Source: an uncultured Pelagibacteraceae bacterium (GTDB lineage Bacteria; Pseudomonadota; Alphaproteobacteria; Pelagibacterales; Pelagibacteraceae). Taken from it: DNA of 64,000 bases. The notes beneath the pieces were generated by a model. That model was given only the letters and a program-made list of their open reading frames with translations, ran no database searches and was not told the DNA's origin. Of this stretch, positions 1 through 64,000 are shown piece by piece (within the stretch, counting starts at the first letter, position 1; every line of letters starts with the position of its first letter). The translations under genes were made by a program, and so were the position numbers. The stretch spans positions 17,501 through 81,500 of the forward strand of contig CACJFE010000004.1 in assembly GCA_902592655.1 (NCBI GenBank). Reading direction: 5' to 3'.

Positions 1-294
<294 letters not shown>

Positions 295-302
<8 letters not shown>

Positions 303-325
303 ATGCACTGAAAAAAATTTTATTA
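295..325 (+). repeat. Direct repeat copy 1 at the 23S 3' end
   Basis: CTTGATTTATGCAC followed by TGAAAA and an A/T tract. The same 14-mer, then CGAAAA and a similar tract, recurs at 3022. The two copies bracket the hisF-hisH-wbpG cassette and nothing else. The first copy overlaps the 23S 3' end. Confidence 0.75.
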
Positions 326-344
326 TATTTCAAATAAATTCTTA

Positions 345-1175
345 ATGAATATTAGAATAATACCAAAACTTGATATTAAAAATCAAAACCTTGTAAAAGG
401 TATAAATTTAGAAGGTTTAAGAGTTTTAGGCGATCCAAGAAAATTCGCTGAAACGTATTATAAAGAGGGTGCTGACGAGATAATTTACCACGACGTAGTA
501 GCTAGTTTATACCAAAGAAACAATTTAACTTCTTTAATTAAAAATACCTCAGAGAATATTTTTCTTCCTATGTTGGCTGGCGGGGGTATTAAAGATATCA
601 ATGAGGTAGAAGCTATTCTTAAATCTGGTGCTGACAGAATATTTTTAAACACAGCAGCTATCGATAATCCCAATATAATTGACGATATAGTGAAAAAATT
701 TGGATCTTCAACTCTTGTAGTATCGCTTGAAGTAATTAAATCCGATAACAAATTTATTTGTAGAAAGGATTTTGGCAGAGAGGAAACTGCAAAAGAATTA
801 GTTTCTTGGATAATGGAAGTTGAAATGAGGGGAGCGGGTGAAATTATTGTTACTTCTATTGATAAAGATGGAACAGGTCTTGGATTTGATTTAACTTTGG
901 CAGAAAAACTCTCTAAAAACCTCAAGGTTCCTTACATTTTAAACGGAGGAATTTCATCAATTAAACAAATAGATGACTTACTTAATTGTTCTAACCCTTC
1001 TGGTATAGCCATTGGTTCAGCATTACATTATAGTTATATAGATCAAAGCTTTAAAAAAAAAGATTTTATGGATGGAAACATAGATTTTTTAAAAAAAAAT
1101 AAGAATTATAGAAATTTCGGTAAACTAAAAATAAGTAATATAAAAAATTATCTTAAAAAAAAATTTAAAAAATGA
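345..1175 (+). CDS. hisF2: HisF-like cyclase/ammonia acceptor subunit, glycan-cluster paralogue
   Basis: TIM-barrel protein of the imidazole glycerol phosphate synthase HisF family (PKLDIKN near residue 8, TSIDKDGTG near residue 166). The following two genes are a HisH glutaminase and a WbpG-type N-acetyl sugar amidotransferase, so by analogy with HisF2/HisH2/WbpG (Pseudomonas O antigen) and PseA/PtmG systems it probably serves to channel ammonia to the sugar amidotransferase, not to make histidine. It has 276 residues against ~255 for biosynthetic HisF, with a lysine-rich C-terminal tail. It overlaps hisH by 4 bases (ATGA). It starts only ~43 bases after the 23S end, so it may be transcribed by rRNA read-through. 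The family is certain; the role is inferred from neighbours. Confidence 0.88.
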   Translation: MNIRIIPKLDIKNQNLVKGINLEGLRVLGDPRKFAETYYKEGADEIIYHDVVASLYQRNNLTSLIKNTSENIFLPMLAGGGIKDINEVEAILKSGADRIFLNTAAIDNPNIIDDIVKKFGSSTLVVSLEVIKSDNKFICRKDFGREETAKELVSWIMEVEMRGAGEIIVTSIDKDGTGLGFDLTLAEKLSKNLKVPYILNGGISSIKQIDDLLNCSNPSGIAIGSALHYSYIDQSFKKKDFMDGNIDFLKKNKNYRNFGKLKISNIKNYLKKKFKK

Positions 1176-1828
1176 ACGATATAGCCATACTAGATTATAA
1201 AATGGGAAACTTATTTAGCGTGCAATGCGCTTTAAATTTTGTTGGGATCAAGTCTATTATTACTGATGATATTGAAATTATTAAAAATTCAAAAAGCATA
1301 ATAATTCCAGGTGTAGGTGCCTATCCTGAGGCTATGAAACGAATTAAAGAAAAAAAATTTGATAAAATTATTTATGAGTTTAACGAAAAAAAAAAATTGA
1401 TAATTGGTATTTGTTTGGGTATGCAATTGTTATTTAGCGAGAGTTACGAAATAAAGAAAACCAAAGGTCTCGGCTTGTTAAAAGGTGATGTAAAAAAATT
1501 TGATGAAAAAAAACAAAACGGAAGTAATACATCTTTTAATGTGGGATGGAATGAAATTTTATTAAATTCAAAAAAAAATATTAAAAATAATTATTTAAAT
1601 AGTCTAAATAAAAAAAAAATGTATTTCATTCATTCTTATCATATAAATACATTTGAAAAATCAATAGATACTTCTTCATCCTTTTTTTACAAGAAAAAAT
1701 TTGTTTCTTCAGTAGAAAAAAATAATATTTGTGGGTTTCAATTCCACCCCGAAAAAAGTGGTCCTGACGGTTTAAAGATTTATAAAAACTTAAAAAAAAA
1801 TTTATTAAATTATGAAAGCGCTATTTAA
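1172..1828 (+). CDS. hisH2: HisH-like class I glutamine amidotransferase, glycan-cluster paralogue
   Basis: Class I glutaminase of the HisH family, 218 residues (usual length ~200-215). The oxyanion strand IPGVGAYPEAM, the nucleophile elbow GICLGMQLLF (Cys near residue 82) and the FQFHPEKSG His/Glu pair near the C-terminus are all present, so the catalytic triad is complete. It should hydrolyse glutamine and pass ammonia through the HisF-like partner encoded upstream. Its 3' end overlaps the amidotransferase gene by 17 bases, which suggests translational coupling of a three-protein complex. The histidine pathway copy would be elsewhere in the genome. Confidence 0.88.
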   Translation: MNDIAILDYKMGNLFSVQCALNFVGIKSIITDDIEIIKNSKSIIIPGVGAYPEAMKRIKEKKFDKIIYEFNEKKKLIIGICLGMQLLFSESYEIKKTKGLGLLKGDVKKFDEKKQNGSNTSFNVGWNEILLNSKKNIKNNYLNSLNKKKMYFIHSYHINTFEKSIDTSSSFFYKKKFVSSVEKNNICGFQFHPEKSGPDGLKIYKNLKKNLLNYESAI

Positions 1829-3026
1829 TTTACCAAAAAAAGTTGTATTTTGCTCAAAATGCGTGATTTCAAATCAAAGGCCATCGTCTATTCCTGAATT
1901 TTTACATAAACCCTCGAGAGAAGGAGCTAAATATATAAAAATGAACAAAATTTCAGAAAACAAATATATTTGTGATGCTTGTGTTGTTTCAAATATGAAA
2001 GAGAAAACTAATTGGAAAATGAGAGAAAAGGAATTACTCAAACTTTTAGATAAGCATAGAAGTAAAAGTGGAGACTATGACTGTATCGTTCCTGGTAGCG
2101 GTGGAAAAGATAGTGTTTATACCTCGCATATTTTAAAATATAGATATGGAATGAACCCTTTAACTGTAACTTGGCCACCTATTTTATATACAAGTTACGG
2201 TCAAGAAAATTTTAAGAATTGGATTGAAATAGGGGGATTTGACAATGTTACATTTAAGCAGAATGGCAAAGTTATTAGACTTTTAACTAAACTTTCAATA
2301 GAAAATCTTCTACATCCTTTTCAAACTTTTATACTTGGGCAGAAAAATATCGGACCTAGAATGGCAGCTAAGTATAATATACCCCTGGTCTTTTATGGCG
2401 AATCTGAAGCAGAGTATGGAAATCCTGTACAAGAATTAACCTCTAAAAGAGATACATCTTATTGGCTAAAAAATAATATTAAAAATTTATATTTGGCAGG
2501 TGTGCCCATTAACAAACTAATAAAAAGATATAAATTGACTTTAGGAGACTTAAAACCTTATTTGCCACTTGATAAATCTGAAATTGGTAAAAATAAAATT
2601 CAAGTAAATTATTTGGGCTACTATCTAAAATGGATACCTCAGGAGTCATTTTATTATTCAGTTGAACACTCTAAGTTTAAAGCTAGGCCATTTAGGACAC
2701 AGGGCACATACAGTAAATATAGTGGTATTGACGACAAAATTGATGATCTCCATTTTTATACAACTTTTATTAAGTTTGGTATAGGTAGAGCTACATATGA
2801 TGCTGCCCAAGAAGTTAGAAACAAACATTTAACCAGAGATGAAGCAATTAAGCTAGTAGCGAGATATGACGGTGAATTTCCAGACAAATATATTAATGAT
2901 GTATTAGATTATGTAGGTATTAAGACTTCTGATTTTCAAAAACTTTGTGACAAGTTCAGATCACCACATTTATGGAAAAAGACTGGTAATGGCTGGAAAT
3001 TAAGACATACTGTCTACGAGACTTGA
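1812..3026 (+). CDS. wbpG: N-acetyl sugar amidotransferase (WbpG/PseA-like)
   Basis: 404-residue PP-loop enzyme. An N-terminal pair of cysteine motifs (CSKC near residue 15 and CDAC near residue 54) suggests a metal site, and VPGSGGKDS near residue 93 is the SGGxDS ATP-pyrophosphatase loop. This is the architecture of WbpG/PseA-type enzymes, which turn an N-acetyl group of an amino sugar or nonulosonic acid into an acetamidino group using ammonia from HisH/HisF. With the legionaminic acid genes nearby, acetamidino-legionaminic acid is the likeliest product (inference). The TGA stop lies inside the second copy of the 23S-end repeat. Confidence 0.87.
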   Translation: MKALFNLPKKVVFCSKCVISNQRPSSIPEFLHKPSREGAKYIKMNKISENKYICDACVVSNMKEKTNWKMREKELLKLLDKHRSKSGDYDCIVPGSGGKDSVYTSHILKYRYGMNPLTVTWPPILYTSYGQENFKNWIEIGGFDNVTFKQNGKVIRLLTKLSIENLLHPFQTFILGQKNIGPRMAAKYNIPLVFYGESEAEYGNPVQELTSKRDTSYWLKNNIKNLYLAGVPINKLIKRYKLTLGDLKPYLPLDKSEIGKNKIQVNYLGYYLKWIPQESFYYSVEHSKFKARPFRTQGTYSKYSGIDDKIDDLHFYTTFIKFGIGRATYDAAQEVRNKHLTRDEAIKLVARYDGEFPDKYINDVLDYVGIKTSDFQKLCDKFRSPHLWKKTGNGWKLRHTVYET

Positions 3027-3054
3027 TTTATGCACCGAAAATAATTTTTAATTA
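3022..3054 (+). repeat. Direct repeat copy 2 (23S 3'-end-like sequence)
   Basis: CTTGATTTATGCACCGAAAA matches the 23S terminal sequence at 295 with one mismatch over the first 20 bases, and the following A/T tract also aligns with small gaps. It supplies the stop codon of the wbpG-type gene. It marks the right border of the cassette inserted immediately after 23S. Confidence 0.75.
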
Positions 3055-3066
3055 ATAGAAATTTAT

Positions 3067-4185
3067 TTATTTTCCAAGAATTTTATTAAGACATTCGCGA
3101 AAAATTTTATTATCTTTGTCTCTCACTACAACTTTATCTATGTATTTATTCCAGCTTTTTCTTTTACTTTTAATTAAATAATCTAATACTTTTTTAAATT
3201 GAATAGTATTATTTTCTCTAGTCCAAAAAGGACCATTTTTTTTTAAGCTTTCAGTAAAACCAAACTTTCTAGTAGTTAAAGGAAATTTATTAGGAGCATT
3301 ACTTACAAAACCAGTCTTCCCACCCCTTGCTAGATTTTCAATACCTAAAGTTGAGTCATTCGTTATTACATATTCGTAATTATCTAAATATTTGTAAGGA
3401 TTATTATCTTCAAAAATTACATTTGGTGAAGAAAAAAATTGTTCAAAATATTTTTTTTCAATTAAAAAATTTTTATTATTCCATGATCTTGCGAGAATAT
3501 TTATTTTAAGATTATTTTGCAAACAATAATTATCTAGCCATTTAAAAAAAAAAGGGTCATTAGAAAAAAAATCTCCATAAGTCACATTTTTATAGATTTG
3601 CTGACTCTTTTTATAATTCCTAAAAACCGAAATATACAATATTTCTTTCTTCTTTTTTTTTTTTGAAATTTCTACCATATTATTTCTAAAATATCCTATA
3701 GGAATAGTTTGCCCATCTATAAAAGAAGAGTATTTTTTGCATATTGTTTTATTTGCTAAAAACATTTTATCGACTTTGTTGTCTTTTTTTTTTAATTTAC
3801 TTTTTAACGCGAAAATATCATTAAAAGAGGACCTAATTCCGTACTGAACAAAAATAGTTTTAAAATTACTATTTTCTTTTTTTAATTTATAAAATCTTGG
3901 ATTGTTATCCATATAAGTTAAGATTAACTTAGGGTTTACACAACTAATATAGTTTTTTAAATATGATTGATAATCAAACTTAAATTGGAAAAAAGTTTTC
4001 AAAAAAATTGGAATATTTAATTCCTCATACCTCGTTTTTAAAATAGAATAATTATATTTTTTTATATATTTAAAAAAATTATGACTTCCAGTCTGATCGA
4101 AAATTAAAATTTCTTTTCTTTCTGGCAGTAAAAAAACTTTTTTGGAGAAAAGTACAAAATTTATGTAATTTATTATTATCTTCAT
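3067..4185 (-). CDS. Putative surface-carbohydrate glycosyltransferase-like protein
   Basis: 372-residue protein with no clear membrane segment apart from a hydrophobic N-terminus. The layout (ILTYMDNNPRFYKLKKE near residue 90, then IFVQYGIRSS, then YVITNDSTLGIENLARGGKTGFVSN near residue 275) resembles the GT-B-like surface carbohydrate biosynthesis proteins found in O-antigen loci, where the second half binds the nucleotide sugar. It is the only minus-strand gene of the island, convergent with the amidotransferase and divergent from the MarR gene, so it has its own promoter. Donor and acceptor cannot be told. The family call rests on recalled motif similarity. Confidence 0.6.
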   Translation of the reverse strand: MKIIINYINFVLFSKKVFLLPERKEILIFDQTGSHNFFKYIKKYNYSILKTRYEELNIPIFLKTFFQFKFDYQSYLKNYISCVNPKLILTYMDNNPRFYKLKKENSNFKTIFVQYGIRSSFNDIFALKSKLKKKDNKVDKMFLANKTICKKYSSFIDGQTIPIGYFRNNMVEISKKKKKKEILYISVFRNYKKSQQIYKNVTYGDFFSNDPFFFKWLDNYCLQNNLKINILARSWNNKNFLIEKKYFEQFFSSPNVIFEDNNPYKYLDNYEYVITNDSTLGIENLARGGKTGFVSNAPNKFPLTTRKFGFTESLKKNGPFWTRENNTIQFKKVLDYLIKSKRKSWNKYIDKVVVRDKDNKIFRECLNKILGK

Positions 4186-4318
4186 TGTAAATTTTTTATT
4201 AAATCAAAATTCGTTAAAGAAAATAACATTTTACAAGGTTTTTTGAGCAATATTTCGATTATATAGATTGGTTCTTTTGTCATAAATTACTTGCAATTCT
4301 AGCAAAATTATTTAGATT

Positions 4319-4343
4319 GTTCAATTATTGAACAGGCGTTCAA
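4319..4343. promoter_or_regulatory. Palindromic operator candidate before the MarR-type gene
   Basis: GTTCAATTATTGAAC is a perfect 6-bp inverted repeat with a 3-base centre, and a third half-site GTTCAA follows at 4338-4343, four bases before the ATG at 4347. It lies in the 161-base divergent region between the minus-strand glycosyltransferase-like gene and the regulator. Position and symmetry fit an autoregulatory site for the winged-helix protein it precedes. A TTGCAA at 4291 could be part of a weak promoter overlapped by it. Confidence 0.5.
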
Positions 4344-4346
4344 AAC

Positions 4347-4673
4347 ATGAACATGAAAAATGATAATACAGACCAGTTTGAATTATTGAGAAAAATACAA
4401 AAAAATCCTAATTTTTCTCAACGAGAGTTAGCAAATGAACTTGGAGTCAGTTTAGGGAAACTTAATTACTGTTTAAAAGCTTTAAAAAACAAAGGTTTAA
4501 TTAAAATTCAAAATTTTACAAAAAATCCAAACAAACTTAATTATATTTACGTGATAACACCTAAAGGAATAGCAGAAAAGGCTAAGCTGACAATAAATTT
4601 TATGAAGAGGAAAATGCAAGAGTACGAAGATTTAAAAGAAGAATTAGAAAAGATTAATAATAAAGAGAACTAA
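4347..4673 (+). CDS. EPS-associated MarR-family transcriptional regulator
   Basis: 108-residue winged-helix protein. The helix-turn-helix (FSQRELANELGVSLGKLNYCLKALKNKGLIKI, residues ~24-56), the wing (KLNYIYVITPKGIAEKA) and the C-terminal lysine/glutamate-rich helix are those of the small MarR-type regulators repeatedly found at the head of exopolysaccharide and O-antigen loci. It is followed 5 bases later by a NusG-like gene and then the long operon, so it probably controls the island. Two in-frame ATGs lie 6 bases apart (4347 and 4353); no clear Shine-Dalgarno distinguishes them. A palindrome just upstream suggests autoregulation. Confidence 0.8.
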   Translation: MNMKNDNTDQFELLRKIQKNPNFSQRELANELGVSLGKLNYCLKALKNKGLIKIQNFTKNPNKLNYIYVITPKGIAEKAKLTINFMKRKMQEYEDLKEELEKINNKEN

Positions 4674-4678
4674 TAAAA

Positions 4679-5164
4679 ATGTGGATAGTAGCAAAGTATA
4701 ATAGTGGACAATCACAAACACTTAAGGAAAATTTAAGTAAAATTTTAGGAAGTGAAATAGAATTTTATCAGCCAAAAATTATGATTGAACTAAGAAAAAA
4801 AAAATTTTTTAAAAATATATTAGGAAATTATGTATTTTGTAGACACTCTAGATTTTCAGAAGACAAAATTTTGAATAACTTAAAATTTGTAAAAGGTTTA
4901 AATTACTTTTTATCTAATTGTAAATTAGAGCAAAAGCAAATTCTAGAATTTATTTATAAGTGTAAAAACCATGAGGAAAAAAATAATATTTTAAGCCAAT
5001 CATTTTTTGATGAATTAGTTAATTTGAAAGCAAAATTTATATCCGGTCCATTTAAAAGTTTTGCTTTTGAGATTATTAATAAAAATAAAAATTATTTTAT
5101 TACTAAAATAAATAATTTTAAAATAAGGGTAAAAAAGAAAAATAAATATTTTTTACCATTGTAA
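4679..5164 (+). CDS. NusG/RfaH-like specialised transcription antiterminator
   Basis: 161 residues, the length of RfaH. The N-terminus WIVAKYNSGQ and GNYVFCRHSRF around residue 50 match the NGN domain pattern (W-x-V-x-x-x-x-G-x, then P/G-x-Y-V-F). FISGPFKSFAFEI near residue 115 looks like a diverged KOW domain (x-x-G-P-F-K-G). Specialised NusG paralogues (RfaH, LoaP, ActX) ride RNA polymerase to let it complete long polysaccharide operons. Its place between a MarR-type regulator and a ~13 kb operon fits that role. Sequence divergence is high, so confidence comes from motif spacing, length and context together. Confidence 0.68.
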   Translation: MWIVAKYNSGQSQTLKENLSKILGSEIEFYQPKIMIELRKKKFFKNILGNYVFCRHSRFSEDKILNNLKFVKGLNYFLSNCKLEQKQILEFIYKCKNHEEKNNILSQSFFDELVNLKAKFISGPFKSFAFEIINKNKNYFITKINNFKIRVKKKNKYFLPL

Positions 5165-5218
5165 TTTGGAAAAAAAAGCAAAAATATCGTCTTTTGTTAT
5201 AGTGCGGAGCTTTGCCAA
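5165..5218 (+). promoter_or_regulatory. Leader before the long glycan operon (possible recruitment element)
   Basis: This 54-base leader separates the NusG-like gene from the first biosynthetic gene. GCAAAA and TTTTGT can pair around an 8-base loop (one G-T pair), followed by an unusually G+C-rich AGTGCGGAGCTTTGCC. It is not the enterobacterial ops sequence. It is listed because a specialised NusG factor needs a recruitment site in such a leader. Confidence 0.25.
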
Positions 5219-5953
5219 ATGAAAATAGCGTTTGTTATTCCTGCAAGGTTTAAATCAAAAAGATTTCCCGGAAAACCACTAAAAAATATTATGGGTGTTC
5301 CAATGTTAATAAGAACTGCTAATCAATGTTTAAAGGTAATTAGTAGAAAAGATCTTTTTGTGGCTACGGACGATTCAAGAATAAGTAATTTATGTAAAAA
5401 AAATAATATAAATTCCATAATTATTAAAAAAAGGTGTTTAACAGGAACAGATCGAGTAGCTTTTTTTTCAAATATAAAAAAAGAATATACAAACTTTATT
5501 AATATTCAAGGTGACGAGCCTATTTTTAATCCCAAGGATTTAAATAAGATAATTTCATACACGAAAAGAAATCCAAATCAAATTTATGGTGGTTATTGCA
5601 AGATCGTGGATCAAAAAGATTTTCTTAATCCATCAATTCCAAAAGTAGTTTTGAGCAAAAAAAAAGATTTACTTTATATGTCTAGAGCTGGAATACCATC
5701 TAATAAAAAAAAAAAATTCACGAAAGCTTTAAGGCAGGTATGTATTTATTCATTTCCCAAAAATTGTTTGAACAAATTTCTATTATTTAAAAATAAGACA
5801 TTATTAGAAAATATAGAAGATTTAGAACTTTTAAGATTCTTAGAGAATGGTATTAGTGTTAAAATGATAAGTATGAGCAATTTGTCGATATCGGTTGATT
5901 TACCCATAGATTTAAAAAAAGTAGAGAAAAGAATTAGATTAAAACTAAGATGA
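5219..5953 (+). CDS. KdsB-like CMP-ulosonate (3-deoxy sugar acid) cytidylyltransferase, copy 1
   Basis: 244-residue nucleotidyltransferase of the KdsB family. IPARFKSKRFPGKPL at the N-terminus, ATDDSRI near residue 51 and INIQGDEPIF near residue 98 are the CTP and metal binding motifs. KdsB proteins activate Kdo or related 3-deoxy-ulosonic acids as CMP esters. A second KdsB-like gene of the same length lies at 17231 and is the more orthodox copy, so this one may act on a different acid. It is first in the long operon; the following legB overlaps it by 4 bases. Confidence 0.82.
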   Translation: MKIAFVIPARFKSKRFPGKPLKNIMGVPMLIRTANQCLKVISRKDLFVATDDSRISNLCKKNNINSIIIKKRCLTGTDRVAFFSNIKKEYTNFINIQGDEPIFNPKDLNKIISYTKRNPNQIYGGYCKIVDQKDFLNPSIPKVVLSKKKDLLYMSRAGIPSNKKKKFTKALRQVCIYSFPKNCLNKFLLFKNKTLLENIEDLELLRFLENGISVKMISMSNLSISVDLPIDLKKVEKRIRLKLR

Positions 5954-6924
5954 AAGTTTTTGTTACAGGTGCTGATGGATTTATAGGGTCTCATTTAGTT
6001 GAGTTATTGCTTTCTAAAAAATGTAAAGTCATTGCTCTTTGCTATTATAATTCTCACGGGTCTGTTGGATGGTTAGAGGATATAAAGGTGAAAAATAAAG
6101 CAAATCTTAAAATATTAACGGGTGATATCAATGACGATATTTTTTGTATGGAGGCTTTGAAAGGCATTGATGTTTTGATTAACCTAGCATCTTTAATTTC
6201 AATACCTCACTCATATAAAAGTCCTAGAGCTCACTTTCAAACAAACATTCATGGAACAATGAATTTAGCTTACAGCTCTATTAAGAATAAGTTAAAAAAG
6301 ATTATTCATATTTCTACAAGTGAGGTATACGGTACTGCAAAATACACACCAATAGATGAAAACCATCCATTGCAGCCACAATCTCCCTATAGTGCATCAA
6401 AAATCTCAGCAGAAACTATAATGAGAAGTTTTTATTATTCTTATAAATTACCAGTAACAATTCTTCGATTATTTAATACATTTGGACCCAGACAATCAAT
6501 TAGAGCAGTAATTCCAAGAATAATTACTCAAATTTTTGGCAAAGAAAGTAAGATTGTATTAGGAGATCTTTCACCAACCAGAGATTTTAATTACGTAGAT
6601 GATAGTTGTTTAGCAATTTATAAATCGATAAAAAAAACTAATACTGGAGAAATTTATAATATTGGCTCAGGAAATGAAATTTCAATTAAAAATCTTGTAA
6701 ATAGGATATCAACTATTTCGAAGATTAGAAAAAAAATTGTAACTGATAAAAAATTTGTTAGACCAAAGAATTCAGAGGTATTTCAATTAGTTTGTAATAA
6801 CAAAAAATTTCAAAAAACCACTAAATTCAGGTCAAACTATTCATTAAATGAGGGATTAATAAAAACAATTGATTGGTACAAACAAAATACCAACAGATTT
6901 AAAAATAGTAAGTTTTTTGAATAA
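5950..6924 (+). CDS. legB: LegB-like NAD-dependent nucleotide-sugar 4,6-dehydratase
   Basis: 324-residue extended SDR. TGADGFIGSH (residues ~6-15) is the NAD-binding glycine motif, and STSEVYG with YSASK (near residue 149) give the Ser/Tyr/Lys catalytic set. The CYYNSHGSVGWLED segment after the second strand is characteristic of LegB, which converts GDP-GlcNAc to the 4-keto-6-deoxy form as the first committed step of legionaminic acid synthesis in Campylobacter. The downstream order legC-legH-legI-legG-ptmE supports this specific role over a generic epimerase. Confidence 0.85.
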   Translation: MKVFVTGADGFIGSHLVELLLSKKCKVIALCYYNSHGSVGWLEDIKVKNKANLKILTGDINDDIFCMEALKGIDVLINLASLISIPHSYKSPRAHFQTNIHGTMNLAYSSIKNKLKKIIHISTSEVYGTAKYTPIDENHPLQPQSPYSASKISAETIMRSFYYSYKLPVTILRLFNTFGPRQSIRAVIPRIITQIFGKESKIVLGDLSPTRDFNYVDDSCLAIYKSIKKTNTGEIYNIGSGNEISIKNLVNRISTISKIRKKIVTDKKFVRPKNSEVFQLVCNNKKFQKTTKFRSNYSLNEGLIKTIDWYKQNTNRFKNSKFFE

Positions 6925-6986
6925 AATAATATTTGTAATTAATATTAAGTTAAGATTTTGGTTAATATAGAGCCATTTAAACAATT

Positions 6987-7697
6987 ATGGTAAGGAAAAA
7001 TATTTTAATAGTAGGTTCCGAAGGTTTGGTAGGCAAATATTTAATTTCAAATTTACAAAAAAAATATAATTGCATTAGTATAGATATAAAAAAAAGAAAT
7101 AATATAAAAAATTACTTTTGTTGTGATTTAAATGATGGGAGAAAATTTAAAAAACTATTATCAAAAATATATAAAAGAAATAAAATTTTTGCTGCAATAA
7201 ATTTAATTTACCCTTTAAAAAGTAGTACTTTTCTTCAAGAAAATATTTCAAAATTTACGAAATTCGTTAATAATCACATTATAGCTTACTATAATTTCAA
7301 TAAATGTCTTTATGACTTATTTAAAAAAGAAAATAAAAGGAAAATTATTATAAATTTTTCATCTATTTATGGCACTAAAATACCAAATTTTAATATTTAC
7401 AAAGGAACTAATACAAAAATGCCAATAGAGTATTCTATTTCTAAGTCTGCGTTGATTATAATGACCAAATACTTTCGAGAATGGTCACGATATAAAAACA
7501 AAAAAATTGAATTTTTTTCTATTAGTCCTGCAGGAATAGAGTCGAATCAATCAATTAGATTTAAAAAAAACTATCTTAAATTTTATAAAAAAAAGATGAT
7601 CCCACTTAAATTAATTTATACCTCTGTAAACAAACTATTAAGTAAATATAAAAATAAATCTAAGGATCTAGTTATTACTGGTGGAGCTAAAATTTAG
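6987..7697 (+). CDS. SDR-family oxidoreductase in legionaminic locus (PtmA-like)
   Basis: 236-residue classical SDR. The Rossmann start is ILIVGSEGLVGKYL, NFSSIYG near residue 125 supplies the catalytic Ser, and YSISKSA (YxxxK) sits near residue 150. It lies between legB and legC, the position where flagellin-glycosylation loci carry ptmA, an oxidoreductase of uncertain step that has been linked to supply of the glucosamine precursor. The substrate is not evident from sequence. A 62-base gap precedes it, the largest within this operon. Confidence 0.7.
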   Translation: MVRKNILIVGSEGLVGKYLISNLQKKYNCISIDIKKRNNIKNYFCCDLNDGRKFKKLLSKIYKRNKIFAAINLIYPLKSSTFLQENISKFTKFVNNHIIAYYNFNKCLYDLFKKENKRKIIINFSSIYGTKIPNFNIYKGTNTKMPIEYSISKSALIIMTKYFREWSRYKNKKIEFFSISPAGIESNQSIRFKKNYLKFYKKKMIPLKLIYTSVNKLLSKYKNKSKDLVITGGAKI

Positions 7698-7699
7698 CA

Positions 7700-8860
7700 A
7701 TGTTATTTTTTAAATCAATTTCAAATCAAATTCTAAAAAAATTTAATTCAAAAAAACTTCAATTACATGAACCAGTTTTTTCGAAAGTAGAAAAAAAAAA
7801 TTTAAAAGATTGTATAGACAGTGGTTTTGTATCAACTTCTTCTAATGGTTTCTTTATAAAAAAACTTGAAAAGCAAATAAAACGATTTACTAAATCGCGA
7901 TATGCCATATGTACAATAAATGGAGTTTCAGGAATTCATGCAAGTCTTTTAGCACTTGATATTAAAAAAGATCAGGAAATTTTAGTACCATCTTTGACTT
8001 TTGTAGCAACTGTGCATCCAATTTTGTATTTAGGTGCAATACCTCATTTTGTAGAGGTTGAAGAAAAAAATTTTGGTATTTGTCCAAATAAATTAGAAAA
8101 ATATTTAAAGTCAAATACTTATAAAAAAGGTCAAAATCTTTACAATAAAAAAACTAATAGGAGAATCAATGGTATTATAGCAGTTCATGTTTTTGGCAAT
8201 CCCTGCGATATAATAAAAATTAGGGCAATAGCAAAAAAATATAATTTAAAATTAGTTGAAGATTCAACAGAGGCTCTTGGTAGTTTTTATAGAAAGAGAC
8301 ATCTCGGTACTTTTGGTGATACGGGCGTATTCAGTTTTAATGGAAATAAAATCATAACTTCAGGTGGAGGTGGGGTAGTAATAACTAATAGTAAAAAAAT
8401 TTATAAAAAAGTTTTCTCCTTAGTTTCAAATTCTAAAGTACCTCATAATTGGGAATATATCCACAATCAAGTGGGTTTTAATTATAGAATGCCCAATCTA
8501 AATGCTGCTTTAGCTTCTGCACAATTTGATAAATTGAAAAAGATATTAAAAATAAAAAAAAATATTTTTAAAAATTATAAAAAAATATTTGCAAATTATA
8601 CAGAGGTGACATTATTAAACACAGCTAAAGATAGCACAAGCAATAACTGGCTTAATACTATTATTATTAAAGATAATAAAATTAAGAAAGATAATTTTAT
8701 TAAATATTTATATAATAAAAAAATTTTTGTAAGACCCATTTGGAAACCTCTTCACACTCTAAAGCATCTTAAAAAATTTCCAAAAATGAACTTGAAGATT
8801 ACGAATAAAATTTACGAAACTTCTATTAGTTTGCCAAGCGGTCCAGGAATTATTAGATGA
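7700..8860 (+). CDS. legC: LegC-like PLP-dependent nucleotide-sugar aminotransferase
   Basis: 386-residue DegT/DnrJ/EryC1-type aminotransferase. The substrate-binding N-terminus HEPVFSKVEKKNL, the VEDSTEALGS motif near residue 195 and the PLP lysine in FSFNGNKIITSGGGG (near residue 223) are intact. LegC transfers an amino group from glutamate to C4 of the 4-keto sugar made by LegB. The gene starts 3 bases after the SDR gene and overlaps legH by ATGA. Confidence 0.86.
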   Translation: MLFFKSISNQILKKFNSKKLQLHEPVFSKVEKKNLKDCIDSGFVSTSSNGFFIKKLEKQIKRFTKSRYAICTINGVSGIHASLLALDIKKDQEILVPSLTFVATVHPILYLGAIPHFVEVEEKNFGICPNKLEKYLKSNTYKKGQNLYNKKTNRRINGIIAVHVFGNPCDIIKIRAIAKKYNLKLVEDSTEALGSFYRKRHLGTFGDTGVFSFNGNKIITSGGGGVVITNSKKIYKKVFSLVSNSKVPHNWEYIHNQVGFNYRMPNLNAALASAQFDKLKKILKIKKNIFKNYKKIFANYTEVTLLNTAKDSTSNNWLNTIIIKDNKIKKDNFIKYLYNKKIFVRPIWKPLHTLKHLKKFPKMNLKITNKIYETSISLPSGPGIIR

Positions 8861-9444
8861 AAAAAATAAAATTAGCTTTAATAGGGGCAGGTGGGCACGC
8901 AGTATCCTGCATCGATGTTATAGAAAAAACGAATAAATACAAAATCGTTGGACTAGTTGATAATAAATCAAAAAGCTCATTTAGTATTGGCAATAAAACA
9001 TACAAAGTTATAAATGAAAAAGATTTTTTGAGAAGACCAGAAACAAAAAATATCTTGATTGCTATTGGTTCGCATAGATTTTTAAAAAAAAGGTCATCAT
9101 TATTTAAAAAATACACAAAACTCTGCTTCAAATTTCCGATAGTAATTTCTCCCTTAGCTTATGTATCTAAATTCTCAACAATAAATGAGGGAACAATCGT
9201 GATGCACGAAGCAATAATTAATGCTAATACCAAAATTGGCTCTAATTGCATATTAAACTCAAAAAGTTTAATTGAACATGATTGTAACGTTGGCAATAAT
9301 ACTCATATTGCAACATCTGCTATAGTAAATGGTCACACAAAAATTCATGATGATTGCTTCATTGGATCTAACTCTACTTTGTTACCATCATCAACTATTA
9401 AAAAAGGATCTTTAATAAAAGCAAACCAATTAATAAAAAAATAA
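8857..9444 (+). CDS. legH: LegH/NeuD-like sugar N-acetyltransferase
   Basis: 195-residue NeuD/PglD-family acyltransferase. An N-terminal Rossmann-like half (LALIGAGGHAVSCIDVIE) is followed by a left-handed beta-helix from about residue 95, seen as isoleucine-rich hexads (NEGTIVMHEAIINANTKIG, IEHDCNVG). The likely catalytic His is in LIEHDC. In this context it should N-acetylate the C4 amino group to give the diacetamido sugar. PglD-like use in another pathway is possible, but the neighbours favour LegH. Confidence 0.84.
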   Translation: MKKIKLALIGAGGHAVSCIDVIEKTNKYKIVGLVDNKSKSSFSIGNKTYKVINEKDFLRRPETKNILIAIGSHRFLKKRSSLFKKYTKLCFKFPIVISPLAYVSKFSTINEGTIVMHEAIINANTKIGSNCILNSKSLIEHDCNVGNNTHIATSAIVNGHTKIHDDCFIGSNSTLLPSSTIKKGSLIKANQLIKK

Positions 9445-9446
9445 AT

Positions 9447-10448
9447 ATGAATAATCTTATTGTAATTGCAGAAGCAGGAGTAAATCATAATGGTGATTTA
9501 AAAAAAGCTCTTAAATTAGTTGACTTGGCAGCAAAAGCTAAAGCAGACTATATAAAATTCCAAACTTATTTTACAGAAGATTTAGTTCAAAAAGATTTTT
9601 CTTGTGCAAATTATCAAAAATCAAACTCAAATTTTAGAAATCAATATAAAATGTTAAAAAAATATGAATTAAGTGAATCGGATTTTAAAAAAATTTTTCA
9701 AAGATGCAAAATAAAGAAAATAAAATTTTTATCTAGTCCTTTTGACTTAAAAAGCATATCTTTTTTAAAAAGACTAAAAGTAAAAACAATAAAAATACCC
9801 TCAGGTGAGATTACCAATATCCCTTATCTTTCAAAAATTGGAAGTCTAAACCTCAAAATTATCCTTTCTACAGGAATGTCCAATCTTAAAGAAATTAAAA
9901 ATGCTTTAAAATTATTGATTAACAGCGGAACGAAAAGAAAAAATATTTCACTATTACATTGTAACACTGAGTACCCAGTTAAATTAGAGGAAACTAATTT
10001 AAAATCTATTAACTTTTTAAAAAGAAAATTTAATCTTAAAACTGGTTTCTCGGACCATACTACTGGATTTGAAGCATCTTTAACTTCAATTGGCTTGGGT
10101 GCAGAAATAATTGAGAAACATTTTACTTTAAATAAATCTTTGGCAGGACCTGATCATAAAGCTAGTTTAGATCAAAAAGAATTAGTTGATTTTGTTACAA
10201 AATTGAAAAAAGCTTATAAAAGTTTAGGGCAAAATAGAAAATTTGCCTCTAATAAAGAATTACAAAATTTAAAATTTATTAGAAAAAATATAGTAGCAAA
10301 AAAAAATATTTATAAAGGTCAAAAATTTACTGAAAATAATATAACCACTAAAAGATCGAGACCAGGAATTGCCTCTGAGAAATGGAAAAAAGTTTTAAAA
10401 AAAACCTCAAAATTTAATTTTAAAAAAGATCAAAACATAAAAATCTAG
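9447..10448 (+). CDS. legI: LegI/NeuB-like nonulosonic acid synthase
   Basis: 333 residues with the two domains of NeuB enzymes: a TIM barrel (AEAGVNHNGD at the N-terminus, ADYIKFQTY, HCNTEYP near residue 173, GFSDHT near residue 200, EKHFT) and a C-terminal SAF/antifreeze-like domain (NIVAKKNIYKGQ...TTKRSRPGI). It condenses the hydrolysed hexose with phosphoenolpyruvate to form the nine-carbon acid. The barrel motifs carrying the metal and PEP ligands are complete. It is 2 bases from both neighbours. Confidence 0.9.
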   Translation: MNNLIVIAEAGVNHNGDLKKALKLVDLAAKAKADYIKFQTYFTEDLVQKDFSCANYQKSNSNFRNQYKMLKKYELSESDFKKIFQRCKIKKIKFLSSPFDLKSISFLKRLKVKTIKIPSGEITNIPYLSKIGSLNLKIILSTGMSNLKEIKNALKLLINSGTKRKNISLLHCNTEYPVKLEETNLKSINFLKRKFNLKTGFSDHTTGFEASLTSIGLGAEIIEKHFTLNKSLAGPDHKASLDQKELVDFVTKLKKAYKSLGQNRKFASNKELQNLKFIRKNIVAKKNIYKGQKFTENNITTKRSRPGIASEKWKKVLKKTSKFNFKKDQNIKI

Positions 10449-10450
10449 AT

Positions 10451-11620
10451 ATGAGAAAAATTTCTTTAATATCAAGTTCAAGAGCTGACTACGGAATAAT
10501 GAAAAATTTAATAATCAAACTTCAAAATGATAAGGATATTAAATTTAATTTTTATCCAACTGGCAGCCTATTACAAAAAAAATTTGGGAATAATCTTAAT
10601 CAGATAAAAAGGGATAAAATAAAGATTACCAAAAAAATTAATATTGACCTTTTAAACGATAAAAACTTAAATGTAAGTTATGCCGTATCATCAGGTATAA
10701 AAAAATTTACTAAAGAGTTCAAAAAAAATAAACCAGATATTCTTGTAATCTTAGGAGATAGATATGAAATTTTTTCTGTAGCTATAGCCGCGATGATTAA
10801 TCAAATTCCTATTGCACATATTCACGGCGGAGAGTCAACCGAAGGGGTTATTGATGAAGCTATAAGACACTCAATTACAAAAATGTCTCATTTGCATTTT
10901 GTATCGACAAATAAGTATTTTAATAGGGTTCTACAGTTAGGTGAAAAAAAAGAAAATATTTATAATGTTGGCTCCCTAGGAGTAGAGAATGTAAAAAAAC
11001 AGAAATTTTTTTTAAATACTAAATCATTAAAAAAATTTAATTTAAGTAATAAAAAACAAATTTTTGTGATCACATTACATCCAGAAACACTAGATAACAG
11101 TAATACTAAAAAAAATATAATTATTTTACTAAATGCCTTGAAAAAATTTAAAAATACAAATTTTATATTCACTATGCCCAATGCAGAGGCAGGCTATAAG
11201 GAAATTAATAATCAAATAATAAGGTTTTGCAGAATTAACAAAGACTCGATTTATTTTAAATCCCTCGGCCAAGATGATTACTTTGAGATTTGCAAACATG
11301 CTCATTGTATAATAGGAAATTCATCAAGCGGGATAATTGAAGCACCGTCGTTACTTACACCATCAGTTGATATTGGAAATAGGCAATTAGGTAGAGTAAG
11401 AGCAGAGTCTGTAATAAATTCAAAATACAATGTAAAATCTATAATTAAGTCAATAAAAAAATGTCTCAAATTAAAAAATACAAAGATAAAGTTTTCAAAA
11501 TTTAAAAATCCTTATGAGAAAAAGAAAACTACTGATCAGATTATTAGAGCACTGAAGACAAAAAAACTTGAAAATATCTTATTTAAAAATTTCAAAGATT
11601 TTCACAAAAAACTTTCATGA
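10451..11620 (+). CDS. legG: LegG/NeuC-like hydrolysing UDP/GDP-sugar 2-epimerase
   Basis: 389-residue GT-B-fold hydrolysing 2-epimerase. SSSRADYGIMKNLI near the N-terminus, LGDRYEIFSVAIAAMINQIPIAHIHGGE (residues ~100-127) and IIGNSSSGIIEAPSL (near residue 287) are NeuC family signatures. It removes the nucleotide and inverts C2 to supply the free hexose to LegI. It lies directly after legI and before ptmE, whose product makes the GDP-sugar that feeds the pathway, so GDP is the likely leaving nucleotide. Confidence 0.88.
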   Translation: MRKISLISSSRADYGIMKNLIIKLQNDKDIKFNFYPTGSLLQKKFGNNLNQIKRDKIKITKKINIDLLNDKNLNVSYAVSSGIKKFTKEFKKNKPDILVILGDRYEIFSVAIAAMINQIPIAHIHGGESTEGVIDEAIRHSITKMSHLHFVSTNKYFNRVLQLGEKKENIYNVGSLGVENVKKQKFFLNTKSLKKFNLSNKKQIFVITLHPETLDNSNTKKNIIILLNALKKFKNTNFIFTMPNAEAGYKEINNQIIRFCRINKDSIYFKSLGQDDYFEICKHAHCIIGNSSSGIIEAPSLLTPSVDIGNRQLGRVRAESVINSKYNVKSIIKSIKKCLKLKNTKIKFSKFKNPYEKKKTTDQIIRALKTKKLENILFKNFKDFHKKLS

Positions 11621-11641
11621 GAATAATCTTTCTATAAAAAA

Positions 11642-12706
11642 ATGGTTAAATTACTGAAGAAAAATAACAAAAAAAAAAATATTATACTAAGTAGTTCAAA
11701 AATTAAGATTGCTCTTAAAATTCTTAATAATCCTAAATTTAATACATTATTTATAATAAAAAAAAATAAAGAACTTCTTGGAACAATTACGGATGGAGAT
11801 TTAAGGAGAGGTTTTTTAAAAGGGTTTGGTTTAAATGATCCCGTTGATCTAGTGATGAAGAGAAAGTTCAAGTTTGTTACAAAAAATCAAATTAAAGATA
11901 GAGACTTCATTAAAAAATTTTTTTTCAAGAATTTAATCTACCAGATCCCTGTAATTGATAAACAGAGAAAAATTTTAGATATTTTGCACAGTGAAACATA
12001 TAAAACTAATCATACGGTTCAAAAAAACGATTTTATAATAATGGCGGGAGGTTTTGGAAAGAGACTGAAACCACTCACTAACCGTGTACCTAAAGTGATG
12101 ATTAAAGTTTTTGATAAACCAATGATTAAGCATATTATTGATAGTGCAATATCAGACGGATTTAGAAATTTTTTTATTTCAGTCAATTACCTTAAAGATA
12201 AGATAGAAAATTATTTAGGTGACGGATCAAAGTTTGGAATAAAAATAAATTATATTAGAGAAAAAAAACCTTTAGGAACTGCAGGTTCATTATCTTTGCA
12301 AAAGAGCACTAACAATTTACCAGCTATTGTTGTTAATGGTGATGCTTTTACTGATTTGAACTATAACAATTTAATTAAATATCACAATAAAATTAAATCT
12401 CAATTTACAATAGTGACCAGTTTGCAAAGAGACAAAGAAGAAAGCGGTGTCTTGATCACAAAATCCAATAAAGTAACTGATCTAAAAGAAAAGCCTATAG
12501 TAATTAAAAAAATTAATTCGGGGATTTATGTGATTAATAAATCGATTTTAAAATTAATAAAAAAAAACAGACATTTAAATATGACAGATTTTATTAAATT
12601 CTTGATAAGAAAAAAAAAGAGAGTTGTAAGTTTTCCAATCTATGAAAAATGGCAAGACTTAGGTACAAAAAGTAGTTTATCTCAGTTACTAAAAACTAGT
12701 GATTAA
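11642..12706 (+). CDS. ptmE: PtmE-like glucosamine-1-phosphate guanylyltransferase (CBS pair + NTP transferase)
   Basis: 354 residues. Residues ~1-125 form a CBS domain pair (TLFIIKKNKELLGTITDGDLRRGFLKG). From ~residue 128 a sugar nucleotidyltransferase follows (IIMAGGFGKRLKPLTNRVPKVMIKV, then VVNGDAFTDL). This fusion is the hallmark of PtmE, which makes GDP-glucosamine for legionaminic acid in Campylobacter. Its presence is why I assign the pathway to legionaminic acid rather than sialic or pseudaminic acid. Confidence 0.84.
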   Translation: MVKLLKKNNKKKNIILSSSKIKIALKILNNPKFNTLFIIKKNKELLGTITDGDLRRGFLKGFGLNDPVDLVMKRKFKFVTKNQIKDRDFIKKFFFKNLIYQIPVIDKQRKILDILHSETYKTNHTVQKNDFIIMAGGFGKRLKPLTNRVPKVMIKVFDKPMIKHIIDSAISDGFRNFFISVNYLKDKIENYLGDGSKFGIKINYIREKKPLGTAGSLSLQKSTNNLPAIVVNGDAFTDLNYNNLIKYHNKIKSQFTIVTSLQRDKEESGVLITKSNKVTDLKEKPIVIKKINSGIYVINKSILKLIKKNRHLNMTDFIKFLIRKKKRVVSFPIYEKWQDLGTKSSLSQLLKTSD

Positions 12707-14411
12707 TTTATTAACTAATACTTATCTTATATTGAATCTCAAGCAAAAGCTGAGATTATTGTTTGTTTCAATTTCAAGTATTTTAACAGGTTTGTTAGAA
12801 ATGATAAGCATAGCCCTTTTTATTCCCTTGGTTGGATTAGTAATAAATAAGAATTATTTGAATGAATTTAGTCTCTTTAAATTGATTTTAGAAAATTTTT
12901 CCCACTTTACAAATTTGGATATTTTTTACATTTTAATTATTTTATTAGTAATAATCTTCTTAATAAAAAATTCTATAATTCTATTTCTAAATTATTATTC
13001 CGATAAAAGTGCCTATAATACGAGGAAAGAGATAGGAAACACTATAATGAAAAACTACTTACAAACTAATTATGAAATGTACCTTAATAAGAACTCATCA
13101 ATTATATTATATATGCTTTCCGAAGAGATATCTAGATTTGGACACATGTTACTATCAATAATTAGGCTGTTTACAAATATCTTGATTACTTTATTCATTT
13201 TCATTTTTGTTTTTTATAATTATCCAAATCAGTTGATGATATTAGTTTTTTCTGCTTTCGTTGGTGGTGGAATCTATTTTTTATCTACAAAAAACTTCAT
13301 TTCTAAGTTTGGAAAAAGAAGATTACTTGGTGAAGCTGATTATCACAAAAATTTGAGAGAAACTCTTGATTTTTTAAAAGAAGTTAAGATTTATTTTAAA
13401 GAGAGTTTCTTTATTGATTTATTCAAAAGCAAAAATCAAGTTATAATTAAGAATAGCTATATATGGTCATTTTTTCAATCTTTGCCTAAGGTCTGGTTTG
13501 AATTAGTGGCAGTTTTTAGTTTGTTCGCTATTCTGTCATTCAATTATAGTAAGTCTCTTGATACTCAAGAAATTGCAATTTCTTTAAGTGTAATGATCTA
13601 TGCAATAGCTAGAATTTTACCATCAATAAATATAATAATAGCCTCACTTCAGAATTTAAAATTTTCAGAATATGGTTTTCATCAAATAAAAGAACTAATA
13701 AATTTAGAAAATACGAATATTGAAAAAGTACAGACTCAGAATATGAGTTTAGGAAAATTTCAAAATTTAGAGATTAAGAACTTTTCATTTAATTACCCTA
13801 ATAAAGAAAAAGTTATAGAAGATATGAATTTTAATATTAATCAAGGAGATATTATTGGAATAACTGGTGAGAGTGGAATAGGGAAATCTACGTTGGTTAA
13901 TATAATTACAGGACTTTTAAAACCTAAGACTGGATCATTTATTTTAAATGGTCACAAAATTGAAAACATAAGAGAAAATTCGCTTAATTTGTTCGGTTAT
14001 ATACCTCAAAAACTAAATCTACTAGACGAGAGTATAAAACATAACATTTCACTCGATACAAAAAATGTTAATCAAGATATGATTAAAGACTGTATAAAAA
14101 AAGCTGGTTTGAAAGAGTTTATTTCTAAGCTAGAAAAAAAAGAAGACACGATTATAGGAGAAAAAGGTTCATTTCTTTCTGGAGGCCAAGCTCAAAGAGT
14201 AGCTATAGCAAGAGCTTTGTATAATAATCCTGAAATATTAATTTTGGATGAGGCGACTAATTCTTTAGACTTAGATCTAGAAAAAAATATTCTGAACACA
14301 TTAAAAAAATTGAACAAAACTCTTTTAATAATATCTCATAATTCAACAGCATTAACAATTTGTAACAAGATCTATAAATTAGAAAATAAAAAACTTCAAA
14401 AAATACAATAA
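12699..14411 (+). CDS. ABC exporter, fused permease and ATPase (MsbA-like)
   Basis: 570 residues. About six membrane segments occupy residues ~15-330, followed by an ATPase with Walker A GESGIGKST (near residue 391), signature LSGGQAQRV, Walker B ILILDEATNSLD and switch ISHN. The GTG start overlaps the ptmE end by 8 bases; no ATG lies before the first membrane helix. Half-transporters of this type flip lipid-linked glycans (MsbA, PglK, WlaB). With no Wzx in the island it is the best candidate for moving the glycan across the inner membrane, but the substrate is inferred only from position. Confidence 0.85.
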   Translation: MINLLTNTYLILNLKQKLRLLFVSISSILTGLLEMISIALFIPLVGLVINKNYLNEFSLFKLILENFSHFTNLDIFYILIILLVIIFLIKNSIILFLNYYSDKSAYNTRKEIGNTIMKNYLQTNYEMYLNKNSSIILYMLSEEISRFGHMLLSIIRLFTNILITLFIFIFVFYNYPNQLMILVFSAFVGGGIYFLSTKNFISKFGKRRLLGEADYHKNLRETLDFLKEVKIYFKESFFIDLFKSKNQVIIKNSYIWSFFQSLPKVWFELVAVFSLFAILSFNYSKSLDTQEIAISLSVMIYAIARILPSINIIIASLQNLKFSEYGFHQIKELINLENTNIEKVQTQNMSLGKFQNLEIKNFSFNYPNKEKVIEDMNFNINQGDIIGITGESGIGKSTLVNIITGLLKPKTGSFILNGHKIENIRENSLNLFGYIPQKLNLLDESIKHNISLDTKNVNQDMIKDCIKKAGLKEFISKLEKKEDTIIGEKGSFLSGGQAQRVAIARALYNNPEILILDEATNSLDLDLEKNILNTLKKLNKTLLIISHNSTALTICNKIYKLENKKLQKIQ

Positions 14412-14442
14412 ATATTTCTTAAACTAATTATATTTTAAAAAA

Positions 14443-15651
14443 ATGATAAAAAAAAATCTTTTTCTTATTTTATGGAGTTGGAGATGGCGCCCGCATGATG
14501 ATTTAAGATATGAGATATCTCAAATTAAAAATAGAAAAATAAAAGTTCTTGTTTTTGAGTTTATAGAATTTTTATATCCTCATTTTACTCCTGCTTATAA
14601 AAATTATAGTACATCAAAAAATGTGATAAAAATTCGTAGATTAAAAGAACTTAAAGCTAGAATAAAAATATTAGAAAAAAAATATAATATCATTATTCTA
14701 AATAATTTAGATAGCATAAGCTTTAAAGGATTATTAATAAATTATTACTTAAAAAAAAATCAAACAAATACTGTTATTGAATTCAAAAGTGCGCAAGTGC
14801 CTTTGTCTAAAAAAAATTCCAAAATTTTTACTTATCGTAAATTTAAAAAATTTATAAACACACCATTAACAGCTTTTTATTATGCTAGATCAATTTTTTT
14901 TTCATACGTAGAAAAAAAAATGAAGCTATTTCCCGATTATTTATTTAGAGCTGGCTTAAAACATTACCCTAATTATATGTCCAATTATGGAGTTACAATT
15001 AAGGATATAAACTCTTTAGACTATTCAAATTATCTTACATATAAATCAAAACATAAAAAAAAGGGAAATAATTTAAAAAATTATATTCTATATATTGACT
15101 CGATTGGACCTAACTTTAAGGGAGATGAATTATTGTTTAAGGATAAAGATTGGTTACCAAATTTTACATCTAAAAATTGGTACCCACTTTTGACTAATTT
15201 TTTTAAAAAGTTAGAGAGAAAATTTAATAATAAAGTTATCATTGTTCCACATCCGAAAACTAAACATAAAAATAAGCCTAAATATTTTGGTTATAGACCA
15301 GTTTCAAAAAAAAAAATTTTTGAATTAATAGATAATTCAAAGTTAGTGATAACAAGAATGTCTACCGCAATTTCTTATGCAATAGTATGTAGAAAACCAA
15401 TTTTATTTATTTACTCTAATGAACTTCATTTAACTGAAAACTACATGAACGAACTAAGTTTACATATAAACGAGACAGGGTCTAAAGTTTTTAATATTAA
15501 TGAAAATTTTGATAAATTAAAACTTAATAGCGTACTGAAAATAAATAAAAAAAAATACAGTTTATATAAAAAAAATTATATAACAGTTTTAAATAAGTCG
15601 ATACCAAATTATAAGATAATACAAAAAATTTTTAACAAACATTACAGATGA
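14443..15651 (+). CDS. Putative glycosyltransferase-like protein of surface-glycan loci
   Basis: 402 residues, no signal peptide or clear membrane span, very lysine-rich. The C-terminal third carries KVIIVPHPKTKH, then LVITRMSTAISYAIVCRKPILFIYSNEL, the pattern of a GT-B nucleotide-binding domain in CDP-glycerol-transferase-like and capsule proteins. A similar layout is seen in the genes at 3067 and 19631, though the three are not obvious duplicates. It is translationally coupled (ATGA overlap) to the aldolase gene that follows, so it may transfer the acid that the next three genes make. Confidence 0.55.
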   Translation: MIKKNLFLILWSWRWRPHDDLRYEISQIKNRKIKVLVFEFIEFLYPHFTPAYKNYSTSKNVIKIRRLKELKARIKILEKKYNIIILNNLDSISFKGLLINYYLKKNQTNTVIEFKSAQVPLSKKNSKIFTYRKFKKFINTPLTAFYYARSIFFSYVEKKMKLFPDYLFRAGLKHYPNYMSNYGVTIKDINSLDYSNYLTYKSKHKKKGNNLKNYILYIDSIGPNFKGDELLFKDKDWLPNFTSKNWYPLLTNFFKKLERKFNNKVIIVPHPKTKHKNKPKYFGYRPVSKKKIFELIDNSKLVITRMSTAISYAIVCRKPILFIYSNELHLTENYMNELSLHINETGSKVFNINENFDKLKLNSVLKINKKKYSLYKKNYITVLNKSIPNYKIIQKIFNKHYR

Positions 15652-17234
15652 AAAAAGCAAATCTAAAAATTTTAGACTGTACCTTAAGAGACGGAGGTTA
15701 TTACAATGACTGGAGATTCTCAAAAGATACTGTTCAAAAATATATAAAAGGTATAAATGACTCAAAAATTGATATTTTGGAAATTGGTTTCAGATTTTTA
15801 AAAAAAAATAACTTAGGAATTTTTGCAAACTCACTCGATAAAAACATTAATCGGTACAATTTTAGAAAGAATTTAAAAATTGCTGTTATGATTAATGCTA
15901 GCGATTTTGACCTATCAAAAAACTATAAAAAGCAATTATCTAAATATATTTGTAAGAAAGAAAACTCTAAGGTATCTATTATTAGAATCGCTACCCACTT
16001 AAATGAAGTAAGCAAGATTATACCTCATATTAAATTTTTGAAGAAATTAGGCTACCATATAATTTTAAACTTAATGCAAATTGATAAAGTTTCCTCAAAA
16101 AATTTAATTAAATCATTAAATCTATTAAAGAAATCAAAGTCTTTAAGTACATTTTATTTCGCCGATTCTTTTGGAAGTTTAAATCCAAGCGATGTAAAAA
16201 AAATTTCTAACATAATTAAAAGATATTGGAATAAAGAATTCGGATTTCATGCACATGATAACTGTGGTTTAGCTTTACAAAACGCACTTACGGCAATTAA
16301 ACATGGTGCTCGATGGATTGACTCAACGATACAAGGAATGGGAAGAGGAGCAGGCAATGTAACTACCGAAGATTTATTGTGCGAAATCAATGATATTTAC
16401 GATTTTAAATATAATTTATCACCCATATTTAAATTGTCTCAAGATCAATTTCAGAAGTTAAAACAAAATTACAAGTGGGGAAAATCAATTTACTACCATT
16501 TATCTGCTAAACTTCAAATACATCCTACTTACATACAAGAGTTATTGAAAGACGATAGGTATGAACATCACGAAATTTTAGAAATAATTAATTCCCTTGG
16601 AAAAATCAAATCAAGTTCATTTAATCCGTACATGCTAAACAATTTTATAAATGAAAAGATCAATTTTAAAAAATGTTGGAATTCTAAAAACTGGTGTAAA
16701 AATAGAAATATACTTATTTTAGGCCAAGGTCAGAGTATAAAACGCAATAATTCTTTTCTAGTAAAATTTATAAAAAAAAATAAATGTAAAGTTTTGTCTC
16801 TAAATATTAATAAATATTTTAATAAAAACTTAATTAATTTTTTTGTCGTTGCTCATGAGTCGAGAATGTTAGTTGATTTTGCTAAATATAAAACTATTTC
16901 AAAAAAATTAATTATTCCTATGGACAGGGTAAATAAGATTTTAGGTAAATCAATTGCGAAAAAAGCTAAAAATTACGGTTTCACAATTAAAAAAGATAAT
17001 TTCAACTATTATGATAAATACTGTATCCTACCTAATAACTTAGCAATCGGTTATGCAATAGCGGTAAGTTTATCTGGACGTTGCAGTAAAATATATTTAG
17101 CTGGTTTTGATGGGTTCAAATCTGATAGTGCTAAAAATAGAGAAATGAAAAATTACTTAAAGTTTTTGTTGAGTAAAACAAAAACAAAAATTATAAACAT
17201 TACGCCTTCAAAATATTTTAAAAATCAATTATGA
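15648..17234 (+). CDS. DRE-TIM aldolase-domain protein with C-terminal Rossmann-like domain
   Basis: 528 residues in two parts. Residues ~1-290 are an HMGL-type TIM barrel: LDCTLRDGGYYNDW contains the DRE-TIM metal Asp, and FGFHAHDNCGLAL (near residue 201) the HxH metal pair, followed by the glycine-rich STIQGMGRGAGN. Such barrels do aldol or Claisen chemistry on pyruvate or acyl-CoA; the nearest pyruvate aldolases are of the 4-hydroxy-2-oxovalerate type. Residues ~350-528 (NILILGQGQSIKRNN, then IYLAGFDGF) form a second Rossmann-like domain recalling MptE/DUF115 or sialyltransferase folds. The next genes are a KdsB and a HAD phosphatase, so ulosonic acid synthesis is suggested. No exact function is known to me. 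Confidence 0.68.
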   Translation: MKKANLKILDCTLRDGGYYNDWRFSKDTVQKYIKGINDSKIDILEIGFRFLKKNNLGIFANSLDKNINRYNFRKNLKIAVMINASDFDLSKNYKKQLSKYICKKENSKVSIIRIATHLNEVSKIIPHIKFLKKLGYHIILNLMQIDKVSSKNLIKSLNLLKKSKSLSTFYFADSFGSLNPSDVKKISNIIKRYWNKEFGFHAHDNCGLALQNALTAIKHGARWIDSTIQGMGRGAGNVTTEDLLCEINDIYDFKYNLSPIFKLSQDQFQKLKQNYKWGKSIYYHLSAKLQIHPTYIQELLKDDRYEHHEILEIINSLGKIKSSSFNPYMLNNFINEKINFKKCWNSKNWCKNRNILILGQGQSIKRNNSFLVKFIKKNKCKVLSLNINKYFNKNLINFFVVAHESRMLVDFAKYKTISKKLIIPMDRVNKILGKSIAKKAKNYGFTIKKDNFNYYDKYCILPNNLAIGYAIAVSLSGRCSKIYLAGFDGFKSDSAKNREMKNYLKFLLSKTKTKIINITPSKYFKNQL

Positions 17235-17965
17235 TTTTAGGTTTAATACCTGCAAGACTAAATTCTAAAAGATTACCCGAAAAACCATTAGCGTTATTAG
17301 ACGGAGTACCATTAATAATTCATGTTTACAAAAGAGCTAAACTCTCATTAAGCTGTGATGAGATAATTGTTTGTACTGATAGTGATAAGATCTTAAATGA
17401 GGTTAAGCGCCACGGCGGTAAGGCGATAATGACTTCAAAAAAACATAAAAATGGCACAGAGAGAATAAGCGAGATTGCAAAAAACTTTAAACCTAAATTA
17501 GTCTTGGATATCCAAGGCGATGAACCATTATTGAATCCCAATGATATAGATGTAGTGGTTAATTATCATTTGGATAATAAACACTTTGAGATAATAGTAC
17601 CATCACATCCAACAAGTGAAAAAATTGAAAATCCAAATATAGTAAAAATTGTTTCAAATGATCAAGGGGAAGTAGTTTATTTTAGTAGAAGTTTAATACC
17701 AAATAATTTTAAACAAAAAAAAATACTTTTTCACCGTCATTTATCTATAGTTTCGTTTAAACCAGAAATTTTACAAAAATTTTCTAATTTAGAAATTTCA
17801 AATCTAGAAAAAATAGAAGATATCGAATTGTTAAGAGCTTTGGAAAATAAAATTAAAATAGGAACTTTATCAATTAAAGGGGACAGCTTCTCTGTAGACA
17901 CAAAAGACGATCTATTAAGAGCCAGAAAAATTATAAAAAATGATCCCATCAGAAAATTATATTAA
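17231..17965 (+). CDS. kdsB: KdsB-like 3-deoxy-manno-octulosonate cytidylyltransferase, copy 2
   Basis: 244 residues, very close to canonical KdsB in motif content: LIPARLNSKRLPEKPL, CTDSDKI near residue 48, LDIQGDEPLLNP near residue 97 and EDIELLRALE near the end. It activates Kdo or an analogous acid with CTP in the cytoplasm. It overlaps the aldolase gene (ATGA) and the HAD gene (26 bases), so the three are probably made together. It could be the cell's general Kdo enzyme placed in the island, or one dedicated to the acid produced by the aldolase; the sequence alone does not decide. Confidence 0.85.
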   Translation: MILGLIPARLNSKRLPEKPLALLDGVPLIIHVYKRAKLSLSCDEIIVCTDSDKILNEVKRHGGKAIMTSKKHKNGTERISEIAKNFKPKLVLDIQGDEPLLNPNDIDVVVNYHLDNKHFEIIVPSHPTSEKIENPNIVKIVSNDQGEVVYFSRSLIPNNFKQKKILFHRHLSIVSFKPEILQKFSNLEISNLEKIEDIELLRALENKIKIGTLSIKGDSFSVDTKDDLLRARKIIKNDPIRKLY

Positions 17966-18566
17966 TAAAAAAAAAATTTTTATATTCGATTTAGACGGAG
18001 TTTTAATCGATTCTAAAAAAAATATGAAAAAATCTTGGTCTGTTGTAAAAAAGAAATTTCTATTAAAACAAAATTTCATTGATTACGAAAAATTTATAGG
18101 ATTAAAATTCTTGAATATATTAAAAAAACTAAAAATTAGTAAAAATTTAAAAAAGATCGAAAAAGAGTATAAATTACAGTCAATTAAAAATATAAATTTA
18201 ATTACTTTAAAACCGAGAGCAAAGCACTTTTTAAAGTACTTAAGAAATAAAGGTAAGAAGATAGCACTTTTAACATCTAAAGATACTGAAAGAACTAAAA
18301 TGTTTATTAAAAAGTTTAATCTAAAATTTGATAAGATTCGCACCCCAGTGAAAAATTTTCCTGGTAAACCTAACCCAATTCAAATAAATTCGATAATAAA
18401 AGAACTCAAAATTAAAAAAGAGAATGCTGTTTATATTGGAGATATGAAATCTGATTTGTATACAGCTAAAAATGCTAAAATTGATTTTATCTTTGTTAGT
18501 ACAGGTTTTTCAAAAAAAATGAATTGCAAATATAAGATTAAAAATTTTTCAGAAATAATATATTAA
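17940..18566 (+). CDS. HAD-family phosphatase in ulosonic acid cassette
   Basis: 208-residue HAD hydrolase. FIFDLDGVLIDS (motif I with the nucleophile Asp and acid Asp), LLTSKD (motif II Thr/Ser), a basic residue in the middle (KPNPIQ) and YIGDMKSDLYTAKNA (motif IV) are present, with an alpha-helical cap as in Gph-like enzymes. Following the aldolase and KdsB genes, the natural inference is dephosphorylation of an ulosonic acid phosphate before CMP activation, the job KdsC does for Kdo. The gene ends the long operon; a 150-base gap follows. Confidence 0.78.
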   Translation: MIPSENYINKKKIFIFDLDGVLIDSKKNMKKSWSVVKKKFLLKQNFIDYEKFIGLKFLNILKKLKISKNLKKIEKEYKLQSIKNINLITLKPRAKHFLKYLRNKGKKIALLTSKDTERTKMFIKKFNLKFDKIRTPVKNFPGKPNPIQINSIIKELKIKKENAVYIGDMKSDLYTAKNAKIDFIFVSTGFSKKMNCKYKIKNFSEIIY

Positions 18567-18670
18567 AATAGGTTAATTACTTATTTTTACAAACAAAAAG
18601 AAATAACTTTAAAAATCATTTAAATTTCTTAAGAATAACCAATTTTTTGTAGGAAAACAGTTTATTTTAA

Positions 18671-18679
18671 TGATATAAT
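18671..18679 (+). promoter_or_regulatory. Extended -10 promoter candidate before the radical SAM gene
   Basis: TGATATAAT is a perfect extended -10 (TGnTATAAT) in the 150-base gap after the HAD gene, 37 bases before the GTG start at 18717. No good -35 lies at 17 bases, which extended -10 promoters tolerate. It would start a second transcription unit (18717-26024). Confidence 0.5.
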
Positions 18680-18716
18680 TGTTAATAATCTCACAAATTT
18701 TAAAATAAATTTAAAA

Positions 18717-19604
18717 GTGAAATTTTTCGATAAAAATATAAATAGAAAATCTAAAATTGTAAGTTATACCTTACAATATTTAGGAAATAGCAAAATTCCT
18801 TTACCCTCTATAATTGAAATAAGTGACTCCGGGACCTGTAACAGATCTTGTGTTTTTTGCCCTAGAAGTGATCCTGATTGGATAAGTAAATTTGATAAAA
18901 AAGAGTTTATTAAAACAGAACTACACGAAAAAATTTGCAAGGAGCTATCAGAATATGATTATAAAGGCATGGTCCTTTATTCAGGTTTTAATGAACCTAT
19001 GCTTAACAAAAAATGTTACGAAAACATTGCAAGAACTAAAAGATATTTGCCAAAGGCAAAAATTGAATTGATTACTAATGGCGATGTTTTAAATCTCAAA
19101 AATATCGCTAAATTATTTGACGCTGGATTGTCTACTCTTTTAATTAGTGTTTATGACGGACCTGAAGATATGGATAAGTTTAAAAAAATGTGCCAAGATG
19201 CAAAACTTAATCCCGATCAATATGTTATTAGAAATAGATATTTACCCCCTGAAAAAGATTATGGAATTACAATTAGCAATAGAGGTGGTTTAATGGAAAA
19301 TGCTGGTCATTCTATCAAATCTTTAAAAAAATCTCTAAATGCACCATGCTATTATCCCTCATACAATTTTTTTATTGACTACAACGGAGATGTCTTAATG
19401 TGTTCTCACGACTGGGGTAAAAAAAATATCCTAGGTAATTTAAATAAAAATACTATTAAAGAAATTTGGCTCTCCGAAAACGCTAAAAAATCTAGATATA
19501 ATTTAGCTAATTCTAATAGAGGATTTAGTCCATGTGATGTTTGCGATGTGAAAGGTACTCTAATAGGTGAGGCACATGCCAAAGCATGGGAAAATCTAAA
19601 ATAG
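18717..19604 (+). CDS. Radical SAM protein with SPASM-type C-terminus
   Basis: 295 residues. The radical SAM cluster motif CNRSCVFC (CxxxCxxC, residues ~37-44) sits in ISDSGTCNRSCVFCPRS. A second set of cysteines at the C-terminus (LMCSHDWG, CDVCDVKG) indicates a SPASM-like auxiliary Fe-S domain. GTG is the start; no ATG is available upstream of the conserved region. In glycan islands such proteins may carry out dehydration, epimerisation or deamination of sugars or modify a peptide; nothing here fixes the substrate. It opens the second transcription unit. Confidence 0.8.
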   Translation: MKFFDKNINRKSKIVSYTLQYLGNSKIPLPSIIEISDSGTCNRSCVFCPRSDPDWISKFDKKEFIKTELHEKICKELSEYDYKGMVLYSGFNEPMLNKKCYENIARTKRYLPKAKIELITNGDVLNLKNIAKLFDAGLSTLLISVYDGPEDMDKFKKMCQDAKLNPDQYVIRNRYLPPEKDYGITISNRGGLMENAGHSIKSLKKSLNAPCYYPSYNFFIDYNGDVLMCSHDWGKKNILGNLNKNTIKEIWLSENAKKSRYNLANSNRGFSPCDVCDVKGTLIGEAHAKAWENLK

Positions 19605-19630
19605 TCTCTGTTTAAAAGATAAAAGATTAA

Positions 19631-20902
19631 ATGCTCAACCAATCAGAAATTTTGAAAACTGCAAAAAAACAATATAAATTATTTAATAATGATCATATTT
19701 TAGGTTATGCACCATTATTTGTAGACACTCCTGGAACTTTATTTTTGAAAAGAAAATTCTTTAGATCCTCATTTAAAAATTACTTTTTAGAAAGGGTAAA
19801 AAATTTTTTATATTTTAAGCATAAATTAATAAAGACTTCAAAATTATACAATAAGATTGATTATACCAATGTTATTATAACTTTTGGTTTTAAAAAAAGT
19901 TTTAAAAATCAAAAATATTTTGACAAATTTTTTAATGAGGATAGTTACAATTCTAAAATTTTATGGATAGTTATTTATTTAGATAAGTTTTTACCTAATA
20001 AATTACCTAAAAATGTTGTCTTAGTTTACTTTAAAGAGGAGAACTTTATGAAAAAAATAACTTTTTTTACAATTAATTTTGTTGAAAATATTTTTTCTTT
20101 TAAGAAAAGTTATAATAGTCCTAATCATTTTGATGGATTATATTTTAATATAAAAACAATATTCAATAATCTGAATTTAAAAAAGATTGACTCTGTTATT
20201 TTCCCTTATGAAGGCCAACCATTTCAAAAAAAAATAATTTGCTATTTAAAACAGAATTCTAAAAGTCTAAAAATTATCGGTTACGATCATACACCACCAC
20301 AAAACTTACCTGTGAATTTATTTTATACCAAAAATTCCCCAGATAAATTATATGTTACTGGATCTTCTCAAAAGGAATTTTATTCAAAAAAACTTATGTG
20401 GCCAAAAAAAAAGATTTATCTCACTCATACATTAAGATTTTCAAAAACAAATAAAAAAGATTTTATAAATAAGATATTTTTTCCACATGATCTTAAAGAG
20501 CAAAATTTAAAACAAATAAGCGATACATGTAATAAACTTATCCAAAAAAAAGGTTTATTTTTAAAAGAAATATTGATTCACCCAAACTCCATACATAAAA
20601 AAAAAGAATTTTTAATTCAAAAAAAACTTAAAAATATGATTAATTTAAAAACAAATACAAAAAAATTAAGAAATAAAAACTCAAGTATATTCATAGGAAA
20701 AACTACAGGAATTGCTTTGTCCTTAGAGAAAGGAATAGATACTTACCACATATGTGACGATAAAGAATTTCAAATGTATGATACTAAGTTGTGGAAAAAC
20801 TTAAAACATAAGGAAATATTAAAAAATACCTTTATTTACACCCAAACTAGAAAAAAAACATTTATGTTAACTAAAAGTGAAATTAAAACTAAATTACTAT
20901 GA
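19631..20902 (+). CDS. Surface carbohydrate biosynthesis protein, glycosyltransferase-like
   Basis: 423 residues. The central VIFPYEGQPFQKKIICYLK (near residue 196) and IIGYDHTPP, followed by DKLYVTGSSQKEF and late HPNSIHKKK, match a family of uncharacterised surface carbohydrate proteins that I recall from O-antigen and capsule loci; the second half looks like a GT-B donor domain. No membrane helix is evident. It is followed by an SDR with ATGA overlap. The call is from recalled motifs, so function is tentative. Confidence 0.55.
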   Translation: MLNQSEILKTAKKQYKLFNNDHILGYAPLFVDTPGTLFLKRKFFRSSFKNYFLERVKNFLYFKHKLIKTSKLYNKIDYTNVIITFGFKKSFKNQKYFDKFFNEDSYNSKILWIVIYLDKFLPNKLPKNVVLVYFKEENFMKKITFFTINFVENIFSFKKSYNSPNHFDGLYFNIKTIFNNLNLKKIDSVIFPYEGQPFQKKIICYLKQNSKSLKIIGYDHTPPQNLPVNLFYTKNSPDKLYVTGSSQKEFYSKKLMWPKKKIYLTHTLRFSKTNKKDFINKIFFPHDLKEQNLKQISDTCNKLIQKKGLFLKEILIHPNSIHKKKEFLIQKKLKNMINLKTNTKKLRNKNSSIFIGKTTGIALSLEKGIDTYHICDDKEFQMYDTKLWKNLKHKEILKNTFIYTQTRKKTFMLTKSEIKTKLL

Positions 20903-21612
20903 GTAAAAAAAAAATATTAATATTGGGTGCATCCTCAGATATAGGTGTAGAATTAATTAAAGTTTTGAGATCAAAAAAAAAATGGGAAATACATGCCCAC
21001 TGTAATAGCAACCTATCAAGATTAAAAAAAATGCATCTAGATAGAATTATTAAAAATAATTTTATTAACGCAGAAAAAATTCTTAAGTTCACAAGAAAAA
21101 ATAGAAAATATTTTAGAGGTTTTGACGCTTATGTAAATTTAACAGGATATTTAAAACCAAATTTAATAAAAGATTTAAATGTTAAAAATTTTTATGATCA
21201 TATTAACGCAAATTTCTTGAGCGGTTTTTTTATTTTGCGAGAAGTTATTGAAGGCATGAAAAAAAGAAAATCTGGAGGTGATGTAGTTTTGTCCTCTAGC
21301 ATAGGTACAAAATTTGGAGGTGGTTCTAGAACTTACGCGTATTCTTTATCTAAACATTTAAATGAATTCATTCCAAATGAGTATAGAAAGCTTGTAAAAA
21401 AAAATATTTATATAAATGTTCTACAAATAGGCCTTACAGATACAAAATTGAATTTAAAATTAAAAAAGAAAAAATTTCAAAAGAGAATTAATCTAATACC
21501 TTTGTCAAGGATGGCTAAACCATCAGAAGTCGTTGCTTATATAAACTTTTTCCTTAACGGTAATAATAAATTAATTTCTTGTGAAAAAATTAACATTTCA
21601 GGAGGAGAGTAA
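20899..21612 (+). CDS. SDR-family oxidoreductase
   Basis: 237-residue classical SDR. LILGASSDIGVEL (TGxxxGxG-like cofactor motif), VLSSSIGTKFGG with the catalytic Ser near residue 134, and YAYSLSKHLNE (YxxxK, near residue 148) are present, as is the C-terminal SCEKINISGGE typical of FabG-like folds. It probably reduces or oxidises a sugar carbonyl in one of the glycan pathways. No substrate-specific feature was recognised. Confidence 0.8.
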   Translation: MSKKKILILGASSDIGVELIKVLRSKKKWEIHAHCNSNLSRLKKMHLDRIIKNNFINAEKILKFTRKNRKYFRGFDAYVNLTGYLKPNLIKDLNVKNFYDHINANFLSGFFILREVIEGMKKRKSGGDVVLSSSIGTKFGGGSRTYAYSLSKHLNEFIPNEYRKLVKKNIYINVLQIGLTDTKLNLKLKKKKFQKRINLIPLSRMAKPSEVVAYINFFLNGNNKLISCEKINISGGE

Positions 21613-22461
21613 ATGAAGTATAAAGTCATAGAAAACTTTATAGACAAAGAAACATGTGAAGAATTGATTAATCATTCAAGAAACATAATACTTAACAACA
21701 ACTTAGATGTAATTAATACTAATAGAAAGTCTATTACTTCTTCAAGCAAACTATTTTCAAAGCTTTTAGAGACATCGGAAAATTGGCAAAAACTTTATAA
21801 AAAGATTAACTCCGAAGAATTTTTAGATTTTTGTTTAAAGAATTTGGAATGCGTTGAGCTTAAAAATAAGACTTCAGTTGTAAATTTTTATAATAATGAG
21901 AAAATTAATAAAAAATATCAAAAGCACAAAAATAAATCAAACTTGTTAATTAAAAATTTATCTATTTTATCGATTATTGAATATATTTTAAAAAGGATTC
22001 TAAGAAAAATTCATAAGTTTGGATATTTATTAAAATATACTTTAAAAAATAAATTTGCCTTAGAACTTCTTTTTGACTATTCAGTTGCCAAAAAAGGTTA
22101 TTTCAGAGAAATACACAGAGATAGCGATAATAGACTGATAGTATTTTTATTATATTTAAACTCTTTTAAGGAATCCAAGGATAATGAAGGCAACCTTATG
22201 ATTTATAAAAGAATTAAAGATGATAAAAACCTATCACAGCCTGATGAAAAATCGTGTGAACTCATTAAAAGCATTAGTCCAAAAGAAGGTAAGTTAATTA
22301 TTTTTCTAAACTCTAATGATAGTTATCACGCGGTAAAAAAAATCAAAGATGAAAATCAGGAAAGGCATTTTCTTTATGGTGCATACACAGTACTAAACAA
22401 AAGAAATCCTTTAATAGATAATAAAAGCAAATTAAAAACAAATTTTAATTTTTACGATTAA
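21613..22461 (+). CDS. 2-oxoglutarate/Fe(II)-dependent oxygenase
   Basis: 282-residue protein with the prolyl-4-hydroxylase-type jelly-roll pattern. The iron triad is visible as FREIHRDSDNR (HxD, near residue 172) and SYHAVKKI (distal His, near residue 240), followed by ERHFLYG with the Arg that binds 2-oxoglutarate. An unusual basic, isoleucine-rich insert lies between residues ~95 and 155. A strong AGGAGAG precedes the ATG. In a glycan island, hydroxylation of a sugar, lipid or acyl substituent is the likely role; the substrate is unknown. Confidence 0.78.
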   Translation: MKYKVIENFIDKETCEELINHSRNIILNNNLDVINTNRKSITSSSKLFSKLLETSENWQKLYKKINSEEFLDFCLKNLECVELKNKTSVVNFYNNEKINKKYQKHKNKSNLLIKNLSILSIIEYILKRILRKIHKFGYLLKYTLKNKFALELLFDYSVAKKGYFREIHRDSDNRLIVFLLYLNSFKESKDNEGNLMIYKRIKDDKNLSQPDEKSCELIKSISPKEGKLIIFLNSNDSYHAVKKIKDENQERHFLYGAYTVLNKRNPLIDNKSKLKTNFNFYD

Positions 22462-22466
22462 ATAAT

Positions 22467-23153
22467 ATGAAAGTTATTATTCTTGCTGGTGGTTTAGGCA
22501 CCAGGCTAGCTGAATATACTAAATCTATTCCTAAACCTATGATAAAAGTTGGAGGTCTACCAATCATTCATCATATTATACTTCATTATAAAAAATTTGG
22601 TTTAAGAAGTTTCATTATTGCTAGTGGATACAAAGCTAAGATAATCAAAAAATACTTTAAAAAGAAACTTAAAGATCTTGATATTAAAGTTATTAACACC
22701 GGATTAAAAACCATGACTGGTGGAAGAATAAAAAAACTCAAAAAATACCTAAATAATGAAACTTTTTTACTTACATATGGTGATGGAATATCAAATGTTA
22801 ATATCACTAAACTAATTAAATTTCACAAAAAAAACAAAAAATTAGCTACTCTTACAGCAGTAAGGCCTCCAGCGCGATTTGGAGCAATTAAAATTTCAAA
22901 AAATACCGTAAAAGTTTTTAAGGAGAAGTCAAAAATCGATGAAGGTTGGATAAATGGAGGATTTTTTTGTCTCGAGTCAAAAATAATAAAATTAATAAAA
23001 GATGATATGACTTATTTTGAAAAAGAACCACTGGAACAACTTAGTAAAAAAAAACAGTTAATGGCCTTTAAACACCATGGTTTTTGGCAATGCATGGATA
23101 CAAAAAGAGACAAAGTTATAATTGAAAAAATTTTAAAAAAAGGAATTAAATAA
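22467..23153 (+). CDS. rfbF: Glucose-1-phosphate cytidylyltransferase-like nucleotidyltransferase
   Basis: 228 residues, somewhat short for RfbF (~257). VIILAGGLGTRLAEYTKSIPKPMIKVGGLPI is the nucleotide-binding signature, and TYGDGISNVNI (near residue 107) and FWQCMDTKRDK at the end are RfbF features. It should form CDP-glucose from CTP and glucose-1-phosphate, the entry to CDP-6-deoxyhexoses. A CDP-glucose 4,6-dehydratase follows two genes later, which supports cytidylyl rather than thymidylyl specificity. Confidence 0.82.
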   Translation: MKVIILAGGLGTRLAEYTKSIPKPMIKVGGLPIIHHIILHYKKFGLRSFIIASGYKAKIIKKYFKKKLKDLDIKVINTGLKTMTGGRIKKLKKYLNNETFLLTYGDGISNVNITKLIKFHKKNKKLATLTAVRPPARFGAIKISKNTVKVFKEKSKIDEGWINGGFFCLESKIIKLIKDDMTYFEKEPLEQLSKKKQLMAFKHHGFWQCMDTKRDKVIIEKILKKGIK

Positions 23154-24053
23154 GTGAAAGAAAAAATTCTAATTGCAGGTGGAACTGGCTTTATTGGATT
23201 TCACTTAACAAAAAAACTAAAAAAAAATTATGATATTACTATTTTGTCCTCACAAAAAGTTAAAGCTGAAAGAAAAGTAGAAAAAGTAAAATATGTAATT
23301 TGTGATGTTACTTTTAAAAAAAAACTTCAAAAAATTCTAAAAAAAAAAATATTTGATCATGTAATAAATTTAAGTGGTTACGTAAATCATAGTAATAAAA
23401 AAAAAACTTTTCTTAGTCACTATGTTGGATGCAAAAATCTAGCTAATATTTTTTTAAAAAAACCTCTTAAATCATTTATTCAGTTTGGAAGTGGTTTAGA
23501 ATACGGAAGGAAAAAAGTCCCACATAAGGCAAGCTTGAACGCAAGCCCCAATTCTAATTATGCTAGAGCAAAATATTTTTCATCAAAATACTTAATGTCA
23601 CTTCATAAAAATAAAAACTTTCCGGCAGTAATTTTAAGACTTTATCAAGCCTATGGCCCCAACCAAACAAAAAATAGATTAATCCCAATTATAATTACTA
23701 AGTCTTTAAAAAATAAAAAATTTAATTGTACGGATGGAAGACAAAAAAGAGATTTTTTATATATTGATGATTTAGTTCGAATGACTTTAAAGGTAATTAA
23801 ATCAAAAAAAGTTAAGGGAAAAATAATTAATGTAGGAAGCGGTAATAGGGTAAGTATTAAAGAAATAATCGAAAAAATTGTACATATTAGCAGAGGTGGA
23901 AAACCTCTATATGGAAAAATTAAAATGAGAAAAGAGGAAAATATTAATATGTTTCCTGATATCTCAATTACAAAAAAATTACTTCGATGGAAAGCTAATA
24001 TAAATCTAGATACCGGTCTTAAAAAAACGATAAATTTTTATAAATGGAATTAA
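23154..24053 (+). CDS. NAD-dependent epimerase/dehydratase, CDP-4-keto-6-deoxyhexose reductase candidate
   Basis: 299-residue extended SDR with GTG start directly after rfbF. IAGGTGFIGFHLTKKL is the cofactor loop, FGSGLEYG and YARAKYFSSKY give Ser and YxxxK, and the C-terminal DTGLKKTINFYKW is usual for nucleotide-sugar SDRs. Between rfbF and rfbG it is placed to reduce or epimerise the 4-keto group of CDP-6-deoxyglucos-4-ulose, as RfbJ/abequose-type synthases do. No RfbH-like E1 dehydrase is present, so the product is probably a 6-deoxyhexose, not a 3,6-dideoxyhexose (inference). Confidence 0.75.
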   Translation: MKEKILIAGGTGFIGFHLTKKLKKNYDITILSSQKVKAERKVEKVKYVICDVTFKKKLQKILKKKIFDHVINLSGYVNHSNKKKTFLSHYVGCKNLANIFLKKPLKSFIQFGSGLEYGRKKVPHKASLNASPNSNYARAKYFSSKYLMSLHKNKNFPAVILRLYQAYGPNQTKNRLIPIIITKSLKNKKFNCTDGRQKRDFLYIDDLVRMTLKVIKSKKVKGKIINVGSGNRVSIKEIIEKIVHISRGGKPLYGKIKMRKEENINMFPDISITKKLLRWKANINLDTGLKKTINFYKWN

Positions 24054-24943
24054 ATAATCCTAAAGTCAGTATAATAATGAATTGTTTTAATGGAGCAAAA
24101 TACCTAAGACAATCAATAAATAGTGTTATTTCTCAATCTCACAAAAATTGGGAGCTTATTTTTTGGGATAATATGTCAATTGATGATTCAAGAAAAATAT
24201 TAGAAAGCTTCAATGATGATAGAATAAAGTATCATAAGGCTGATGAACATACTATTCTTTATAAAGCAAGAAATTTAGCTTTAAAAAAAACATCTGGGGA
24301 TTTTATTTGTTTTCTCGATACAGATGACTACTGGGAAAATGATAAAATAGAAAAACAACTTAAAAAATTTGAAACTGATAAAGAAATCTCAATCGTTTAT
24401 ACTAATTACTTTATATTAAATGAAAAATTAAAAATGAAAAAGAAATATACGAATAGCAAGAAGCTACCCGAGGGACTGATCACAGAAGATTTGTTTAAAT
24501 TTTATTGCACCGCAATATCTACACTTATGTTTAAAAAAAATATTTTTACAAGTAAAACATTTGATGAAAGATTTCACATTATAGGAGATTTTGATTTCGT
24601 TTTAAATGAGTCACTATTAAGTAGGTTTGCAGTAGTAAGAGAACCGTTAGTTTATTATAGAATGCACGATAAGAATGAGTCCCTTTTAAATCGTGAGAGA
24701 CACATTAGGGAATTAAAAATTTGGTTTAATGAAAATAAAAAAAATGAACTTTCAAAAATTAATGGATATGATAATTTTAAATTTAAAATTTTAGAATTAG
24801 AAATTACTAAATTTTTTCTTGAAAAAAATTACAAAGAAGCATTAAAAAGTATCAAAACTTATCCTTCGTCTCTTAAAAAGATTAAGTTTTTTATGTTCTT
24901 TTTTATTCCAAACACTCTTTTAAAAAAATTGATAAACTATTAA
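24044..24943 (+). CDS. Family 2 glycosyltransferase
   Basis: 299-residue GT-A glycosyltransferase. VSIIMNCFNGAKYLRQSINSVISQSHKNWELIFWDNMS is the GT2 opening, FLDTDDYW (near residue 91) holds the DxD metal motif, and GDFDFVLNESLLSRF supplies the acceptor-side ED-type acid. The C-terminus ends in a short hydrophobic stretch that may lie on the membrane. It overlaps the SDR before it by 10 bases. It is the only clear-cut glycosyltransferase of the island. The donor may be the CDP-sugar made by its neighbours. Confidence 0.87.
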   Translation: MELNNPKVSIIMNCFNGAKYLRQSINSVISQSHKNWELIFWDNMSIDDSRKILESFNDDRIKYHKADEHTILYKARNLALKKTSGDFICFLDTDDYWENDKIEKQLKKFETDKEISIVYTNYFILNEKLKMKKKYTNSKKLPEGLITEDLFKFYCTAISTLMFKKNIFTSKTFDERFHIIGDFDFVLNESLLSRFAVVREPLVYYRMHDKNESLLNRERHIRELKIWFNENKKNELSKINGYDNFKFKILELEITKFFLEKNYKEALKSIKTYPSSLKKIKFFMFFFIPNTLLKKLINY

Positions 24944-24944
24944 A

Positions 24945-26024
24945 ATGTTTAATAATTTTTATAAAAATAAAAGAATTTTGATTACTGGACATACTGGCTT
25001 TAAAGGAACATGGCTTACACTTTGGCTGTTTATATTAGGAGCTAAAATAACAGGAATATCTAATAGTTTTTATACAAAACCTTCACACTTTAAATCATTG
25101 AAATTAAAAAAAAAAATTAAACACTTAAGTTTAGATATTTCTAAAATAGGATTATTAAGTAGAGTTATCAAGAAAAGCAATCCAGACATTGTTTTCCACT
25201 TAGCAGGACAGTCTATGGTTAAAAAATCTTTTTTAAACCCTTTAGAAACTTGGAAAACTAATTCGCTAGGGACAATTAATATTTTAGAGTGCTTAAGAAA
25301 AAATAATAAAAAATGTAGTTTAATAATCATAACGAGTGATAAAAGTTATAAAAATCTTGAAATTAAAAGAGGTTACAAAGAGACAGATTTAATTGGTGGT
25401 GAAGATCCTTACAGTGCATCAAAATCTTCAGCAGAACTTGCGATCCAATCATATTTTAAGTCATTTTTAGTTAAAGATAAAAAGATTAAATTAGCAGTTG
25501 CTAGAGCTGGAAACGTAATTGGCGGAGGGGACTGGACAGCTAATAGACTCTTACCCGATGCTATTAAATCTTGGATATTAAACAAATCTTTGACGGTAAG
25601 GAATCCGGTATCCACGAGGCCATGGCAGCATGTTCTTGATGTACTCTATGGTTATTTAATTTTAGGTTACCTTCTATCGAAAAAAAAAAAGATCAATGGT
25701 GAAGTATTTAATTTTGGCCCAAATTATAAAAAGAATTATAAGGTAATAGAAGTTTTAAAAATTGTAAAAAAAATCTGGCCAGAAATCAAATGGAAAATAA
25801 AAAAAAATTACTCTTTTAACGAAAGTAAACTATTAAAGTTAAATAGTAGTAAAGCTTTAAAAAAATTAAGATGGAAAACTAGTTTAAATTTAGATATGGC
25901 ACTAAAATTTACCATTGATTGGTATAGAAAATTTTATAAAAATCCAAAAAAAGTTTTCGAAATATCTTCCGATTCAATTGAAAATTATATAAAAGAACTC
26001 AAATATTATAATTTGGACCGTTAG
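24945..26024 (+). CDS. rfbG: CDP-glucose 4,6-dehydratase
   Basis: 359 residues, the normal length for RfbG. RILITGHTGFKGTWLTLWL is the characteristic RfbG cofactor segment, ITSDKSYKN and PYSASKSSAEL supply the catalytic residues, and NVIGGGDWTANRLLPD with RPWQHVLDVLYGYL are strongly conserved family blocks. It converts CDP-glucose to CDP-4-keto-6-deoxyglucose. The last codons and the TAG stop lie inside the tRNA-like gene that begins at 26016, an overlap of 9 bases. Confidence 0.9.
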   Translation: MFNNFYKNKRILITGHTGFKGTWLTLWLFILGAKITGISNSFYTKPSHFKSLKLKKKIKHLSLDISKIGLLSRVIKKSNPDIVFHLAGQSMVKKSFLNPLETWKTNSLGTINILECLRKNNKKCSLIIITSDKSYKNLEIKRGYKETDLIGGEDPYSASKSSAELAIQSYFKSFLVKDKKIKLAVARAGNVIGGGDWTANRLLPDAIKSWILNKSLTVRNPVSTRPWQHVLDVLYGYLILGYLLSKKKKINGEVFNFGPNYKKNYKVIEVLKIVKKIWPEIKWKIKKNYSFNESKLLKLNSSKALKKLRWKTSLNLDMALKFTIDWYRKFYKNPKKVFEISSDSIENYIKELKYYNLDR

Positions 26025-26090
26025 CTCAAAAGTAGAGTACTCCCTTGACATGGGAGGGGTAGTAGGAGCGTTACCTACACGGTCCACCAT
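26016..26090 (+). tRNA. tRNA-Val(GAC)-like gene with non-canonical D and T loops
   Basis: The 75 bases fold into a full cloverleaf: acceptor GGACCGT/ACGGTCC (7 pairs), D stem GCTC/GAGT, anticodon stem CTCCC/GGGAG with loop TTGACAT (anticodon GAC), T stem GTAGG/CCTAC, discriminator A and encoded CCA. But the D loop is AAAAGTA, lacking the G18-G19 pair, and the T loop is AGCGTTA, lacking T54, T55 and A58. Stems are perfect while both elbow loops are abnormal. It overlaps the end of rfbG by 9 bases and is followed 9 bases later by legF. It may be a special-purpose or diverged tRNA; a pseudogene is less likely given intact stems. Confidence 0.72.
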
Positions 26091-26099
26091 AATTAAAAT

Positions 26100-26822
26100 A
26101 TGAGCCTTAGTAATAAAAAAATACTAGCAATTATTCCCGCACGTGAGGGGAGCAAAGGCTTAAAAGATAAGAACATAAAAAAATTTGCAGGTAAACCCTT
26201 AATTTATTGGTCTCTCAGATCTGCAAAAAAATCTAAATACATTAACAAACTTATAGTTTCCACTGATTCAAAAAAGATACAAAGTTACTGCAAATCAATG
26301 AAAATTGAAGTCCCTTTTTTAAGACCAAAAAAAATCTCAAAAGATAATTCTAAAAGTATAGAATTTATTCTACATACTTTAAAATTTTTAAAAAGAAAAA
26401 ATGAGTCATTTGATTATGTTATTCTTTTAGAACCAACATCGCCATTAACTACAAATGAAGATATTGATAAAGCTTTATTAAAATTACATAATAAAAGAGA
26501 TAAAGCCGACTCCATAGTAGGTATTTCTGAGAATATTAGTCATCATCCGTCATTTAATGTAAAAGTGAATAAATCTGGTTTTATTAAACCTTTAGAAAAA
26601 AAACTTTATAATTTACGTAGACAAAATTTAACTAAGCTTTTTTTTTATGATGGGAGTATATATATTTCAAAAACAAAAAAATTAGTGGAAAAAAAAACTT
26701 TTTATCATTCAAGAACTTTGGCTTTTATAACAGAAAAGTGGAAATCTATTGAAATAGATGACATTATAGATTTTGTTGCAGCAGAAGCTTTATTTAAAAA
26801 TAAAAAAAAATTTTATGAATAA
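26100..26822 (+). CDS. legF: CMP-nonulosonic acid (legionaminic acid) synthetase, NeuA/LegF-like
   Basis: 240-residue cytidylyltransferase. AIIPAREGSKGLKDKNIKKFAGKPLI is the NeuA signature, VSTDSKKI near residue 54 and LLEPTSPLTT near residue 113 complete the CTP site, and IEIDDIIDF near the end is conserved. It activates the nine-carbon acid made by LegI as a CMP ester. It is separated from the rest of the leg genes by ~13 kb and by the tRNA, but no other NeuA-type gene is present, so it most likely completes that pathway. Confidence 0.86.
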   Translation: MSLSNKKILAIIPAREGSKGLKDKNIKKFAGKPLIYWSLRSAKKSKYINKLIVSTDSKKIQSYCKSMKIEVPFLRPKKISKDNSKSIEFILHTLKFLKRKNESFDYVILLEPTSPLTTNEDIDKALLKLHNKRDKADSIVGISENISHHPSFNVKVNKSGFIKPLEKKLYNLRRQNLTKLFFYDGSIYISKTKKLVEKKTFYHSRTLAFITEKWKSIEIDDIIDFVAAEALFKNKKKFYE

Positions 26823-28128
26823 TTTAGGACAGAAATTACTTAAAAAAGCTCAAAAAATAATTCCGGGTGGAAACCAGCTTCTTTCTAAAAGAAGTGAGAT
26901 GTTTTTACCTGGCTTATGGCCAACATATTATAGTTCTTCAGTTGGATGTTTAGTTAAAGATTTAAATAAAAAAAAGTATTATGATTTTGCAGGAATGGGG
27001 GTAACTTCATGTATTTTAGGATACGCAGACAAGGACATTAATAGAGCAGTTATTAATGGTTTAAAAAAAGGATCAATGTCAACTTTAAATGCCCCAGAAG
27101 AATTTGATTTAGCAAAAAAATTGATTGAAATTCATAAATGGGCAGATATGGTAAGGTTTTCAAAGTCAGGCGGAGAAGCTTGTTTAATTGCAATAAGAAT
27201 TGCAAGAGCATTTTCAAACAAAGAAAAGATTGCTTTTTGTGGATATCATGGATGGCATGACTGGTATATGTCAGCAAATTTAGAAAATAAAAAGAGCCTT
27301 GATAATCAATTATTACCTGGACTTGGCAACAAAGGAATTTCTAAATCATTTAAAAACTCTATTTTTGCTTTCGAATATAACAATATAGAATCTTTGAAAA
27401 AAATATTTAAAAAACAAAAAAATAAAATTGGTGTTGTTATTATGGAACCTATGAGATTTACTCGACCAAAAGATAATTTTTTAAAAAAAGTTAAGGATTT
27501 ATCGAAAAAAAACGGAGCAATTTTAATATTTGATGAAATTACATCTGGTTTCCACGAAAACTACGGTGGTTTACATCTTAAATTTAAAGTGAGTCCTGAT
27601 ATGGCAATATTTGGTAAAGCCTTAGGAAATGGATATCCAATTTCTGCAGTTATTGGAAAAAAAAATATAATGGATTTCGCTCAAAGGACATTCATAAGCT
27701 CGACGATGTGGACTGATAGACTGGGTTTTATCGCTGGTCTATCTGCATTAAAAAAAATGAAAAAATTAAAAGTGCAAAAAAAACTTGTAAATATTGGTAG
27801 AAAAATTAAAAAGGGTTGGGTACTAGCTGCAAATAAAAATAAGATCAAAATTTCTGTTGGTGGTCTAGACTCTTTACCAAATTTTAGATTTGAATATGAT
27901 AATAATAAGGAAATATCTACTTTTTTTACGCAAGAAATGTTAAAACTTGGTTTTCTAGCAAAAGAAGCACTTGCAATGACTTATGTTTATAATGATAAGA
28001 TAATTAAGAAATATTTCACAGCTGTAAATGTTGTTTTTAATAAAATTAATTTGATTAATCAAAAAAAAATTAAATTTCCACTTAAGGGGCCAATAAAACA
28101 TTCTACTCTAAAAAGAATAACTTTTTAA
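26815..28128 (+). CDS. Class III aminotransferase, glutamate-1-semialdehyde aminomutase-like
   Basis: I place the start at ATG 26815 (MNNLGQKLLKKAQ), not the upstream 26773, which would overlap legF by 50 bases. The protein has ~437 residues. PGGNQLLSKRSEMFLPG, FSKSGGEACLIAIRIAR, GYHGWHDWY, FDEITSGF and FGKALGNGYP with the PLP lysine are all class III/HemL features. HemL itself is usually elsewhere and ~425 residues; this copy is in a glycan cluster and paired with a formyltransferase, so it probably aminates a sugar or ulosonic acid. The exact substrate is unknown. Confidence 0.78.
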   Translation: MNNLGQKLLKKAQKIIPGGNQLLSKRSEMFLPGLWPTYYSSSVGCLVKDLNKKKYYDFAGMGVTSCILGYADKDINRAVINGLKKGSMSTLNAPEEFDLAKKLIEIHKWADMVRFSKSGGEACLIAIRIARAFSNKEKIAFCGYHGWHDWYMSANLENKKSLDNQLLPGLGNKGISKSFKNSIFAFEYNNIESLKKIFKKQKNKIGVVIMEPMRFTRPKDNFLKKVKDLSKKNGAILIFDEITSGFHENYGGLHLKFKVSPDMAIFGKALGNGYPISAVIGKKNIMDFAQRTFISSTMWTDRLGFIAGLSALKKMKKLKVQKKLVNIGRKIKKGWVLAANKNKIKISVGGLDSLPNFRFEYDNNKEISTFFTQEMLKLGFLAKEALAMTYVYNDKIIKKYFTAVNVVFNKINLINQKKIKFPLKGPIKHSTLKRITF

Positions 28129-28131
28129 TTT

Positions 28132-29139
28132 ATGATAATTAATAACAACTTCAAAGTTGAAGATATAAAGAATATTGTAATTATAGGTTTTCACGAAAAA
28201 GTTGATGAGCTTATTAAAATAAATGACAAACTTAAGATTAACACTGAAGTGATAACTAGCTCAGACCAATCAAAAAATTTTCCAAAACACATCAAATTCA
28301 GAATTTTCGACAAAATTGATAAAGAATTTAAATCCTATTTAATTAAAAGCAAATTAGACTCAAATAATACTCTGTTTTTCTCTATTTCGGCTAGAAATAT
28401 TTTCAGGAAAGAAACAATTAAATATTTTAATAATAATCTAATTAATTTACATGGAAGTAGATTACCTTATGATGCTGGCGGAGCAGTCTATTCATGGCAA
28501 ATTTTAAAAGAAGATAGAATAGCTGCACTTACTATACACATGATCGATGAAAGTATAGACAGTGGTCCTATAATCATGCAAAAAACAATGTTGTATCCTA
28601 GTTATTGCAGAACTCCAATTGATTTACAAACATTTTGTAATGAAAAATTTGTAATAATGTACGAAGAATTTTTAAGAAAATTAAAGAATAAAGAAAAATT
28701 ACCTTTAAGTCACCAGTCAAAATATATCGGCAGATATAATCCAAGATTAAGCACCGACCAAAGTGGTTGGATTGACTGGGGTCTAGAGTCTTATGACTTG
28801 ATAAGTTTTATAAATGCATTCGATAAACCTTACGATGGAGCAAGCACTTTTATAAATAACAAAAAATATAAAAGACTATTCATAAAAAAAGCTCAATTAC
28901 ATGGAGGAGAAACTCCAAACCATCCCTATATGCAAGGTATTATTGTAAGACATGATAAAGATTGGATTATTGTGTCAACAAAAGGAAAACATATGATTGT
29001 TATAGAGGAAGTTCTTGATAAAAATAAAAAAAACATTATTTCTGATTTAAAAGTAGGTGATAGATTTTATACTCCACAAAATAAAATTGAAAAAGATAGA
29101 TCAGAAAGAGTCTTTTATAATTCTAAAGGCAGAAAATAA
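28132..29139 (+). CDS. Formyltransferase family protein (sugar N-formyltransferase candidate)
   Basis: 335 residues of the methionyl-tRNA/sugar formyltransferase family. The catalytic core NLINLHGSRLPYDAGGAVYSWQIL holds the Asn and His, and MIDESIDSGPIIMQ the Asp, of the N-H-D triad; an Fmt-C-like domain (GWIDWGLESYDLISFINAFDKPYDGAS) follows from ~residue 205. It would transfer a formyl group from N10-formyl-tetrahydrofolate to an amine. The aminotransferase 4 bases upstream is the likely source of that amine, suggesting a formamido sugar. True Fmt normally sits beside def, which is absent here. Confidence 0.78.
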   Translation: MIINNNFKVEDIKNIVIIGFHEKVDELIKINDKLKINTEVITSSDQSKNFPKHIKFRIFDKIDKEFKSYLIKSKLDSNNTLFFSISARNIFRKETIKYFNNNLINLHGSRLPYDAGGAVYSWQILKEDRIAALTIHMIDESIDSGPIIMQKTMLYPSYCRTPIDLQTFCNEKFVIMYEEFLRKLKNKEKLPLSHQSKYIGRYNPRLSTDQSGWIDWGLESYDLISFINAFDKPYDGASTFINNKKYKRLFIKKAQLHGGETPNHPYMQGIIVRHDKDWIIVSTKGKHMIVIEEVLDKNKKNIISDLKVGDRFYTPQNKIEKDRSERVFYNSKGRK

Positions 29140-29182
29140 AATGCTAATACTTGGTGGGCATCTAGATAATACTTACTTTTAA

Positions 29183-29212
29183 TTGCAAAATTAGCCAATA
29201 ATCTGCTATTTA
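29183..29212 (+). promoter_or_regulatory. Promoter candidate for the isolated 5S rRNA
   Basis: TTGCAA (29183-29188) and TATTTA (29207-29212) with an 18-base spacer lie 30 bases upstream of the mature 5S start. A 5S gene detached from its rRNA operon by 29 kb of glycan genes needs its own promoter, and this is the best match in the 102-base gap. Confidence 0.35.
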
Positions 29213-29241
29213 CATGATCAACTAAAAATATTATAAATCGC

Positions 29242-29359
29242 TGCCTGGTGATTATTGCGAAGGGGTTACACCCGATCCCATTCCGAACTCGGAAGTTAAG
29301 TCCTTCAGCGCCAATGGTACTTTGTCTTAAGACATGGAAGAGTAGGACATTGCCAGGCT
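29242..29359 (+). rRNA. rrf: 5S ribosomal RNA
   Basis: TGCCTGGTGATT at the start pairs with TTGCCAGGC at the end (helix I), and the conserved CCCGATCCCATTCCGAACTCGGAAGTTAAG of loops B and C is intact. The length (~118) is normal. It is on the same strand as the 23S but ~28.9 kb away. Its 3' end lies only ~10 bases before rpmJ. The exact ends are uncertain by 1-3 bases. Confidence 0.96.
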
Positions 29360-29368
29360 CACAAAATT

Positions 29369-29494
29369 ATGAAAATAGCTAGTTCTTTAAAGTCACTAAA
29401 AAAAAGAGATCTTAATTCTAAGTTGGTTAAGCGAAGAGGTAAGCTGTACGTTATTAATAAAAAAAACCCAAGGTTTAAAGCTCGTCAGGGTTAA
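29369..29494 (+). CDS. rpmJ: 50S ribosomal protein L36
   Basis: 41 residues, not in the ORF track because of its size. [14 protein letters not shown]...[23 protein letters not shown] is the alphaproteobacterial L36 form without the zinc cysteines. It starts about 10 bases after the 5S end with no visible Shine-Dalgarno, so it is likely cotranscribed with 5S and released by 5S processing. Confidence 0.95.
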
Positions 29495-29495
29495 T

Positions 29496-29606
29496 ATGAG
29501 TAAAAATGACTTCAAAAAAACTTATGATGGGTTCACTAAATTTGTATTATGGGGAACAATTGCTGTTTTAGCTATTTTAGTTATCCTTGCAATTACTTTA
29601 CTTTAA
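29496..29606 (+). CDS. aa3-type cytochrome c oxidase subunit IV (small membrane protein)
   Basis: 36 residues, missing from the ORF track. MSKNDFKKTYDGFTKFVLWGTIAVLAILVILAITLL has the short polar head, the TYxGFxK-x-x-x-WGT motif and the single transmembrane helix of the bacterial aa3 oxidase subunit IV family. In alphaproteobacteria it often precedes pntA, as here. It follows the rpmJ stop by one base. Confidence 0.85.
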   Translation: MSKNDFKKTYDGFTKFVLWGTIAVLAILVILAITLL

Positions 29607-29626
29607 AAATCAAAGAGAACAATTAA

Positions 29627-30721
29627 ATGATAGTGGGTTCAATAAAAGAAGATTTAGCATTAGAGAAAAGAATTTCAATTACTCCTGAAACAGCAAAAAA
29701 TTTGATGGGATTAGGGTTAAGAGTACACATTGAGAAAGATTATGCTAATCATTTAGGCTTAGATGACAGCAAATATAGAGATGTGGGTGTCGAAATAAAG
29801 TCTTCAGCAAATGAAGTTTCAAAAACTAGTGATTTAATTATAAAGGTGAATTGCCCGTCTGAAAATGAAATTAATATTTTGAAAGAAAATACAATATTAG
29901 TTGGAATGATGAATCCATCAAAAAATAAAAATCAAATTGATAAAATAATGAATAAAAAAATTAAAATTTTTTCACTTGAATTACTACCTCGAATAACTAG
30001 AGCTCAATCAATGGATGTATTATCATCTCAATCAAATTTAGCCGGTTATAGAGCAGTTATTGATTGTGTTGCAGAATTTGAAAAATCTATACCAATGATG
30101 ATGACAGCTGCAGGAACAGTTCCAGCTGCAAAAGTTTTAGTTATCGGAGCAGGCGTAGCAGGATTACAGGCTATTGCTACAGCAAAAAGACTAGGAGCAA
30201 TCGTTTCAGCCACAGATGTGAGAGTGGCATCAAAAGAACAGGTAGAAAGTTTAGGTGGAAAGTTTTTAATGGTTGAACAATATGAGGATATGGAAACCAA
30301 AGGAGGTTACGCTAAAGAAGTATCAGAGGACTACAAAAAAAAACAAGCAGAAATGATGAAAGAAGCACTAAAAAAAAATGATATTGTGATATGTACTGCA
30401 TTAATACCTGGTAAGCCAGCCCCAAGAATTTTAACTGAGGAATTAGTAAAATTAATGAAACCAGGTTCTATTGTTTATGATTTAGCCGCTGAACAAGGTG
30501 GTAACTCTGCCTTTTCAGAACCTGGGAAAATTAATACAATTGATGGAATAAAGATAATAGGTGTAAAAAGTTTAATGAATAGTTTGCCTCTTACTGCCTC
30601 GAGTTTATACGCTAAAAACTTATTTAGCTTCATTAGAAATTTGTATAGTAGAGAAAAGAAGATTTTCAATATTAATTTTGAAGATGAAATTATTGAAAAA
30701 TCAATGATAAAAGAGATTTAA
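29627..30721 (+). CDS. pntAA: NAD(P) transhydrogenase subunit alpha part 1 (NAD-binding domain I)
   Basis: 364 residues forming the soluble NAD(H)-binding domain of proton-translocating transhydrogenase. EKRISITPETAKNL at the N-terminus, RITRAQSMDVLSSQSNLAGYRAV (near residue 122), the Rossmann VIGAGVAGLQAIATAKRLGA and DLAAEQGGN (near residue 286) are all conserved. The alpha chain is split into two genes, as in other alphaproteobacteria. The enzyme makes NADPH at the expense of the proton gradient. Next gene is 2 bases away. Confidence 0.96.
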   Translation: MIVGSIKEDLALEKRISITPETAKNLMGLGLRVHIEKDYANHLGLDDSKYRDVGVEIKSSANEVSKTSDLIIKVNCPSENEINILKENTILVGMMNPSKNKNQIDKIMNKKIKIFSLELLPRITRAQSMDVLSSQSNLAGYRAVIDCVAEFEKSIPMMMTAAGTVPAAKVLVIGAGVAGLQAIATAKRLGAIVSATDVRVASKEQVESLGGKFLMVEQYEDMETKGGYAKEVSEDYKKKQAEMMKEALKKNDIVICTALIPGKPAPRILTEELVKLMKPGSIVYDLAAEQGGNSAFSEPGKINTIDGIKIIGVKSLMNSLPLTASSLYAKNLFSFIRNLYSREKKIFNINFEDEIIEKSMIKEI

Positions 30722-30723
30722 TT

Positions 30724-31035
30724 ATGGAAATAGATCCGTTTATATTTAGATTAAGCATATTTATTTTATCAATATTTATTGGTTATTATGTAGTGTGGAG
30801 CGTAACACCGTCTCTTCACACACCTTTAATGTCCGTCACCAATGCTATTTCATCAGTTATCATTGTTGGAGCTATAATAGCAGCTCTAGCTGGATCATCG
30901 GGAGATATTTTTGATGTATCAAGTATTTTTGGATATATCGCAATTGTCTTAGCAGCAATTAATATCTTCGGAGGTTTCCTAGTAACTCAAAGAATGCTCC
31001 AAATGTATAAAAAAAAGAAAGATAAAAAGAAATGA
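30724..31035 (+). CDS. pntAB: NAD(P) transhydrogenase subunit alpha part 2 (membrane)
   Basis: 103 residues with three predicted membrane helices. VWSVTPSLHTPLMSVTNAISSVIIVGAI is the family signature in the first half of domain II, and GGFLVTQRMLQMYKKK closes the third helix with a basic cytoplasmic tail. It forms the proton channel together with PntB. It overlaps pntB by 4 bases. Confidence 0.95.
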   Translation: MEIDPFIFRLSIFILSIFIGYYVVWSVTPSLHTPLMSVTNAISSVIIVGAIIAALAGSSGDIFDVSSIFGYIAIVLAAINIFGGFLVTQRMLQMYKKKKDKKK

Positions 31036-32435
31036 TATCCGCGAATTTGTCAGCAGTTTTTTATTTAGTATCGGGTATATTGTTTATTCTTGCACTGAGA
31101 GGCTTATCTTCACCAGATACGTCAAGAAAAGGTAATTACTTCGGTATTGCAGGAATGATAATTGCAATAGTTGTAACATTCTTATCTATAGGTAATTTTT
31201 CTACGTCTTTATCATATGTGATAATTTTTTTGTTAATTGGAGGTGCGCTGGGCGCTTTTATTGCTTTTAAAATTCCAATGACAGCAATGCCTGAATTAGT
31301 TGCGGGTTTTCACAGTTTAGTTGGATTAGCCGCTGTCTTTGTTGCAATAGCAGCTTTCTTAAATCCAGAAGCTTTTAATTTAGGAATTGTTGGAGATATA
31401 AAACTAGCGAGTTTGATAGAAATGTCAATCGGTGCTGCAGTAGGTGCAATAACTTTTTCCGGTTCTATAATAGCTTTTTTAAAATTAAGAGGGATAATGT
31501 CTGGCTCTCCAATTACTTTTGGCGGTCAGCACTTTTTAAATTTATTACTTGGTATTGGTATCTTTGTTTTAATTTTTTATTTATGTAAAACTCAATCTAC
31601 CAATATCTTTTGGATTTTAGTTTTAATTTCATTTTTAGTAGGAATTTTATTAATCATACCAATTGGTGGAGCCGATATGCCAGTAGTGATTTCAATGCTT
31701 AATTCTTATTCTGGTTGGGCAGCAGCTGGAATAGGTTTTACATTAGAAAATACAGCTTTAATTATAACTGGAGCACTTGTAGGTTCATCAGGCGCGATAC
31801 TTTCATACATAATGTGTAAGGCAATGAATAGGTCTTTTGTGAGCGTGATACTTGGCGGTTTTGGCGCTGATAATTCAACTGACAGTAAAAAAGATAAGCA
31901 AGATCAAAAACCTGTAAAAAGTGGTAATGCAGAGGATGCTGCCTTTTTAATGAAAAATGCATCATCAGTTATAATTGTTCCAGGTTATGGTATGGCCGTG
32001 GCTCAAGCTCAACACGCTCTAAGAGAGATGGTAGATAAATTAAAAAAGAATGATATCAAAGTTACATATGCTATACACCCGGTCGCCGGAAGAATGCCGG
32101 GTCACATGAATGTCTTATTAGCAGAGGCAAATGTTCCATATGATGAGGTTTTTGAATTAGAGGATATCAATAACGATTTTGCAAATTCAGATGTTGCATT
32201 TGTAATTGGTGCTAATGATGTAACAAATCCTGTTGCTAAAACAGATCCCAAAAGCCCAATATTTGGTATGCCAGTTCTTGATGTAGAGAAATGTAAATCA
32301 GTTTTATTTGTTAAAAGAAGCTTATCACCTGGATATGCTGGAATAGATAATGAACTATTTTATAAAGACAATACATTAATGTTATTCGCTGATGCGAAAA
32401 AAATGACAGAAGATATTGTAAAGAATTTGGATTGA
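31032..32435 (+). CDS. pntB: NAD(P) transhydrogenase subunit beta
   Basis: 467 residues. The first ~270 form about nine membrane helices (domain II, with the conserved FHSLVGLAAVFVA and SYSGWAAAGIGF). The last ~180 form the NADP(H) domain III, with VPGYGMAVAQAQHALREM, HPVAGRMPGHMNVLLAEANVPYDEV and GANDVTNPVAKTDP-type motifs. All parts expected for function are present. It ends the pnt operon or continues into the transaldolase gene (TGATG overlap). Confidence 0.96.
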   Translation: MISANLSAVFYLVSGILFILALRGLSSPDTSRKGNYFGIAGMIIAIVVTFLSIGNFSTSLSYVIIFLLIGGALGAFIAFKIPMTAMPELVAGFHSLVGLAAVFVAIAAFLNPEAFNLGIVGDIKLASLIEMSIGAAVGAITFSGSIIAFLKLRGIMSGSPITFGGQHFLNLLLGIGIFVLIFYLCKTQSTNIFWILVLISFLVGILLIIPIGGADMPVVISMLNSYSGWAAAGIGFTLENTALIITGALVGSSGAILSYIMCKAMNRSFVSVILGGFGADNSTDSKKDKQDQKPVKSGNAEDAAFLMKNASSVIIVPGYGMAVAQAQHALREMVDKLKKNDIKVTYAIHPVAGRMPGHMNVLLAEANVPYDEVFELEDINNDFANSDVAFVIGANDVTNPVAKTDPKSPIFGMPVLDVEKCKSVLFVKRSLSPGYAGIDNELFYKDNTLMLFADAKKMTEDIVKNLD

Positions 32436-33133
32436 TGAAAACGAAAGTATTTTGTGACATTGCTGATTATGAAACAATTAAATTATTTAATAAAAAATCT
32501 TTGGTAGATGGTTTTACCACTAATCCAAGTCTAATGAGATTAGCTGGAGCAAAAAATTATAGAGATTATTCCCTAAAAATTCTTAAGGTTTGTAAAAAAA
32601 AACCAATTTCTTTTGAGGTGTTTGCAGATAATTCTAAAAACATGTTAAAACAAGCTTATGAGATTAATTCCTGGGGTAAAAACGTTTATGTTAAAATACC
32701 AGTAGTAAACTCCAAAGGAATATTTATGGGATCTATAATTAAAGAATTAAGCGACAAGGGAATAAAATTGAATATAACAGCAGTTTATACATTTGAGCAA
32801 ACTAAAAAAATTTATAAAAAATTGAATAAAAAAACTAAGTCGATAATTTCTATATTTGCTGGACGAATGGCAGATAAAGGAAAAGATCCTGTCCCAATAT
32901 TTAAAAAAAGTCTTTTTTTAACAAAAAAAAATAAAAATATTGAAATTTTATGGGCAAGTACTAGAGAAGCATATAATTATATTCAGGCAAAACAAATTAA
33001 ATGTAATATTATTACTATGCCACCAAAAATTATTAATCAAATCAATACTTTTGGAAAAAGTTTTAATAAAATGACCTTAGATACTGTTAAAGGTTTTCTT
33101 AAAGACAGCAAGAAATCAAAATTCTATTTATAA
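32435..33133 (+). CDS. Transaldolase-family / fructose-6-phosphate aldolase-like protein
   Basis: I choose ATG 32435 over the track's TTG at 32432 because it gives TGATG coupling to pntB. The ~232-residue protein is of the short transaldolase class: VFCDIADYETIK, VDGFTTNPSLMRLAG (near residue 27) and VYVKIPVVNSKG with the Schiff-base Lys near residue 84 are visible; SIFAGRMADKG (near residue 140) is the phosphate-binding strand. It may be a transaldolase of the pentose phosphate pathway or an F6P aldolase; short members include both. Confidence 0.82.
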   Translation: MKTKVFCDIADYETIKLFNKKSLVDGFTTNPSLMRLAGAKNYRDYSLKILKVCKKKPISFEVFADNSKNMLKQAYEINSWGKNVYVKIPVVNSKGIFMGSIIKELSDKGIKLNITAVYTFEQTKKIYKKLNKKTKSIISIFAGRMADKGKDPVPIFKKSLFLTKKNKNIEILWASTREAYNYIQAKQIKCNIITMPPKIINQINTFGKSFNKMTLDTVKGFLKDSKKSKFYL

Positions 33134-33141
33134 TAATGATT

Positions 33142-33218
<77 letters not shown>

Positions 33219-33223
33219 TTAAA

Positions 33224-33427
33224 TTACTTTTTTTTTATATTAATAGCCTGAAGTTTATTTTTTTCTTCTTTAATATCGTAAATTATTTTTTGGTCCTCTT
33301 TTAAAACTCTTAATTTCGATTCCTCTAAAGCTGAAACATGAAGAAAAATATCTTTTTTTGTTTCATCATCAGTTATAAATCCATATCCTTTTTTGGCGTT
33401 AAACCACTTAAGCTTACCTGATGGCAT
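33224..33427 (-). CDS. cspA: Cold-shock domain protein
   Basis: 67 residues from ATG 33427 (MPSGKLKWFNAKKGYGFI); the track's longer form adds MRGLQ. KWFNAKKGYGFITDD holds RNP1 and DIFLHVSAL RNP2, the nucleic-acid binding face of the CSD. The protein is of normal size. It follows rpsU closely, and rpsU-csp pairing is a translation-related arrangement seen in related bacteria. It ends 6 bases before the tRNA-fMet gene. Confidence 0.92.
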   Translation of the reverse strand: MPSGKLKWFNAKKGYGFITDDETKKDIFLHVSALEESKLRVLKEDQKIIYDIKEEKNKLQAINIKKK

Positions 33428-33449
33428 TTGTAATCCTCTCATTTTATTA

Positions 33450-33644
33450 TTAATATCTATTTTTAAGTTTTTGGAGTTTTTTTATTCTTTTTAAGTTTTC
33501 CGTCTGAACTCGTTTTTTTTTCTCAGATGGTTTTTCATAAGTGCTTTTCATCTTCATCACTTTAAAAAAACCTTCTTTTTGAAGCTTTCTTTTTAGAACT
33601 CTTATAGCTTGTTCTACGTTGTTATCTTTTACATCTATTTTAAT
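33450..33644 (-). CDS. rpsU: 30S ribosomal protein S21 with apparent ATT start codon
   Basis: Not in the ORF track. The minus-strand frame reads IKIDVKDNNVEQAIRVLKRKLQKEGFF...MKMKSTYEKPSEKKKR...KLKNRY and stops with TAA at 33452-33450 (64 residues). The N-terminus aligns with the start of S21 (M-x-x-V-x-V-x-x-N-x-x-x-E-x-A-L). Between the in-frame TAA at 33659-33657 and that start there is only CCG GAG GTT TTT, so no ATG, GTG or TTG is possible. ATT 33644-33642 lies 5 bases after a perfect GGAGG, so AUU is the probable initiation codon. Confidence 0.85.
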   Translation of the reverse strand: MKIDVKDNNVEQAIRVLKRKLQKEGFFKVMKMKSTYEKPSEKKKRVQTENLKRIKKLQKLKNRY

Positions 33645-33649
33645 AAAAA

Positions 33650-33654
33650 CCTCC
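33650..33654 (-). promoter_or_regulatory. Shine-Dalgarno GGAGG of rpsU
   Basis: A perfect GGAGG with a 5-base spacer to the ATT codon at 33644. Strong ribosome binding sites are scarce in this window, and this one fixes the non-canonical start of rpsU. Confidence 0.8.
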
Positions 33655-33695
33655 GGTTAATTTTACTGGTAGTTATCATTTGATATATTATTTGT

Positions 33696-34280
33696 CTATA
33701 GCGAAGCTGCTTGAGCCTTTTTTTCCTCTCTTAACTTAGCTTTTTTTTCTCTTTCAATTCTCCTTTTGGCCTTATCTAAACTTTTTTGAAAGGCTTCTTG
33801 AGTACATAAAGCTAAGATTACTGGGTCTCTTGGCTTCAAGTTTGAAAAGTTCCAATAACTTCTTTTTCTAATTAAAGAAACAGTTCCTTTAGTGCTACCA
33901 ACTAATTTTGAAATTTGTCCATCAGTCAACTCTGATGCGTTTTTACACAGCCATAATATTGCATCTGGTCTGTCTTGTCTTTTTGATAAAGGAGTATACT
34001 TTGGTTTTTTTCTCTCTTTTATCTCAACTTCCTCAATTTTTTTTAAGAGACTTAATTTTTTCGTCTTATCTTTTGAACATTTTTCAATTTCTTCTCTTGA
34101 TAGCTGTCCAGCTAAAATTGGATTATAAGCTTTTATACCTTTAGCAACATCTCCATCTGCAATACCTTTTACCTCTAGCTCATGCAAATTACAAAATTCG
34201 GCAATTTGTTTAAAAGTTAAAGTGGTGTTCTCTACAAGCCAAACAGCTGTAGCTTTTGGCATAAATGGTGCTTCACTCAT
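33696..34280 (-). CDS. trcR: Cell cycle regulator TrcR-like (DUF1013)
   Basis: 194 residues. MPKATAVWLVENTTLTFKQIAEFCNLHELEVKGIADGDVAKGIKAYNPI at the start and KYTPLSKRQDRPDAILWLCKNASELTDGQISKLVGSTKGTV in the middle are the two helix-turn-helix-like segments of the DUF1013/TrcR family, restricted to alphaproteobacteria. The C-terminus is a basic coiled coil (KAKRRIEREKKAKLREEKK). It is thought to act on transcription in the cell cycle. Its family restriction supports the taxonomic call. Confidence 0.88.
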   Translation of the reverse strand: MSEAPFMPKATAVWLVENTTLTFKQIAEFCNLHELEVKGIADGDVAKGIKAYNPILAGQLSREEIEKCSKDKTKKLSLLKKIEEVEIKERKKPKYTPLSKRQDRPDAILWLCKNASELTDGQISKLVGSTKGTVSLIRKRSYWNFSNLKPRDPVILALCTQEAFQKSLDKAKRRIEREKKAKLREEKKAQAASL

Positions 34281-34286
34281 AAATTA

Positions 34287-34511
34287 TTATTTTTTTGATC
34301 TTAAGTTACTAAACTTTTTATTGTATTTGCTTACTCTACCCTTATCTAAAATTTTCTGAGCCCCACCAGTCCAAGCGAAGTGAGATTTAGGATCTATATC
34401 TAATTTTAGAACATCATTTTCTTTACCCCAAGTGGAACGAGTTTCGAATTCCGTCCCGTCGGTCATTACAACTTTAATTTTGTGATACTCAGGATGTATG
34501 TTTTTTTTCAT
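34287..34511 (-). CDS. rpmE: 50S ribosomal protein L31
   Basis: 74 residues. [29 protein letters not shown] and [31 protein letters not shown] are L31 signatures; the TG sequence after HFAWTG is the invariant block. The four zinc cysteines of the C+ form are absent, so this is a zinc-independent form. It sits 6 bases upstream of trcR on the same strand. Confidence 0.95.
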
Positions 34512-34539
34512 GAACGGAGTTTTATACGATTAATATTTT

Positions 34540-35340
34540 TTATTCAATATCTTTTTTATCAATTAGGTCTCTTAATTTATCATGAACATTAGAATTACTG
34601 GCAATAATATTCTTTTTTAACTGATTATTTTTATCATCTTCAAAAAAGCTCACAAAGCCTCCTGCCTCTTTAACAATTATAATACCTGCAGCGACATCCC
34701 AATAATTTAGCTCTCTTTGCCAATATCCATCAAATCTTCCTGATGCAACAAAAGCCATATCTAAAGCTGCGCTTCCAAATTTTCTTACGTTAGAAACTTT
34801 TTTCGAGACATTGATATATTCTGAGAAAATTTTATCTTTAATATTACTATTTTGTTTTGGACCACCTGTGACTAGTAATGCATCCTCTAACTTTTTTTTA
34901 TTTGAAACTCTTATTCTTGAATTATTTAAATATGCTCCATTACCTTTTTCAGCACAAAACATCTCATTTGTAATAGGATTTATAATAACTCCGCACTTTA
35001 TCTCATTGTTTTCCTCATAACCGACAGAAATAGCAAACTGGGGAACTCCATTTAAAAAATTCATGGTTCCATCAATAGGATCAATGATCCATCTATTATC
35101 TAAATTTGATCGATTTATTATTCCACTTTCTTCTGTAATTATTCCATATTCTGGATGAGCTTTTTGCAATTCTTCTATTAAAATTTTTTCGGTTCTTTTA
35201 TCTGCTGATGAAACAAAGTCTCCAGGAGCTTTTGTTGAAACTTGTAGATTCTCAATTTCTCCAAAATCTCTAATTAATGATCTTGAAGCTTTCATACAAG
35301 CTTTGATAATCACATTAGTTTGCGGAGAGTTTAACCTCAT
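34540..35340 (-). CDS. suhB: Inositol monophosphatase family protein (SuhB-like)
   Basis: 266 residues, normal for the family. The Li+-sensitive phosphatase motifs are clear: EESG near residue 69, WIIDPIDGTMNFLNGVPQFAISV near residue 88, and NYWDVAAGIIIVKEAGG near residue 215. It hydrolyses inositol or other sugar monophosphates, and SuhB also acts with Nus factors in rRNA antitermination in other bacteria. The start codon overlaps the efp stop by one base; efp, suhB and the ribosomal genes appear to form a minus-strand operon. Confidence 0.93.
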   Translation of the reverse strand: MRLNSPQTNVIIKACMKASRSLIRDFGEIENLQVSTKAPGDFVSSADKRTEKILIEELQKAHPEYGIITEESGIINRSNLDNRWIIDPIDGTMNFLNGVPQFAISVGYEENNEIKCGVIINPITNEMFCAEKGNGAYLNNSRIRVSNKKKLEDALLVTGGPKQNSNIKDKIFSEYINVSKKVSNVRKFGSAALDMAFVASGRFDGYWQRELNYWDVAAGIIIVKEAGGFVSFFEDDKNNQLKKNIIASNSNVHDKLRDLIDKKDIE

Positions 35341-35903
35341 TAATTAACTCTTTTTACATACTCTAAAGTTCTAGTATCAACTATTACTTTCTCACCACTT
35401 TCAATAAAAGGTGGTACATTAATCTTTATACCACAATCTAATAGAGCTGGTTTGTATGACGAAGACGCAGTTTGATTTTTAATGGCAACATCCGTACTTT
35501 CTATAATGCATTCAATATTATTAGGTAGCTCCATAGAAATTGGCTTATCTTCCATGAAAGAAATTGTCACCTCTAGATTTTCTTTTAAAAGTTTATATTG
35601 TTCACCTGTAACCGATTTAGAAATTTCAACTTGCTCAAAACTATTATTGTCCATAAAATAACAATTATCTCCATCAACATATAAGAAATTAAATTTTCTT
35701 TCGTCGACCTCTGCTTTTTCAACCGTTTCACTTGATCTAAATCTCTCATTAAGTTTTGTGCCTTTTAAAACACTTTTTAATTCAACTTGATTGAATGCTC
35801 CACCTTTACCTGGTTTTACATGTTGAGTTTTTAAAACATTCCAATAATCATTTTTATGCTCTATTATCATTCCAGGCTTTATCTCATTCGCATTTATTTT
35901 CAT
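35340..35903 (-). CDS. efp: Translation elongation factor P
   Basis: 187 residues, full length, three beta-barrel domains. IKPGMIIEHKNDYWNVLKTQHVKPGKGGAFNQVELKSVLKGTK contains the tip loop PGKGGAF with the lysine modified in many species (near residue 34); ALLDCGIKINVPPFIESGEKVIVDTRTLEYVKR is the domain III signature. EF-P relieves ribosome stalling at polyproline stretches. It overlaps thiE by 4 bases. Confidence 0.97.
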   Translation of the reverse strand: MKINANEIKPGMIIEHKNDYWNVLKTQHVKPGKGGAFNQVELKSVLKGTKLNERFRSSETVEKAEVDERKFNFLYVDGDNCYFMDNNSFEQVEISKSVTGEQYKLLKENLEVTISFMEDKPISMELPNNIECIIESTDVAIKNQTASSSYKPALLDCGIKINVPPFIESGEKVIVDTRTLEYVKRVN

Positions 35904-36502
35904 TTGAACATCCTTATTGCTAATTCAGGTTTAAGTTTCGGGTTATCCCAAATAAAACTTGATATTGCAATATATTTTGCCCCAGCATTTAATAATTTTT
36001 TATAGTTAACACTATTGATTCCACCAATCGCTACAATTGGCTTTTTAATGTTCTTTTTTGACCATTTTAATACTTTAAGATTTGCTTTTATTGCATTTGG
36101 CTTCAATTTTGATTTAAAAAATGATCCAAAGGCAATGTAGTTTGCTTTTAATTTTACGGCATTTTTTGCAAGATTTTTTGAATTATGACAAGTTATTCCC
36201 AAAATCTTATTTTTAAGTTTTTTTCTTGCAATTATAAAAGATCCATCAAGTTGCCCCATATGGCAACCATCTGCTTTAATCTTATTAACTAAAAGAAACT
36301 TATCATTTAATATAAATTTTACTTTATGTTTCTCTGTAATTTTTTTGATTTTCCTTGCAATTTTTAAAAGATTATTTTTTTTTTCCTTTTTTAATCTCAA
36401 TTGAAAATACTTAACGTTTTTGAATGATAAAACATTATCTAGGTCTTTATAAAAATTATGATCTATGTTTGACGGTGAAATTAGATATATAAATCTCTTC
36501 AA
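35900..36502 (-). CDS. thiE: Thiamine phosphate synthase-like protein
   Basis: 200 residues of the ThiE TIM-barrel family. YFQLRLKKEKK (near residue 35), FILNDKFLLVNKIKADGCHMGQLD (near residue 65), GITCHNSKNLAKNA and KPIVAIGGINSVNYKKLLNAGAKYIAI fit the pyrophosphate and HMP-PP sites, though HMGQ replaces the usual HLGQ. It joins HMP-PP and thiazole phosphate. SAR11 cells are known for incomplete thiamine synthesis, so it may act with the ThiD encoded at 54386 on imported precursors. Confidence 0.88.
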   Translation of the reverse strand: MKRFIYLISPSNIDHNFYKDLDNVLSFKNVKYFQLRLKKEKKNNLLKIARKIKKITEKHKVKFILNDKFLLVNKIKADGCHMGQLDGSFIIARKKLKNKILGITCHNSKNLAKNAVKLKANYIAFGSFFKSKLKPNAIKANLKVLKWSKKNIKKPIVAIGGINSVNYKKLLNAGAKYIAISSFIWDNPKLKPELAIRMFK

Positions 36503-36507
36503 TGGTT

Positions 36508-37524
36508 TTAAGCTACAGGTCCTTTCTCTAAGTCCTCAGACCATTCCCCTTTTGATGATAAACCATTCATTTTAGCTCTATGATTGAAGGCTTGCTGGAT
36601 ATTTAAAATATTATTTTGGTTTTTTCCAAATTCTTTTAAAGCGCTAGCTTGCAACCCTCTACCATAAGAAAAGGTAATTAGAAAGTTAGTATCGTTTATC
36701 TTATTTATTGCATTTAAGTTTTTACTAGCTTCTATTTCAGACTGCCCTCCTGATAAAAAAGCTATTGCAGGTACTTCGTTTGGCACGTTTTTTTTTAGAC
36801 AATCTAACGTTTTTTTTGCAATTTCATCTGAACTAGATTTATCTTTACATTTGGTACCAGGTACAATCATATTAGGTTTTAGTACGGTTCCTTTTAGATC
36901 AATTTTATGAACTTCCAGTTCATTGTAGCATTCGTTTAAAACATCAGTTGTTACTGCATAACATTTATCAATATTATGTGAGCCATCCATTAAAACTTCT
37001 GGCTCAATTATTGGAACCATTTTTGCTTCTTGGACCAATGCCGCATATCTTGCTAGCGCCTGGGCATTAGATTTGATTGACTGGATTGAGGGAAATTTTT
37101 CTGAAATTTTGTATACAGCTCTCCACTTGGTAAACCTAGCCCCTAAATTATAATATTCGTTTAATCTTTCTCTTAAACCATCTAAACCCTCTGTAATTGT
37201 TTCATCACTTGATCCTGCTAAAGGTTTAGCTCCTTTGTCAACTTTTATACCAGGAACTGCACCATGTTTAGAAATTAATTCAGGTATAGATGGTCCTAAG
37301 GTTGTTTTTTGTCTTATTGTTTCATCGAATAAAATTACACCGCCTATGAATTCTTTCATAGCTTTCGAATTAAATAGAGTTTGCCGAAAATTTAGTCTAT
37401 TTTTCTCCAAATTTTCTACATTAATACTTTTAAATCTTTTAGCGATTGTGCCAGTACTCTCATCAGCGGCAAGAATACCTTTACCTTTAGCACACATTTT
37501 TTTCGCTATTTCATTTAAATTCAT
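36508..37524 (-). CDS. fba: Class I fructose-bisphosphate aldolase
   Basis: 338 residues. AAKGKGILAADESTGTIAKRF-like N-terminus, FTKWRAVYK (near residue 137), EPEVLMDGSH and the Schiff-base lysine in KGTVLKPNMIVPG (near residue 217) identify the eukaryotic-type class I aldolase, not the metal-dependent class II enzyme. It sits with pgk and tkt in a central carbon operon, where in SAR11 it would act mainly in gluconeogenesis. A gap gene is absent from the cluster. Confidence 0.95.
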   Translation of the reverse strand: MNLNEIAKKMCAKGKGILAADESTGTIAKRFKSINVENLEKNRLNFRQTLFNSKAMKEFIGGVILFDETIRQKTTLGPSIPELISKHGAVPGIKVDKGAKPLAGSSDETITEGLDGLRERLNEYYNLGARFTKWRAVYKISEKFPSIQSIKSNAQALARYAALVQEAKMVPIIEPEVLMDGSHNIDKCYAVTTDVLNECYNELEVHKIDLKGTVLKPNMIVPGTKCKDKSSSDEIAKKTLDCLKKNVPNEVPAIAFLSGGQSEIEASKNLNAINKINDTNFLITFSYGRGLQASALKEFGKNQNNILNIQQAFNHRAKMNGLSSKGEWSEDLEKGPVA

Positions 37525-37534
37525 AAAGAATTAT

Positions 37535-38725
37535 TTATTTTAAAACACTTAGGCCAGGCAAGTCTTTTCCTTCCAAGTACTCTAAAAACGCACCACCTGC
37601 TGTTGATAAGTGAGAAAAATAAAGTTTATTTTTGCTTTTATTGATTGCAGCTAGAGTATCTCCTCCACCTATAACTGAAATCAAAGTTTTTTTGTGAGTA
37701 TTTTCTGAAATTATTTCAGCTATAGACATTGTTCCATTAAGAAAATTTTTATTCTCAAAATAACCTGCGGGCCCATTCCATAATATAGTGTTAGATTGAT
37801 CTATTATCTTTTTAATATTTTTTAATGTATTTATTCCAACATCTAAAATAATTTCGTTATCTTCAATTTGATTTAAATTTTTATTTTTACCTTCACCATT
37901 TAAACTAGTACTAACCATACAATCCTCTGGAATTATTATTTCACAATTACTTTTTTTGGCCTTATCATAAATTTGTTTAATGATTTCTTCTTTATTTTTT
38001 TCAATTAAAGATTTCCCAACGTTAAGTTTTTTATAAATAAAAAAATTGTTAGCCATCGCACCTACAATTACCAGATTATTAATTTTCTCAATTAGGCTTA
38101 TGATTACGTCTATTTTTGAAGAAATCTTTGAACCACCGATAATACATGTAACTGGCCTTTTCTTGGTATTTATTATTAAATTTATTGCATCTAACTCTTT
38201 TTTTAACAAAGGGCCACCAAATTTTTTTTTCATAAACTTAGTAATTTTATGAATAGATGACTGTTTCCTGTGAGAGCATGAAAAAGCATCATTAATATAA
38301 ACATCTCCTAAAGATGCTAATTTTTTTGAAAAATTTTCATCGTCATTAGTTTCCTCCTTAAAATATCTTATATTTTCAATTAATATTACTTCTCCATCTT
38401 TCAAATAAGAAAATTTATTTTTTACATCGTTATCAAGATCGCCCATAAAGAAATAAACGTTAGTTTCCAGTTTTTTTTTAAGGTATTTATAAATTGGTGA
38501 TAAAGACAAATTAGGATCCCTCATTCCTTTTGGCCGACCCAGATGGCTGATAATTATTATTTTAGCTTTTTTATCAATTAATTTTTTAATAAATGGTAAG
38601 CACAAACTTATTCTAGTATCATCAGTAATTATTCTATCTTTAATTGGCACATTAAAATCTAATCTCAAAATTATTGTTTGATTTTGAACATTAAAGTTAT
38701 CAGGAAAAAAATTTATTTTATCCAT
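37535..38725 (-). CDS. pgk: Phosphoglycerate kinase
   Basis: 396 residues, standard length. LRLDFNVPIKD at the N-terminus, ISHLGRPKG (near residue 60), NIRYFKEE, GGSKISSKIDVI (near residue 200) and the C-terminal ATP site GGGDTLAAINK with FSHLSTAGGAFLEYLEGKDLPGL are all intact. It interconverts 3-phosphoglycerate and 1,3-bisphosphoglycerate. It lies between tkt and fba on the same strand with ~10-base spacings. Confidence 0.97.
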   Translation of the reverse strand: MDKINFFPDNFNVQNQTIILRLDFNVPIKDRIITDDTRISLCLPFIKKLIDKKAKIIIISHLGRPKGMRDPNLSLSPIYKYLKKKLETNVYFFMGDLDNDVKNKFSYLKDGEVILIENIRYFKEETNDDENFSKKLASLGDVYINDAFSCSHRKQSSIHKITKFMKKKFGGPLLKKELDAINLIINTKKRPVTCIIGGSKISSKIDVIISLIEKINNLVIVGAMANNFFIYKKLNVGKSLIEKNKEEIIKQIYDKAKKSNCEIIIPEDCMVSTSLNGEGKNKNLNQIEDNEIILDVGINTLKNIKKIIDQSNTILWNGPAGYFENKNFLNGTMSIAEIISENTHKKTLISVIGGGDTLAAINKSKNKLYFSHLSTAGGAFLEYLEGKDLPGLSVLK

Positions 38726-38734
38726 TAATTTAAA

Positions 38735-40717
38735 TTATTCTCTTAATTTTTTTTGAATGAAACCACTTATCTTTTCTTCTGATAATTCAAAATGATTATA
38801 AACATCTTTGTAAGGAGCACTTTCACCAAATCGGTCTATACCAAAATTCATTCCATTATTTCCAATATATTTTTGCCATGACATAATACTTCCAGCCTCT
38901 ATTGTAAAAACAAATGAATTTTCTTCTATAATGTCTTTACGAAACTCCTGTGGCTGTTTATCAAAAAGCTCCATACATGGCATTGAAACTACTTTTGAGT
39001 GAATATTACTTTGTTTTAATTTTTCTTGAACCTTAAGGGCTAGATCTACCTCAGTTCCTGAAGCAATAATGGTAACATTGCTCTCATGGGAGGTAATATT
39101 TACGACATACGCTCCTTTTTCACATTTATTTTCTTTCGTATTTTTCGGATTAATGTATGGAACTTTTTGTCTTGATAAGGCTATAGCACTAGGAGTGTTT
39201 GGATTTTTTAAAGCAATTTCCCAACACTCTAGAGTTTCATTTATATCTGCAGGTCTAAAAACATTTAAATTTGGAATAGCTCTAAGTCCAGCAAGCTGTT
39301 CTACAGGTTGGTGAGTGGGACCGTCTTCACCTAAACCAATAGAGTCATGTGAAAAAATATATATTACTCTTAAACCCATTAAAGCAGATAATCTAATAGA
39401 AGGTTTGCTATAATCAGAAAAAATTAAAAATGTACCACCATAAGGTATTAATCCCCCGTAAAGTGCCAAACCATTCATCACCGCAGACATACCGTGCTCT
39501 CTAACTCCATAATGTATATAATTTCCATCAAAATTTTTAGCATTTACAATTTTAGAATTATTAGTTTTTGTATTATTAGAACCGCTTAAATCAGCCGAAC
39601 CACCAATTAGCTGAGGAAGTATAGATGAAATACTCTCAATTGATGCCATCGAACACTGACGAGTAGCTAAACTTGGCTTAGATTCAAAATATTTAGTTTT
39701 TTCTTTTTGTATTAAACTTTCTAAATTTTTTAAATCAGAGTTTACATAGCTACTCTTAAAATTGTTTTTTATTTTATCATTTTTTTTATTAAAATTTCCT
39801 TCCCATTTTTTTTCTAATATTTCCCCTTTTTCACCAATTTTTTTCCATTCACTTAGTATTTCTTGAGGAATTTCGAATGGCTTATTAGACCATTTAAGTT
39901 TCTTTCTGACTAACGCGATCTCTTCATCTCCTAAAGGAGAACCGTGTGATGAAGCTTTTCCAGATTTATTAGGCGATCCAAAACCAATTACTGTTTTACA
40001 AGATATAATAGTAGGTTTATTGGATTTAGATGCTTTTGAAATTGCTTTTGAAATTTGTTTTTCATTATGTCCGTTAATATCCAAATAATTCCAACCATAT
40101 GCTTCAAATCTTTTTTTGTAATTATCTGAGACGCTTAAGGAAGTTGAACCATCTATTGATATTTTATTGTTATCAAAAAAAACTATCAAATTTTTTAACT
40201 TAAGATGACCCGCCAAACTCATTGCTTCATGACTGATACCTTCCATAAGGTCACCATCGCTCGCAATAACATAAGTTTTATTATTAATAATATTTGCCCC
40301 AAATTTTTTTCTGTAAATTTCCTCAGCTACCGCCATACCTACAGCGTTCCCTAAACCTTGCCCTAATGGTCCAGTTGTTGTTTCAATTCCAGTTCCTTTT
40401 TTATATTCAGGATGTCCAGCACAGATAGAATTTAGCTGTCGAAAATTTTTTATATCTTCAATGGAGATACTTTTGTAACCAGTTAAGTAAAGTAAAGAAT
40501 AAAGAAGCATCGAACCATGTCCTGCTGATAAAATAAACCTATCTCTATTTATCCAATTTGGATTCTTTGGATTAAACCTCAAGTGGTATTTGAATAAAAC
40601 TGTTGCTACGTCTGCCATTCCCATAGGCATTCCAGGATGACCCGAATTTGCTTTTTGTACAGCGTCGATCGATAAAAATCTTACTGCATTTGATAATTGA
40701 TTTATATTTACGCTCAC
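38735..40717 (-). CDS. tkt: Transketolase
   Basis: 660 residues, full length. [16 protein letters not shown] at the N-terminus, the ThDP motif [33 protein letters not shown] (near residue 153), GYGSPNK-like [19 protein letters not shown], and [27 protein letters not shown] (near residue 455) are conserved. It moves two-carbon units in the pentose phosphate pathway. It is the first gene of the tkt-pgk-fba block and divergent from the coiled-coil gene at 40775. Confidence 0.97.
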
Positions 40718-40760
40718 TTTTAATAACCTATATAGACTTAAACTAAGTATATCAATAATA

Positions 40761-40769
40761 TGATATAAT
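40761..40769 (+). promoter_or_regulatory. Extended -10 promoter immediately before ATG 40775
   Basis: TGATATAAT is a perfect extended -10 whose last base is only 5 bases before the ATG at 40775. Transcription would start at or within a base or two of the start codon, implying a leaderless mRNA. The same 9-mer occurs at 18671. Confidence 0.55.
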
Positions 40770-40774
40770 AATTT

Positions 40775-41098
40775 ATGAGCTTGATAGAAAAAAAAGAAAA
40801 AAATCTAATCGGACTAATAGATAAGTTGAACTCATTATCCTTAACTTATTCACAGCCAAATTATGAAATTGAAAAAATTAAAACTGAAAGAGAAGAAATC
40901 TTAAGAAAAAAACTTCAGATAGAAAAAAAAAATCTAGATTTAATGAGAGAGCACAAATATTTAAAAGATAAAATTAAAAAATTACAACTAGAAGTTAAAA
41001 ATAAATTAGAAATTGAGGAAAACTTCAATAAGGAAATTGATGAATTAACCCAGGAAACTGAAAATTTAGTTTCAGATATTGAAAAATGGCAAACGTAA
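40775..41098 (+). CDS. Coiled-coil protein next to zapA (DUF4164-like)
   Basis: 107 residues, almost entirely a charged alpha-helical coiled coil ([52 protein letters not shown]). In alphaproteobacteria a small coiled-coil gene commonly precedes zapA, and this one overlaps zapA by 13 bases, so a role in the division apparatus is plausible. No catalytic motif. The start is supported by an extended -10 just upstream. Confidence 0.7.
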
Positions 41099-41532
41099 AT
41101 ATTAAATTTAATAACAAAGACTATCTTCTTTCATGTGATGACGGGCAAGAGGAGTCTTTAAAAAAATTAACAAAATTTCTTGATAAAAAATATTCAGAAT
41201 TAAAAGACAGGCTTGGTAATATTGGAGAAAATAAACTTTTACTAATTACAACGATAAAACTAATAGATGAATATTTTGATCTAAAACAAAAGATTACTAA
41301 TCAAAAACAAAGACTTAATGAAATATCCAATAAATTTCGTGAAATAAGATCTTTAGCTATTGAGTATAAAAAAGATAAAGATAAAGAAATTAAGTATCTC
41401 AATGATCAATTAGATGAGTTTAAAAAAACAATTGAAGATAACAATAATCATTACGAGGAAATGTTAGATAAGACGACCCAATCACTTGAAAAGATAATTT
41501 CTAATACAGAGTCACTGTCTAAGATACAGTAG
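41086..41532 (+). CDS. zapA: Cell division protein ZapA
   Basis: 148 residues. [41 protein letters not shown] is the ZapA N-terminal head, LLITTIKLIDEYFDLKQK continues into a long coiled coil. ZapA bundles FtsZ filaments at midcell. This protein is longer than E. coli ZapA (109) because of an extended C-terminal coil. The gene abuts the 5-FCL gene, the usual zapA-ygfA order, but there is no room for a 6S RNA gene between them. Confidence 0.88.
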   Translation: MANVNIKFNNKDYLLSCDDGQEESLKKLTKFLDKKYSELKDRLGNIGENKLLLITTIKLIDEYFDLKQKITNQKQRLNEISNKFREIRSLAIEYKKDKDKEIKYLNDQLDEFKKTIEDNNNHYEEMLDKTTQSLEKIISNTESLSKIQ

Positions 41533-42081
41533 ATGAAAAAAAAATATTTTATTAGGAAAAAATTTTATTCAATACGAGAAAAAAAGTTCTTTAAGGTCGA
41601 TAAAAGCTTCTTCAATCCTCTTAGTAAAATAATTAAAAAATATAAATATAAAAAAAAAAATATCTCATTATATTATCCCATTTCTCATGAGCTAAATATA
41701 TTAAATATTGTTAACATTAAATTTTTTAAAAATTTTAAATTCCTTCTGCCGATTATAAAAAAAAATTATTCAATGTATTTTTGTGAATGGAGAAAAAATG
41801 ACATTTTAAGATTGAATTCTTTAGGAATACCAGAGCCTGTAAAGTCTAAAATTATTATACCAGATATTATTTTGGTTCCAATTTTAGCTTTTGATAAGAA
41901 TAAAAATAGACTTGGTTATGGAAAAGGATTTTACGATAGATATCTTAACAGTCTAAAAAGAAAAAAGAAAAGGAGCTTAGTCATTGGTATTGCATTTTAT
42001 TTTCAGAAATATAATAAACTACCAACTAATAAAAGTGATTTTAAATTAGATTATATTATTACCGAAAAAGGGGTTTTATAA
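41533..42081 (+). CDS. ygfA: 5-formyltetrahydrofolate cyclo-ligase
   Basis: 182 residues. LYYPISHELNIL, PDIILVPILAFDKNKNRLGYGKGFYDRYL (near residue 117) is the signature substrate/ATP loop of the family (GxGxGYYDR). It converts 5-formyl-THF to 5,10-methenyl-THF. It begins directly after the zapA stop and overlaps the phosphoesterase gene by one base. Confidence 0.9.
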   Translation: MKKKYFIRKKFYSIREKKFFKVDKSFFNPLSKIIKKYKYKKKNISLYYPISHELNILNIVNIKFFKNFKFLLPIIKKNYSMYFCEWRKNDILRLNSLGIPEPVKSKIIIPDIILVPILAFDKNKNRLGYGKGFYDRYLNSLKRKKKRSLVIGIAFYFQKYNKLPTNKSDFKLDYIITEKGVL

Positions 42082-42887
42082 TGAAAATTTTAGTTTTAGG
42101 AGATGTGATGGCTCTATCTGGTAGGAATGCAATAAAAAAAAATCTTTATGAAATTTTAAAGAAAAATCAAATAAATTTCTCTATAATTAATGGTGAGAAC
42201 GCTGCTGACGACGGTAAAGGAATTACTAAAGAAATAGCAGAAGAACTTTTTTCACTAGGCATAGACGTTATCACATCTGGAAATCATATATGGGATAAAG
42301 AAGAAACTATAAAATATATAGAAAAAGAAAGTAGGCTTTTAAGACCTGCAAACTTAGCAGAGGGATCTCCAGGTAAAGGATATGGAATATTTTTATCAAA
42401 AGATAAAAAATTTAGAATTGGTGTTATAAATTTAATGGGAAATGTCTTTATGAGAAAATCCGATGATGTATTTAAAACAGCAAAAGAAATTATGAAAAAA
42501 ATTACTTTAAAAAAAGAAGTAGATTTTTCTATAGTAGACTTTCACGGTGAGATCACGAGTGAAAAAATGGCAATTGCACATTTTTTAGATGGGTCAATAA
42601 CATGTGTTGTTGGAACGCACACACATGTGCCAACTGCAGATACCAGAATACTTGAAAAAGGTACGGCTTATCAAACTGATATTGGCATGTGTGGTGATTA
42701 TAATTCTGTTATAGGGATGAACAAAGAAAACTCTTTAAAAAAATTTTTTAAAGATAAAAATTCAGTAAAACATTTTCCTTCAAATGGCGAAGGCACAATA
42801 TCTGGAGTAATAGTTGAAGCAGATGAAAACACTGGTCTTGCAATTAAAGTTTCTAGATTGATTGTTGGTGGAACTTTAAAAAAATAG
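42081..42887 (+). CDS. ymdB: YmdB-like metallophosphoesterase
   Basis: 268 residues. LVLGDVMALSGRNAI, SIINGENAADDGKGI (near residue 36), ITSGNHIWDKEE (near residue 65), FHGEITSEKMA and GTHTHVPTADTRIL supply the binuclear metal ligands of the TIGR00282/YmdB calcineurin-like family, of which some hydrolyse 2',3'-cyclic nucleotides. Normal length. Downstream is yebC, 2 bases away. Confidence 0.9.
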   Translation: MKILVLGDVMALSGRNAIKKNLYEILKKNQINFSIINGENAADDGKGITKEIAEELFSLGIDVITSGNHIWDKEETIKYIEKESRLLRPANLAEGSPGKGYGIFLSKDKKFRIGVINLMGNVFMRKSDDVFKTAKEIMKKITLKKEVDFSIVDFHGEITSEKMAIAHFLDGSITCVVGTHTHVPTADTRILEKGTAYQTDIGMCGDYNSVIGMNKENSLKKFFKDKNSVKHFPSNGEGTISGVIVEADENTGLAIKVSRLIVGGTLKK

Positions 42888-42889
42888 TT

Positions 42890-43612
42890 ATGGCAGGACA
42901 CTCTCATTGGGCTGGAATAAAACATAAAAAGGGTAGAGTAGATAAAGAGAGATCTAGAATATTCTCAAAGCTTTCAAGGGAGATAACAGTAGCGGCTAAA
43001 CTTGGAGATAAAAGTCCTGATATGAACCCCAGATTAAGAGCAGCTGTTCAAGCAGCAAAACAAGCAAACATGCCAAAGGAGAATATTAAAAGAGCAATTA
43101 GTAAATCAGAAATATCAAACGTAAAAAATTATGAAAATTTAAGATATGAGGGTTTTGGACCTTATAATACAGCTTTAATAATTGAGACCTTAACAGATAA
43201 TAAAAATAGATCAGCATCAAGTATAAGAACAATTCTTCAAAAAAATGGAGGTATATTGGGAGAGTCGGGATCTACAACACACATGTTTAATAATTGTGGA
43301 GTTATCCACCTTGAAAAAAATAAAATTACCGAGAATGATGCATTTGAAATCGCCATAAACGCTGGAGCAAAAGATTGTAGCAAAATTGAAGAAATTTATG
43401 AGATAATCACTGAAAAGGAGGATTTCTATAAAATAAAAACAATTCTTGAAAAGAAAGTAGATAGTTTTGTTTATTCGTCTATAGAGTGGAGAGCTTTAAA
43501 TTATTTAGATTTAAATAAAGATCAAACAATAAAAATGGTAGAAGTTTTGTCCGCTTTAGAGGAATTAGATGATGTTCAAAATATTTTTACTAATGCAAAT
43601 TTAGAAAATTGA
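42890..43612 (+). CDS. yebC: YebC/PmpR-family transcription/translation factor
   Basis: 240 residues, full length. MAGHSHWAGIKHKKGRVDKERSRIFSKLSREITVAAKLG is nearly invariant, and FEIAINAGAKD and WRALNYLDLNKDQ are later family blocks. Members act on transcription of neighbours or relieve ribosome stalling at polyproline. The yebC-ruvC adjacency is standard. Confidence 0.95.
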   Translation: MAGHSHWAGIKHKKGRVDKERSRIFSKLSREITVAAKLGDKSPDMNPRLRAAVQAAKQANMPKENIKRAISKSEISNVKNYENLRYEGFGPYNTALIIETLTDNKNRSASSIRTILQKNGGILGESGSTTHMFNNCGVIHLEKNKITENDAFEIAINAGAKDCSKIEEIYEIITEKEDFYKIKTILEKKVDSFVYSSIEWRALNYLDLNKDQTIKMVEVLSALEELDDVQNIFTNANLEN

Positions 43613-43613
43613 A

Positions 43614-44105
43614 ATGAGAATAATAGGTATAGACCCTGGGTTAAGCGGTGCAATTGCAGTTCTCCATAATAATAAAGTTTTAAAAATATATGATATGCCA
43701 GTCATGTCAGAGGGTAAGAAAAATAAAAGACAATTAAACAGTGCTCAACTTGTAAACATTATCAAAGAAAATATTGAAAAACATGAAGAAATAAATGTAG
43801 TGGTAGAGCAAGTTAATGCAATGCCAGGCCAGGGAGTCACTAGTATGTTCAATTTTGGACAAACCTTTGGAGCTATAAAAGGCGTTTGTGCTGCTCTAAA
43901 TTTACCTATCTTTTTTATAAGGCCTTCAAAATGGAAAAAATATTTTGAATTAATTAATTCATCTAAAGACTCCAGCAGAACTAAAGCTATAGAGATGTAC
44001 CCATCAATTGCAAATCAATTATCAAAAAAAAAAGACGTAAATAAATCTGACGCTATTTTAATAGCTAGATTTTTTAGTGACACACGATTAAAAGATAGCA
44101 ATTAA
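43614..44105 (+). CDS. ruvC: RuvC-like Holliday junction nuclease (divergent, phage-like type)
   Basis: 163 residues with the RNase H-like RuvC fold: GIDPGLSGAIAVL (first Asp), VVVEQVNAMPGQG (Glu near residue 65) and NKSDAILIARF (last acidic residue near 139). The middle (MFNFGQTFGAIKGVCAALNLPIFFIRPSKWKKYF) is the pattern I associate with phage-type RuvC-like nucleases rather than E. coli RuvC, whose GTAQARGA helix is absent. It occupies the normal ruvC place after yebC, but ruvA, ruvB and ybgC, usually between ruvC and tolQ, are not here. Confidence 0.82.
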   Translation: MRIIGIDPGLSGAIAVLHNNKVLKIYDMPVMSEGKKNKRQLNSAQLVNIIKENIEKHEEINVVVEQVNAMPGQGVTSMFNFGQTFGAIKGVCAALNLPIFFIRPSKWKKYFELINSSKDSSRTKAIEMYPSIANQLSKKKDVNKSDAILIARFFSDTRLKDSN

Positions 44106-44163
44106 GTATTAAATTATCAAAAAGCGCCAAATTCATGACACAATCTAAAAGTAATCAAACTCA

Positions 44164-44844
44164 ATGGAACAAGATATTGCAGCCCAAGTTGTAGGTTTAG
44201 GTGGATCATCGGACTTTTCACTATGGAGCCTTTTTTTGCGAGCTGATTTTGTAGTAAAATTTGTAATTATTTTATTAATCGCTTGCTCTATTTTTTCATG
44301 GGCATTAATTTTCGATAAATTTAAATTATTTAAAAGTATAAATAAATCAACGGAAGATTTTGAAAAAAAATTTTGGAAAGCTAAGTCTGCAGAGAGTTTT
44401 AATAGTAACCTTCCTGTAAGCACTAAGGATCCAGCAACTTTAATTTTTAAAGCTGCAATGACAGAGCTGCTTAAAACAAAAAGACAGTCGTCTGCTGTTC
44501 AGGCTGCAAGAGTTGAAAGAATCTTAGAAATTGCAACTGATAACGAAGTTAAAAAAGTTGAGAAAAATTTTACATTTTTAGCAACCATCGGATCAACAGC
44601 ACCATTTATTGGTTTATTTGGAACAGTTTGGGGAATTATGAACTCATTCCAATCTATAGCTATTTCGAGAAATACAAGTTTGGCTATAGTAGCTCCCGGC
44701 ATAGCCGAGGCGTTATTTGCTACTGCTTTAGGATTATTAGCTGCAATACCCGCAGTTGTTGCATATAATAAATTTAATAGCGACTCTAGAAGATATTTTT
44801 CAAAAATAGATAATTTTTCAAAAAGATTTTTATCAATAATTTAA
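44164..44844 (+). CDS. tolQ: TolQ, Tol-Pal system proton channel protein
   Basis: 226 residues with three membrane helices (near residues 20-45, ~140-160 and ~175-195). LLIACSIFSWALIFDKFKLFK, FLATIGSTAPFIGLFGTVWGIMNSFQSI and PGIAEALFATALGLLAAIPAVVAYNKF are TolQ/ExbB signatures. With TolR it forms the stator complex that powers TolA. First gene of tolQRAB-pal-cpoB; a 58-base gap precedes it. Confidence 0.95.
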   Translation: MEQDIAAQVVGLGGSSDFSLWSLFLRADFVVKFVIILLIACSIFSWALIFDKFKLFKSINKSTEDFEKKFWKAKSAESFNSNLPVSTKDPATLIFKAAMTELLKTKRQSSAVQAARVERILEIATDNEVKKVEKNFTFLATIGSTAPFIGLFGTVWGIMNSFQSIAISRNTSLAIVAPGIAEALFATALGLLAAIPAVVAYNKFNSDSRRYFSKIDNFSKRFLSII

Positions 44845-44846
44845 TA

Positions 44847-45260
44847 ATGGCTTTCAAAATTAATCGCTCAAGAAACGAACCAATGAGTGAAATTAATGTT
44901 ACACCATTTGTAGATGTGATGTTAGTTCTTTTAATTATTTTTATGGTTACAGCACCTTTATTGACCGTAGGCGTTCAAGTTGATTTACCAGAATCTGCAG
45001 CAGACTCTCTACCCGACGATCAGGAACCTCTAACAATAAGTATTAACGCAAAGGGTGAAATATATATTCAAGAACATCAAGTTTCTTATCAAAAAATGGT
45101 TCCAAAACTTTTAGCTATAGCTAAGAATAGAACTGATACAAGAATTTATGTAAGGGGGGATAAAAATATTAACTATGGTAGAGTTCTTGAAGTAATGGGT
45201 ACATTATCTGGTGCAGGATTTTCCAAAGTGGCTTTAATTTCAGAACCATATAAAAATTAG
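44847..45260 (+). CDS. tolR: TolR
   Basis: 137 residues. MSEINVTPFVDVMLVLLIIFMVTAPLLTVGVQVDLPES contains the single transmembrane helix with the essential channel Asp, and IYVRGDKNINYGRVLEVMGTLSGAGFSKVALI is the periplasmic domain. Normal length. It is 2 bases after tolQ. Confidence 0.95.
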   Translation: MAFKINRSRNEPMSEINVTPFVDVMLVLLIIFMVTAPLLTVGVQVDLPESAADSLPDDQEPLTISINAKGEIYIQEHQVSYQKMVPKLLAIAKNRTDTRIYVRGDKNINYGRVLEVMGTLSGAGFSKVALISEPYKN

Positions 45261-45268
45261 GATGGAAT

Positions 45269-46075
45269 ATGATAAAAAGTTTATTTTACTCAATTACCTT
45301 TCATACTATAATGATTATAGTAACAATATTAAGCTTTCCTTTCATGCTTAGAGAACCTGTAGATCTACCTCCGATAGTTTCAGTAGAATTAATTCAAATT
45401 TCAGATAAAACGAATATCCCTTACGCTCCAAAAGCAAGAAAAATAATAGAGGAAACTAAAAAAAAAGAGGAAAGAATAGTCTCAGAGCAGGCGCCACCTG
45501 CTGCTAAAGAAAAAGAAAAGCCAGATAGGATACCTCTACCTGACGAAAAAGATGAACAAAAAAAAATAGTGAAAAAAAAGCAAAACCCAGAAGAAGTTAA
45601 GCCTCAAATCAGACAGTCTTCAGAATTTGAAAAAAAAGAGATAATTGATACAAATCAAATTGCAGCTTTAATAGATAAAGCAAAAGAAGTTGAGGCAGTT
45701 AAGAAAAAGGATAGCAATAAAATTACTCAAAGTAATAAGAAAAACTCCTTTGCTACTGCACTTACTTTGTCAGAAGAAGATGCTTTAAGAGCTCAAATAT
45801 TTGGTTGTTGGAGTGTTCCTTTAGGTTTACCTTATGATCAAGATTTATTAGTAAGAGTAAAGCTGCAATTAAAAAAAGATGGGACGATAATGAAATCCGA
45901 AATATTAGACCATGAAAGGATGAATAAACCAGGTCAAAAATTTTATAAAGTTTTAGCAGAAAGCGCTTTAAGAGCTGTTAGATTATGTCAACCACTTAAA
46001 GTGCCACCAACTGGATATGAAAAATGGAAAGATCTTCAACTAAATTTTAATCCAATGGAAATGTTGAAAGGCTAA
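45269..46075 (+). CDS. tolA: TolA-like energy-transducing protein
   Basis: 268 residues. An N-terminal membrane anchor ([19 protein letters not shown]), a proline- and Lys/Glu-rich helical middle (residues ~55-170) and a C-terminal domain ([37 protein letters not shown]...[15 protein letters not shown]) match TolA. The middle is shorter than in E. coli TolA (421). It links the TolQR motor to Pal and TolB. Confidence 0.9.
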
Positions 46076-46076
46076 T

Positions 46077-47414
46077 ATGATCAGATTATTCTTATTGAAC
46101 TTTTTTTTCATCTTAAGCTTTTCAAAATTATTTGCTTTAATAGAGGTAGACATAACTAGAGGAAACTTAGATCCATTGCCAATAGCAGTTTCTCCACTAC
46201 ATGTTGATATTAAGTCAGAGGAAACTAAAAATCTTAAAACAAAAGAATTAGGAGCGAAAATTTCAGAGATCATAGAGAATAATTTCAAAAATACTGGTCT
46301 TTTTAATCCGCTTAAAAAAGATGCATTTGTACAAAAACCTGATATCGCTCACCTAAAGCCTCGATTTGAGGATTGGAGACTTATTAAAGCTCAGGCATTA
46401 GTTACTGGAAAACTTTTAATAACTGGTGGAAAATTAAAAGTTGAATTTAGATTATGGGATTTAGCAGCAGCCCAGGAAATGACCGCTTTAGCTTTTACTA
46501 CTACACCCTCTAACTGGAGAAGAGTTGCACATATAATATCAGATAAAATTTACGAGCGATTAACCGGTGAAGAAGGATACTTTGACACAAGAATAATTTA
46601 TGTTTCGGAAACTGGTCCAAAAAACCAGAGAGTTAAAAAATTAGCAATTATGGATCAAGATGGAGAAAACACAAAATATCTAACTTTAGGGAACGAATTA
46701 GTATTGACCCCAAGATTCAATCCAACCAGTCAAATGGTAACGTACATGTCATATTTTAGGAATATGCCAAGAGTATATCTTTTAGATATCGAAACAGGCA
46801 CTCAAGAGATAGTGGGTAATTTTCCAGGCATGACTTTTGCTCCAAGATTTTCACCTGATGGAAAAAAAATAATAATGAGTTTTGCAAAGGATGGAAATTC
46901 AGATATTTACACAATGAATCTAGATACAAGAGTTGTTGAGAGAATTACCGACCACTCTTCTATTGATACATCTCCGTCATTTTCTCCTGATGGTAAATTC
47001 ATCGCATTTAATTCAGATAGAAGTGGGTTGCAACAAATTTATGTAATGAGAAGTGATGGTAGTAATGTTAAAAGAATTACCTTTGGAAAAGGAATTTACG
47101 GGACACCTGTTTGGTCACCAAGGGGTGATTTAATTGCATTTACAAAAATGCATAAAGGTAAATTTTATATAGGGGTCATGAGGATAGACGGGACTGGTGA
47201 GAGGTTGCTTACGGAAAACTATTATCAAGAGGCTCCTTCATGGTCGCCTAATGGAAGAGTTTTAGTTTTTTACAGAGAAACTAAAGCCGGAGATAAAGGT
47301 AAAGGATTTTCTGCAAAATTATGGTCTATAGATATTACAGGCTATAATGAGAGAAGGCTTTTAACGAAAACAGACGCCTCAGACCCATCTTGGTCCTCTT
47401 TATTATCAAAGTGA
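46077..47414 (+). CDS. tolB: TolB, periplasmic beta-propeller protein
   Basis: 445 residues. A signal peptide ([16 protein letters not shown]) precedes the TolB N-terminal domain ([32 protein letters not shown]) and a six-bladed propeller whose repeats are easily seen: [50 protein letters not shown]. It binds Pal and colicin-like ligands and acts in outer membrane constriction. Confidence 0.96.
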
Positions 47415-47489
47415 CCATAATTTTTATGCAAAATAAGCTTGAATAATTTCAAATAATTTGAAATAAATTCATTGAACCTAGGGGAAAAA

Positions 47490-47966
47490 ATGACATTAAA
47501 CACGAATTTAAAAAACATATTACTTGTAGTTTTCACGACTTTAATATTAAGCGCGTGTTCTACGGCAAAAAAATCTGGAATTATAGAGGGTGACGTTTAT
47601 ACAGGCTCAGAGACAGTTGAGTATTTAGCTGCAGGTGTTCCAGACAGAGTATTCTTTGCAACAAACAAATCATCATTGACGACAGCATCTAGAGCAACTT
47701 TAAGAAAACAAGCTACTTTTCTAAGAAAAAATAAAAATCTTAATGTAGTTATTGAAGGACATGCTGATGAAAGAGGTACTAGAGAATATAACTTGGCATT
47801 AGGCGAAAGAAGAGCGAATGCTGCAAGAGATTATTTGATGACCTATGGGATATCTGGGAAGAGAATTTCTGTAATAAGCTACGGAAAAGAGAAACCTGTT
47901 AATCCTAAATCTTCACCAGTTGCTTGGTCTCAAAATAGAAGATCTGTTACTGTTAAAGTAAATTAA
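47490..47966 (+). CDS. pal: Peptidoglycan-associated lipoprotein Pal
   Basis: I use ATG 47490 (MTLNTNLKN), which has AGGGG a few bases before it, not the track's TTG at 47472. The 158-residue protein has a lipoprotein signal (LVVFTTLILSAC, lipobox Cys near residue 23) and an OmpA-like domain with VIEGHADERGTREYNLALGERRANAARDYL, the peptidoglycan-binding motif. It anchors outer membrane to cell wall. A strong terminator follows. Confidence 0.95.
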   Translation: MTLNTNLKNILLVVFTTLILSACSTAKKSGIIEGDVYTGSETVEYLAAGVPDRVFFATNKSSLTTASRATLRKQATFLRKNKNLNVVIEGHADERGTREYNLALGERRANAARDYLMTYGISGKRISVISYGKEKPVNPKSSPVAWSQNRRSVTVKVN

Positions 47967-47980
47967 TAAATTAAATTTAT

Positions 47981-48019
47981 AAGACCCTTTAATACTAAAT
48001 ATTAAAGGGTCTTTTTTTT
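47981..48019 (+). terminator. Rho-independent terminator after pal
   Basis: AAGACCCTTTAATA and TATTAAAGGGTCTT form a perfect 14-bp stem around CTAAA, followed by an unbroken T tract. It is the clearest intrinsic terminator in the window and separates tol-pal transcription from cpoB-tilS, at least partly. Confidence 0.93.
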
Positions 48020-48046
48020 GCCATTTTGTATCAATAAATAATTAGC

Positions 48047-49006
48047 ATGAGTGTTTATAGAAAATTTATAAATATTTTATTATCAACTGCTTTTATTTTT
48101 TCTACTCAATCGATGCTACAAGCCGAAGAAGAGGAAATTTATTTAAAGTCCATCTCTGATCAAATTCAAGTAATTACTAAAGATCTAAAAACTTTAGAAA
48201 AGGCGGTTTATCAAAAATCAGATGTTGCTTCAATATCTACAAATATTTCTTCTGATGGTTTAAACGAGGATATCTTAACTAAACATTTGCTGAAATTAAA
48301 TGAAATTGAGAACCAATTTAGAGAGCTCACAAACAAATTTGAAGAAGTAAATTTTAAATTAGACAAATTATCTACAAGAGTTACTAAAATTCAATCAGAT
48401 ACACAATTACGATTTTCTGACTTAGAAACCGGAAATACATTAGTAAAAAAAGATGAGAAATTAGTTTTACCTGGTTCAAGCAAACCACAAGATTTTGGTG
48501 CAAGCCCAGCTTACCAAACTTCTAGCCTACCAAAACAACAATCAATTAATTCAGTAGAGGGAGCCCAAACTGTAATTTCAGAACAACCAGAAAATCAAAA
48601 ATCTTTACTACCAAATAAAAGTCCTAAAGAGCAATACGAGTTTGCTGTAAGCTTTATGAAAATTGGAGATTATGAAACTGCTGAAGCAGCTTTAAAAGAG
48701 TTTATTGATAAAAATAAAGATCACGATTTAGCAGGTAGTGCACAGTATTGGTATGGCGAAACTTTTCGTATAAGACAATTATATTCAGATGCAGCAACAG
48801 CATATTTAGATGGATATCAAAATTATCCTAAAAGCAAAAAAGCACCGGATAACCTACTTAAACTTGGCATCACTATGGTGCAACTAGGAGAAAAAGACCA
48901 AGGTTGTAAAATGATAATCGGTTTAAAAAAAGAATACCCAAAAGCAAGCAAGTCTGTGTTACAAAAAGCTCAGTATGAGCAAAAAAAATTCAAGTGTAAG
49001 TCTTAA
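48047..49006 (+). CDS. cpoB: CpoB/YbgF, Tol-Pal associated TPR protein
   Basis: 319 residues. A signal peptide (LLSTAFIFSTQSMLQA) is followed by a coiled-coil (residues ~25-120, LKLNEIENQFRELTNKFEEVNFKLDKLSTRV), a low-complexity Gln/Ser/Pro linker, and C-terminal TPRs (EQYEFAVSFMKIGDYETAEAALKEFI, SAQYWYGETFRIRQLYSDAATAYLDGYQNYPKSKKAPDNLLKLG). CpoB coordinates peptidoglycan synthesis with outer membrane constriction. A terminator precedes it; tilS overlaps its end by 32 bases. Confidence 0.92.
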   Translation: MSVYRKFINILLSTAFIFSTQSMLQAEEEEIYLKSISDQIQVITKDLKTLEKAVYQKSDVASISTNISSDGLNEDILTKHLLKLNEIENQFRELTNKFEEVNFKLDKLSTRVTKIQSDTQLRFSDLETGNTLVKKDEKLVLPGSSKPQDFGASPAYQTSSLPKQQSINSVEGAQTVISEQPENQKSLLPNKSPKEQYEFAVSFMKIGDYETAEAALKEFIDKNKDHDLAGSAQYWYGETFRIRQLYSDAATAYLDGYQNYPKSKKAPDNLLKLGITMVQLGEKDQGCKMIIGLKKEYPKASKSVLQKAQYEQKKFKCKS

Positions 49007-50015
49007 GGTTAAATTTAAAGAGCACAAAGAGCTTTCAAAAATTTACTTAAAATTTAAAGGACAAATAAAAAATATTTATAAAGAGCGTATAGCAATAGCT
49101 ATATCTGGTGGACCTGATAGCTTAGCTTTAGCTGCTCTTGCTAAAAATTATAGTTTAGAAAAAAAAACAAAATTTTATTATGTGTTAGTTGATCACAGAA
49201 TAAGAAAAAACTCTTCCAAAGAAGCTTTAAAAGTAAAAAAAATTTTAAGAAAATTTAATATTAAACTGGATATTTTGATAAATTACCTAAAAATTGAGAA
49301 AAACGTTCAAAGTACCGCTAGAATTATTAGATATAAGTTACTCTCTAAATTTTGTGAAAAAAAAAAAATTGCAACAATATTAACAGCTCACAATTTAGAG
49401 GATCAAGTTGAAACATTTTTTATCAGACTGTCAAGAGGAAGTGGTCTAAGGGGATTATCAGCGATGCAATCTTCAACCAAAATACACAAATATTTAAGAT
49501 TATACCGACCTTTATTAGAGATTAAAAAGAGAGATTTAACGAAAATTTCAAAAAAAATATTTGGTGAATACATAAGAGATCCTTCAAACAGAAATACAAA
49601 ATACCTAAGAGTCAAAATTAGAAAGTTAAAGAAGCCATTAATGAATAGTGGAATAAGTTATGATCAAATAATTAAATCGATTAATAACCTAGCATCTAGC
49701 AAAGTCACTTTAGAGAATTTCATGATTAAAAAATCAAAAGAATTTATTAAAAAAAAAAAAAATGGTAGCATTTACTTAGATTTAAAAAAATTCAATAGAT
49801 TAAATGAAGAAATCCGAATTAGAGTAATAAATGATGTAATAAGAAAATTACATAATAACTATTACAACCCAAGATCAAAGAAAGTTGTAAATTTGATTAA
49901 AAATATTAAAGATAGAGCGTTTAAAAAAGGGACCCTAAGCAAGTGTGTTTTTGAGAGACAAAAAGATCAATTATCAATAAAAAAAGAGAAAAAACGTTAT
50001 TTTAAGGAGATTTAG
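48975..50015 (+). CDS. tilS: tRNA(Ile)-lysidine synthase
   Basis: 346 residues. The PP-loop IAIAISGGPDSLALAAL (near residue 40), VDHRIRKNSSKEA, TAHNLEDQVETFFIRLSRGSGLRGLSAM and IREKKR-like YIRDPSNRNTKYLRVKIRK are the TilS catalytic core. The C-terminal tRNA-binding domain seen in E. coli TilS is much reduced. It modifies C34 of tRNA-Ile(CAU) to lysidine. The cpoB-tilS-ftsH order is common in alphaproteobacteria. Confidence 0.92.
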   Translation: MSKKNSSVSLKVKFKEHKELSKIYLKFKGQIKNIYKERIAIAISGGPDSLALAALAKNYSLEKKTKFYYVLVDHRIRKNSSKEALKVKKILRKFNIKLDILINYLKIEKNVQSTARIIRYKLLSKFCEKKKIATILTAHNLEDQVETFFIRLSRGSGLRGLSAMQSSTKIHKYLRLYRPLLEIKKRDLTKISKKIFGEYIRDPSNRNTKYLRVKIRKLKKPLMNSGISYDQIIKSINNLASSKVTLENFMIKKSKEFIKKKKNGSIYLDLKKFNRLNEEIRIRVINDVIRKLHNNYYNPRSKKVVNLIKNIKDRAFKKGTLSKCVFERQKDQLSIKKEKKRYFKEI

Positions 50016-50093
50016 TTATAATTTGTCTTATTTACAACTGAATTAAACTTAAATAATACTTGTTTAATAAGATTTAGTAATTATCTAGAAACT

Positions 50094-51989
50094 ATGAATA
50101 TTAAAAATTTAATAATGTGGGTCATAATAGTCTTACTTTCAGTAGGACTGTTTAATATGTTTCAGGATCCAAATAAGATTAACTCTGAAAAAAACAATTT
50201 AGCTTTTTCTAATTTTTTAGACGAGGTTGAAGCAGGAAGAGTTGTTGAAGTTCAAATTCAAGGGAACAATATAAATGGCACGCTAGCTGATGGAAGCTCT
50301 TTTAAAACTTACTCGCCAAACTATCCTGAACTTGTTGAAAAACTTTCAAGCAACGGTGTAAGCATTGTAGCTTCACCACAAGAAGATAAGATGCCGTCAC
50401 TTTTGGGCATACTACTTTCTTGGTTCCCAATGCTTTTACTTATAGGTGTGTGGATATTCTTTATGCGTCAAATGCAAGGTGGTAAAGGTGGTGCTATGGG
50501 ATTTGGCAGATCTAAAGCTAAACTTCTAAACGAGGCGCAAGGCAAAGTTACATTTAACGATGTTGCTGGGGTTGAGGAGGCTAAAGAGGAAGTAGAAGAA
50601 ATTGTTGAATTCTTAAAAGATCCAAAAAAATTTAGCAGATTAGGAGGTAAAATTCCAAAAGGAGCTTTACTAATTGGACCTCCTGGTACTGGAAAAACTT
50701 TATTAGCTAAGGCTATAGCTGGAGAAGCAAACGTTCCTTTCTTTTCAATTTCGGGTTCAGATTTTGTTGAAATGTTTGTAGGAGTGGGAGCTTCAAGAGT
50801 ACGAGATATGTTTGAACAAGGTAAAAAACATTCTCCATGCATAATTTTTATTGATGAAATTGACGCCGTTGGAAGAAGTAGAGGCGCAGGTTTGGGAGGT
50901 GGGAATGATGAAAGAGAACAAACCCTAAATCAATTACTTGTAGAAATGGACGGTTTTGATACGAATGAGGGAATAATTTTAATTGCAGCTACTAATAGAC
51001 CTGATGTGCTTGACCCAGCACTCTTAAGACCTGGTAGATTTGATAGACAAGTAGTTGTTGGGAACCCTGATATTATTGGCAGAGAACAAATTTTAAAAGT
51101 TCATGTGAAAAAAATTAATACTGGCCCAGATGTAAAACTAAGGACTATTGCTAGAGGTACGCCAGGATTCTCAGGTGCAGATTTAGCAAATTTAATTAAC
51201 GAGTCAGCTTTGTTAGCTGCAAGAAAAAATAAAAGAGTTGTTACAATGTCTGACATTGAAGAGGCAAAAGATAAAGTAATGATGGGCGCAGAGAGAAGAT
51301 CTATGGTAATGTCCGAAGACGAGAAAAAATTAACTGCATATCACGAAGGCGGTCATGCAATAGTTGCATTAAATGAAGAAGCTTCTGACCCTATACATAA
51401 AGCTACTATTATTCCTAGAGGTAGAGCTCTTGGAATGGTTATGAGGCTTCCAGAAAGAGACCAATTGTCAGTAACAAGAGAAAAAATGCATGCAGACATA
51501 GCTGTAGCGATGGGAGGAAGAATAGCAGAGGAGATTATATTTGGTCATGATAAAGTTACATCTGGAGCTTCTTCCGACATTGAGATGGTAACTAAAATGG
51601 CAAAAAATATGGTTACGAAATATGGAATGACTACTGAATTAGGTACGATTGCTTACGGCGAGAACGAAGAAGAAGTATTTTTAGGAAGATCAGTGACAAA
51701 ACAACAAAATATGTCAGAAGAAACTGCTAAAAAAATTGATGCTGAAGTTAAAAAGATTGTTGATAAAGGTTACGAGAGAGCAAAAAAAGTTCTTAATGAA
51801 AAGATAGATGATTTACATAAAATTGCTAAGGCTTTACTCATTTATGAAACTTTATCAGGAGACGAAATTAGAGATTTAATACTTAAAGACATAAAACCTA
51901 CTAGATCTTTTAAAGAGGAAGAAGATAATGACGGTAAATCTTCATCCGCTCTAGGTTCGCTGGGATTGAAACCAAAACCAGCAATTTAA
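50094..51989 (+). CDS. ftsH: ATP-dependent zinc metalloprotease FtsH
   Basis: 631 residues. Two N-terminal membrane helices (near residues 5-22 and 100-122) flank a periplasmic domain; then the AAA+ module with Walker A GPPGTGKT (near residue 200), Walker [37 protein letters not shown], and the M41 protease with HEGGH (near residue 420). It degrades membrane proteins and regulators such as RpoH. Full length. Confidence 0.97.
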
Positions 51990-51991
51990 AA

Positions 51992-53053
51992 ATGAATAAA
52001 TATTACACTAGAGCGTGTAATTTTTATTACGGAACTCAAGCAAAAACTCTAATTAAAAAAAAACAAGCACTACCACTTTGCGGCGAAAATAAAATTGCTT
52101 TTGATAAAATAGAGATATTTACTCGAAAAAAAAACAAAATTAAGAGTAACTTCGTAAATATAAAAGACGTAAAAAAATTTAATAAAAAAAAACAAAAAAT
52201 AATTAAAAGTCATTTAAAAAATATTACATCTAAAAGGAAGAATTTTTTAAAAAATATTAATTTTAAAAGACCTTCTATAATGGGGATTTTAAATTTGACA
52301 CCCGATAGTTTTTCTGACGGTGGAAAATATAACAGTTATACAAAATCTCTAAAACACATAATGGATATGATAAATGCTGGAGCCAACATAATTGATGTAG
52401 GCGGTGAGTCAACTAGGCCAGGCTCAAATACAGTAGATCCAAAAATCGAGTGGAAAAGAATTGAAAAAGTAATTAAAAATTTTAAAAAAAGGTTTAATAA
52501 AATTTGCTTGTCTGTAGATACACGAAAATCTGAATTAATGATTAAAAGTATTAAATACGGTACAAATCTAATAAACGATGTATCAGGATTTGATTACGAT
52601 AAAAATTCGATACCTATAATAAAAAAGTCGAATATTTCAAAAGTATTACACCATATGAAGGGTACACCTCAAACAATGCAAAATAATCCGAATTATAAAA
52701 ATGTTTTGCTAGACATTTACGATTTTTTTGAAAAAAAAATCAAAGACAATAAATTTAAAAGTAAAGTAATTATTGATCCGGGTATTGGGTTTGGTAAAAC
52801 TTTGAAACATAATTTGACTTTAATTTCTAAGATTTCTTTGTTTCATAGTTTAGGATTGCCAATTTTGGTTGGAACATCGAGAAAAAAGTTTATAAATCAA
52901 ATATCAGGTAAATATGATAGCATAGATAGGACCGGTGGAACAGTTGCATCAATTCTTTTTTTATTATCGCAGGGAGTGCAAATATTTAGAGTTCACAACG
53001 TTATCGATGTTAAACAAGGAATTTTGGTTTTCGATAAAATTATTAATAGTTAA
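51992..53053 (+). CDS. folP: Dihydropteroate synthase with N-terminal extension
   Basis: 353 residues. PSIMGILNLTPDSFSDGGKY (near residue 91), GANIIDVGGESTRPGS and KVIIDPGIGFGKTLKHNL are the pterin and pABA site motifs of DHPS. The first ~85 residues are a basic extension (CGENKIAFDKIEIFTRKKNK...) not in E. coli FolP (282 residues) but often present in alphaproteobacterial forms. It makes dihydropteroate in folate synthesis. It overlaps glmM by one base. Confidence 0.93.
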   Translation: MNKYYTRACNFYYGTQAKTLIKKKQALPLCGENKIAFDKIEIFTRKKNKIKSNFVNIKDVKKFNKKKQKIIKSHLKNITSKRKNFLKNINFKRPSIMGILNLTPDSFSDGGKYNSYTKSLKHIMDMINAGANIIDVGGESTRPGSNTVDPKIEWKRIEKVIKNFKKRFNKICLSVDTRKSELMIKSIKYGTNLINDVSGFDYDKNSIPIIKKSNISKVLHHMKGTPQTMQNNPNYKNVLLDIYDFFEKKIKDNKFKSKVIIDPGIGFGKTLKHNLTLISKISLFHSLGLPILVGTSRKKFINQISGKYDSIDRTGGTVASILFLLSQGVQIFRVHNVIDVKQGILVFDKIINS

Positions 53054-54384
53054 TGAGAAATAAATATTTTGGAACTGATGGAATAAGAGGCACTGTAAAC
53101 AAAGGTAATATTACTGGAGAAAAATTTTTTAAATTTGGGCTTGCTTCAGGAACATATTTCAAAAATCAAAAAAAAAGAAAACAAATTGCAATTATAGCTA
53201 AAGATACTAGATTATCAGGTTATACTCTTGAACCTGCTCTTGTTTCAGGTTTGGTTTCAGGTGGTATGCATGTTTTTACTCTTGGACCATTACCTACTAA
53301 TGGTCTTGCGATGTTAACTAAGTCTATGAAAGCGAATATGGGTATAATGATTACGGCATCTCATAATCCATATTATGACAATGGTTTAAAACTATTTGGA
53401 CCAGATGGACTAAAACTATCAGATAAAATTGAAAAAAAAATAGAGAGATTAATAGATGCAAAAAATACTAAACAATTAACTAACCCTAAATCTTTAGGAA
53501 GAGTTAAAAGATTAGAAGATGGTAATGATAAATATATAAATATTCTTAAAGAAAATTTTCCTAAAAACTTTAATTTAAAAGGTTTGAAAATAGTCTTAGA
53601 TTGCGCTCATGGTGCTTGCTACAAAGCAGCTCCTAAGCTGCTTAAGGATCTCGGCGCAAAGGTTATAGCTATTGGTGTAAACCCCAATGGTTTGAATATC
53701 AATTATAAATGTGGCTCGACCCAACCCAAAAAAATGAAATTAGCAGTTAAAAAGCATAAAGCGCACCTTGGAATTTCATTTGATGGAGACGCAGACAGAA
53801 TAATAATGTCAGATGAAAACGGAAAAATCGTAAATGGTGATCAAATTATAGCAATGATAGCTAAAAGATGGAAACTGAAAAAGATTTTAAAAGGAGGTGT
53901 AATTGGCACACTAATGTCTAACTATGGATTAGAAAAATTTCTTAAAAATAGAAAAATTAGGTTTTATAGATCTAAAGTCGGAGACAGATATGTTAAAGAA
54001 AAAATGAAAAAAATGAACTTTAATTTAGGAGGAGAACAATCAGGGCACATTATTCTTGGTAAATTTGCCACAACTGGAGATGGCTTACTAGTTGCCTTAG
54101 AAGTATTGTTTTCTCTAAGAAAGATAAAAAAGGCAAGTAAGCTTTTAAACGTTTTTAAACCTTTACCACAGGTTCTTGAGAATATTGTTGTAAAAGACAA
54201 AGAGATAATAAATAAAACTAAATGCAAAGAAGCAATTATAAAATCTAAAAGATTAATGGGCAGTAATGGAAGAATACTTGTTAGAAAATCTGGGACTGAA
54301 CCAAAAATAAGAGTAATGGCCGAGTCACATGATAGAATTTTAATTACCAAATGTATTAAATTAATTAAAAGATCAATAAAATAA
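53053..54384 (+). CDS. glmM: Phosphoglucosamine mutase
   Basis: 443 residues. FGTDGIRGTVN at the start, the phosphoserine loop MITASHNPYYDNGLKLFGPDG (near residue 97), FDGDADRIIMSDENG (near residue 236) for Mg2+ and RKSGTEPKIRVMAE for the phosphate are all present. It interconverts GlcN-6-P and GlcN-1-P, the precursor of UDP-GlcNAc and, in this organism, probably also of the GDP-sugar made by PtmE. The ftsH-folP-glmM order is widely conserved. Confidence 0.96.
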   Translation: MRNKYFGTDGIRGTVNKGNITGEKFFKFGLASGTYFKNQKKRKQIAIIAKDTRLSGYTLEPALVSGLVSGGMHVFTLGPLPTNGLAMLTKSMKANMGIMITASHNPYYDNGLKLFGPDGLKLSDKIEKKIERLIDAKNTKQLTNPKSLGRVKRLEDGNDKYINILKENFPKNFNLKGLKIVLDCAHGACYKAAPKLLKDLGAKVIAIGVNPNGLNINYKCGSTQPKKMKLAVKKHKAHLGISFDGDADRIIMSDENGKIVNGDQIIAMIAKRWKLKKILKGGVIGTLMSNYGLEKFLKNRKIRFYRSKVGDRYVKEKMKKMNFNLGGEQSGHIILGKFATTGDGLLVALEVLFSLRKIKKASKLLNVFKPLPQVLENIVVKDKEIINKTKCKEAIIKSKRLMGSNGRILVRKSGTEPKIRVMAESHDRILITKCIKLIKRSIK

Positions 54385-54385
54385 A

Positions 54386-55198
54386 TTGAAACCAAGATCT
54401 AAAATTTTGATTATTGCAGGTTCGGACTCATCTGGAGGAGCAGGTATTCAAGCTGATATAAAAACTGTGACTGCTTTAGGCAGTTATGCAATGACCGCAG
54501 TTACTGCTATAACATCTCAAAACACAGAAGGTGTTAAATCTGTAATTCCTTTAAATCCAAATGACATAGCAAAACAGATTTTATTTACGTGTGAAGATAT
54601 TAAGCCCGATGCAGTAAAAATAGGCATGCTACATTCATCTGATGTTATCTCTTCAGTAGTTAATTCATTGAAAAAAATTTCAACAAAATATCTTATAGTA
54701 GATCCTGTTATGGTTGCCAAAAGTGGAGCTAGACTTATAAATACAAAAGCTATATCAACCTTAAAAAAAAAATTACTGGTTAAAACTTTCTTGGTGACCC
54801 CAAACATACCTGAGGCAGAAGTTTTAACAAAAATAAAGATTAAAAATTTAAGCGATGTTTTAAAAGCTGGCAAAATCCTATTAGAACTTGGTGTTAAAAA
54901 TGTTTTAATAAAAGGAGGTCATAGTAAATCTAATTACATTCAGGATATTTTTTTAAGTCAAAAAAAATATAAAATATTCAATCATAAAAGAATTAATACA
55001 AAAAATACTCATGGCACAGGGTGTACATTATCTAGTGCTATAGCAACTTATTTATCGTGTGGAAAACCCATAAACAAATCCTGTGAGTTGGGAATTAAAT
55101 ATGTTAATCATGCAATAAGATCAAATCTAAATTATGGAAAAGGGCATGGTCCAATAAATCACTTAAATTCATTTAATTTAAAAAAAAAATTTTTATAA
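54386..55198 (+). CDS. thiD: Hydroxymethylpyrimidine (phosphate) kinase
   Basis: 270 residues; the start is TTG (no closer ATG). [26 protein letters not shown] and [11 protein letters not shown], then [12 protein letters not shown] (near residue 108) and the anion hole [17 protein letters not shown] (near residue 210) identify ThiD of the ribokinase fold. It phosphorylates HMP and HMP-P for thiamine. Together with ThiE at 35900 it may use salvaged pyrimidine. Confidence 0.93.
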
Positions 55199-56490
55199 TG
55201 AAAAATGTAGTAGTTGTAGGTTCACAGTGGGGAGATGAAGGTAAAGGAAAAATTGTTGACTGGTTGTCAAGCGAAGCAGATGTTGTAGTCCGCTTTCAAG
55301 GAGGACATAATGCTGGACACACACTTGTGATCGACAAAAAAGTATTTAAATTGAGGTTGCTTCCCTCAGGTATAGTTAGAAGTGGAAAAATTTCAATTCT
55401 TGGTAATGGAGTTGTTATAGATCCCTGGTCTCTTTTGGATGAAATTTCTGAAATTAAAAAAAAAGGCATTAATGTAGATTCTAAAAATTTTATGATTTCT
55501 GAAACAGCTTCTCTAATACTTCCTTTTCACCAAGAAATGGATGAAATTAGAGAGGACGCAGCTGGAAAAGAAAAAATTGGCACTACAAGAAGAGGTATTG
55601 GGCCATGTTATGAGGACAAAGTTGGAAGAAGATCTATAAGAGTAATGGACCTTAGATCAGAGAGTAACCTTGATAGTAGACTCGAAAATGTTTTGCTACA
55701 CCATAATACAATTAGAAGAGGATTAAAAAAAAAAGTTTATAAAAAAATTGATATTAAAAAAAAACTTATGAAAATTGCACCTGAAATTCTTAAATATGCT
55801 AAACCTATATGGTTAAAATTAGAGGAATTTAAAAAAGATAGAAAAAAAATCCTTTTTGAAGGAGCTCAAGGAATTCTTTTAGATGTTGACCATGGCACAT
55901 ATCCTTATGTCACATCATCAAATACTGTTCCAGCTATGGCAGCAACAGGATCTGGATTAAGTCCAGATAAAATAGGATATATTTTGGGAATTACTAAGGC
56001 CTATACAACTAGAGTTGGTAGTGGACCATTCCCAACAGAATTAAAAAATAAGATTGGCGATACCCTTGGACGTAGAGGAAAAGAATTTGGAACGGTAACT
56101 GCTAGAAAAAGGAGGTGTGGTTGGTTTGATGGAGTTTTAGTGAGGCAAACTATAAAAATTTCTGGTATTAATGGTATAGCCCTTACAAAACTTGATGTTT
56201 TAGATGAACTTGATGAAATTAAAATGTGTATCAAATACGATCTTAACGGAAAAAAACTAGACTATCTACCCGCTGCAACAGAAGATCAATTTAAAATTAA
56301 ACCAGTTTATAAAACCTTTTCAGGTTGGAAAAGCAATACCAAAGGAGTAAGAAATATCAGAGATTTACCAGAAAATGCGAAAAAATATATATTTGCTTTA
56401 GAAGACTTTATTGGTGCTAAAATTTCTAGTATTTCGACCAGTCCTGAACGAGCTGATACAATTTTAATTGAAGATCCTTTTAAAGTTTAG
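55198..56490 (+). CDS. purA: Adenylosuccinate synthetase
   Basis: 430 residues, full length. [30 protein letters not shown] (near residue 38), [14 protein letters not shown] (near residue 128), [22 protein letters not shown] and [13 protein letters not shown] are all invariant PurA blocks. It catalyses the GTP-dependent step from IMP to adenylosuccinate. It converges with rpoH, the 3' ends overlapping by 4 bases, and no terminator is seen between them. Confidence 0.97.
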
Positions 56491-57383
56491 TTTACTGGTA
56501 ATAAATTCTTTGATTTGCTTGCGGAGATCATAGATTTTTGTAATTTTTCAAAAGCTTTTGTTTCAATTTGTCTAATTCTTTCTCTACTAATTTTATACTT
56601 TTTACTTAACTCCTCAAGAGTAGTGGGATTTTCTTTTAATCTCCTGTGATTAATAATTTCTTTTTCTCTATCGTTTAAAATTTCCATTGCACTTTTTAAA
56701 AGTTCTTTTTTATCGTCGTATTCCTGTTTTTGCGAGATTACTAATTCTTGATCTAAACTATCATCTACCAACCAGTCCTGCCATTCGTCTTTTTCACCGC
56801 TTTTAATAGGATCGTTAAGCGATTTTTCTTGTCCCATCATTCTTCTATTCATATTAATAACTTCAGTAGAGTCCACGTCTAATCTTTTTGAAATTTCTTT
56901 TACATGTTCATCTTTAAGGTCACCATCCTGCTCTGGTGCAATTTGATTTTTAATCTTTTTTAGATTAAAAAAAAGTTTTTTTTGAGCTGTGGTAGTGCCC
57001 ATTTTCACTAAGCTCCAAGATCTTAAAACATATTCTTGAATAGCTGCTTTGATCCACCACATAGCGTATGTTGCCAATCTAAATCCTTTATCTGGGTCAA
57101 ACTTTTTAACAGCTTGCATTAATCCCAAGTTTCCTTCTGAAATTAGTTCATTAACTGGAAGCCCATATCCTCTGTATCCCATAGCAATTTTTGCAACTAA
57201 TCTTAAATGACTTGTAACTAATTTATGAGCTGACTGTAAGTTGCCATTTTCTCTCCAATTTTTTGCAAGCATATATTCCTCTTCAGCATCTAACATTGGA
57301 AATTTTTTAATCTGAGTTAAGTAAACAGATAAACCACCAGCTGATGGGGTTGGTAAATTACTAATATTTCTATTTTTGCTCAT
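56487..57383 (-). CDS. rpoH: RNA polymerase sigma factor RpoH (sigma-32)
   Basis: 298 residues. Region 2 is clear ([77 protein letters not shown]); the last part includes the RpoH-box-like [13 protein letters not shown]. Region 4 has the [35 protein letters not shown]. It directs heat-shock transcription. FtsH, its usual protease, is encoded ~4.5 kb away. Confidence 0.95.
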
Positions 57384-57410
57384 TTAAAAATATATATTAA
57401 ATTTTTTTTT

Positions 57411-58391
57411 TTAATTTTCAAGATTTTTTAGAAAATCTAGCATTTTTTTGAAGTCTCTCGGTAAATCACTCTTGAAATGTAACCGTTTATTATTTTTTGG
57501 ATGTGTAAATTCAAGAGTTTGAGCATGTAAAGCCTGACCTTTAATATCATTTAGTTTTTTTAAAAAAATTTGATTAATTTTTTTAAATTTATTTTTTTTT
57601 TTTCCATATTTAGCATCTCCAAGAATAGAGGTGTCTTTATATTTTAAGTGGACTCTGATTTGGTGAGTTCTTCCAGTTTCTAATTCACATTCTACAAAAC
57701 TTATTTTTGGTATATCTTTTAGATTAAAAGTTTTAATTGTTTTGTAATTTGTTATTGCTTTTTTACCCTTGAAATCTGAAACAGTCATTATTTGCCTGTT
57801 TTTTTTATCTCGTGTTATTAACGTTTCAATACGACCCCTAAGTGGTCTTATTACGCCCCATATTAAACACTGGTATCTCCTTTTTATAGTATGATCGCTA
57901 AATTGTTTACTTAAATTTGAGTGAGCAAAATTATTTTTTGCAACTACTAATAAACCACTAGTTTCTTTATCAATTCTGTGAACTATACCTGGACGAAGAG
58001 AGCCATTAATGTCTGATAAATTTTTCTGATATTTATAAACTAAGCCATTTGCTAAGGTATTTTTATAATTTCCTGCGCCCGGATGTACTACTAATCCTTT
58101 TGGCTTGTTAATTACAAGTAAGTCATTATCTTCGTGTATTATATCTAGTTCAATTTTATTTGAAGATATATTGTTTTTATTGACCTCAGATATATTAAAT
58201 TGAATTTTATCATCGGCTTTAATCTTTGTTGAAGATTTAAATATGTATTCACCATTAATTTTAAGTTTTCTTTTGTCGATAAGTCTTTTAATATGAGATC
58301 TAGTGTATAAATTTAAATTATCGGATAAAAAAATGTCAATCCTTTTACCATCATTAGATTTGTTTACTAAGAATTTTATTGTTTTATTCAT
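57411..58391 (-). CDS. rluD: Ribosomal large subunit pseudouridine synthase RluD-like
   Basis: 326 residues. An N-terminal S4 domain (RIDIFLSDNLNLYTRSHIKRLIDKRKLKINGE) is followed by the RluA-family catalytic domain with LVVHPGAGNYKNTLANGL, GIVHRIDKETSGLLVVAK (catalytic Asp near residue 140) and ETGRTHQIRVHLKY. It isomerises uridines in helix 69 of 23S rRNA if orthologous to RluD. RluC-type specificity is a less likely alternative. rluD beside rpoH is a familiar alphaproteobacterial pairing. Confidence 0.92.
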   Translation of the reverse strand: MNKTIKFLVNKSNDGKRIDIFLSDNLNLYTRSHIKRLIDKRKLKINGEYIFKSSTKIKADDKIQFNISEVNKNNISSNKIELDIIHEDNDLLVINKPKGLVVHPGAGNYKNTLANGLVYKYQKNLSDINGSLRPGIVHRIDKETSGLLVVAKNNFAHSNLSKQFSDHTIKRRYQCLIWGVIRPLRGRIETLITRDKKNRQIMTVSDFKGKKAITNYKTIKTFNLKDIPKISFVECELETGRTHQIRVHLKYKDTSILGDAKYGKKKNKFKKINQIFLKKLNDIKGQALHAQTLEFTHPKNNKRLHFKSDLPRDFKKMLDFLKNLEN

Positions 58392-58415
58392 AAATTAATT
58401 TAAAATAAAATTATT

Positions 58416-58493
58416 GCGCCGGTAGCTTCAACTGGATAGAGCGCCGGATTTCGGCTCCGGAGGTTATGGGTTCGACTCCTATCCGGCGCACCA
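58416..58493 (+). tRNA. tRNA-Arg(TCG)
   Basis: Acceptor GCGCCGG/CCGGCGC, anticodon arm CCGGA-TTTCGGC-TCCGG with anticodon TCG, D loop with GG, T arm ATGGG-TTCGACT-CCTAT, discriminator A and encoded CCA. All conserved loop bases are present, in contrast to the Val-type gene at 26016. It lies between two minus-strand genes, facing the GT17 gene whose stop is 5 bases away. Confidence 0.96.
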
Positions 58494-58497
58494 TCAA

Positions 58498-59313
58498 TCA
58501 TGCAATCCAGTTTTTAAATTTATTTTTGTTATTTATTATATAATTTGGGAAACTATTATCTAAATCTATAACTTTGTAATTAATATTTCTCTCAAATAAA
58601 TCTTCTCCTTTGGCTATTTTTTTTTCTATTTCTTTAATATTATTAAATTTTGGTATGTTAAATTCTTGATGGGCAAAAGAATTAATTTTCCTTTTTATTG
58701 ACTCTGGGTTTTTTAAAAAACTGAAATGCCATCCCCCGTTCTTTATAAGTTGAGGCTGTTTTTCAGAAAATATCTTCCAAAAAGGTTGCTTTTTAATCTT
58801 GATATTTCTAAGCCATTGAGGAGATTTTAAGTATCTTTTTTGACATATTTTTGTACCAACCCAATACTCATTAGTTATATTTAGTAGATTTATTTTTGAT
58901 TGAAAGTTTCTTTGCAAAAAACAAGCATATTTATTTTTAATATCAAATTCTTTAATTTTTTGTGGATCTGGAATTTCATCAATATCAGATATCATTATCA
59001 AATCTTCAGGATCGTATTTAGCTATTCCTCTTTGTAAGGCGTTTCTTTGAAATTGATCCCTAATATGACTTTCATGCCAATTTTTTTTCAAAGACTTAAC
59101 GTTTGATGGCATATCATTAACTACTATATACTCAATTTTGTTTTTAAAATCTGGAAAATAATCCTTATTAAATTTCAATTCTTTTTCATTTCCAGCGTGA
59201 TCTTTTGTGGCTTCACATAATATAAATTTGTCGACAAATTTATTTAAAGTATTTAACCTAATTTCTAAAATTAGATCTTCATCAAAATACATAAAACAAT
59301 CTATTATTTTCAT
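58498..59313 (-). CDS. Glycosyltransferase family 17-like protein
   Basis: 271 residues. MKIIDCFMYFDEDLILEIRLNTLNKFVDKFILCEATKDHAGNEKELKF and MISDIDEIPDPQKI (DxD-containing, near residue 108), then GGWHFSFLKNPESIKRKINSFAHQEFN, match GT17 (beta-1,4-GlcNAc transferase-like) proteins common in marine bacteria and giant viruses. It lies outside the main glycan island, next to an ABC-2 export pair and to tRNA-Arg. The acceptor is unknown. Confidence 0.8.
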   Translation of the reverse strand: MKIIDCFMYFDEDLILEIRLNTLNKFVDKFILCEATKDHAGNEKELKFNKDYFPDFKNKIEYIVVNDMPSNVKSLKKNWHESHIRDQFQRNALQRGIAKYDPEDLIMISDIDEIPDPQKIKEFDIKNKYACFLQRNFQSKINLLNITNEYWVGTKICQKRYLKSPQWLRNIKIKKQPFWKIFSEKQPQLIKNGGWHFSFLKNPESIKRKINSFAHQEFNIPKFNNIKEIEKKIAKGEDLFERNINYKVIDLDNSFPNYIINNKNKFKNWIA

Positions 59314-59318
59314 TTTAA

Positions 59319-60110
59319 TTATTCTCCCATATTTATGAGAGTACCCCTTTTTTTTGCACCATAATATGAAGCATAAAAAACTATTACACCTAAAACAAAA
59401 TATACTAAGGAAATTAATATAGATTTATAAATATTATAATAGTTAACTTGTTCATTAATCAGCATATTCCTCATTTCTTCAAAAATATGAACTAAAGGCA
59501 GCCCTTTTGCAAAAATTTGTAGGATATGAGGTAAAATTTCAATTGGGTAATATATACATCCCAAAGGTGCTAAAAAAAATAAGCTTGCCCAAGCGATATT
59601 TTCAAATGATGGTCCAAATCTAAGCAATCCTGAGGTAACAAATAAACCTAAGCTAATTCCAAATAAATATAATGAAATTAATAGAAAGATTAAAGGGAAG
59701 CCTAGCTTCAAAATAGAAACACCGAATAAGGGTATAGATATTAATACTGCAGGAACTAATCCTATTAAAGTTCTTAAAATAGCTGTCAAAGTTAGCGAAG
59801 CGATAATTTCTCTAATCTTAATAGGAGCAATAAATAAATTCGTAAAATTTCTACTCCAAATTTCCTCAAGAAACATCATATTAAAACTAATGCTAGCTCT
59901 AAATAAAAAATCGTACAAAATTGCTGCAGTTAGAATAATACCAACTGTATTACTGTAATAATCTGAACTTAAAGTAAAGAATTTTGAGATAAAACCCCAT
60001 AAAAATATCTGAACAGTTGGCCAATAAATCAAGTCAAGAACTCTGGGAAATGAATTCATTATTAAGTAAAGATGTCTTAAACCTAATGCGTATATCTTAT
60101 TGAAATTCAT
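59319..60110 (-). CDS. ABC-2 type export permease
   Basis: 263 residues with about six membrane helices. RASISFNMMFLEEIWSRNFTNLFIAPIKIREIIASL (near residue 70) is the typical cytoplasmic segment of ABC-2 permeases, and FFLAPLGCIYYPIEILPHILQIFAKGLPLVHIFEEMRNML (near residue 185) the PxxxxP-like end loop. It pairs with the ATPase upstream, overlapping it by 14 bases. The substrate is unknown; drug, lipid or polysaccharide export are all possible. Confidence 0.87.
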   Translation of the reverse strand: MNFNKIYALGLRHLYLIMNSFPRVLDLIYWPTVQIFLWGFISKFFTLSSDYYSNTVGIILTAAILYDFLFRASISFNMMFLEEIWSRNFTNLFIAPIKIREIIASLTLTAILRTLIGLVPAVLISIPLFGVSILKLGFPLIFLLISLYLFGISLGLFVTSGLLRFGPSFENIAWASLFFLAPLGCIYYPIEILPHILQIFAKGLPLVHIFEEMRNMLINEQVNYYNIYKSILISLVYFVLGVIVFYASYYGAKKRGTLINMGE

Positions 60111-60831
60111 CTGAACCTCTTACCAATTTCAAGAAAGTCTCTTCTAAATTATTTCTTCCGTGTTTTTTTGTTAGTTGCTCGCAAGTCCCTCGATCAACAA
60201 TTTTTCCACTCTTCATCATAATGATGGAGTCGCAAAGTCTTTCAACTTCATTCATATTATGTGAGGCTAATAAAATAGTAACTTCATTTTTAGATTTATA
60301 TTCTTGTAAATAACTTCTTATAAAATCGCCTATATCAGGATCCAAACTTGCAGTAGGCTCATCTAATAAAAGTATTTTAGGTTTATTTATTAAAGATTTT
60401 GCTAATGCGACTCTATTTTTTTGACCAGAAGAAAGCTCACCTGTTTTTCTCTCAAAAAACTTTTTTATGTCTAAATCACAAGAAACTTCGTTTATACATT
60501 TATCTAAATTTTTTACTCCGTACAATCTTCCGTAAATCTGAAGATTTTGTTTTACTGTAAGTTTTTTTGGAAGTTCAACGTAAGGGGAGGCAAAATTTAA
60601 TTGAGATAGAATATCGTCTCTTTTATAATCATTAAGATTTTTGTTATTTATTAAAATTTTACCCTCTGTTGGTGTTATTAGCCCTAAAAGCATTCCAATC
60701 GAGGTGGTCTTCCCACATCCATTAGGACCCAATAAACCAATTGTTTTATTTTTTTCAATTTTAAAATTCACTTTGTTGACAGCTACATAGTTATTGTAAA
60801 TTTTAGTAAGGTTATTAACTTCAATAAGCAT
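60097..60831 (-). CDS. ABC transporter ATP-binding protein (ABC-2 exporter)
   Basis: 244 residues. Walker A GLLGPNGCGKTTS (near residue 33), signature LSSGQKNRVALAKSL, Walker B ILLLDEPTASLDP and switch ASHNMNEV are intact. The ATPase class is that of drug/lipid-type ABC-2 exporters (CcmA-like). It starts at the tsaC stop (one-base overlap) and is cotranscribed with the permease that follows. Confidence 0.92.
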   Translation of the reverse strand: MLIEVNNLTKIYNNYVAVNKVNFKIEKNKTIGLLGPNGCGKTTSIGMLLGLITPTEGKILINNKNLNDYKRDDILSQLNFASPYVELPKKLTVKQNLQIYGRLYGVKNLDKCINEVSCDLDIKKFFERKTGELSSGQKNRVALAKSLINKPKILLLDEPTASLDPDIGDFIRSYLQEYKSKNEVTILLASHNMNEVERLCDSIIMMKSGKIVDRGTCEQLTKKHGRNNLEETFLKLVRGSDEFQ

Positions 60832-61778
60832 TATTTAGCTGCCTTTCGAAGCCTGTCATTGATTGCGGTTCCTGCTCCTGTATTTGGTATTTTTGATACA
60901 TAAATTTTTTTATATCCTTTATTTTTTATATCTCTTAATGTCTTATATAAATTAGATGCAGCTTCATTCAAGTTAGCTTTTTTGCTTAAATTAAATTTAT
61001 TTTTTTTTCCTTTAAATTTATTACCGAATATGACGTGTGCGTCACTTTTATTTTTTGGATTTTTATTTAAAATAATAGGTATACCTGGAGAATAGTGTTT
61101 TTCTAGCATACCTGGAGATTTTATTAATTTACTTTTTTTAAAAGAATTAACCTTTAAAATCTTTTTAAAGTCGTGATACCCAAGTACTCCAGGTCTAAGA
61201 ATTTTTGGTTTTCCTGTTAAGTCAATTACCGTTGACTCAATCCCAATTTTAGATTTACCGCCATCTATAATTATATTTATTTTTTTTCCGAAGTCTTCAA
61301 ATACATCAATAGCATTAACCGGGCTTAGCCTAGTTGAAATATTTGCACTTGGCATGGCAAGCGGAAAATTAGAATATTTTAGTATTGACCTTATTATTTT
61401 ATGACTTGGAAATCTAATAGCTATAGTTTTTAATCCCGCTGTTGCCTTCTTTACAATTTTAGAGTTTTTACTCTTTTTTAAAATAAAAGTAAGCGGACCT
61501 GGACAAAACTTTTTATATAGTTTAACAAAATTTTTACTTATTATTACGTCTTTCTTTATTGAATTAATGTTATAGTAATGAATTATCAAAGGGTTTTTTT
61601 TTGGTCTTTTTTTAAGACCAAAAATTTTTTTAACGGCTTTTGAAGAATAAGCATTTCCAGCTAATCCATATACTGTTTCTGTAGGTAAACCTGCTATTTC
61701 TCCTTTATTAAGATACCTTAAAGTCTTTGTTAACGTCTTCTTATTAAAAGAATATATGTTTGAATAGTCACTTTTCAT
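60831..61778 (-). CDS. tsaC: L-threonylcarbamoyladenylate synthase (Sua5/TsaC type)
   Basis: 315 residues. The YrdC domain (residues ~12-200) has KGEIAGLPTETVYGLAGNAYS, KRPKKNPLIIHYYN and PLAMPSANISTRLSP (near residue 142); STVIDLTGKPKILRPG closes it. The extra C-terminal domain (SPGMLEKHYSPGIPIIL onward) makes it a Sua5-type protein. It supplies threonylcarbamoyl-AMP for t6A37 of ANN-reading tRNAs. It diverges from xseB with an 18-base gap. Confidence 0.94.
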   Translation of the reverse strand: MKSDYSNIYSFNKKTLTKTLRYLNKGEIAGLPTETVYGLAGNAYSSKAVKKIFGLKKRPKKNPLIIHYYNINSIKKDVIISKNFVKLYKKFCPGPLTFILKKSKNSKIVKKATAGLKTIAIRFPSHKIIRSILKYSNFPLAMPSANISTRLSPVNAIDVFEDFGKKINIIIDGGKSKIGIESTVIDLTGKPKILRPGVLGYHDFKKILKVNSFKKSKLIKSPGMLEKHYSPGIPIILNKNPKNKSDAHVIFGNKFKGKKNKFNLSKKANLNEAASNLYKTLRDIKNKGYKKIYVSKIPNTGAGTAINDRLRKAAK

Positions 61779-61796
61779 AATATAATTATTATTTTA

Positions 61797-62027
61797 ATGA
61801 AATTTGAAAATATTCCAGCTGATATTAAAAGTAAATCTTTAAAAGAAGCTAAAAATGAAATCGAGCTTATTTTGGCTAGACTTGAGGATAAAAATCTAAA
61901 TTTAAATGATAATCAAGATGATTATAAAAGATTAATATATTTGAATAAACATATGGAAAATCTCTTTAAAAAAAAATTCAAAGATATTTCAAGTCAACAA
62001 ACGATTAAAAAAGATGATAAAAACTAG
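61797..62027 (+). CDS. xseB: Exodeoxyribonuclease VII small subunit
   Basis: 76 residues. IKSKSLKEAKNEIELILARLEDKNLNLNDNQDDYKRLIYLNKHMENLFKKK matches the helical XseB pattern (LEEALxELExIVxxLE...LxxxLxxYExGxxL), though diverged. Its position before ispA and dxs is the standard xseB-ispA-dxs operon. It overlaps ispA by 14 bases. The large subunit gene is not in the window. Confidence 0.85.
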   Translation: MKFENIPADIKSKSLKEAKNEIELILARLEDKNLNLNDNQDDYKRLIYLNKHMENLFKKKFKDISSQQTIKKDDKN

Positions 62028-62889
62028 ATTATCAAAAAATGCAAAAAAGATTGATCGATTTTTGTTGACCTTTCTTAACAAGCAGGAAAAATCATTACTC
62101 TTATATCCAATGAAATACGGAGTTATCTCTGGTGGAAAAAAAATAAGATCAACAATTATTTTAAACGCTGGAAAATTGTTTAATGTTAAAGAAAAAAAAT
62201 TAATTAATGTTTGTGCCGCTGTAGAGTGTATCCACTCTTACTCTTTAATTCACGATGATTTACCATGCATGGATAATGATAATATTAGAAGAGGAAAATT
62301 GGCAACACATAAAAAGTTTGGTGAAGCTACAGCAGTTTTAGCAGGAAACTCTTTGTTAACTTTAGCGTTTGAGCTAATCACAGATAAAAATTATCAGATA
62401 AAAACTTCCCAAAAAAATGAATTAATTAAATCACTAGCTGAATGTTCTGGTCATACAGGAATAGCTGGGGGGCAACAACTTGATCTTAAATTTGAGAATA
62501 AAAGAAAAAATATTAACCAAATCATAGATATGCAAAAGAAAAAAACAGGTAAATTATTTAATTTTTGTTTAACAGCAGTAGCAATAGTTTCAGAGAGAGA
62601 TGAAAAAGACAAATTTTTTCTGGGTAATCTTGGAGAGGATATTGGTTTATTATTTCAATTGGCGGATGATTTTTTAGACGTAAAAGGAGCAAAAGAAGTT
62701 GTAGGAAAACCTCTAAAAAAAGACAAAAAAAAAGGAAAATCTACACTAATAAACCTAATGGGTTATGGCAAAGCTTTTCTATTCGCTAACAGTTTAAAGA
62801 GAAAAATATTGCTTAAATTAAAAAAACATGGAACAAATGCAAATGATTTAATTGAAACTATAGAATTTATATTAGGAAGAAATTTTTAA
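62014..62889 (+). CDS. ispA: Polyprenyl (farnesyl) diphosphate synthase
   Basis: 291 residues. The first Asp-rich motif [40 protein letters not shown] (near residue 80) and the second [14 protein letters not shown] (near residue 215) are complete, with GGKKIRSTI upstream for IPP binding. It condenses IPP with DMAPP and GPP. The TAA stop overlaps the dxs start by one base. Confidence 0.94.
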
Positions 62890-64000
62890 TGAAAATAATA
62901 AAACAAATAAATTTTCCATCGGATTTAAGGAAATTTAAAAAAAAAGATTTAAAACAAATATCAGATGAATTAAGAGAGGAGCTCATTGACGTAGTTTCTG
63001 AAACAGGAGGACATTTAGGAGCAGGTTTAGGCGTAGTTGAGCTTACTGTAGCTTTGCATTATGTTTTTGATACGCCAAAAGATAAACTTGTTTGGGATGT
63101 AAGTCATCAATGTTACCCTCATAAAATTATAACAGGTAGAAGAGATAGGATTAAAACTTTGAGAAAAGGAGGAGGTCTATCTGGATTTACCAAAAGATCT
63201 GAAAGCGAGTATGATCCTTTTGGTGCAGCCCATAGTTCAACCTCCATTTCCTCAACATTAGGTATGGCTGTTGCAAAAAAACTTTCTAATAATAATAACA
63301 ATGTTATTGCAGTTATTGGAGATGGTGCAATGAGCGCCGGTATGGCTTATGAAGCAATGAATAATGCAGGAGCTCTTAAATCAAACTTAATTGTTATTTT
63401 GAATGATAACGACATGTCTATTGCTAGACCAGTAGGCGCAATGAGCAAATATTTAGCAAAGCTGCTCTCAGGAAAATTATACTTCAGTTTAAGAGAGACA
63501 ATAAAGATGATAATTTCATCTTTTTCAAAAAGATTTAGTCAAAAAGCCGGCAAAGCAGAGGATTTATTGAGAAACATTGTAACTGGCGGTACTCTTTTTA
63601 ATGAATTAGGATTTTATTATGTAGGACCCATTGATGGCCATGATGTCGAAAATCTAGTAGAAATTCTTGAAAATGTTAAAAATTCTAATCATAATGGTCC
63701 AGTTTTAATTCATGTCAGAACTCAAAAAGGTAAAGGCTATAGACCTGCAGAGGAGTCTGGTGACAAATATCATGGTGTTTCAAAATTTAATGTATCAACT
63801 GGAGAACAGTCTAAATCTAAGTCAAGCGCACCATCATATACAAAGGTTTTTGCAGAAACATTAATAAAACACGCTGAACAAGATACTAAAATTATAGGCA
63901 TTACTGGTGCAATGCCGTCTGGAACAGGGCTTAATATTTTTGAAAAAAAATTTCCAGATCGAACATTCGACGTAGGAATAGCCGAGCAACATGCTGTAAC
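62889..64000 (+). CDS. dxs: 1-deoxy-D-xylulose-5-phosphate synthase (3' end beyond window)
   Basis: The reading frame is open from ATG 62889 to the window end (370 codons of an expected ~630), so it is absent from the ORF track. [50 protein letters not shown], the ThDP motif [20 protein letters not shown] and [17 protein letters not shown] are DXS-specific, and [13 protein letters not shown] begins the second domain. It catalyses the first step of the MEP isoprenoid route, matching ispA beside it. Confidence 0.97.

Follow-up and report, generated by a model that had tools for sequence, protein, structure and literature searches.

The DNA analysed here, a stretch of 64,000 nucleotides from an uncultured bacterium of the Pelagibacteraceae (the SAR11 family) that we refer to as the window, contains a gene for ribosomal protein bS21, rpsU, without a usual start codon, which raises the question of where its translation begins and why there. 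The gene encodes 64 residues followed by TAA (33450..33644, minus strand; terminal TAA at 33452-33450) and was recognised by a match to PF01165 and by homology to solved bS21 chains. Taken without residue 1, the protein still belonged to the Ribosomal_S21 family of PF01165 (E 7.5e-16, 58 bits, cut-off 27). The minus-strand frame reads TAA CCG GAG GTT TTT ATT AAA ATA GAT GTA, with an in-frame TAA (33657..33659, minus) five codons upstream of the ATT (33642..33644, minus) and a Shine-Dalgarno (SD) sequence GGAGG (33650..33654, minus) 5 nt before it. The initial annotation had proposed that rpsU starts at this AUU, and its account of the frame, the TAA, the GGAGG and the 5-nt spacing was correct in every detail checked. 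The absence of ATG, GTG and TTG from the interval, which it had also stated, was confirmed; the earliest canonical codon in the frame is a GTG at 33560, well within the gene.

The start was then compared across the family, using 80 GTDB contigs together with genomes of Pelagibacteraceae (12 of 14 sampled genera), with the start of rpsU registered by HMM. After removal of identical sequences 177 distinct loci remained, 100 from the genus of the window and 77 from other genera. The first codon was ATT in 164 loci, ATA in 3, ATC in 3, ATG in 6 and TTA in 1. Within the genus of the window the codon was ATT 95, ATA 3 and ATC 2; the other genera had ATT 69, ATC 1, ATG 6 and TTA 1, and one locus of this second set (L133) is broken by stops. 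GGAGG was retained in 95% of the non-ATG loci (93 of 100 in the genus itself, 69 of 71 in other genera), and the exceptions listed carry AGGAG or GGGGG. In most loci 4-6 nt separate the SD from the start; three loci have 9 nt. In the genus of the window the upstream stop lies at offset -5 in 87 of the 100 loci, and in 96 of them ATG, GTG and TTG are absent from this stop through codon +7. The gene thus combines the absence of AUG, GUG and UUG with a conserved AUH codon (AUU, AUA or AUC) behind a properly spaced SD, as expected for a non-canonical start. No rpsU was detected in the near-complete genomes (94-99%) G012, G032 (g12), G208 (g4) and G052 (g1), which may reflect loss, an assembly gap or strong divergence.

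ATG at exactly the position of ATT was found in 6 of the 297 family genomes searched, all from a single genus (g4), and GGAGG was lost in all six. In a poorly resolved tree of the flanks, the six loci fell in two groups nested among AUU-bearing relatives, which points to one genus having exchanged AUU plus SD for AUG without SD once or twice, and not six times. Since these loci use exactly the same codon, they fix the N-terminus of S21. The initial annotation had regarded ATG in related strains as a sign of an error in this sequence; the ATT is not an error. Sequencing or assembly error is excluded by many independent genomes, including the complete single-contig genomes G003, G009 and G022 and single-cell genomes.

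Conservation of ATT is not enough by itself, for an internal Ile codon would also remain AUH, and the start therefore needs a separate argument. If ATT were an ordinary Ile codon, the true start would lie elsewhere, at an upstream TTG or at the AUA of codon 3, and a canonical codon is indeed present at -4 in 33 of the 71 distinct non-ATG loci outside the genus of the window. In many lineages, however, an in-frame stop lies 2-5 codons before the ATT, in some just two, and the codons in between are the SD itself and lack conservation at the protein level. The AUA at codon 3 would sit 10-15 nt from GGAGG, and the six ATG loci again mark the ATT codon. We consider a start elsewhere very improbable. 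The TTG at -4, which occurs in part of g4 and which gene finders may choose, was rejected as a candidate; it overlaps the SD and is absent from the genus of the window. The proposed AUU start is strongly supported by ATT, ATA or ATC in 170 of the 177 distinct family loci, and rpsU of SAR11 is almost certainly translated from AUU. Variation among AUU, AUA and AUC with almost no AUG is the pattern that would be expected under selection for such a codon.

Outside the family, the 36 distinct loci of the sister family of the order started with AUA (35) or AUC (1), and AAGGAGG(G/A)CAGNNCNATAGT occupies the corresponding position there. A further 100 alphaproteobacterial genomes, spread over many families, gave GTG in 47, ATG in 21 and TTG in 17 (one TTG two codons upstream); the remaining 15 carried AUC, AUA, AUU or CUG where the start aligns, and in 11 of them the stretch examined contained no canonical codon. 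This sample was partly picked by match score, so its percentages are approximate. Of ten sister genera that were checked, nine keep AUH, the codon moving among AUA, AUC, AUU and CUG. An apparent CUG start was seen in four families (L482 in f69, L487 in f65, L296 in f66 and L347 in f151). As controls, rpsU started with ATG in all 28 non-alpha proteobacteria sampled and rpsP (S16) in all 26 genomes tested, most of which belong to the AUH set or the SAR11 order. Because both controls were uniformly ATG, a weak rpsU start is in this sample an alphaproteobacterial trait, of which SAR11 is the extreme. We found no report of an AUH start on rpsU in Alphaproteobacteria in the open-access literature, and within its searchable part the AUU start of rpsU is undescribed for this class.

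Strong SDs are rare in the relative G003, where GGAGG precedes only 7 of 1160 genes, and the pairing of the rpsU SD (-12.2 kcal/mol) ranks about sixth of 1161. The 16S tail of this genome is GGATTACCTCCTTTCT, with the anti-SD CCTCC intact; its 16S 3' end (248675-248900) reads GGATTACCTCC, compared to the usual GGATCACCTCC. When all of G003 was scanned for an SD followed by AUH, CUG, ACG or GTH, a search blind to genes with weak SDs, rpsU was the sole convincing gene with SD and AUH; a general AUU habit in SAR11 was rejected on this result. Across the class, the median SD pairing was -9.3 kcal/mol for AUH rpsU genes versus -15.3 kcal/mol for ATG ones. The AUH genes do not have stronger SDs, which lends no support to SD strength as the cause of AUH across the class, and the coupling of AUU and SD is therefore not general.

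Upstream of rpsU we found a predicted promoter, consisting of an extended -10-like element TGATAACTA (33670..33678, minus) and a -35-like TAGACA (33693..33698, minus) 17 nt before it. TGNTA was present in its place upstream of rpsU in 162 of 162 distinct family loci versus 1 of 147 control windows, and the -35-like element matched TTGACA at 5 of 6 positions in all 100 loci of the genus. A generic promoter scanner that requires T at position 6 did not list the -10-like element. From this promoter-like pair a leader some 20 nt long is expected. The upstream neighbour is the TrcR gene (33696-34280, minus; PF06242, E 1.3e-56), whose stop overlaps the -35-like element.

Directly downstream of rpsU lies a cold-shock-domain gene (33224..33442, minus; PF00313, E 1.4e-22). 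It was called from the ATG at 33442; the part homologous to the domain sets in close to an internal ATG at about 33407, which is the likelier start. It is followed by an initiator-type tRNA-Met(CAT) with the C1-A72 mismatch (33142..33218, minus), and both genes are likely to be on the rpsU transcript. In all 129 family loci where a CAT tRNA was found, it lies on the rpsU strand and downstream of the gene, straight after rpsU in other genera and after the cold-shock gene in the genus of the window. In G003 this tRNA is the only CAT tRNA with a C1-A72 mismatch. The anticodon stem of initiator tRNA usually has three G-C pairs; here it reads TCAGG/CCTGA, with A-U replacing one G-C pair. No CAT tRNA was present within the available flanks of the sister-family loci scanned or of the other alphaproteobacterial AUH-start loci, and the tRNA is therefore not a general reason for the weak start.

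It is known that IF3 discriminates against AUU, AUC and AUA starts and spares AUG, GUG and UUG (PMC4611024; PMC5472188). IF3 was present in 18 of the 18 near-complete genomes of the SAR11 order that were checked. From the published biochemistry, the AUU start of SAR11 rpsU is probably sensitive to IF3, and control of rpsU by IF3, which the initial annotation had put forward, seems sound in principle. The infC gene itself was considered as the AUU gene of SAR11 and rejected: wherever its start could be resolved (12 of 22 infC loci, g5 and g12 left out) it was GTG or ATG, never AUU. Since SAR11 infC does not start with AUU where resolved, these bacteria show no counterpart of the classic infC AUU loop. 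In several genera the GTG of infC stands directly after a TAA stop, and others have ATG (L361, L362, L353-L358).

The state of the ribosome, that is, S21 occupancy and access to the anti-SD, is no less likely than IF3 to be the signal, because the strong SD is conserved. On the E. coli 30S subunit S21 and the SD helix would collide (PMC4611024), and in Flavobacterium ribosomes lacking bS21 initiate faster on rpsU mRNA with its strong SD (PMC9976891). The sign of the effect of S21 on SD use may differ between bacteria. In the mechanism that we propose, a short leader from the predicted promoter of rpsU itself would place GGAGG 4-9 nt before AUU, AUA or AUC. The initiator tRNA would read AUH with a third-position mismatch, so that IF3 would discriminate against the rpsU start, and strong SD pairing would let initiation on AUU succeed nevertheless. 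Subunits lacking S21, with a freer anti-SD, would pair best with the rpsU SD and pass IF3 at AUU, by which S21 would be refilled. Selection would keep the weak codon since S21 synthesis would thereby be held down and made dependent on the state of the initiation machinery. That AUU and a strong SD behind a short leader limit S21 synthesis, probably as homeostatic control, is the explanation that we favour and has in our judgement an even chance of being right. Sequence comparison shows where the gene starts, how widely that start is conserved, the SD and the range of codons used; the feedback of S21 on rpsU is a tentative hypothesis, to which we give somewhat less than an even chance.

Two other explanations accept the AUU start and differ in what it is for. 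If rpsU output simply tracked free IF3 like E. coli infC, the SD merely compensating for the weak codon, then the codons found in SAR11 would be the expected ones, being those that IF3 discriminates against in an order where IF3 is present, and sigR offers a precedent, being a gene other than infC whose start codon brings it under IF3 (PMC5472188). Many alphaproteobacterial rpsU genes, however, use GTG or TTG, which IF3 spares, so this cannot be the class-wide reason, and SAR11 infC lacks AUU where resolved; we regard direct control by IF3 as unlikely. Alternatively, the weak start could simply keep the output of S21 low and constant from a unit with strong transcription. The SAR11 transcript probably includes the initiator tRNA, and because that tRNA is highly transcribed, S21 would otherwise be made in excess. 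The downstream initiator-type tRNA-Met on the same strand, the conserved promoter-like elements and the weak GTG, TTG or AUH starts of rpsU throughout the class all agree with such static tuning. It is nevertheless no general cause, with the CAT tRNA missing from the flanks in the sister family and in other alphaproteobacteria with AUH starts, and a weaker SD would be a simpler route to a low fixed yield, yet the SD stays strong. This explanation seems quite unlikely to us.

The homeostatic reading has parallels in known systems. The infC gene of E. coli, encoding IF3, is under AUU autocontrol, and Streptomyces sigR has a GTC start under IF3 (PMC5472188). SAR11 rpsU resembles both in having a start outside AUG, GUG and UUG, in that its yield matters for regulation, and in that IF3 is the expected discriminator. 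The differences lie in the gene, here rpsU, in a codon class that an entire family and order conserve, in the shifting of the codon among AUU, AUA and AUC, and in a dependence on IF3 that is presumed from the start codon. The autoregulation of Bacteroidota rpsU (PMC9976891) concerns the same gene, likewise with an unusually strong SD where strong SDs are rare and with a predicted promoter close to the start; there the anti-SD is sequestered by bS21, bS18 and bS6 and freed without bS21. SAR11 adds the AUU start, and its SD pairing is weaker (-12.2 kcal/mol in G003 versus -14 to -21 kcal/mol in Bacteroidota), falling slightly short of the Bacteroidota level (below -13 kcal/mol). No mention of SAR11 rpsU or of non-canonical starts was found in the passages of that paper that were examined. 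By analogy, the SAR11 rpsU start may be regarded as a variant of known control, combining the infC and sigR type of start with the rpsU of Bacteroidota.

S21 is also encoded by Pelagibacter phage HTVC008M and its relatives, so that viruses infecting the same hosts or neighbouring ones carry a homologue of the protein. The phage genes differ in that every start that could be assigned is ATG or TTG; the S21 of HTVC008M, which infects Pelagibacter, is annotated from ATG. No evident AUH start was present among the viral S21 genes (including L251, L252, L375 and L376), in which a start could be assigned except in several distant ones. Several phage S21 genes have TTG behind a strong SD of the AGGAGG or GAGGT type (L252 at 995-1204; L573, L575, L576, L580-L582 and L586), and others have ATG with a weak or GGTG-type SD.

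Carried to the whole class, the proposal would be that rpsU is kept off AUG across Alphaproteobacteria as a regulatory device, with AUU or AUA fixed in the SAR11 order and AUC, AUA, AUU or CUG elsewhere, and that S21 synthesis has to pass two gates together, IF3 and SD pairing on subunits without S21, which would amount to translational autoregulation across the clade via start-codon identity; in this broad form we find it doubtful. If such a joint gate exists, phage S21 genes with ATG or TTG would bypass it, and the finding bears on the reason why aquatic phages carry S21.

Established natural non-canonical starts are few in bacteria, and the AUU of rpsU is nearly fixed across a family of very abundant marine bacteria, with similar starts in more than 10 further alphaproteobacterial families. 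Such a start would explain why rpsU can be missed or mis-started by start-codon rules. The weak start falls on a ribosomal protein that adjoins the anti-SD, and rpsU would be a natural reporter of IF3 stringency and of the S21 content of ribosomes in these organisms.
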